Virus record (IMG/VR): IMGVR_UViG_3300044825_002605
Coordinates: 1-21,871 of that record
Origin: a virus
DNA: 21,871 nt
Direction: 5' to 3' (one strand)
Made by a program: the position numbers and the translations under genes
The notes under the pieces: model-generated
What the model was told of the DNA's origin: nothing
The model's input: only the letters and a program-made list of their open reading frames with translations
The model's database searches: none
Shown here: positions 1 through 21,871 of the stretch, piece by piece
Position numbering within the stretch: position 1 is the stretch's first letter
Layout: each line of letters starts with the position of its first letter

Positions 1-132
1 GCAGGTCCGGAGCGTCATCGACTCGTAGTCGCAGTCCACGGTGCAGCCACACGGCCACGCCCCGACCTCGCGTCCCATCGTGAACACGGTGCGGGTCGCG
101 CTCGAGTTCGCGTACGGCTTGAAGCGCATCAT
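1..132 (-). CDS. Small Cys-rich protein, cut by the window edge
   Basis: Leftward gene whose 3' end lies outside the window; 44 codons are visible. The start chosen is a tandem ATG-ATG at 132 because it follows an AAGGAGACGAGG Shine-Dalgarno block, the same block used at 5592 and 9106. An in-frame ATG at 210 has no ribosome site. The visible part has a WPCGC motif with Cys at about residues 28, 30 and 34. This recalls the CGC motif of the paralogs at 1242, 2037, 2243, 4788 and 5953, but it lacks their FD[FL]GI start. Function unknown; a metal-binding small protein is an inference from the cysteines only. Confidence 0.6.
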   Translation of the reverse strand, partial: MMRFKPYANSSATRTVFTMGREVGAWPCGCTVDCDYESMTLRTC

Positions 133-161
133 CCTCGTCTCCTTCTGCTGGGCGAGCCAGC
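127..161 (-). promoter_or_regulatory. Hairpin plus AAGGAGACGAGG initiation cassette, copy 1
   Basis: On the minus strand a 5 bp hairpin (GCTGG/CCAGC, 147-161, 5-base loop) is followed two bases later by AAGGAGACGAGG and then ATG-ATG. The same order of elements recurs at 5590-5625 and 9075-9108. It decides the start of the leftmost gene. Confidence 0.55.
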
Positions 162-214
162 GTTGAAATGCGGCGTGCGCCGCGGGGTTGTCCCACACGG
201 TCTTCGCCATCTGC

Positions 215-463
215 TCACGACAGGAACGGAAGATAGAGAGCGACAGCGGAAAGAGCCCCCCCTACCCCCCCATGGAGCCCAAGTCGTACAGGGCCGGCGT
301 GGTTGCCTTGCTGGTCGGGAGTAGGGAGTCTTCGGCCGGGACGAGGTCCCGACTGGTGGCTCATCGCCACTTCGGTCATGCCCACCGCTTTCGCGGCGAC
401 CCCTGCCGCGCGGCCAGTGCCGGGCGACGTCTCCCCTCTACGCCTGTGGTCTGGGCGGGTCAA
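215..463 (-). CDS. Possible small protein with TTG start (doubtful)
   Basis: An 82-codon frame begins with TTG at 463, which overlaps the stop of the gene at 460-711 (TTGA). It is preceded at good spacing by AAAGGAGGT, one of the best ribosome sites in the window. Against it, the protein is rich in Gly, Arg, Pro and Ala without recognisable domains, it includes a G7-TA-G7 tract, and the DNA contains several perfect hairpins that could equally belong to a structured RNA. The coupling pattern and ribosome site favour translation, the composition argues against. Treat as a candidate only. Confidence 0.35.
   Translation of the reverse strand: MTRPDHRRRGETSPGTGRAAGVAAKAVGMTEVAMSHQSGPRPGRRLPTPDQQGNHAGPVRLGLHGGVGGALSAVALYLPFLS
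256..271 (-). repeat. G7-TA-G7 tract (minus strand)
   Basis: The plus strand reads C7-TA-C7, so the leftward transcript carries two runs of seven G separated by TA. This could fold as a quadruplex (each G7 read as G3-N-G3) or be a slippage site. It lies about 125 bases upstream of the gene starting at 132. Confidence 0.6.
314..396 (-). other. Cluster of perfect hairpins in the 133-459 stretch
   Basis: Four inverted repeats lie close together: GTCGGGA/TCCCGAC (314-320 and 347-353), enclosing CGGGAC-GAG-GTCCCG (337-351); GTGGC/GCCAC (356-370); and CCGC/GCGG at 385-396, which on the minus strand closes a GAAA tetraloop. They overlap the doubtful frame at 215-463. No known RNA family is recognised. 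Confidence 0.4.
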
Positions 464-711
464 ATCGGACCTCCTTTCTGCTCGTGCTCCTTCCCCTTCC
501 ACCGCAGCCGCGGGGAGTTCCGCCACCACTCGATGCGGAGGATCAGCGCCGCGGCGAGCATCAGGACCGCGTTGAACAGCCCCACCTCCTCCACGAGCTC
601 GGCCTTCGCCGCGCAGTAGTAGTCGCCGCAGAAGACGTGGATCGGTCGCTCCAAGTCCGGCTCGTACTCCCAGCGGATCTCGTACTCGATCGGCGGCACC
701 GCGAGCGTCAC
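460..711 (-). CDS. Small single-span membrane protein
   Basis: 83 residues from a GTG at 711 that overlaps the stop of the previous gene (GTGA) and follows AGGAG. The N-terminal half is polar with an acidic, aromatic run. A hydrophobic stretch at about residues 45-62 (GLFNAVLMLAAALILRI) followed by WWRN and a Lys/Arg-rich tail looks like one membrane segment with a positively charged cytoplasmic end. Two Cys lie near residues 28 and 33. Family not recognised. A holin is conceivable from size and topology, but the gene is far from any lysis enzyme seen here, so this is not claimed. Confidence 0.75.
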   Translation of the reverse strand: MTLAVPPIEYEIRWEYEPDLERPIHVFCGDYYCAAKAELVEEVGLFNAVLMLAAALILRIEWWRNSPRLRWKGKEHEQKGGPI

Positions 712-1046
712 GGCGTCTCCTCGACCTTGACCTTCTCCCAGAACTCGAGCCGCGCCTTGCAGCCGGGGCACATCTCCTCGTGCGCGTCCGGCGCCACCTC
801 CAGCCGCACCGGCTCGCGCTCCTCGCGCTTCATCTTGCCCTCCTCGCAGGAGTCGAAGAGCGCCATCATCTGCCGCAGCCGCCTCGCCGCCATCCGCCGG
901 AGCGGGTGCGGAAGGTCCGTCACGTCGTCGCTTTCGAGGAAGCGCACCGCATTCTCGAGGTCGCAGTGGTAGCGGATCAGCGCGTCCTGACCCGCGTTGT
1001 CGAGCCCGAGCATGCGGCGCGCGATCTTCCGCTGCCGGTCGGTCAT
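708..1046 (-). CDS. Hypothetical protein with CPGC knuckle
   Basis: 112 residues starting at ATG 1046 with an ATGA overlap onto the upstream gene. The N-terminal two thirds are helical and highly charged (MTDRQRKIARRMLGL, then PLRRMAARRLRQMMALF). One CPGC pair lies near residue 95, half of a typical zinc ribbon; a second pair is not present. It may bind metal as a dimer or with another Cys (EE-CPGC follows an HEE run). Function unknown. Translational coupling on both sides shows it is part of the same leftward operon. Confidence 0.8.
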   Translation of the reverse strand: MTDRQRKIARRMLGLDNAGQDALIRYHCDLENAVRFLESDDVTDLPHPLRRMAARRLRQMMALFDSCEEGKMKREEREPVRLEVAPDAHEEMCPGCKARLEFWEKVKVEETP

Positions 1047-1252
1047 GCGAGGAGCGCGTAGCCGTAGCGCCGCGGCTTGCCGTCGGTGTGCAGGAACTTC
1101 GACTGGATGCGCGTCTCGCGGTCGGTCGCCGGATTGTACACCTTGACGCCGTTCGGCAGGAGCGCCGTGACGGTCACCACGCGATCGGGGAAGCGCACGT
1201 CGTTGTCCTTGAGCTTGCTGCCCACCTTGAGCAGCGACGGGTCAAGCGCCAT
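1043..1252 (-). CDS. Small beta-rich hypothetical protein
   Basis: 69 residues from ATG 1252 behind a strong AAGGAGGAGAG site. The sequence alternates short hydrophobic strands and charged turns (RVVTVTALLPNGVKVYN), suggesting a compact beta barrel, and ends in a basic, aromatic tail. No catalytic motif is visible and the family is not recognised. Its start lies inside the 3' end of the gene at 1242-1556 (11 base overlap) and its stop overlaps the ATG of the next gene, so it is translated as part of the coupled chain. Confidence 0.8.
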   Translation of the reverse strand: MALDPSLLKVGSKLKDNDVRFPDRVVTVTALLPNGVKVYNPATDRETRIQSKFLHTDGKPRRYGYALLA

Positions 1253-1556
1253 CGGGACTCTCCTCCTTCTCGATCTCCGCCTTGACGGTCTCCCACGGGA
1301 CCGACGGGCGCGGGTCCTGCATCGCCTCTTCGATGGCGGCGACATCCGCGCGGTCATCCGACCGTCGTCGCACCGCGGCCACGTCCGAGTAGGCGCGCGG
1401 CTCCTCCGCGGCCTTGTCGATCGCCGCCGGCCGCACGTCGCGCAGGAGGTCATTGTCCGACCAGATGCCTTCCCACTCGCAGCCGCAGCGGAAGACGACG
1501 CGCTGGACGCCGGTGCTGTACTTGACCGCGTTCTTGATGCCGAGGTCGAAGTACAT
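1242..1556 (-). CDS. FDLGI/CGC paralog, long C-terminal variant
   Basis: 104 residues from ATG 1556 (TGATG overlap with the gene upstream). It opens MYFDLGI and has FRCGC with Cys 24 and 26, the signature shared with the genes at 2037, 2243, 4788 and 5953. Unlike those it has no later Cys or His pair. It continues instead with a charged helical tail of about 70 residues rich in Arg, Asp and Glu. Metal binding may therefore be lost or need a partner. This member shows that the FD[FL]GI-CGC part is a module that can carry different tails. Function unknown. Confidence 0.82.
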   Translation of the reverse strand: MYFDLGIKNAVKYSTGVQRVVFRCGCEWEGIWSDNDLLRDVRPAAIDKAAEEPRAYSDVAAVRRRSDDRADVAAIEEAMQDPRPSVPWETVKAEIEKEESPDGA

Positions 1557-1810
1557 CACGGCACCCCGAACAACGCGCACAGGTCGCAGGGCGCGTCGTG
1601 GTCGATGGGCTCGTCGGGATTCATCGACACGACGAGCCCGCAATTCGGGCACTTCTTCGTCGGCCACGACGCGACCTTCCGCACGCACTCGTCAATCAAC
1701 GACAGATCGAAGCGCGGCACGGGCTGGTTGATGATCCGCTCGTCCTCGTACGGCGTCAGGTCCGGGATCGGCTCGGCGAAGCCGGGCGGGGGCAAGATTC
1801 CCTTCTTCAC
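1556..1810 (-). CDS. Small zinc-ribbon protein
   Basis: 84 residues from GTG 1810 (GTGA overlap) behind AAGGAGAGG. The C-terminal half has KKCPNC at Cys 54/57 and PCDLC at Cys 75/78, the classic two-knuckle spacing of a zinc ribbon. The N-terminal half is Pro-rich (GILPPPGFAEPIPDL). Such ribbons bind nucleic acid or protein partners in phages; the partner here is unknown. It lies in the run of Cys-rich small proteins between 460 and 3242. Confidence 0.82.
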   Translation of the reverse strand: MKKGILPPPGFAEPIPDLTPYEDERIINQPVPRFDLSLIDECVRKVASWPTKKCPNCGLVVSMNPDEPIDHDAPCDLCALFGVP

Positions 1811-2040
1811 TTCTTCCTCTCCTTCTTCTCGGGTTGCTTCACCTCGTCGGGCAGCATCATCGAGACGCCCGGCGGGCCTTCCTTGAGCCCGTCGAGGAAC
1901 GACGTCGTGCTTTCGAGGCACCGATTGCACACGTCCTCGATGACCATTCGCTTCACCGGCTCCCCCTTCAGGATGATAACCAGCGACGCTCCGACTCCTT
2001 CGATCTCGCGACGGCACAGGTCGCACACGGTCACGTTCAA
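1807..2040 (-). CDS. Small zinc-ribbon protein with Lys/Glu tail
   Basis: 77 residues. The start chosen is TTG at 2040, which overlaps the previous stop (TTGA) and follows GAGGAG; a GTG at 2034 is the alternative. CDLC near residues 6-9 and CNRC near residues 38-41 form two knuckles of a zinc ribbon with a beta hairpin between them (LVIILKGEPVKRMVI). The C-terminus ends in a run of Lys and Glu. Its function is unknown, but the fold suggests nucleic-acid or protein binding. The neighbouring gene 1556-1810 is also a zinc ribbon, but the two are not obvious duplicates. Confidence 0.8.
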   Translation of the reverse strand: MNVTVCDLCRREIEGVGASLVIILKGEPVKRMVIEDVCNRCLESTTSFLDGLKEGPPGVSMMLPDEVKQPEKKERKK

Positions 2041-2243
2041 TTCAGACTCCTCGGATCGTTGAAGATCAGATGGTGGTTGACGCAGATGAGCGCGCTGGGC
2101 GCGGGCGCCCACAGCCCGCACGGGCCTTCCTCGTGCTGGTACTCGCACGGCGCCATCATCACCGCGCACCCACATCGGAAGGTGATGCCGAGCATCGCGG
2201 TGAACGGGATGCGGTCGATCGCGTAGATGCCGAAGTCGAACAT
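2037..2243 (-). CDS. FDFGI/CGC...CxxxH paralog
   Basis: 68 residues from ATG 2243, overlapping the upstream stop (TGATG). It opens MFDFGI, has FRCGC (Cys 24/26), further Cys 33 and 42, then a G-x-W-A-P element and CVNHH (Cys 54, His 57/58). The order CxC then CxxxH is what a zinc-binding mini-domain would need. It lies next to another paralog (2243-2500), consistent with tandem duplication. No known family is recognised; metal binding is inferred. Confidence 0.83.
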   Translation of the reverse strand: MFDFGIYAIDRIPFTAMLGITFRCGCAVMMAPCEYQHEEGPCGLWAPAPSALICVNHHLIFNDPRSLN

Positions 2244-2500
2244 CAGCGGCGGTGCCTCCACTCCCAGAACTCGCGCCACCAGCGCGCGTGCTCCTGGCGA
2301 CAGGTCTTCGGCATCAACTCCGCCGGCGGGTACCAGACGCCGTGCTCGTCGCCGCCGCGCTCGAGGTACATGCCGCAGCCGCAGCCGAACTCGACCCACG
2401 CGAACTCCGGCGTCGTCGTCATCTCCGGCCGGATCGCGACCTTCGTGATTCCGAAGTCGAACGCCCACAGCCGCTCCAGATCCGCGATGCGTGGCTTCAT
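2243..2500 (-). CDS. FDFGI/CGC...CxxxH paralog with N-terminal extension
   Basis: 85 residues from ATG 2500 (ATGA overlap; GGAGG close upstream). Twelve extra residues precede the FDFGI motif. It has FGCGCG (Cys 40/42), GVWYPP, and TCRQEH (Cys 67, His 71), then a Trp-rich basic tail (ARWWREFWEWRHRR). The W-x-P and CxxxH elements match the neighbours at 2037 and 5953. The tail could contact nucleic acid or membrane, but no function can be assigned. Confidence 0.83.
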   Translation of the reverse strand: MKPRIADLERLWAFDFGITKVAIRPEMTTTPEFAWVEFGCGCGMYLERGGDEHGVWYPPAELMPKTCRQEHARWWREFWEWRHRR

Positions 2501-2997
2501 TCGCCCCTCCGCAGGTTGGCGTGCCACCGGGCGTGGCTATGGCGGTCAACGACGAGCTTCCCGCACAGGTCGCAAGCAGTCTTGGTGCGGTTTCGTTCGC
2601 GCCAGCGGCGAGTTGATTCGATCTGGCACGTGCGACACCCCCGACCGCCGGGGATTGGCTTGTCGTACTCGTGGCCCTTTGGGCACGTCTTCTTCGCCGC
2701 ATTGTGTGCGCTGAATGAGGTGCCGCGAAGGATGTTCTCGCGCTCCGTGACAGGCTCAAGGTGTGACGGGTTCACGCAGTGAGGCACCCGACAGAGATGA
2801 TCAAGGACGAGTCCGTCAGGGATCGGCCCGACGACGTACTCGTACACCACCCGATGAACACCGAGTCTCTTCCCGCGATGCATCACTTGGCCGTATTCGG
2901 TGCGCGGGCTTCCCGTCCAAATCAGACATCCGCTCTCAGTGCGCTCCGTTCGCGCGACGACGCGCTCGTACACAGGGCGTAGCTCGTCGCGGCTCAT
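2497..2997 (-). CDS. HNH endonuclease with C-terminal zinc fingers
   Basis: 166 residues from ATG 2997 (ATGA overlap). Residues about 20-92 form an HNH_3-type nuclease: LIWTG, a VHR basic element, DH at 66/67 and CVNPSHLEPVTERENILRG with Asn 76 and His 79. Two Cys/His groups follow, CPKGHEYD...CRTC (Cys 105, 121, 124) and CDLCGKLVVDRHSHARWH (about 142-159), probably DNA-binding zinc knuckles. Free-standing HNH proteins in phages act as homing endonucleases or packaging-associated nickases. Its place inside a coupled early operon, far from the terminase, favours a homing or early role. The active-site residues look intact. Confidence 0.92.
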   Translation of the reverse strand: MSRDELRPVYERVVARTERTESGCLIWTGSPRTEYGQVMHRGKRLGVHRVVYEYVVGPIPDGLVLDHLCRVPHCVNPSHLEPVTERENILRGTSFSAHNAAKKTCPKGHEYDKPIPGGRGCRTCQIESTRRWRERNRTKTACDLCGKLVVDRHSHARWHANLRRGE

Positions 2998-3242
2998 TCC
3001 TCACCTCGCTTTCTGCGCTCGATCTCGGCGCGGATCTCCCGGTTGAGCGACCAGTTTGAGCGACTAGGGTCGCTCGTGATCTTCGCAGCCGTCTCCAACC
3101 CCTCGATCACGCCCTCGCGGCGGGCAGCGGCGATGTCCGAGAAATCCGTCCCATCGTCGTGAGTGTCACACTTGTGTGAAACTGGGGTTTCGCAACATCC
3201 AGAGACATCGCAACTGCAGGTCAATGGCGCCCCCACCGTCAC
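2994..3242 (-). CDS. Small Cys-rich hypothetical protein
   Basis: 82 residues from GTG 3242 (GTGA overlap, G-rich ribosome site AAGGGGG). Six Cys and two His crowd the first 30 residues (CSCDVSGCC, then HKCDTH), followed by a helical part (EGVIEGLETAAKI) and a basic end. The end reuses the GAGATCCGCGCC DNA segment that also ends the genes at 3239 and 3714. Function unknown; metal binding is plausible from the clustered Cys and His. Confidence 0.75.
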   Translation of the reverse strand: MTVGAPLTCSCDVSGCCETPVSHKCDTHDDGTDFSDIAAARREGVIEGLETAAKITSDPSRSNWSLNREIRAEIERRKRGEE

Positions 3243-3472
3243 TCCCCCTTCGCGCTGCGGGCGCGGATCTCACAGGTATCTGAGTTTGCGCCACGCGCAT
3301 CCATGCTGTGACGTGCGAGCCACTCGGGCAGGCGCAGCACGAAGCCCATGCCGTTCTCGTCCACCCACCAGTCACCACGCACGCGGGCATCCGCGATCTC
3401 GATTTGGTGGCAGTCCGCTGACGACACGATGCAGCCGCCCTTCTCCACGAGCCTGCGAATCAATTCTTCCAT
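3239..3472 (-). CDS. Small hypothetical protein
   Basis: 77 residues from ATG 3472, placed behind the G-rich site AAGGGGGGAG one base after the stop of a 10-codon micro-frame. The N-terminus is helical (MEELIRRLVEKGG), the middle has strands rich in aromatics (DWWVDENGMGFVLRLPEWL), and the end reads EIRARSAKGE. That last segment is shared at DNA level with the end of the gene at 3714 and with the micro-frame at 3474. Family and function are not recognised. Confidence 0.75.
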   Translation of the reverse strand: MEELIRRLVEKGGCIVSSADCHQIEIADARVRGDWWVDENGMGFVLRLPEWLARHSMDARGANSDTCEIRARSAKGE

Positions 3473-3473
3473 G

Positions 3474-3506
3474 TCACTCTCCCCCCTTCGCGCCGCTGCG
3501 GGTCAT
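3474..3506 (-). CDS. 10-codon micro-frame, duplicated gene tail
   Basis: ATG at 3506 overlaps the stop of the gene at 3503-3709 (ATGA) and the frame ends one base before the next ATG at 3472. It encodes MTRSGAKGGE, matching the C-terminal tails RARSAKGE and RARSGAKKG of the two neighbouring genes. It is probably the remnant of a deleted gene that still supplies the ribosome site (AAGGGGGGAG) and keeps translation coupled. Confidence 0.4.
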   Translation of the reverse strand: MTRSGAKGGE

Positions 3507-3709
3507 CGAGCAGGCTCGTAGTTGTCGAGGAAAAACTGCCGCGCGACGTACCACTGGTCGTTCGGGTTCTTGGCGTTGCGCGCGATCATCCCGCCTTCTT
3601 CGGGCGTGTCCTCTGCCGAGACGCTGATCCCACTCAGATCCTCCCCCAGAATGTACGGGCGCATCTCCTGAAGGGCGCTCTTGCGATAGTAGTTCCACGG
3701 GTTTCCCAT
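3503..3709 (-). CDS. Small hypothetical protein
   Basis: 68 residues from ATG 3709, five codons downstream of an AAAGGATGAG site that overlaps the upstream stop. The sequence is mixed alpha/beta with an aromatic start (GNPWNYYRKSAL), an acidic middle and an end of NDQWYVARQFFLDNYEPAR. No motif is recognised. A long alternative frame on the same strand over this region lacks a better start and is less plausible. Part of the coupled leftward operon; function unknown. Confidence 0.72.
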   Translation of the reverse strand: MGNPWNYYRKSALQEMRPYILGEDLSGISVSAEDTPEEGGMIARNAKNPNDQWYVARQFFLDNYEPAR

Positions 3710-3713
3710 TGTC

Positions 3714-4466
3714 TCATCCTTTCTTCGCTCCGCTGCGGGCGCGGATCTGGTCAAGCACGTCACTAAGCGCCAAGCTGGCTCGCGTGCCGATGTTGAACTT
3801 GGCGCGCTTGATCTCGACCAACTCGATGATGCGCTCCCGCTCCCGCGCGACCGCCGCGTCGATCCGCTGGTATTCGTCATCGCGGGCGCGGTCCAAATAG
3901 TCCGTGAGGGACTTTTCTGTTTGTCCACGCGTCGCGTCGATCTGCGCAAGTTGCGCACGAAGCCGTGCGATCTCGGGAAGCATCTTCAACGCAGCGCCGA
4001 CGGCGCTAGGCCCGAACCCGGCGTTCTCGAAGCAGCGGCATCTGCCGTTCGTCCTCATGCCGCCCTTGTTCGTCGCGAATCGGCACGAGTTGTCGCCGCA
4101 GTCCAAGATGACCTGCGCCTGCACGTCTGGCGCGGGCGTCGTGGTGTCGGGCGGCTGTAGCGGGCCGACCCAGCGGTCGAAGTCGGTTGGGTCGCACTCC
4201 ACCTCGGCCCCAGCGCACCAAACGCGCTTTGTTCCTCCCCGCGAGTCAGTGGTGAGTTGCACTACATTCCAGCCGTACTCGTCGTGCGCCCACCACCACC
4301 CGTCGCACGTCGGCGAGTCGTGGTGCTGCGCTTCCGGTTTCGGCACGCTGGCGATGATGGCGTCGAGTTGCTCGTCGTACAGCGCAATCCACACTTGCCC
4401 GTTCTCATTCATTACCTTGCGCGTCGCGATTGCGATTGCCCTCGCGTACTCGTCGATGGATGACAT
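3714..4466 (-). CDS. Hypothetical protein with Cys motif and coiled coil
   Basis: 250 residues from ATG 4466 (TAATG overlap). An N-terminal helical part (YARAIAIATRKVMNENG) is followed by a Trp-rich segment (CDGWWWAHDEYGW), then a Cys-rich stretch at about residues 132-156 (DCGDNSCRFATNKGG and RCRCF). The last third, about residues 165-235, is strongly helical and charged and should form a coiled coil (EIARLRAQLAQID, RERERIIELVEIKRAKF). The tail RARSGAKKG is shared with neighbouring genes. It is the longest unknown protein of the operon. No family recognised; a structural or scaffold-like early protein is possible. Confidence 0.78.
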   Translation of the reverse strand: MSSIDEYARAIAIATRKVMNENGQVWIALYDEQLDAIIASVPKPEAQHHDSPTCDGWWWAHDEYGWNVVQLTTDSRGGTKRVWCAGAEVECDPTDFDRWVGPLQPPDTTTPAPDVQAQVILDCGDNSCRFATNKGGMRTNGRCRCFENAGFGPSAVGAALKMLPEIARLRAQLAQIDATRGQTEKSLTDYLDRARDDEYQRIDAAVARERERIIELVEIKRAKFNIGTRASLALSDVLDQIRARSGAKKG

Positions 4467-4798
4467 TAGCGGTACCTCGGGTCGTGCGACTGGAATGCCT
4501 CGGGGCCGTCGTTCACCATCCGCATCTCGAAACGTCCCTCGAGCTCGGGGTGGTCCTTGACGAGCCGGCGGGCGAGATACGCGCGGTAGCTGTTGTTCAC
4601 CTTGAACTCGCCGCGCCACTTCACGTTCACCTCCCAGCGCACGCGCTCCGCGATCAGCGCGATGCCGAACTTTCCCGGCCGCGCGCGCGCCAACTCCAGG
4701 GCAAACCTGCTGAAGAGCTTGTAGCTCGCGGGGTTCTCCGCGATCCATCGCTCGGTCGCTTCGTGGAGGTCGTTGGGCCGCTTCACCTTACCGCCCAT
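4466..4798 (-). CDS. Conserved phage hypothetical (ERW...ENP family)
   Basis: 110 residues from ATG 4798. The pattern ERWIAENPASYKLFSRFALE, then RARPGKFGIALIAERVRWE, then KVNNSYRAYLARRL matches, from memory, a widespread family of small phage proteins with no assigned role, found mostly in early or replication regions. It is helical and basic, which would suit a DNA-associated protein, but no catalytic residues are obvious. It overlaps the upstream gene by 11 bases with a modest GGAAGG site. Intact length for this kind of protein. Confidence 0.82.
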   Translation of the reverse strand: MGGKVKRPNDLHEATERWIAENPASYKLFSRFALELARARPGKFGIALIAERVRWEVNVKWRGEFKVNNSYRAYLARRLVKDHPELEGRFEMRMVNDGPEAFQSHDPRYR

Positions 4799-5003
4799 CG
4801 CGCGGCCTTCCGAGAAGTTTCCCGATCTCCTCGATCAGTTGAAGGAGGCTCGCTCGCTCCCAACCCAGCGTCAAGATCATGTCGTGATCCGGCGTGCAGG
4901 CTTCCCACATCGCGATGCGCGCGTAGTTTTGCACGTAGCAACCGCACTTTAGGTCAACGACGTGGCTCGCGGTTGCGCGGACGATGCCGAAGTCGAACGT
5001 CAC
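4788..5003 (-). CDS. FDFGI/CGC...CxxxH paralog with helical tail
   Basis: 71 residues if started at GTG 5003, which overlaps the previous stop (GTGA) and gives MTFDFGI, matching the other family members; a GTG at 5006 adds one residue. CGC at Cys 20/22 and ACTPDH with Cys 36 and His 40 give the same CxC...CxxxH pairing as the genes at 2037 and 2243. A helical, amphipathic tail (ERASLLQLIEEIGKLLG) follows. Metal binding inferred; role unknown. Confidence 0.82.
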   Translation of the reverse strand: MTFDFGIVRATASHVVDLKCGCYVQNYARIAMWEACTPDHDMILTLGWERASLLQLIEEIGKLLGRPRDGR

Positions 5004-5311
5004 CACGTCAGGATCGTCCAGTGGCCGTCGATCTTGCAGTTCAGCGCGAGGAAGCGCGCGCGGTACGGCGGGTTCGGATTCTCCGGCGTGCCGTACAACG
5101 AGAAGTGGCAGAACGGCAGAAGCTCCGGGATGAGGTCCAAGTCGATCCTGCCGAATGCGTGCCGCAAGAACCGGCGCCGCGCGCGCGACTCGGGCGTCGC
5201 GTCGGGGCCGACGCGGTCGATGTTCTGGAACGCCGGCGGCCAGTCTGCCGCGATCGCAGCGGTCGTGGACGTCGAGAGCAGTAGCGCCAGTGCCAGCATC
5301 GTCGTTCTCAT
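5000..5311 (-). CDS. Secreted small protein with signal peptide
   Basis: 103 residues from ATG 5311 (ATGA overlap). The N-terminus MRTTMLALALLLSTSTTAA is a textbook signal peptide, with cleavage expected after AIAA at about residue 24, so the product is probably exported. There is no lipobox Cys. The mature part has two Cys (about residues 73 and 93), possibly a disulfide. It follows directly on a membrane-anchored protein (5308-5592), so the pair may act together at the cell envelope, for example in superinfection exclusion. That role is inference; no family recognised. Confidence 0.78.
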   Translation of the reverse strand: MRTTMLALALLLSTSTTAAIAADWPPAFQNIDRVGPDATPESRARRRFLRHAFGRIDLDLIPELLPFCHFSLYGTPENPNPPYRARFLALNCKIDGHWTILTW

Positions 5312-5592
5312 AGGGGCTTCGTCCTCCTGATCGCGCGCACGACGTTGTCCGGCGTCGCGGCGAGAATCGCGTCGGCCTCGTGCTCGCAGCCGGCGAACAG
5401 CCGGTCGAACACGGGGGCGTCGATGAACACCACCGTCTCGTGGATGCGCGTCACGTTGAACCTGTCGATCTCCGGGAAGAACGCGAGCGCCACGCACGGC
5501 GGGCGCGCTGGTGGCGGCGGCGTGCCGCTCCCCGCGCTGTACGCGATGATCGCGATGACCGAGATGGTCGTCACCGCTTGCGGCCAGTTCAT
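5308..5592 (-). CDS. Small membrane-anchored protein
   Basis: 94 residues from ATG 5592, set by the AAGGAGACGAGG site that also starts the genes at 132 and 9106. Residues about 5-20 (QAVTTISVIAIIAYSAG) form a membrane segment or uncleaved signal, followed by a Pro-rich linker (TPPPPARPPC) and a roughly 60-residue soluble domain with two Cys. Topology would place the domain outside the cytoplasm. It is coupled to the secreted protein at 5000-5311. Function unknown; an envelope or exclusion role is possible. Confidence 0.78.
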   Translation of the reverse strand: MNWPQAVTTISVIAIIAYSAGSGTPPPPARPPCVALAFFPEIDRFNVTRIHETVVFIDAPVFDRLFAGCEHEADAILAATPDNVVRAIRRTKPL

Positions 5593-5625
5593 CCTCGTCT
5601 CCTTCCGTTGCAGCGCGTAACGCGC
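5590..5625 (-). promoter_or_regulatory. Hairpin plus AAGGAGACGAGG initiation cassette, copy 2
   Basis: On the minus strand GCGCG-TTA-CGCGC (5613-5625) precedes, eight bases later, the AAGGAGACGAGG-ATG block. This is one of the few places in the left operon where adjacent genes do not overlap (gap 5593-5629). Confidence 0.55.
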
Positions 5626-5629
5626 CGTA

Positions 5630-5953
5630 TCAGGTGAACGTCGGCTGGAGCGTCGGCACCTCGACGATGTAGATGATCCGGTGGACGGCGACGTCCACCA
5701 TGACGTGCGGCCGGTCGTCCGCCGGCGCGACATCGAGCAGCGTGACCCAGCCGTAGGTGTCCACGCGCATCTGCGAGCACTTCATCACGCCGCTCGACTC
5801 GATGCAGACCTCGTACTTGCCGGCCTTGCGCGTCGCCTTCCGGATCAACGGCGGAAGCTGGTCGAACCACGCCTTCACCACTTCGGAGTCCTTGCTCTGC
5901 TTGCGCGTCGCCGTCGGCAGCGCGCTCACCTTCGTCAACTTCTTCGGGGGCAT
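5630..5953 (-). CDS. Hypothetical basic-start, beta-rich protein
   Basis: 107 residues from ATG 5953, overlapping the upstream stop (TGATG); a GTG at 5956 would add one residue. The N-terminus is Lys/Thr-rich (PPKKLTKVSALPTATRKQSK), followed by a helix (VVKAWFDQLPPLIRKATRK) and a beta-rich half (KYEVCIESSGVMKCSQMRV, then VMVDVAVHRIIYIVEV). Two Cys lie near residues 48 and 58. Family not recognised. Its stop is followed by a small hairpin and the next cassette, so it may end a translational sub-block. Confidence 0.77.
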   Translation of the reverse strand: MPPKKLTKVSALPTATRKQSKDSEVVKAWFDQLPPLIRKATRKAGKYEVCIESSGVMKCSQMRVDTYGWVTLLDVAPADDRPHVMVDVAVHRIIYIVEVPTLQPTFT

Positions 5954-6183
5954 CACTTCCTCACTTCCATCTGTCGTTGCGCGGTGGACGCCGCGATCGC
6001 ACCATCACGAGCCCAACCGCTCGTGCGACACGTCACGACGCGCCCGCAGATTTCTCCGTCGATCGGATACCAGCGTCCGTTCAAGTCTTTGTCGCAGATC
6101 GCGACGCATCCGCACCGGAAGCGAACGCGGCACATCCCGACGCTCGGCCGGTTCTTGACGCTCGCGATCCCGAGGTCAAATAC
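5953..6183 (-). pseudogene. FDLGI/CGC paralog without a visible start codon
   Basis: The frame from 6183 reads VFDLGIASVK, then FRCGC (Cys 24/26), GRWYP and Cys 46 and 52, clearly the same family as 2037, 2243 and 4788. The codon where the other members start is GTA, which is not a normal start, and no ATG, GTG or TTG lies upstream in frame until inside the gene at 6176-6400, far out of register. The first in-frame ATG downstream is at 6135 and would remove the conserved start. It also lacks the final His. Either a start-codon mutation, a rare start, or a sequence error. Confidence 0.6.
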
Positions 6184-6400
6184 TGTAGTACGTGACCGGG
6201 TAGCCGCCGTGGGCTTCGATGATGGCTCGCAGGAGCTCGGAGTAGTTGGCGACGACGGGAAATCCTTCCCGGTCGCCTCTGAGGTGGAGTCGATGGGTAC
6301 CGTTGGCACCCTCGATGACCGCGTTGACCGCAGCCAAGTCAACAACCGTCCGCTGCCTTTCATCGCCGAACTCCCACACCGTTGCGCCGACCTTTCGCAT
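6176..6400 (-). CDS. Small hypothetical protein
   Basis: 74 residues from ATG 6400 behind a strong GGAGGACGACG site, so the 41-base overlap with the gene upstream is accepted. Strand-rich first half (VGATVWEFGDE, TVVDLAAVNAVIE) and a helical end (YSELLRAIIEAHGGYPVTYYSI). It could be a small alpha/beta domain; no motif or family recognised. Its stop overlaps the region where the startless paralog at 5953-6183 should begin. Confidence 0.75.
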   Translation of the reverse strand: MRKVGATVWEFGDERQRTVVDLAAVNAVIEGANGTHRLHLRGDREGFPVVANYSELLRAIIEAHGGYPVTYYSI

Positions 6401-6572
6401 CGTCGTCCTCCACGTATTCGACCGTTGCCTTGCCCCCGCTCTTTGCGATGCGCCGCGTGATCGCGTCAGCCTTCTGCCGCATCCACGCACGCGTGAAGTC
6501 GTCATCGCCGCCCGGCAGCGTGTACGACATGCCCGGCGACTCGCCGAACTTGACGGTCACGAGCCACGGCAC
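6360..6572 (-). CDS. Small basic hypothetical protein
   Basis: 70 residues if started at GTG 6572, which has GGAGG five bases upstream; a GTG at 6560 overlapping the stop of the helicase loader (GTGA) is the alternative and gives 66 residues. The middle is a charged helix (DFTRAWMRQKADAITRRIAK) and the end is acidic then basic. Directly downstream of the loader and coupled to it, so an accessory role in replication is possible but unproven. Family not recognised. Confidence 0.7.
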   Translation of the reverse strand: MPWLVTVKFGESPGMSYTLPGGDDDFTRAWMRQKADAITRRIAKSGGKATVEYVEDDDAKGRRNGVGVRR

Positions 6573-7264
6573 GACTGCCTCCGATCCGCGCCGTCGAGGA
6601 CGAGCCGGTCGTACGCGGAGATGCGCGAGTACATCGCGTCGTCGAAGCGCGTCGCGACCTCGTCGCCGGTGAGGTTCGTCGTGACGACCGTCGGCCGGCG
6701 GTGGTTCGCGCGCTCGTCGAGGACGTCGAGCAGCAGCGATAGACTCGCGTCGCCGGCGCGCCCTTCGTGCCCGAGGTCGTCCACGACCAGCAGATCGGGG
6801 CGCGTGTACGCGGCCATCGCGGTCTTCTCGTCGCCACCGTCCGTGTAGCTCGCCCAGATCGACCGCTGGAGCTGGCGGGCCGTCGAGAAGAACGCGCGGC
6901 GCTTCTGGCGAATGAACGCGCGCACGAACGCGCAGCCGAGGTGCGTCTTCCCGCGGCCGGGCTCGCCGGCGAGCAGCAGGCCGGGATAGCGCGCGTCCTC
7001 CGGTGGCGAGGTGAGCCGGATGTAGAGGCGCGTGAGGTCGGCGCTGATCTGCGGGAAGTCGTTGAGCGAGGCGCGCGCGAAGAGCGGGGTGACGCCGGCG
7101 AGCACGTCGCGTTCGTCGTCGCTCGGCCCGCTCGCCGTCGAGCCCTCCGGCAGCTTGAGTTCGCGCGCGCGCCGCTTCGCGACGTCGGCGAGTCCGGCGA
7201 GCCACGCTTTTTGCGCTTCGGGGTCGCGCGGTCGCGAGGCGAGGTACTCCGAGATCGAGGTCAT
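6557..7264 (-). CDS. DnaC/IstB-type helicase loader ATPase
   Basis: 235 residues from ATG 7264 (ATGA overlap with the initiator gene). The AAA+ core is intact: Walker A GEPGRGKT at about 100-107, Walker B DLLVVDDLGHE near 157-167, a sensor-like TVVTTNL, and an Arg-containing MYSRISAYDRL that fits an arginine finger. The first 60 residues are helical, where DnaC-like proteins bind the helicase. It would load a replicative helicase, host DnaB or a phage one not in this window, at the origin opened by the neighbouring initiator. Gene order initiator then loader matches lambda O-P and many phages with DnaC-type loaders. Length is normal for the family. Confidence 0.9.
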   Translation of the reverse strand: MTSISEYLASRPRDPEAQKAWLAGLADVAKRRARELKLPEGSTASGPSDDERDVLAGVTPLFARASLNDFPQISADLTRLYIRLTSPPEDARYPGLLLAGEPGRGKTHLGCAFVRAFIRQKRRAFFSTARQLQRSIWASYTDGGDEKTAMAAYTRPDLLVVDDLGHEGRAGDASLSLLLDVLDERANHRRPTVVTTNLTGDEVATRFDDAMYSRISAYDRLVLDGADRRQSCRGS

Positions 7265-7977
7265 GCCCGCTTCTCCCACGACGAGAAGTCCTTTCCGCCC
7301 TTCCCGGGCGCCGGTGCCGGGTCGTCTTCCCAGCGTCTCTGGTTCAGGAACGTGCTGGCGTGCGGGATGAACTTCCCGTCGTCGCGCGTCCACTGCTTCG
7401 TCCGCTTCAGTCGCTCGAGCGCGGCCATGAGCGGCGCCACGTCCGCCTCGGTGACGCGCTTCCACGCCGCACGCGCCGCCTGCTTGCCGGTGCGGACGCC
7501 CTCGCGTGGCGGGTAGGCGATCCAGAACGCCTCAAATGCCGTCGCGTCCGCCCCCCTCTGCACTCCCCCCGGAGAAGAAGAAGAAGCATTCTTGTACTCT
7601 TCTACCATATGCATGCCGCATGCATCGTCGATGCATGATGATGCATCGTCCATACATGGTAAAAGTGAAGCTGGTTCGCGGGGATGTAAATTCTGGTGAC
7701 GTCTGAATCCTGGAATCCGGATGAGCGCCTGACCGTTTTGCTCATATCGGACAATCAGGAAATCAGGATGACGCGCCAAGTCATCGAGCATCGAAACGAT
7801 GTCGACGTCGTCGTAGGGAAGGCACTCGATCTTGAGGCGAGCGGGCCGGTCCTCGAGACGGCCGGCGCGGTCAGCCTGACACCACAGACCGATGAACAGC
7901 AGGCGATGCAGCGGCGGCAGGTCGGCCAGCCGCTCGTGCTTGAAGAACTCGGGCTTGATCCACCGCGACCTAGCCAC
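7261..7977 (-). CDS. Winged-helix replication initiator (lambda O-like role)
   Basis: 238 residues from GTG 7977, overlapping the stop of the preceding gene. The N-terminal part, residues 1 to about 100, resembles phage replisome-organiser domains (RSRWIKPEFFKHERLADLP, LLFIGLWCQADRAGRLEDRP). A low-complexity linker at about 104-145 includes CMDDASSCIDDAC and a Ser run. The C-terminal part, about 147-227, has FEAFWIAYPPREG and HASTFLNQRRWEDD, common at the ends of phage initiators. It would bind origin repeats and recruit the loader next door. The linker is encoded by the repeat cluster 7609-7659, as the lambda origin lies inside O. Confidence 0.85.
   Translation of the reverse strand: MARSRWIKPEFFKHERLADLPPLHRLLFIGLWCQADRAGRLEDRPARLKIECLPYDDVDIVSMLDDLARHPDFLIVRYEQNGQALIRIPGFRRHQNLHPREPASLLPCMDDASSCIDDACGMHMVEEYKNASSSSPGGVQRGADATAFEAFWIAYPPREGVRTGKQAARAAWKRVTEADVAPLMAALERLKRTKQWTRDDGKFIPHASTFLNQRRWEDDPAPAPGKGGKDFSSWEKRA
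7573..7660. other. Candidate replication origin inside the initiator gene
   Basis: Four ATGCAT sites lie at 7609, 7620, 7631 and 7641, spaced 11, 11 and 10 bases, so on one face of the helix. They form two perfect palindromes, ATGCATG-CCG-CATGCAT (7609-7625) and ATGCATCG-T-CGATGCAT (7620-7636), and ATGCATCGTC recurs 21 bases apart. CCAT-AC-ATGG follows at 7650-7659. The flank 7573-7608 is clearly AT-richer than the surrounding GC-rich DNA and could be the unwinding element. Location in the linker of an initiator gene matches lambda-type origins. Confidence 0.6.
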
Positions 7978-8428
7978 GGTGTTCGCTCCGATGGCACGGC
8001 CGGCAGAGGCTCGTCAGGTGGTTGTCCGGCGACGACCACGGAGGCTTCCCGCGGAGGTACCGGAGGTGATGCACGTCGCTCGCCGGAGCTCCGCATCGCG
8101 TGCAGGCGAAATCGTCACGGGTGAGGATCTGCATTCGTCGGTGCTGCCACTTCGGGTCGCGCAGCAGCCGTGCGTACCCGTTTCCGCGCTGGCGACGCCG
8201 AGTCACAGCGCGGGACACGCGCTGGCGTTGCTTCAGCAGCCACTCCCCGTGCATCGCGTAGGCACGGCGGAGAGGCTCCGGCACATCGGACTTCAATGCC
8301 CCCTCGTTCCACGTCAGGCAGAGCAGGTCGACCAGTGCGGCTCGATCGTCCGCGCCGAGCCGCCGCACGCGCGGGTCGGCCATCCACTCGGTCGCGGGGA
8401 ACGGCATCCACGGTAACTCCCCCATCAT
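7970..8428 (-). CDS. DUF1376-like domain fused to HNH endonuclease
   Basis: 152 residues from ATG 8428 (a second ATG follows at 8425) behind AAGGGGGG. Residues about 5-75 match the DUF1376 pattern of phage replication regions (LPWMPFPATEWMADPRVRRL, then a helical ALVDLLCLTWNEG). Residues about 85-150 form a complete HNH domain: DPKWQHRRMQILTRDDFAC, Cys 109/112, His 120/121, Asn 136, and CRPCH at 142-146. DUF1376 normally sits in initiator-like proteins, so a nuclease fusion as the first gene of the replication operon is unusual. It may nick or regulate at the origin, or be a captured homing nuclease. Confidence 0.85.
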   Translation of the reverse strand: MMGELPWMPFPATEWMADPRVRRLGADDRAALVDLLCLTWNEGALKSDVPEPLRRAYAMHGEWLLKQRQRVSRAVTRRRQRGNGYARLLRDPKWQHRRMQILTRDDFACTRCGAPASDVHHLRYLRGKPPWSSPDNHLTSLCRPCHRSEHRG

Positions 8429-8511
8429 CCCCCCTTGCGAATTTACGCGAGGCGCTTGCACGTTGCTCCCCGTTCGGTGTAATCGCTTCTCCCGCCGAGG
8501 TAGCACGATCC

Positions 8512-8528
8512 GCTTGACAAGGTCAAGC
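8512..8528. promoter_or_regulatory. Palindromic operator over the -35 box
   Basis: GCTTGAC-AAG-GTCAAGC is a perfect 7-3-7 inverted repeat. It contains the TTGACA box of the rightward promoter and a TTGACC on the other strand, in the only sizeable divergent spacer. Its size suits a small dimeric repressor; the gene at 8551 is an obvious candidate. Confidence 0.6.
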
Positions 8529-8543
8529 CCCAAGTGATACCAA
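8514..8543 (+). promoter_or_regulatory. Rightward promoter
   Basis: TTGACA at 8514-8519 is a perfect sigma-70 -35 box, and TACCAA at 8538-8543 is a weak -10 at 18 bases. Transcription would start close to the ATG at 8551, which has no ribosome site, so the first message may be leaderless. The rest of 8429-8550 shows a possible TAAATT -10 for leftward transcription but no convincing -35. Confidence 0.5.
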
Positions 8544-8550
8544 CGGTCGC

Positions 8551-8736
8551 ATGACAGCAAAACCGCAGAAGGGCGCGAGGAACCCGCGCCGGTACGTCGT
8601 GCTCCCACGGGACATCGACGACGCCGCGCGGAAACAGGCGGCGCGACGCGGGCTCAGTCTCTCGTCGCAGCTTTGTGCGTACGTCGTGAACGGACTCCGG
8701 GACGACGGAATCACGCTCCGGAAAGCGCGAACGTGA
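8551..8736 (+). CDS. Small ribbon-helix-helix-like DNA-binding protein
   Basis: 61 residues from ATG 8551, with no Shine-Dalgarno sequence. The pattern RRYVVLPRDIDDAARKQAAR then RGLSLSSQLCAYVVNGLRD fits an Arc/MetJ-type fold: a short strand, then a helix, a Gly turn and a second helix. Such proteins bind palindromic operators as dimers and often repress their own promoter. A perfect palindrome lies over the -35 box just upstream. The autoregulator role is inference from fold and position. First gene of the rightward operon, coupled by GTGA to the next. Confidence 0.7.
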   Translation: MTAKPQKGARNPRRYVVLPRDIDDAARKQAARRGLSLSSQLCAYVVNGLRDDGITLRKART

Positions 8737-9014
8737 GCGGCCGGCGAAAGAAGGCGCTCGACGTCCTTCGTCGCGCGCTCATGGTCGGGACAGCGAAGGC
8801 ACGCGCGTTCCGGAAGTTCATCCGGCGGCAGCAGGAGAAGCCGCTCTCGCCGCGTCAGCTGAAGGTGGTCGACGCCTCGATGTGGCGCGCGAAGCGGTTC
8901 CGCGAGAAGGCGGACGAGTCGCGAAAGGCTCACCTCAAGCGTGTTCACGCCCGGATCAGTGGCAAGCCGGCCGATTGGCCGAAGATCAAATCGGCGGCGC
9001 TCGGTGAGGGCTGA
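8733..9014 (+). CDS. Small highly basic protein
   Basis: 93 residues from GTG 8733, overlapping the stop of the previous gene (GTGA). It is almost entirely helical and very rich in Arg and Lys (SGRRKKALDVLRRALM, KARAFRKFIRRQQEK, RAKRFREKADESRKAHLKRV). That composition suits a DNA- or RNA-binding protein, but no family is recognised. It lies between the putative regulator and the recombination ATPase, so a role in early gene control or recombination is possible. Confidence 0.75.
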   Translation: MSGRRKKALDVLRRALMVGTAKARAFRKFIRRQQEKPLSPRQLKVVDASMWRAKRFREKADESRKAHLKRVHARISGKPADWPKIKSAALGEG

Positions 9015-9074
9015 TTCCGGGCTCTGGGGTCCGGGCGCGACGCTCCTGGACGAAGAGCCGCCCATGGGTGAGAC

Positions 9075-9108
9075 GCGGGGCGCGGCCCCGCAGAAGGAGA
9101 CGAGGATG
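9075..9108 (+). promoter_or_regulatory. Hairpin plus AAGGAGACGAGG initiation cassette, copy 3
   Basis: GCGGGGC-GCG-GCCCCGC (9075-9091) is a perfect 7 bp stem with a 3-base loop. Two bases later comes AAGGAGACGAGG and the ATG of the ATPase gene. It has the same layout as the copies at 127-161 and 5590-5625 on the other strand, and fixes the start at 9106. No T-run follows the stem, so it is not a normal terminator. Confidence 0.6.
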
Positions 9109-10149
9109 ACGACACCATCACGACCCGCGCCGCGCGGCTTCGTTCCGCCAGGAGCGGCGGCGCCGGCGCCGAAGACGCGCCCGCGCCGCGTGACGCTCGA
9201 GACGGTGGTGCGCGGCCGGACGGTCAAGCCGCCGCGCATCACGATCTACGGCACCGAGGGTGCCGGCAAGACGACCGCCGCCAGCGAGGCGCCGAACCCC
9301 ATCTTCATCGGCGTCGAGGACGGCACCGGCCTGATCGACGTCGCGCGTTTCCCGCTGCCCGACGACGTAACGCTCGACGACATCCGCGACGCGGTCGCGG
9401 AGTTGACCGACAAGCCGCACGACTACAAGACGATCGTCCTCGACTCGCTCGACTGGATCGAACAGGTCGTCTGGCGTGACCTCTGCACCGAGGAGCGCGT
9501 GTCGTCGATCGAGAAGGTCGGGAAGGGCTACGGGAAGGGCTACACCGCGGCTTTCGAGCGGACCAAGGCGCTCGTCGCCGACCTCTCGCGCCTGCGCGAC
9601 AAGCGCGACATGACGATCGTGATGATCGCGCACGCACAGGTGAAAACGTTCTTGAATCCGGCCGGCGACGACTACGACCGCTACTCGCCGAAGCTGCACA
9701 AGGCGACGGCCGCGCTCTGGTGCGAGTGGTCCGACGTCGTCGGATTTCTCGATCAGGAGACGCTGGTCGTCGAGGACGAGGACACCGGCCGCGCGAAGGG
9801 GATCGCGACCGGCAAGCGCCTGCTGCACGTCACGCACGCCGGCGGCTGGTACGCGAAGAACCGCTACAGCATGGCGTCGCCGGTCGTTATGCAGCACGGT
9901 GCGATGTGGGACGCGATCAAGGCGGCGATCGACGCCGGCGTGCCGCGCGACCCGTCGGAGATCGGCGCGGCGATCGCGCGCACCGTGGAGTCGTACCCGG
10001 AGGTCGCGGCGGAGATCGCGAAGTACATCGAGTGGGCCGGGATGAATCCGGTGAGGCTCGAGCAGTTGCACCAGCGCGCGATCGCGCTGGTCGAGGCCGC
10101 GGCGAACGCCGCGCTGGAAGGACAGAAGGAGGCGAGCGATGTCGGATGA
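9106..10149 (+). CDS. Sak4-like RecA-fold ATPase (AAA_24 family)
   Basis: 347 residues. After a Pro/Ala/Arg-rich N-terminal 40 residues come a P-loop GTEGAGKTT at about 49-57, a Walker B strand KTIVLDSLDWIE near 108-119 and a second core strand TIVMIAHAQVK. This is the layout of phage nucleotide-binding proteins related to Sak4, RecA-like single-strand annealing or recombination ATPases. The C-terminal part (about 270-340) is helical. Downstream neighbours are a probable ssDNA-binding protein, a PD-(D/E)XK nuclease and RusA, a coherent recombination set. Sak4 proteins are known to act with a cognate SSB. All core motifs look intact. Confidence 0.88.
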   Translation: MTTPSRPAPRGFVPPGAAAPAPKTRPRRVTLETVVRGRTVKPPRITIYGTEGAGKTTAASEAPNPIFIGVEDGTGLIDVARFPLPDDVTLDDIRDAVAELTDKPHDYKTIVLDSLDWIEQVVWRDLCTEERVSSIEKVGKGYGKGYTAAFERTKALVADLSRLRDKRDMTIVMIAHAQVKTFLNPAGDDYDRYSPKLHKATAALWCEWSDVVGFLDQETLVVEDEDTGRAKGIATGKRLLHVTHAGGWYAKNRYSMASPVVMQHGAMWDAIKAAIDAGVPRDPSEIGAAIARTVESYPEVAAEIAKYIEWAGMNPVRLEQLHQRAIALVEAAANAALEGQKEASDVG

Positions 10150-10678
10150 CGCGAATCTGCTGCCGAAGGGCAGGTACACGGGGCGCGCGGTGAGCGCCGC
10201 GCTGGGCATGACCGGAGGCGACAAGCCGCAGGTCGCGGTGATGTTCGAGCTCGTCGAGCCGGCCGGTTGGCGAATCGGCTGGTACGGGTACTTCAGCGAG
10301 AAGACCGAGGAGTCCACGCTGAAGGGGCTCTTCGCCTGCGGCTGGGACGGCGAGGACATCCGCGTCCTCAACGGCATCGACCAGAACGAGGTCGAGCTGG
10401 TCGTGGACATCGAGGAGAACGAGGACAAGAACGGGCAGCGGCTCGGGACGTTCCGCAACCGCGTGCGCTGGGTGAACCCGGTCGGCGACGCGACGATGCT
10501 CCTCAACAAGACGATGGACGACGCGACCGCGGCGCAGTTCGCGACCGCGATGCGTGGTCGCGCGGCGCAGTTGAAGCAGAAGCTCCAGTCCGGGAAGTCG
10601 GCCGCTCCCGCCGCGAAGGGTGCGGCCGGCGCCGACGCTCCGCCGCCGGCGGACGAGCCGCCGCCGTGGATGCGCTAA
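10139..10678 (+). CDS. Probable phage ssDNA-binding protein (DUF669-like)
   Basis: 179 residues from ATG 10139 with an excellent AAGGAGG site inside the end of the ATPase gene (11 base overlap). The N-terminal 110 residues are strand-rich and open LPKGRYTGRAVSAAL, with RIGWYGYFSEKTEESTLKGL, as in DUF669-type proteins that travel with Sak4 ATPases. The last 40 residues are a disordered Ala/Lys/Pro tail ending DEPPPWMR. An acidic aromatic tip would suit an SSB partner-binding tail, though this one ends basic. Its role would be to coat ssDNA for annealing. The assignment rests on pattern and neighbours. Confidence 0.72.
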   Translation: MSDDANLLPKGRYTGRAVSAALGMTGGDKPQVAVMFELVEPAGWRIGWYGYFSEKTEESTLKGLFACGWDGEDIRVLNGIDQNEVELVVDIEENEDKNGQRLGTFRNRVRWVNPVGDATMLLNKTMDDATAAQFATAMRGRAAQLKQKLQSGKSAAPAAKGAAGADAPPPADEPPPWMR

Positions 10679-11706
10679 GGAGCAACGCGCTCACGGCGTC
10701 GCGCCTGTCGTGCGCGCGGACGTGCCAGCGGAAGTACTACTTCGAGTACCAGCTTGGAGTGCGCCCAGTTGGCCGTTCGCGCGCGCTGGCGTTCGGGACC
10801 GCGATCCACGAAGGGCTCGCGGCATGGTGGTACTTCTACCTCGCGGACGAGAACGAGCGCATCGAGCGGATGCTCGCGGCGTTCCGCGTCTCCGCGATCC
10901 AGGAGGAGCTTGATCCGTTCGACGCAGCGATGGGTGAGGAACTTCTGATCGGCTACCACTTCCGATGGAAGGACGAGCCGTGGGAGACGGTGGCGGTCGA
11001 GGTCGAGTTCGACATCCACCTTCGCAACCCGACGACCGGCTACCCGTCGCGGACGTTCAAGCAGCGCGGCAAGGTGGACGTGGTCGCGAAGCATCTGCCC
11101 AGCGGGCGCATCAAGGTCGTCGAGCACAAGACGGCGGCGTCCGACATCTCGGCTGGCTCGGACTACTGGAAGCGCCTGACGCTCGACGGTCAGGTGACGC
11201 TCTACGTGGACGGCGCGCGGTCGCTGGACCCGTCGTTCATCGACATCGACACCGTCACGTACGACGTCATCAAGAAGCCCAGCTTGATGCCGGCGAAGGC
11301 GACGCCGGTGGAGGAGCGGAAGTACACGCAGAAGGCGTCGAAGCTCGGCGACGGCACGGTGCGGCCGACGGGCTCGCTCTACGCGGGGCAGCGCGAAGAG
11401 GACGAGACGGTGGGGGAGTTCCGCTCGCGGATCGCCATGGCGATCGCCGAGAACCCGGACGGGATGTACCGGCGCGGTGACGTGACGCGGCTGGAGGAAG
11501 ACCTCGACGAGTTCCGCTTCGACATCTGGCAGATCGCTGAGCAGATCCGCGAGTCGCACAACGTCGGCCGCTACCCGCGCAACTTCGATGCGTGCTGGCG
11601 GTACGGCATCTGCCCGTACTTCCCGGTCTGCACGAACGAGACGTCGATCGAAGATCCGACCCTGTACAGGAAGCTCGAAACGGTGCATCCAGAATTGGGG
11701 TCGTGA
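10666..11706 (+). CDS. Cas4/RecB-like PD-(D/E)XK nuclease with Fe-S cysteines
   Basis: 346 residues from GTG 10666, overlapping the previous gene by 13 bases; no clear ribosome site, but later starts would cut the motif at residue 16. Nuclease motifs appear in order: CARTCQRKYYFEY (Cys 16/20), GTAIHEGL (His 48), GKVDVV (Asp 138), VEHKTA (Glu 153, Lys 155) and DGQVTLYV (Gln 176). Cys 310, 316 and 322 near the end, with one N-terminal Cys, would hold a 4Fe-4S cluster as in Cas4 and AddB. It would resect DNA ends to feed the annealing pair encoded just upstream. No CRISPR array is near, so it is a recombination, not an adaptation, enzyme. Confidence 0.87.
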   Translation: MDALRSNALTASRLSCARTCQRKYYFEYQLGVRPVGRSRALAFGTAIHEGLAAWWYFYLADENERIERMLAAFRVSAIQEELDPFDAAMGEELLIGYHFRWKDEPWETVAVEVEFDIHLRNPTTGYPSRTFKQRGKVDVVAKHLPSGRIKVVEHKTAASDISAGSDYWKRLTLDGQVTLYVDGARSLDPSFIDIDTVTYDVIKKPSLMPAKATPVEERKYTQKASKLGDGTVRPTGSLYAGQREEDETVGEFRSRIAMAIAENPDGMYRRGDVTRLEEDLDEFRFDIWQIAEQIRESHNVGRYPRNFDACWRYGICPYFPVCTNETSIEDPTLYRKLETVHPELGS

Positions 11707-11734
11707 GCCATCAACCCGGAGAGGAGGTGAGAGT

Positions 11735-11809
11735 ATGGCGAAGGGAACGAAGAAGCCGATGCCGTTCGGCAAGGGCGGCAAGGGCGGCAAGGGGAGCAAG
11801 GGCTGCTGA
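11735..11809 (+). CDS. 24-residue Gly/Lys microprotein
   Basis: ATG 11735 follows a perfect GGAGG site (GGAGGTGAGAGT), with nothing else in the 30-base spacer it could serve. The product MAKGTKKPMPFGKGGKGGKG continues SKGC: strongly basic, with repeated GKGG and a C-terminal Cys. It would be disordered and could bind nucleic acid or acidic protein surfaces. No family is recognised. The stop codon lies at the foot of a hairpin (11810-11841). Confidence 0.7.
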   Translation: MAKGTKKPMPFGKGGKGGKGSKGC

Positions 11810-11892
11810 TCCGACTGCCCCACCAAGACAAGGTGGTCGGACGATGCGCCGACCCGGTGGCATAGGGTCGCCGGGCCGGCGCTTCTGCATCG
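11810..11892 (+). other. Two consecutive structured hairpin elements
   Basis: First element: TCCGA/TCGGA (11810-11814 and 11837-11841) enclosing CCACC/GGTGG (11820-11824 and 11832-11836). Second: CGATGC/GCATCG (11842-11847 and 11887-11892), then GCCG/CGGC (11848-11851 and 11877-11880), then an inner CGACCC/GGGTCG (11850-11855 and 11865-11870); the inner two partly compete. The element ends at the GGGAGG site of the next gene, so it could control its translation. No T-run, so not a simple terminator. Confidence 0.5.
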
Positions 11893-11902
11893 GGAGGTGG
11901 AC

Positions 11903-12286
11903 GTGGAGACGAAGGAAGTCAGGATGTTGCCCGTCAAGCTGACGGCGGAGGAGCAGCGCGAGCGCGGCGTCGCGCTCTCGACGAAGCTCGGCGAGAAGCT
12001 GGACCTCGAGACGGCGCTGAAGGATCACAGCGACGGCGAGAAGACGAAGATCAAGAACGCCGAGAAGGAGGCGCTGCGCCTCTCGACCATCGTGCGTTCC
12101 GGCGAGGAGCCGCGCGAGGTGGAGTGCCGCTGGACGGCGGACTACGAGTCGTCGCAGATGGTCTGCTACCGCACGGACACCGGCGAGCAGATCGACTCGC
12201 GGCCGATGACGCTGAAGGAGCGGACTCGGAACCTCTTCCCGATCGACGGCGGGCGTGGCGCGGAAGCCAGCGACACCGCCGGCTGA
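11903..12286 (+). CDS. Conserved phage coiled-coil hypothetical
   Basis: 127 residues from GTG 11903, five bases after GGAGG; GTG 11897 and ATG 11924 are alternatives. Residues about 15-65 form a charged helix (EEQRERGVALSTKLGEKLD, KTKIKNAEKEALRLSTIVRSG), followed by a strand-rich part with VECRW, then YRTDTGEQIDSRPMT. This helix plus [R/A]DTGE layout recalls small phage proteins found next to recombination genes, with no known function. It overlaps the resolvase gene by 32 bases, so the two are co-expressed. Confidence 0.78.
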   Translation: METKEVRMLPVKLTAEEQRERGVALSTKLGEKLDLETALKDHSDGEKTKIKNAEKEALRLSTIVRSGEEPREVECRWTADYESSQMVCYRTDTGEQIDSRPMTLKERTRNLFPIDGGRGAEASDTAG

Positions 12287-12662
12287 TCTTCCCGTCCCGC
12301 TGCGCCTCGTCCTGGAGGGGGCTCCGCGGACGAAGAAGAACAGCCCGGACATCATCCGGGTGCGCGGGCGCCGGATGGTGATTCCGAGCCGCGCGTTCCG
12401 CGCCTACGAGGAAGCGTGCCTGTGGCAGCTTCGCTCTTGGCGGCGCGAGCCCATCGACGGCTGGGTCGCCTGCGCCGCGGTCTTCTATCGGGACCGCGAC
12501 GTGGGCGATCTGAACAACTACACGTCGGCGCTCGCCGACATCTTGGAGAAGGCCCGCGTCCTGACGAACGACCGGCTGATCCGAAGCTGGGACGGGTCGC
12601 GGCTCGAGAAGGATGCCGCACGCCCGCGCGTCGAAGTGCTACTCTCGCGCTTCGATGGCTAA
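12255..12662 (+). CDS. rusA: RusA-family Holliday junction resolvase
   Basis: 135 residues from GTG 12255. The core has GAPRTKKNSP near residues 22-31 and the catalytic region RDVGDLNNYTSALADILEKA, with Asp 85, Asn 87 and Asp 95, then Asp 106 in LTNDRLI. These are the metal-binding acidic residues of RusA, a dimeric, Mg-dependent endonuclease that cuts four-way junctions symmetrically. In phages it resolves branches before packaging. It closes the recombination set and sits directly before the terminase genes. Length and motifs are normal; only the exact start is uncertain because no good ribosome site is seen. Confidence 0.92.
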   Translation: MARKPATPPADLPVPLRLVLEGAPRTKKNSPDIIRVRGRRMVIPSRAFRAYEEACLWQLRSWRREPIDGWVACAAVFYRDRDVGDLNNYTSALADILEKARVLTNDRLIRSWDGSRLEKDAARPRVEVLLSRFDG

Positions 12663-13194
12663 TCGGCAGATCCGCGTTCCCCAGCGTGCCCATTCCGCGT
12701 TCCGCCCGCGCGCGTTCGCGAACCCCGGAAGGTGGATCGCACCGCGCGAGTGCTCGCGCTGCCTCTTCCCGGCAAAGTACATGCCGGTGGACTTGGCGGC
12801 GATTTCGGGGTACCTCGACCTCGGCAGCAGTCCGTTCCCTACGCAGTTGGAACGGGAAGCTCGGCACCGTGGGCATGTTGGGGAGGCGATGGCGGAGACG
12901 GACAAGGTGAAGAGCGGCGATCTGGGCGACGAGTACGTCCGGACGTTCTCCCGTGCGCTCTCCGCCGTGGACTACGTCATCGAGAAGGCGAAGGAGGAGG
13001 GCCAGCTAGAGGTCATCCTCACCGCCGCGAAGGTCGGCGCCGAGATCGGGAAGATGCAGGCCGCGATCGCGGACGCCGTCCCGATCCGTGGCCGTGGCCG
13101 GCCGACGAAGGAAGAGGTCGCGGAGCGCACGAGCCCGGACATCCGGGACGAAGACTTCGACGCCGCGCTCGAGGACTTCCAGGCGACGAAGTGA
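12655..13194 (+). CDS. Probable small terminase subunit
   Basis: 179 residues from ATG 12655, overlapping the end of rusA. An in-frame ATG at 12889, after GGGGAGG, would give a 101-residue product. The N-terminal 75 residues are basic and aromatic with a CSRC pair. The C-terminal part is helical (DYVIEKAKEEG, ILTAAKVGAEIGKMQAAIAD), then a basic RGRGRPTKEE hinge and an acidic end. Position directly before the large terminase, with GTGA coupling, is the main evidence; no helix-turn-helix is clear by eye. It would recognise phage DNA for packaging. Other roles are possible. Confidence 0.55.
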   Translation: MANRQIRVPQRAHSAFRPRAFANPGRWIAPRECSRCLFPAKYMPVDLAAISGYLDLGSSPFPTQLEREARHRGHVGEAMAETDKVKSGDLGDEYVRTFSRALSAVDYVIEKAKEEGQLEVILTAAKVGAEIGKMQAAIADAVPIRGRGRPTKEEVAERTSPDIRDEDFDAALEDFQATK

Positions 13195-14726
13195 AACTCG
13201 ACGAGCAGAAGCAGAAGGTTCTGTTCGCCGCCGCGAGGAAGAGCCTCGCGCCCTACATGCGTCTCCAGTGGCCCGGCTGGAAGCGCGGCCGGCACATCGA
13301 CCGGCTCATCCGGAAGCTGCATCAGGTCGAGCGCGGCGAGGTCGATCGGCTGATCGTCCTCATGCCGCCGCGGCATTCCAAGTCGATGACGGTCAGTCAC
13401 TACTTCCCGGCGTGGTGCCTCGGGAAGAACCCCGACTGGCAGATCATCGCCTCGACGTACAGCCAAGACCTGTCGAACGGGTTCGGCCGCAAGGTGCGCG
13501 ACTACATCCGCGACCCGCGGCACCGGCGCGTGTTCCCGGAGTCGCGCATTCTGCCGGAGGCGTCGGCGAAGGACCACTTCGTGACGACCAGCGAGGGCGT
13601 CTACGTAGCTGTCGGGCGCGGGGGAACAGTGACCGGAAGAGGGGCGCATCTCTTCGTGGTCGATGACCCGGTCAAGGACAAGGTCGAGGCGACGAGCGAG
13701 ACGCTGCGGAAGTCGCTGCACGAGTGGTTCCAGACCGTCGCCTACACACGACTCCAGCCCGGCGGGCGCATCGTCATCTGCCAGACGCTCTGGAATGAAG
13801 ACGACTTGGCCGGCTGGTTGATGCGCGAGCACATGGACGACGGCTGGGAAGTGCTGTCCATGGCCGCGATCGCGGAGCAGGACGAAGAGGTGGACGGCGC
13901 GCTGTGGCGCGAAGAGGGTGAGGCTCTGTGGCCGGAGTTCTGGCCGCTCCACGAACTCGAGCGGAGGCGCGCGATGCTCTCGACCGAAGACTGGCTCTGC
14001 CTCTACCAGCAGAAGTGCATCTCGGACGCCGGCAACGTCTTCAAGGTACGGTGGTTCGACGACGCGATCCACGTCGGCATCAACCAGTCGAACCCCTTCG
14101 ATTCGCGCGGGATGACGAAGTACATCGTGGTCGATCCCGCGAACAGCAAGAAACGCACGAGCGACTACACGTCGATGTGGGTCCTGGGGCTGGGCGCCGA
14201 CGAGAACATCTGGGTGCTCGACATGCTGCGCGACCGGCTCGACACGCCCGGCCAGCGCGCCGACGCGCTCTTCGCGCTGCACCGCAAGCACAAGCCGATT
14301 CAGGCGGTGCTCTACGAGGAGTACGGGCTCTCCGGTGACGTCGCGACGATCCGCGAGCGCCAGCTACAGCCGCCGGCCTACTGGTTTTCGATCCGGTCGG
14401 TCGGCGGGTCGCTCGCGAAGACGGAGCGCATCAAGCAGCTCGAGCCGTTCTTCCGCGCCGGCCGCATCCGTCTGCCCGAGCAGTGGTGGACGACGTGCGA
14501 GGGCAAGGAAGTGGACCTCGTCAAGGAGTTCAAGGCGGAGTACAAGGCGTTCCCGAAGGGCGCGCATGACGACATGCTCGACGCGCTCGCGCGCATCAGG
14601 ACCGAAGGAATCACGCTCGACTTCCCGCAGACCGCGGAGGAGAGGGACATGGACGAGATGTACAACACGGGGCGCAGCGCGCTCTACGGGAGCGCCGACA
14701 CCGGCGCGACGTGGCTGTCCGAATGA
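13191..14726 (+). CDS. Large terminase subunit (packaging ATPase/nuclease)
   Basis: 511 residues from GTG 13191 (GTGA overlap). The ATPase has the Walker A variant LMPPRHSKS at about 58-65 and Walker B HLFVVDDPVKD near 153-163, with QTLWNEDDL as a later ATPase element. The nuclease part has YIVVDPANSKKRTSDYT (Asp 315), LYEEYG and KGAHDDMLDALA (Asp 460, 461, 464), the three acidic groups of the RNase H-like fold. It pumps DNA into the prohead and cuts the concatemer. All motifs are intact and length is normal. The packaging mode (headful or cos) cannot be read from this stretch alone. Confidence 0.96.
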   Translation: MKLDEQKQKVLFAAARKSLAPYMRLQWPGWKRGRHIDRLIRKLHQVERGEVDRLIVLMPPRHSKSMTVSHYFPAWCLGKNPDWQIIASTYSQDLSNGFGRKVRDYIRDPRHRRVFPESRILPEASAKDHFVTTSEGVYVAVGRGGTVTGRGAHLFVVDDPVKDKVEATSETLRKSLHEWFQTVAYTRLQPGGRIVICQTLWNEDDLAGWLMREHMDDGWEVLSMAAIAEQDEEVDGALWREEGEALWPEFWPLHELERRRAMLSTEDWLCLYQQKCISDAGNVFKVRWFDDAIHVGINQSNPFDSRGMTKYIVVDPANSKKRTSDYTSMWVLGLGADENIWVLDMLRDRLDTPGQRADALFALHRKHKPIQAVLYEEYGLSGDVATIRERQLQPPAYWFSIRSVGGSLAKTERIKQLEPFFRAGRIRLPEQWWTTCEGKEVDLVKEFKAEYKAFPKGAHDDMLDALARIRTEGITLDFPQTAEERDMDEMYNTGRSALYGSADTGATWLSE

Positions 14727-15055
14727 TCGACGATCGCGAGTTCGACCAGTTGCTCACCGAGGCCGCGGCCGAGGAGCGTCGCGAGAACGAGATTCGGCGC
14801 TCGACGCCGGTCCCGAACTTCAACCTGCCGCCGAAGAAGAAGACCGACACGCCGCCGGAGCTTTCCGCGGACGCTGACCCGGAGGCATTCCTCTCTGCGG
14901 TCGCGGATCTGCTTATGGCGATCTCTCCGAAGCGCGCGGACCACCAGCCGTTCACCGATCGGTGCATCGCGTGCGAGCGGCGCGGCGTCCACAACCGCGT
15001 CCAGATCCGGTGCGAGTGCCCGTGCCATCGGGTGAGGACGTTCCTGGGGCAGTGA
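14723..15055 (+). CDS. Small protein with Cys-rich C-terminus
   Basis: 110 residues from ATG 14723, overlapping the terminase stop (ATGA). The first half is a charged helix (DDREFDQLLTEAAAEERREN), then a basic Pro/Lys linker (FNLPPKKKTDTPPE). The end holds RCIACERRG and RCECPCHRV, five Cys plus a His within about 24 residues, a likely zinc knuckle. It sits between terminase and portal, where small head accessory genes are common, but no family is recognised. Confidence 0.78.
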   Translation: MIDDREFDQLLTEAAAEERRENEIRRSTPVPNFNLPPKKKTDTPPELSADADPEAFLSAVADLLMAISPKRADHQPFTDRCIACERRGVHNRVQIRCECPCHRVRTFLGQ

Positions 15056-15056
15056 G

Positions 15057-17633
15057 ATGGGCTTCCACGACGTAAAGCACAAGCCTGCGGAGCTCGACGA
15101 CGTCCTGCTGGACGAAGAGGTCGATCCGCTCGTCAAGCGCGCGCGCATCAACATCCGCGAGGCGGAAGAGGGGTCGCGTAAGGACTGGCTCGACGAGTAC
15201 AAGGAGTGCCGCGCGTTCGTGGCCGGCGACCAGTGGCCGGATGCCGACGAAGAGGTTCTGAAGAAGAACCAGAAGCCGAAGATCACGTTCAACCGCTCGG
15301 CGCCGCTGATCGAGGTCGTCGTCGGCACCGAGGTGAACCAGCGGCGGCGGATGATCTTCTCGCCGCAGGACCGCTTCTGGAAGTCGTCGCAGGCGACATC
15401 CGACCTCGCGACATCGGCCGTCGATTGGGCGCTGGAGCTTGCGAAGGCGCCGCACGCGCGGTCGCGCATCTTCCGCGACGCGCTGATCGGCGGGCTCGGC
15501 TGGGGCTACTACTACATCGACACCGTCGTGGACCCGAATGGGCGGCTGGCCGTCAAGCGGGTCGATCCGGTGGAGATGGTTCACGACCCCAACGCGCGCG
15601 ACACCAATTGCCGCGACATGCGCTGGTGCGCGCGGAAGCGCCGCTGGTCGCGCGAGGAGATCCGCGACGAGTTCGGCATCGACGTCGGCAAGTCGGGCGA
15701 CTCGGGCGACTATCTCGGCTCGACGGTTGACGTGGGCGACGACGAGTGGTCTACCAGCGTCGTCCAGCATCATCCCGATCCGTGGCGGATGGGATCGCAG
15801 GAGCGGAAGGGGGCGCGAGACTCCGACGAGGGGAGCGACAGCGACCGCAAGAAGCACGTCGTCGTCGAGTACCAGAGCTACGAGCTCGAGAAGTACGTCC
15901 GGGTGCTGTCCGAGGACATCCCGTACGAGGAACTGGGCATCGAACGGCCGGAGGGCGCTGCGCCCGCTCCGCCACCGCCGATGCCGATGGGTATGCCGCC
16001 GGGGGGTTCGGCCTCGTCTCCTTTCCCCCCGGACGGCATGGCGCCGGGCGGTGGTTCGCCGCCGCCCGGCGCAGAGATGGCTGGACCGATTCCTTCGGGT
16101 CCGGCCGCACCTGCACCGGGGGGGATGCCGGCGACTCAACCTGCGCCACAGGGACCACCGGCTCCCGCAGCGGGACCTCCCGGAATGGGTCCTGGAGGCC
16201 CCGCCCCCGGTGCCCCGATGCCCGGCGGAATGCCGCCCGAGGCGATGGCTGCGATGGGCGGGATGCCGCCCGGTGGCCCGCCGCCCGGCCCGCCGCCGGT
16301 GCCGTCCGCTGCCGAGATGCCGGACGAGGACGGCCACGATCACCCCGAGGACGAGGAGCACTGGGTCAGCTACTCGCTCGAAGATTTCGAGGAGATCGCG
16401 ACCGCCATGGCCGACGCCGGCATGGAGCCGCCGCGGTCGATGAAACTGAAGCGCCGCGCGTACAAGCAGCTCTTCTACTGCAAGAACAAAGTTCTGCGGA
16501 AGCAGGACATGGACGTTGACGAGTTCACGTACCGCGCGCTGACGTGCAAGTGGGACGACGAGAACAAGGTCTGGTACGGCCTGATGCGCGCGCTCATGGA
16601 CCCGCAGCGCGCCGCGAACAAGTGGCTCTCGCAGGGCATCGCGATGTTCAACAGCAGCGCCAAGGGTGTGCTGCTGATCGAAGAGAACGTCGTGAGCAAC
16701 CCGCGCTCCCTTGTCTCGGACTGGACGCGCCCGAACGGCATCATCCAGTTCAAGCCCGACACGCTCGCGCAGCAGCGGTATCAGGTGGTGCCGCCGCCGC
16801 CGTTCGCCGAGGCGCCCGCGCAGATCATGCAGTGGTCGATCGGCGCGATGCACGACGTGACCGGCATCTCGGTGGACATGCAGGGCAACGGACAGGGCGA
16901 CCAGTCGCCGACGACGATGCAGAAGCGTCAGTCGCAGGCGATGACGGTGCTCGCGACCGTGTTCGACGCGCTCGACGAGTACCGCGAGGACGAGGCATGG
17001 CTCGCGCTGAAGATGGTCAAGGAATACTTGACCGATGGACGGTACATCCGCGTTTCGGGCACCTATCCGGCGCAGAAGAAGTACATCCGACTCCTGAAGG
17101 AGGAGTTTGCGAACGAGTACGACCTTCGCCTCGACGACGCGCCGCGCGACCCGAATCAGCGCATGGCCGTCTTCCAGATGCTTCAGCCGATGCTGTCGCT
17201 CTGGGAGCGCGAGGGCGGAGTGCCGGACCCGATCAAGGACTTCTTCCCGCTGCCGGCGTCCACCGTCGCTGACTGGAAGAAGTGGGACGCGGACAAGAAG
17301 GCCGCGCCGCCGCCGCCGCCGCCGAAGGATCAGGACCCGGAGTTCATCAAGGCCGAGATCGCGTACAAGAACGCGCAGGCCGCGCTGATGAACGCGCGCG
17401 CGAAGGCGATCCTCCAGGAATCGACGATGGGGATGCTGGAGACGGCGCAGGACATCGACATCGAGAAGAAGAAGTTGCAGTTGAAGGCTGCGGAGATCCA
17501 GATTCAGCTTCAGCAGTTGGATCTGCACGCGAGTCACAAGACGCGCGAACTGGACATGAAAGAGGATGAGGGAACCCTGAACGCGCTCGAGGCGAACAAG
17601 CGATACGAGTCGGCTGGGTTTCCGGGGGAGTGA
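15057..17633 (+). CDS. Portal protein, P22-like, with Pro/Gly/Met-rich insert
   Basis: 858 residues from ATG 15057. The first 290 residues look like the P22-type portal: ARINIREAEEGSRKDWLDEY, FVAGDQWP, VGTEVNQRRRMIF, ALIGGLGWGYYYIDTVVDP. The dodecameric portal forms the DNA entry vertex where terminase docks. Residues about 298-421 are an insert made almost wholly of Pro, Gly, Ala and Met, then an acidic DEDGHDHPEDEEH run. Portal-like sequence resumes at about 430 (WVSYSLEDFEEI). The last 100 residues form a long coiled coil (KAEIAYKNAQAALMNARAKA, KKKLQLKAAEIQIQLQQ), as in portal barrels. The insert is the odd feature and stays in frame. Confidence 0.93.
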   Translation: MGFHDVKHKPAELDDVLLDEEVDPLVKRARINIREAEEGSRKDWLDEYKECRAFVAGDQWPDADEEVLKKNQKPKITFNRSAPLIEVVVGTEVNQRRRMIFSPQDRFWKSSQATSDLATSAVDWALELAKAPHARSRIFRDALIGGLGWGYYYIDTVVDPNGRLAVKRVDPVEMVHDPNARDTNCRDMRWCARKRRWSREEIRDEFGIDVGKSGDSGDYLGSTVDVGDDEWSTSVVQHHPDPWRMGSQERKGARDSDEGSDSDRKKHVVVEYQSYELEKYVRVLSEDIPYEELGIERPEGAAPAPPPPMPMGMPPGGSASSPFPPDGMAPGGGSPPPGAEMAGPIPSGPAAPAPGGMPATQPAPQGPPAPAAGPPGMGPGGPAPGAPMPGGMPPEAMAAMGGMPPGGPPPGPPPVPSAAEMPDEDGHDHPEDEEHWVSYSLEDFEEIATAMADAGMEPPRSMKLKRRAYKQLFYCKNKVLRKQDMDVDEFTYRALTCKWDDENKVWYGLMRALMDPQRAANKWLSQGIAMFNSSAKGVLLIEENVVSNPRSLVSDWTRPNGIIQFKPDTLAQQRYQVVPPPPFAEAPAQIMQWSIGAMHDVTGISVDMQGNGQGDQSPTTMQKRQSQAMTVLATVFDALDEYREDEAWLALKMVKEYLTDGRYIRVSGTYPAQKKYIRLLKEEFANEYDLRLDDAPRDPNQRMAVFQMLQPMLSLWEREGGVPDPIKDFFPLPASTVADWKKWDADKKAAPPPPPPKDQDPEFIKAEIAYKNAQAALMNARAKAILQESTMGMLETAQDIDIEKKKLQLKAAEIQIQLQQLDLHASHKTRELDMKEDEGTLNALEANKRYESAGFPGE
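15948..16320 (+). repeat. Low-complexity Pro/Gly/Met segment in the portal gene
   Basis: About 124 codons dominated by CCG, GGC, GCG and ATG code for short variations on GGMPP and PPGGP (MPMGMPPGG, GGMPPEAMAAMGGMPPGGPP). The units are imperfect and not an exact DNA tandem repeat. It would be an extended, disordered loop. Confidence 0.85.
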
Positions 17634-17641
17634 GGTGAGGC

Positions 17642-18685
17642 ATGGCGTTTCCGAGGGGTGAGGAGCCGACTCTCGACGAGCTTCGGGAGTCGAGCGGATT
17701 CGATGCGGGGGTGGGGGGCGACGACGAGTCGTCGGATGGGGATTTCGGCGGCGGAGGTGGGGAGCTTCCGTCCGCCGATTTCCCCGTCGCGGACTCGGGC
17801 GGCGAGCAGCAGGGCGGAGCGCGCAAGGAGGACTTGACGCTCGCCGTCCGGCAGTACCGCGACGAGCTCAAGCAGTTGAAGGCGGCGCGCGACATGGACA
17901 CGGCCGAGCTTCGCGAGCTTCGCCAGTGGCGCGCCGAGGTGCAGTCGGCGATCCGCGAGCAGCGCGCGGAGGAGGCCCGGCGCGCACAGGAGGCGGCGAA
18001 AAACGCCGATCCGGAGCCGGACCCGATCCTCGAGCCGGACAAGCACGAGGAGTGGAAGGCGCGGCGCGAGCAGGCGCGTTTCGAGGAGGTGAACCAGAAC
18101 CTCCAGCAGACGCAGCGCGCTGTTCAGGAGCAGCGCCAGATGCTCCTCGCGCAGACGATCGAGAACTCGGTGCGCGACTCGATCACGAACTTCTCCCGGA
18201 CGAAGCCCGACTACGACGCGGCGTACAACTTCCTCGTCGAGAACGTGGCGAACGGTTTCCGGCGGATGGGCTACTCCGACCCGGAAATCTTCGGCGAGGG
18301 CGGCAAGCTCTACCAGGAGCGCGACCGTCTCTTCCGGCAGATCATCGAGATCCATCCGAGCGGCGCGTGGCGCTGGGCGCAGGACCCGGCCGCGGCGCTC
18401 TACAACGCGGCCGTCCAGTACGGCTGGAACGCGGCGGCGCAGCCGGGGGCGACCCAACCCGCCAACGGGCGCCGTCCCGCGAACGCGCAGAGGCGACCGG
18501 CCCGCGACCCGGCGGCGCTCGAGCGCGCAGCGGCGGCGGCGGCTGGCGCGGGTGGCGGCGCCACCACCGCCGGCGAACAACTCACCGCCGAGAAGCTGCT
18601 GAACATGAGCCCGCGCGAGCGCGCGTGGCTGGAGCACACGCGCCCGGACCTCGTCGAGCGCATTCTGGAGTCCGTGTCGAGGTAG
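17642..18685 (+). CDS. Probable capsid scaffolding protein
   Basis: 347 residues from ATG 17642 behind GAGGTGAGG. An acidic, Gly-rich first 60 residues is followed by a long charged coiled coil at about 62-180 (LTLAVRQYRDELKQLKAARD, QARFEEVNQNLQQTQRAVQE), then a folded part with DYDAAYNFLVENVANGFRRM, an Ala/Gly/Arg linker and a helical end (LLNMSPRERAWLEHTRPDL). Size, composition, helical nature and position between portal and capsid are what scaffolds show. It would guide prohead assembly and then leave. No protease domain is visible. Sequence alone does not prove the role. Confidence 0.75.
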   Translation: MAFPRGEEPTLDELRESSGFDAGVGGDDESSDGDFGGGGGELPSADFPVADSGGEQQGGARKEDLTLAVRQYRDELKQLKAARDMDTAELRELRQWRAEVQSAIREQRAEEARRAQEAAKNADPEPDPILEPDKHEEWKARREQARFEEVNQNLQQTQRAVQEQRQMLLAQTIENSVRDSITNFSRTKPDYDAAYNFLVENVANGFRRMGYSDPEIFGEGGKLYQERDRLFRQIIEIHPSGAWRWAQDPAAALYNAAVQYGWNAAAQPGATQPANGRRPANAQRRPARDPAALERAAAAAAGAGGGATTAGEQLTAEKLLNMSPRERAWLEHTRPDLVERILESVSR

Positions 18686-18696
18686 TTCGCTCTTGA

Positions 18697-18991
18697 CCTG
18701 ACGACGACTTTTCGTCATCAGGAGAATCGAAGGGTAGTCCTTCTACGGGGTTTGCAGGAGCCTCGTAGAGCTTGGCGGTCCCGCAAGGGACCGCGAGGCT
18801 CACCGCCGACGCCGGGGGCGCAATTCCGGTGGGGCGAAAGCCCGTCGCGCATGGGTGAGCGCGGATCTGACCCACGCAGGGGCAGCACGTAACGCTGCGA
18901 GCCGCATCCGGGCTGCGAAATCGGATGGCTCCCACGGGAGCGCGCCTCCTCGAGCGTAACGAGGGCAACCGTCAGAAGTTGTCTTTGACAA
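18697..18991 (+). ncRNA. Hairpin-rich structured leader of the capsid gene
   Basis: The 324-base gap 18686-19009 has no gene but at least nine stem-loops: 18697-18722 (10 bp, one mismatch), 18729-18743, an 8 bp stem GCGGTCCC/GGGACCGC with GCAA loop (18775-18794) inside GAGCCTC/GAGGCTC (18758-18801), GGC-GAAA-GCC (18833-18842) inside CGACG/CGTCG (18807-18847), 18852-18874, GCAGC/GCTGC (18882-18898), CATCCG/CGGATG (18905-18927), GCTCC-CACG-GGAGC (18928-18941, one base shared arrangement), CCTCG/CGAGG (18948-18964) and TTGTC-TTT-GACAA (18979-18991). Two loops share CGTAACG. Two loops are GNRA tetraloops. It ends at the capsid ribosome site. No known RNA family recognised. Confidence 0.6.
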
Positions 18992-19009
18992 ACGCACGAG
19001 GAGGTAATC

Positions 19010-20104
19010 GTGGCAGCTACCGTAATCACGCGCGAGCACGCGCTTGCAGTCCGTCTCTGGGCGCAGAGCCTCGACGTTCAGGCTCTCCACAACACCGAGG
19101 CCGACAAGCTCGTCGGCGAGGGTCCCGCGTCGATCGTTCGTCTCCGTGACGAGCTCACGAAGGGCGCCGGTGATCGTCTCACCATCGGCTTCCGCGGCCA
19201 GCTGACCGGCGACGGTCAGATCGGCAACGCGACGCTCGAGGGCAACGAGGAGGATCTGACCCTCTACGCCGACGACGTCTACATCGACAACTCGCGGCAC
19301 GCCGTCGGCATCAAGGGCGTCATGTCGCAGCAGCGCACGCTGTTCGACCTCCGCAAGGAGGGCAAGAGCGGCCTCGTCGATCACTGGCGCCGGAAGTTCG
19401 ACATCGGCCTCATCAATCAACTCGCGGGCAACACCGCGCAGACCGATCGTCGCTGGACCGCGAACAACGCGGTTCGCACGCCGACGACCCGCATCTACGC
19501 GAACGGCGCGACCTCGGCGACGTCGCTCATCGACACCAACTTCCGCTTCTCGCTCGATATGATCGACAAGGCCGTCTACACGGCCGAGACGATGGAAGTG
19601 CCGATCCGCAAGGCGGACCTCGGTGGCGGCATGGAGGGCTACTGCGTCCTCATCCATCCGGCGCAGTTGCTTGACATGCGCCTGGACATGAGCGAGGGCC
19701 AGTGGAACGACATCCAGCGCGCCGCGATGATGGGTGGCGAGATCAGCAAGAACCCGATCTTCACGGGCGCGGCTGGCTACCACAACAACACCGTCATCCG
19801 CGTCGATCCGCGCGTTTGTTGGGGCAACGACACCCAGCTCAATCGCATTCACAAGACGTCCCTCGGTGCGGCCGCAGCGGGTACGACCAACGTCGCGCGC
19901 GGCATCTTCATGGGCGCGGGCGCCGGCGCGATCGCGTTCGGCCGCGCGGGCAGCATGGAAAAATTCCGCTGGGAGGAGATCCTGCGCGACTACTCCGACT
20001 TCTACGGCGTCGCCGCGGGCTGCGTCTGGGGCGCGTCGAAGATCCAGTACAACGGCACCGACTACGGGGTCATCACCCTCGAGTCGTACTCGCCCGGCGT
20101 CTGA
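19010..20104 (+). CDS. Major capsid protein, N4-gp56 (DUF4043) family
   Basis: 364 residues from GTG 19010 with a perfect AGGAGGT five bases upstream, as expected for the most abundant protein. Family hallmarks are plain: GAGDRLTIGFRGQLTGDG, NATLEGNEEDLTLYADD, VYIDNSRHAVGIKGVMSQQR and TLFDLRKEGKSGLVDHW in order at about residues 50-125, then a domain with YCVLIHPAQLLDMRLD and the end FYGVAAGCVWGASKI. It builds the head shell by the HK97-like fold. The preceding leader is strongly structured and may control its high output. Length is normal for the family and no truncation is seen. Confidence 0.94.
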   Translation: MAATVITREHALAVRLWAQSLDVQALHNTEADKLVGEGPASIVRLRDELTKGAGDRLTIGFRGQLTGDGQIGNATLEGNEEDLTLYADDVYIDNSRHAVGIKGVMSQQRTLFDLRKEGKSGLVDHWRRKFDIGLINQLAGNTAQTDRRWTANNAVRTPTTRIYANGATSATSLIDTNFRFSLDMIDKAVYTAETMEVPIRKADLGGGMEGYCVLIHPAQLLDMRLDMSEGQWNDIQRAAMMGGEISKNPIFTGAAGYHNNTVIRVDPRVCWGNDTQLNRIHKTSLGAAAAGTTNVARGIFMGAGAGAIAFGRAGSMEKFRWEEILRDYSDFYGVAAGCVWGASKIQYNGTDYGVITLESYSPGV

Positions 20105-20134
20105 CGCGGCGTAGCGGGAGAAGGAGAAGCAGAG

Positions 20135-20659
20135 ATGGCGACCTACTACGCAGACAACAACGGCAAGACGACCGCGTCGCCGAAGCGGTACAACCCGACC
20201 GGAGAGGTGCTTCGGTACTTCTACTGGGTGCCGACCGTCGCGCTCGCGACGAACGACATCGTGATCCTCTCGCAGATCCCCGTGGACCTGTCGATCACGA
20301 CTCCGGCCGGCACGGACCCGCGCGCGACCTATGTGCTCGGCGTTCACTTCCAGATCGGCGACATCGACTCGGGCACGTCGCTCACGTTCAGCCTCGGCGA
20401 CGGCGCGGGTGCAATCCTCTCGAGCCTCACCGGCGGTCGTGCGACGGGTCCGTTCGTCGTGTCGTCGTTCGATCCGGCAGTCGCGGAGACGGCTGCGGCG
20501 TCGGCGACCAGCGGAAGCTGGGGTGCCGGCGTGTGGCCGCGTCGCTACACCGCGGCTACCGACATCCGGATGACCGTGACGGCCGGCGTCGCCGGTCTTC
20601 AGGCTTCGCCGGGCGCGATTCAGGGCTACGTCCGGTACACGTCCGCCGAGGCGTTCTGA
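20135..20659 (+). CDS. MATYY structural protein 1 (head surface or decoration)
   Basis: 174 residues from ATG 20135 behind AAGGAG. It opens MATYYADNN and is rich in Thr, Ser, Ala and Gly with alternating hydrophobic strands (FYWVPTVALATNDIVILSQI, SLTFSLGDGAG). It ends with GAIQGYVRYTSAEAF. The next gene shares the MATYY start and the G-x-I-x-GY-x-x-Y end, so the two are paralogs. Beta-rich proteins just after the capsid gene are usually decoration, head fibre or joining proteins. The precise role is unproven. Confidence 0.82.
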   Translation: MATYYADNNGKTTASPKRYNPTGEVLRYFYWVPTVALATNDIVILSQIPVDLSITTPAGTDPRATYVLGVHFQIGDIDSGTSLTFSLGDGAGAILSSLTGGRATGPFVVSSFDPAVAETAAASATSGSWGAGVWPRRYTAATDIRMTVTAGVAGLQASPGAIQGYVRYTSAEAF

Positions 20660-20662
20660 GCG

Positions 20663-20674
20663 CGCGCTAGCGCG
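20663..20674. repeat. 12-base perfect palindrome between the MATYY genes
   Basis: CGCGCTAGCGCG lies between the stop of the first MATYY gene and the GGGAGG site of the second. Short, and possibly only a local structure in the message. Confidence 0.5.
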
Positions 20675-20685
20675 GGAGGACTCTG

Positions 20686-21174
20686 ATGGCGACCTACTAC
20701 TCGGACCTCGCGGCTGATCCCAGCCGGATGTACGACCTGGAGGGAGCGGCGCTTCGTGCGCCGTTCACCCTCACCATTTCCGTCGCGGTGGCGACGGGCG
20801 ACCTGTTCTATCTCGCCCCGATCCTGCCCGGCTCGACGGTCTGCGGCTACCTCATCGAGTGCCCGGACCTCGACACCAACGTCTCTGCGACGGGTACCTG
20901 CGAGCTCGGCGACGCCACCACCACCAACCTCTTCGTCCCGTCGTCGAACGCGGCGATCCAGAACCAGTGCCGATTCTCCTCGGTGGTGGACGACGGGCTG
21001 TCGAGCGACACCGTAGGCTGCGCGCTGGGTGCGCTGCCGCTGGCGTACACGGCCTCCAGCTACCTCGTCCTCAAGCTCACCGGCACGGTGGCGACGGCGC
21101 GTAGCTCGGGCACGATCAAGGGCTACCTCGACTACGTCATGGTGCCCAAGTACCGCAGGCCGCGCCGGGCATGA
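20686..21174 (+). CDS. MATYY structural protein 2 (paralog)
   Basis: 162 residues from ATG 20686 with GGAGG six bases upstream. It begins MATYYSDLA, the first 15 bases identical to those of the gene at 20135, and its end GTIKGYLDYVMVPKY matches the paralog's GAIQGYVRY. In between the sequence has diverged and gained Cys (VCGYLIECPD, TCELGD, NQC, GCAL). Beta-rich, probably a virion surface or joining protein. It has an extra basic tail (RRPRRA) and overlaps the next gene by four bases. Confidence 0.82.
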   Translation: MATYYSDLAADPSRMYDLEGAALRAPFTLTISVAVATGDLFYLAPILPGSTVCGYLIECPDLDTNVSATGTCELGDATTTNLFVPSSNAAIQNQCRFSSVVDDGLSSDTVGCALGALPLAYTASSYLVLKLTGTVATARSSGTIKGYLDYVMVPKYRRPRRA

Positions 21175-21542
21175 ACACCGGCGGGCCGACGATCTCGGAT
21201 CTTGCCGGTCCCGGCAGGAAGCCGCAGGTTCTCACGGCGACCGGGTCGGTGGCGACGGCGACACTTCTGCCGGCCGTCGTCGCCGCGCCCGGTGCCGGGA
21301 AGCGCATCGTGGTGCTGGGGGTGTGCGTCACGACGAACGGCGCGGTGGGCCTCGTCAGCTTGAAGAACGGCTCGACCGTTCTCTGGCAGGCGTACGTCGC
21401 GTCGCCGTCGCCGGTGCCCGACAACCCGGCGAACGGACAGCCGGTGTGCGTCGTCACGGCGAACACCGCGCTCGACTTCCGGAACGATGCGGCCGGCACC
21501 TCCACGGTGAACGTCCGCTACATCATCGAGGCGGTCGTCTGA
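21171..21542 (+). CDS. Beta-rich structural protein
   Basis: 123 residues from ATG 21171 (ATGA overlap). The sequence is made of short strands rich in Val, Thr and Ala (VLTATGSVATATLLPAVVAA, KRIVVLGVCVTTNGAVGLV) and ends STVNVRYIIEAVV. It could be a jelly-roll or Ig-like decoration protein, but it lacks the MATYY start. It lies in the capsid accessory block. No family recognised by eye. Confidence 0.78.
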   Translation: MNTGGPTISDLAGPGRKPQVLTATGSVATATLLPAVVAAPGAGKRIVVLGVCVTTNGAVGLVSLKNGSTVLWQAYVASPSPVPDNPANGQPVCVVTANTALDFRNDAAGTSTVNVRYIIEAVV

Positions 21543-21567
21543 CCGGCCTCGCGTCAAGGAGAAGAAC

Positions 21568-21732
21568 GTGAAGCAGAACAAGGAAGGCCACGAGAGCTCG
21601 CCGGCCCCCAACGATCTCGCCGAGGGCGTGAAGGGTTCCAACGTCCAGTTCGGCAAGCTCGACGGCGCGAAGGGCGCGGAGATGGTCGGCAAGCGGCCGG
21701 ACCCGCCCTACAAGCCCGGCAAGTCGTCCTGA
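21568..21732 (+). CDS. Small basic, disordered protein
   Basis: 54 residues from GTG 21568 behind AAGGAG at good spacing. The protein is polar, Lys, Gly, Pro and Ser-rich, with no hydrophobic core (KQNKEGHESSPAPNDLAEGV, then VQFGKLDGAKG, PPYKPGKSS). It is probably disordered. It is the last gene before a strong hairpin, ending the capsid transcription block. Function unknown. Confidence 0.7.
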   Translation: MKQNKEGHESSPAPNDLAEGVKGSNVQFGKLDGAKGAEMVGKRPDPPYKPGKSS

Positions 21733-21753
21733 AGAGGGAGTAGCCCTCCTTCT

Positions 21754-21793
21754 CCGGGCGCCGCCGTTCACGCGCATCGGCGGCGGCGCCCGG
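21754..21793 (+). terminator. Strong terminator-like hairpin after the capsid block
   Basis: A perfect 13 bp GC stem (CCGGGCGCCGCCG and its complement, 21754-21766 and 21781-21793) with a 14-base loop is followed by CTCCCCTTTCCCCC, a pyrimidine run with few T. A smaller GAGGG/CCCTC hairpin (21734-21748) lies just before. Strong stem, weak tail: it may stop or slow transcription, or shield the message end. Confidence 0.65.
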
Positions 21794-21834
21794 CTCCCCT
21801 TTCCCCCACCTGATGCGCGCGAGGAGCCCGGCGC

Positions 21835-21871
21835 GTGGCGACGTACGGCGACATGAAGACGGCCATCGCGG
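21835..21871 (+). CDS. Start of next structural gene (cut by window edge)
   Basis: GTG 21835 follows a GGAG about eight bases upstream and reads MATYGDMKTAIA before the window ends. Such a MATY-x-D/E-[LM]-K start is common in phage genes after the capsid block, probably head-completion or tail genes, but 12 residues cannot settle the family. Confidence 0.55.
   Translation, partial: MATYGDMKTAIA

Follow-up and report, generated by a model that had tools for sequence, protein, structure and literature searches.

The leader of the capsid gene and its surroundings

Tailed phages need hundreds of capsid subunits and few portals from adjacent genes, a difference which has mostly been explained by promoters. 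The locus described here raises the question of what a long and densely structured gap directly before a capsid gene might do. The window, i.e., the whole 21,871-nt stretch that was analysed, derives from a 21.9-kb virus contig, and its phage has a P22-like portal. The major capsid protein gene (19010-20104, plus strand) begins with GTG at 19010, and its product matches the profiles PF13252 (Phage_capsid_3, N4-gp56 family) and phrog_334 (major head protein). Between this gene and the scaffold-like gene upstream (17642-18685), the open reading frame coordinates leave a capsid mRNA leader of 324 nt (18686-19009, plus strand), running from the scaffold stop to the capsid start. The 3' end of the gap carries AGGAGG at 18999-19004, so that the leader ends at the capsid ribosome site, as the preliminary description of the DNA had stated. 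Neither a terminator nor a sigma-70 promoter was found in the gap, and no tRNA or tmRNA was found. The window also contains, by profile matches, a Sak4-like ssDNA annealing protein (8941-10149), a RusA resolvase (12255-12662) and an HNH_3 endonuclease (2497-2997, minus strand), all of which are expected in a podovirus early region.

Nested folding and the 5' domain

The preliminary description had reported some ten stem-loops in the gap and had proposed a comparison with shuffled sequence. The minimum free energy (MFE) of 18680-19010 was -171 kcal/mol, compared with -134.7 ± 5.3 kcal/mol for dinucleotide shuffles (z -6.8, 0/100), and the leader folds beyond shuffled sequence with a z of about -7 (-6.8 to -7.0). 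For 18697-18991, z was -6.0 on the plus strand and -4.1 on the minus strand, while the z of 40 background segments of 295 nt from the window averaged -1.2 and never fell below -2.9; since the background folds far less well, the stem-loop observation is real, and about ten hairpins do appear in the MFE structure of the 324-nt gap. All of the excess nested folding comes from 18697-18800 (z -6.7), and the nested hairpins of the 3' half are at chance level (z -0.1 for 18800-18900 and -0.7 for 18900-18991).

The 5' domain consists, in the MFE structure, of four plus-strand hairpins: hairpin a (CCUGA.CGACG-loop, 18697-18722), hairpin b (GAAGG GUAGU CCUUC, 18729-18743), hairpin c (UACGGGGUUU GCAG GAGCCUCGUA, 18744-18767) and hairpin d (18768-18801), which holds the previously noted 8-bp stem capped by GCAA at 18775-18794. 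An exact scan of IMG/VR found no copy of the 21-nt core of hairpin d with its GCAA stem. A GAAA-capped stem had also been described; GGGC-GAAA-GCCC is present in the sequence (18832-18843) but missing from the MFE structure. Moreover, a switch had been suggested between hairpin b and an alternative pairing of 18741-18747 with 18764-18770. The two elements overlap by three bases only, and the MFE structure holds both hairpin b and most of the alternative (18744-18767); the switch at 18741-18770 was therefore rejected, the two elements being nearly compatible.

A tandem pseudoknot array in related leaders

Single-sequence searches yielded few relatives. With alignments of the capsid protein, two IMG/VR scans gave 80 loci each, many contigs being shared between them, and bacterial and archaeal genome assemblies added 13 loci, besides cultured phages. 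The best capsid identity to the window was about 47%, and no close copy of the window leader is therefore known; a blastn search of phages for near-identical leaders gave one 30-nt chance match only. In most relatives, the gap before the capsid gene measures roughly 100-360 nt. Inspection of these gaps revealed a repeated unit, UUCGNN-(0-3 nt)-[S2 5']-NNCG-UNA(A)-[S2 3']; its CGNN pairs with NNCG within the S2 hairpin loop, forming a compact H-type pseudoknot. ViennaRNA computes nested folds only, and H-type pseudoknots are invisible to it. The nested folds of leaders L004 and L007 were at chance level and those of L009 and L010 moderately better, and an apparent refutation based on these poor folds was overturned once the pseudoknots were recognised.

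A strict scan detected 39 canonical units in 70 leaders, compared with a mean of 0.95 in shuffles. The pattern had been derived from some of those 70 leaders; repeated unchanged on 44 unused leaders, it found 24 units, compared with 0.88 in shuffles (maximum 4 in 100 shuffles). A general scan for H-type units, counting just those which beat the nested fold of their own segment, gave 305 units in 109 distinct leaders, with 98 expected; the leaders share ancestry, an effect that shuffling leaves in place, and leader starts were called automatically. Most leaders carry two to five units, the end of which lies at a median of 82 nt upstream of the start codon. Per 100 nt, leaders showed a pseudoknot gain of 4.45, compared with 2.25 for their minus strand; random segments taken from the same loci reached 1.27 and intergenic gaps elsewhere 1.30, and 83 of the 109 leaders surpassed every one of their own background segments. 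The array is thus strand-specific and does not occur in the other gaps of these contigs. In L024 and L030, a strong canonical unit (CGUC..GACG UUACU) was also observed about 1100 and 1105 nt upstream of the capsid start, respectively, where it probably sits in the pre-scaffold gap; because of this unit some 1.1 kb upstream, the element may not be strictly limited to capsid leaders in that clade.

Covariation

The preliminary description had named covariation in homologous leaders as a check. Covariation is present, but it lies in tandem H-type pseudoknots and not in simple stem-loops. In five orthologous leaders (L018, L024, L030, L136 and L141), four of the five S2 pairs of the first unit show compensatory changes, while S1 of the same unit is constant. 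S1 was assessed by a blind test, in which units were picked by S2 and the flanking CG...CGUNR with the two inner S1 pairs ignored; both inner pairs form in 28/55 units, compared with 10.5 when partners were reshuffled (0/5000), and the 28 units use 14 different combinations of inner pairs. A MAFFT alignment of group L020/L021 was partly usable for covariation, the unit lengths being different.

Pseudoknot units in the window

For the window, the pseudoknot gain of 18797-18966 was 21.5, compared with 3.7 ± 2.9 in shuffles (0/500), and under a stiffer penalty it was 13.5, compared with 1.0 ± 1.6; the same scan found no gain in the 5' part of the leader. These values come from a crude model, in which Turner stacks are summed and a constant penalty is added. 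It is well supported that the 3' half of the leader (18800-18991) fits a tandem array of compact H-type pseudoknots and not nested hairpins. The strict scan, which requires CGUNA and a 4-bp S1 starting with CG, found no unit in the window, and the window units come from the general scan.

Four candidate units were found on the plus strand. PK1 (18804-18831), a canonical family unit with L3 CAAU, combines S1 CGCC/GGCG (18804-18807 with 18817-18820) and S2 CGCCGGG/TCCGGTG (18810-18816 with 18825-18831), and its nested rival pairs CGCC with 18833-18836. PK2 (18841-18863; general H-type scan) has S1 CCCG(U)/(A)UGGG, S2 CGCGC/GCGCG (18846-18850 with 18859-18863) and L3 UGA, and likewise competes with the nested fold. 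PK3 (18900-18927) is formed by S1 AGCC/GGCU (18900-18903 with 18911-18914) and S2 CAUCCG/CGGAUG (18905-18910 with 18922-18927). Among the pseudoknots of the window, it is the only one with alignable relatives; its homologous units occur in L033, L036 and L055, which belong to the same supported 11-row clade of the capsid tree as the window, and show one compensatory pair. As no close homologue of the window leader was found, base-level covariation in the window amounts to this one PK3 pair. PK4 (18936-18957), from the general scan, consists of S1 GGGAG/CUCCU (18936-18940 with 18946-18950) and S2 GCGC/GCGU (18942-18945 with 18954-18957).

Two plus-strand hairpins accompany these units, GCAGC-ACGUAAC-GCUGC (18882-18898), which bears a CGUAA loop with the NNCGUNA signature, and CCUCG-AGCGUAA-CGAGG (18948-18964), also with a CGUAA loop. 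They contain the two loops sharing CGTAACG (18887-18893 and 18953-18959) that had been suggested to pair with each other or to bind a common partner. The loops are real, but since they match the family-wide CGUNA loop signature, their mutual pairing is needless; both are S2-type hairpins with a CGUNA loop, for which the canonical S1 partner is not clear. When each knot is charged a constant 7 kcal/mol, PK1 alone improves on the full nested fold, and the other pseudoknots of the window are within a few kcal/mol of the nested fold, or worse, so that the full nested fold is comparable to or better than most pseudoknot combinations. The leader has two parts: the stable nested hairpins of its 5' domain are particular to this phage, and the tandem H-type pseudoknots of its 3' domain extend across the capsid family.

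Complementarity to the ribosome-binding site

In the window, an anti-Shine-Dalgarno strand, GCCUCCUCG (18944-18952, plus strand; p about 0.02-0.04), can pair with the ribosome-binding site CGAGGAGGU (18997-19005, plus strand), in which the Shine-Dalgarno (SD) sequence lies. The MFE structure contains this helix between GCCTCCTCG and CGAGGAGGT, which masks the SD; within the nested ensemble the site is paired with a probability of about 1, and opening it costs about 15 kcal/mol under the nested model. Such complementarity is also found across the family. When the bodies of 106 leaders were compared with their own last 24 nt, the best complementarity summed to 1758, compared with 1581 ± 24 for composition-matched shuffles (0/200), an excess of 7 sd, and with 1575 ± 24 for swapped tails (0/5000). 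The window ranks in the top six leaders by tail swaps, with p 0.02 by shuffles. Strong cases include L150 (11 bp), L084 (12 bp), L159 (13 bp), L087, L047 and L176; in L159, the strongest, a 13-nt perfect inverted repeat (CCTGCGCAAAGGG / CCCTTTGCGCAGG) joins the leader to the ribosome site. As strong anti-SD pairing occurs in only about 15% of leaders, masking by this strand may not be the general mechanism.

In 11 of the 14 strong cases the anti-SD strand overlaps a pseudoknot unit, and units cover 23% of leader length. The anti-SD strand of the window likewise shares bases with PK4 and with the hairpin at 18948-18964, and the SD-masked and SD-free folds are therefore mutually exclusive. PK4, this hairpin and the anti-SD helix also exclude one another, the hairpin being an alternative to both.

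Distribution of the array and the CsrA-like gene

A significant array was detected by the shuffle test in 78/122 leaders, including 37/45 of those with nearer capsid proteins and 5/18 of the most distant. On the capsid tree the array label is clustered (24 changes, compared with 36 in shuffles), and the array therefore tends to accompany the capsid gene. Phages of the group formed by Lessievirus, Lastavirus, Pavtokvirus and Skulduggeryvirus are without the array; in these, a CsrA-like gene lies immediately upstream of the capsid gene. At L091-L094 (Skulduggery, Klebsiella phage ZX1, BcepMigl and PEp14) this gene is small and directly precedes the capsid gene; that of L093 matches PF02599, and none of the other loci had a CsrA-like gene within the stretch that was retrieved. 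This distribution is suggestive of two solutions to one control problem. Like the array, the CsrA-like gene belongs to the same capsid family, occupies the same position and could potentially control the capsid at the RNA level; unlike the array, it is a protein gene and not an RNA, with a role predicted by annotation. It has been called a moron gene (PMC9144972), but it may rather be a local regulator of capsid translation.

Free-standing HNH endonuclease genes also lie between scaffold and capsid in Rhizobium phage RHph_Y1_10 (L009, 4298-4873, plus strand) and Paracoccus phage KLEP18-1 (L010, 4190-4768, minus strand), and the gap between these genes is therefore a repeated insertion site. 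A comparable insertion site is that of segG, which adjoins T4 gene 32. In addition, the capsid gene of L008 (MW202512.1, ctDrO704) is split, about 34 codons into the gene, by an insert of roughly 600 nt (4291-5020); the insert holds an endonuclease gene annotated 'icea', its flanks resemble a group I intron, and the annotation places the capsid protein start late.

Possible functions of the leader

The leader is most likely a cis-acting translational control element of the capsid mRNA, to which we assign a probability of roughly one half. The capsid leaders, that of the window included, have a conserved array and contain a stretch complementary to the ribosome site of the same leader; because this complementarity exceeds chance both in the family and in the window, translation control is the best supported of the roles offered in the preliminary description. 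In an off or low state, the anti-SD strand would mask the SD, whereas in an on state the last pseudoknot or its CGUAA hairpin would capture that strand and free the SD. The array might then serve as a sensor or as a platform for protein binding, and candidate triggers are a phage protein (capsid or scaffold) and a host factor, though co-transcriptional folding might also suffice. The alternation between a masked and a free SD, together with its trigger, is what we infer from these competing folds.

A possible but clearly less probable explanation is that the leader acts on mRNA stability or processing, with knots and hairpins either shielding the capsid portion of a late polycistronic transcript against ribonucleases or marking a cleavage site; this would raise capsid levels over those of portal and scaffold, and translation control would be secondary. 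The constant location of the leader, with low-copy genes (portal, scaffold) before it and the high-copy capsid gene after it, the great stability of the 5' domain (z -6.7) and the lack of a detected terminator or sigma-70 promoter in the gap agree with this explanation, and knot arrays that conserve no sequence would suit a mechanical barrier; however, it leaves the excess complementarity to the own ribosome site and the conserved CGUNA loop unexplained. An autogenous operator, in which the array would nucleate a phage protein (capsid, scaffold or another) that spreads over the ribosome site, so that the protein and not the anti-SD strand does the masking, appears rather unlikely. Repeated units with a conserved CGUNA loop and UUCG linker would suit repeated protein binding, the leaders of T4 and RB69 gene 32 offer a pseudoknot precedent (PMC535899), and the relatives without the array carry a gene for a CsrA-like RNA-binding protein beside the capsid gene. 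Against such predicted binding, unit sequences vary between and within leaders, and no RNA-binding phage protein was identified in the window.

It is very improbable that the gap houses an independent ncRNA acting in trans, or an element working at the DNA level, such as a recombination or packaging site, lying before the capsid gene by coincidence. The HNH endonuclease genes in this gap of relatives do mark it as an insertion site, but the array is linked to the capsid gene throughout the tree and was not found in other gaps of the contigs, which also speaks against the new ncRNA proposed earlier, as do its strand specificity, G-U pairs and RNA-type loop lengths against an element of the DNA. 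As to composition, high GC makes any sequence fold, and the nested z of the 3' half is near zero; nevertheless, none of the controls (dinucleotide shuffles, background segments, other gaps and the minus strand) reproduces the array, and the held-out test refutes chance folding of a GC-rich gap, the probability of which is negligible.

Beyond translational control in the window itself, we propose more tentatively that UUCGNN..NNCGUNA pseudoknot arrays before PF13252 capsid genes could form a new and widespread class of phage RNA, acting as a gated switch of capsid translation in which the last knot competes with the anti-SD strand, and whose role elsewhere is perhaps taken by the CsrA-like protein. 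If so, an RNA array fixed to the capsid gene would provide many environmental podoviruses with a direct post-transcriptional answer to the unequal demand for portal and capsid. Cultured carriers include Microcystis phage Mae-JY35, Paracoccus phage vB_PmaP_KLEP18-1 and probably Rhizobium phage RHph_Y1_10. The array family would also represent a large natural set of minimal pseudoknots, missed by nested-only folding and by present RNA family libraries.

Comparison with known systems

At the gathering score, Rfam 15 gave no match in the window and none in 19 relatives; at a permissive score, cmscan gave no credible match, with STAXI not among the matches, and no riboswitch or thermometer of Rfam matched. 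A search of the open-access literature found no pseudoknot array in capsid leaders. The nearest described architecture is STAXI (RF01728), a pseudoknot of bacteria and mobile elements which has been reported as two to three tandem copies; it adjoins ssb, topoisomerase, antirestriction and integrase genes, and its tetraloops are often UUCG (PMC2864571). The capsid array shares the tandem pseudoknots, with two to five units in most leaders; unlike in STAXI, its UUCG is a linker before S1, its loop is CGUNA, and it lies directly before the capsid gene and not near the genes that STAXI adjoins. Membership in STAXI was rejected, as the gene context differs and the RF01728 model was negative in all 14 records, the window included, at E<=10.

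The nearest function is that of the T4 gene 32 operator. In the gene 32 leaders of T4 and RB69, an H-type pseudoknot is followed by a less structured stretch and then by the ribosome site, and serves translational repression (PMC535899). T4 gp32 nucleates on its own mRNA and spreads over the ribosome site. In both systems, a phage gene has an H-type pseudoknot 5' of its ribosome site, but the capsid leaders have an array and not a single pseudoknot, the gene is different, and the T4 operator has a known protein ligand. The capsid leader also resembles riboregulators that sequester the ribosome-binding site, such as riboswitches and RNA thermometers, in that its anti-SD strand pairs either with the SD or within another fold; as in an SD-masking switch, the complementarity of this strand to the SD exceeds chance, and the same strand takes part in a competing fold.
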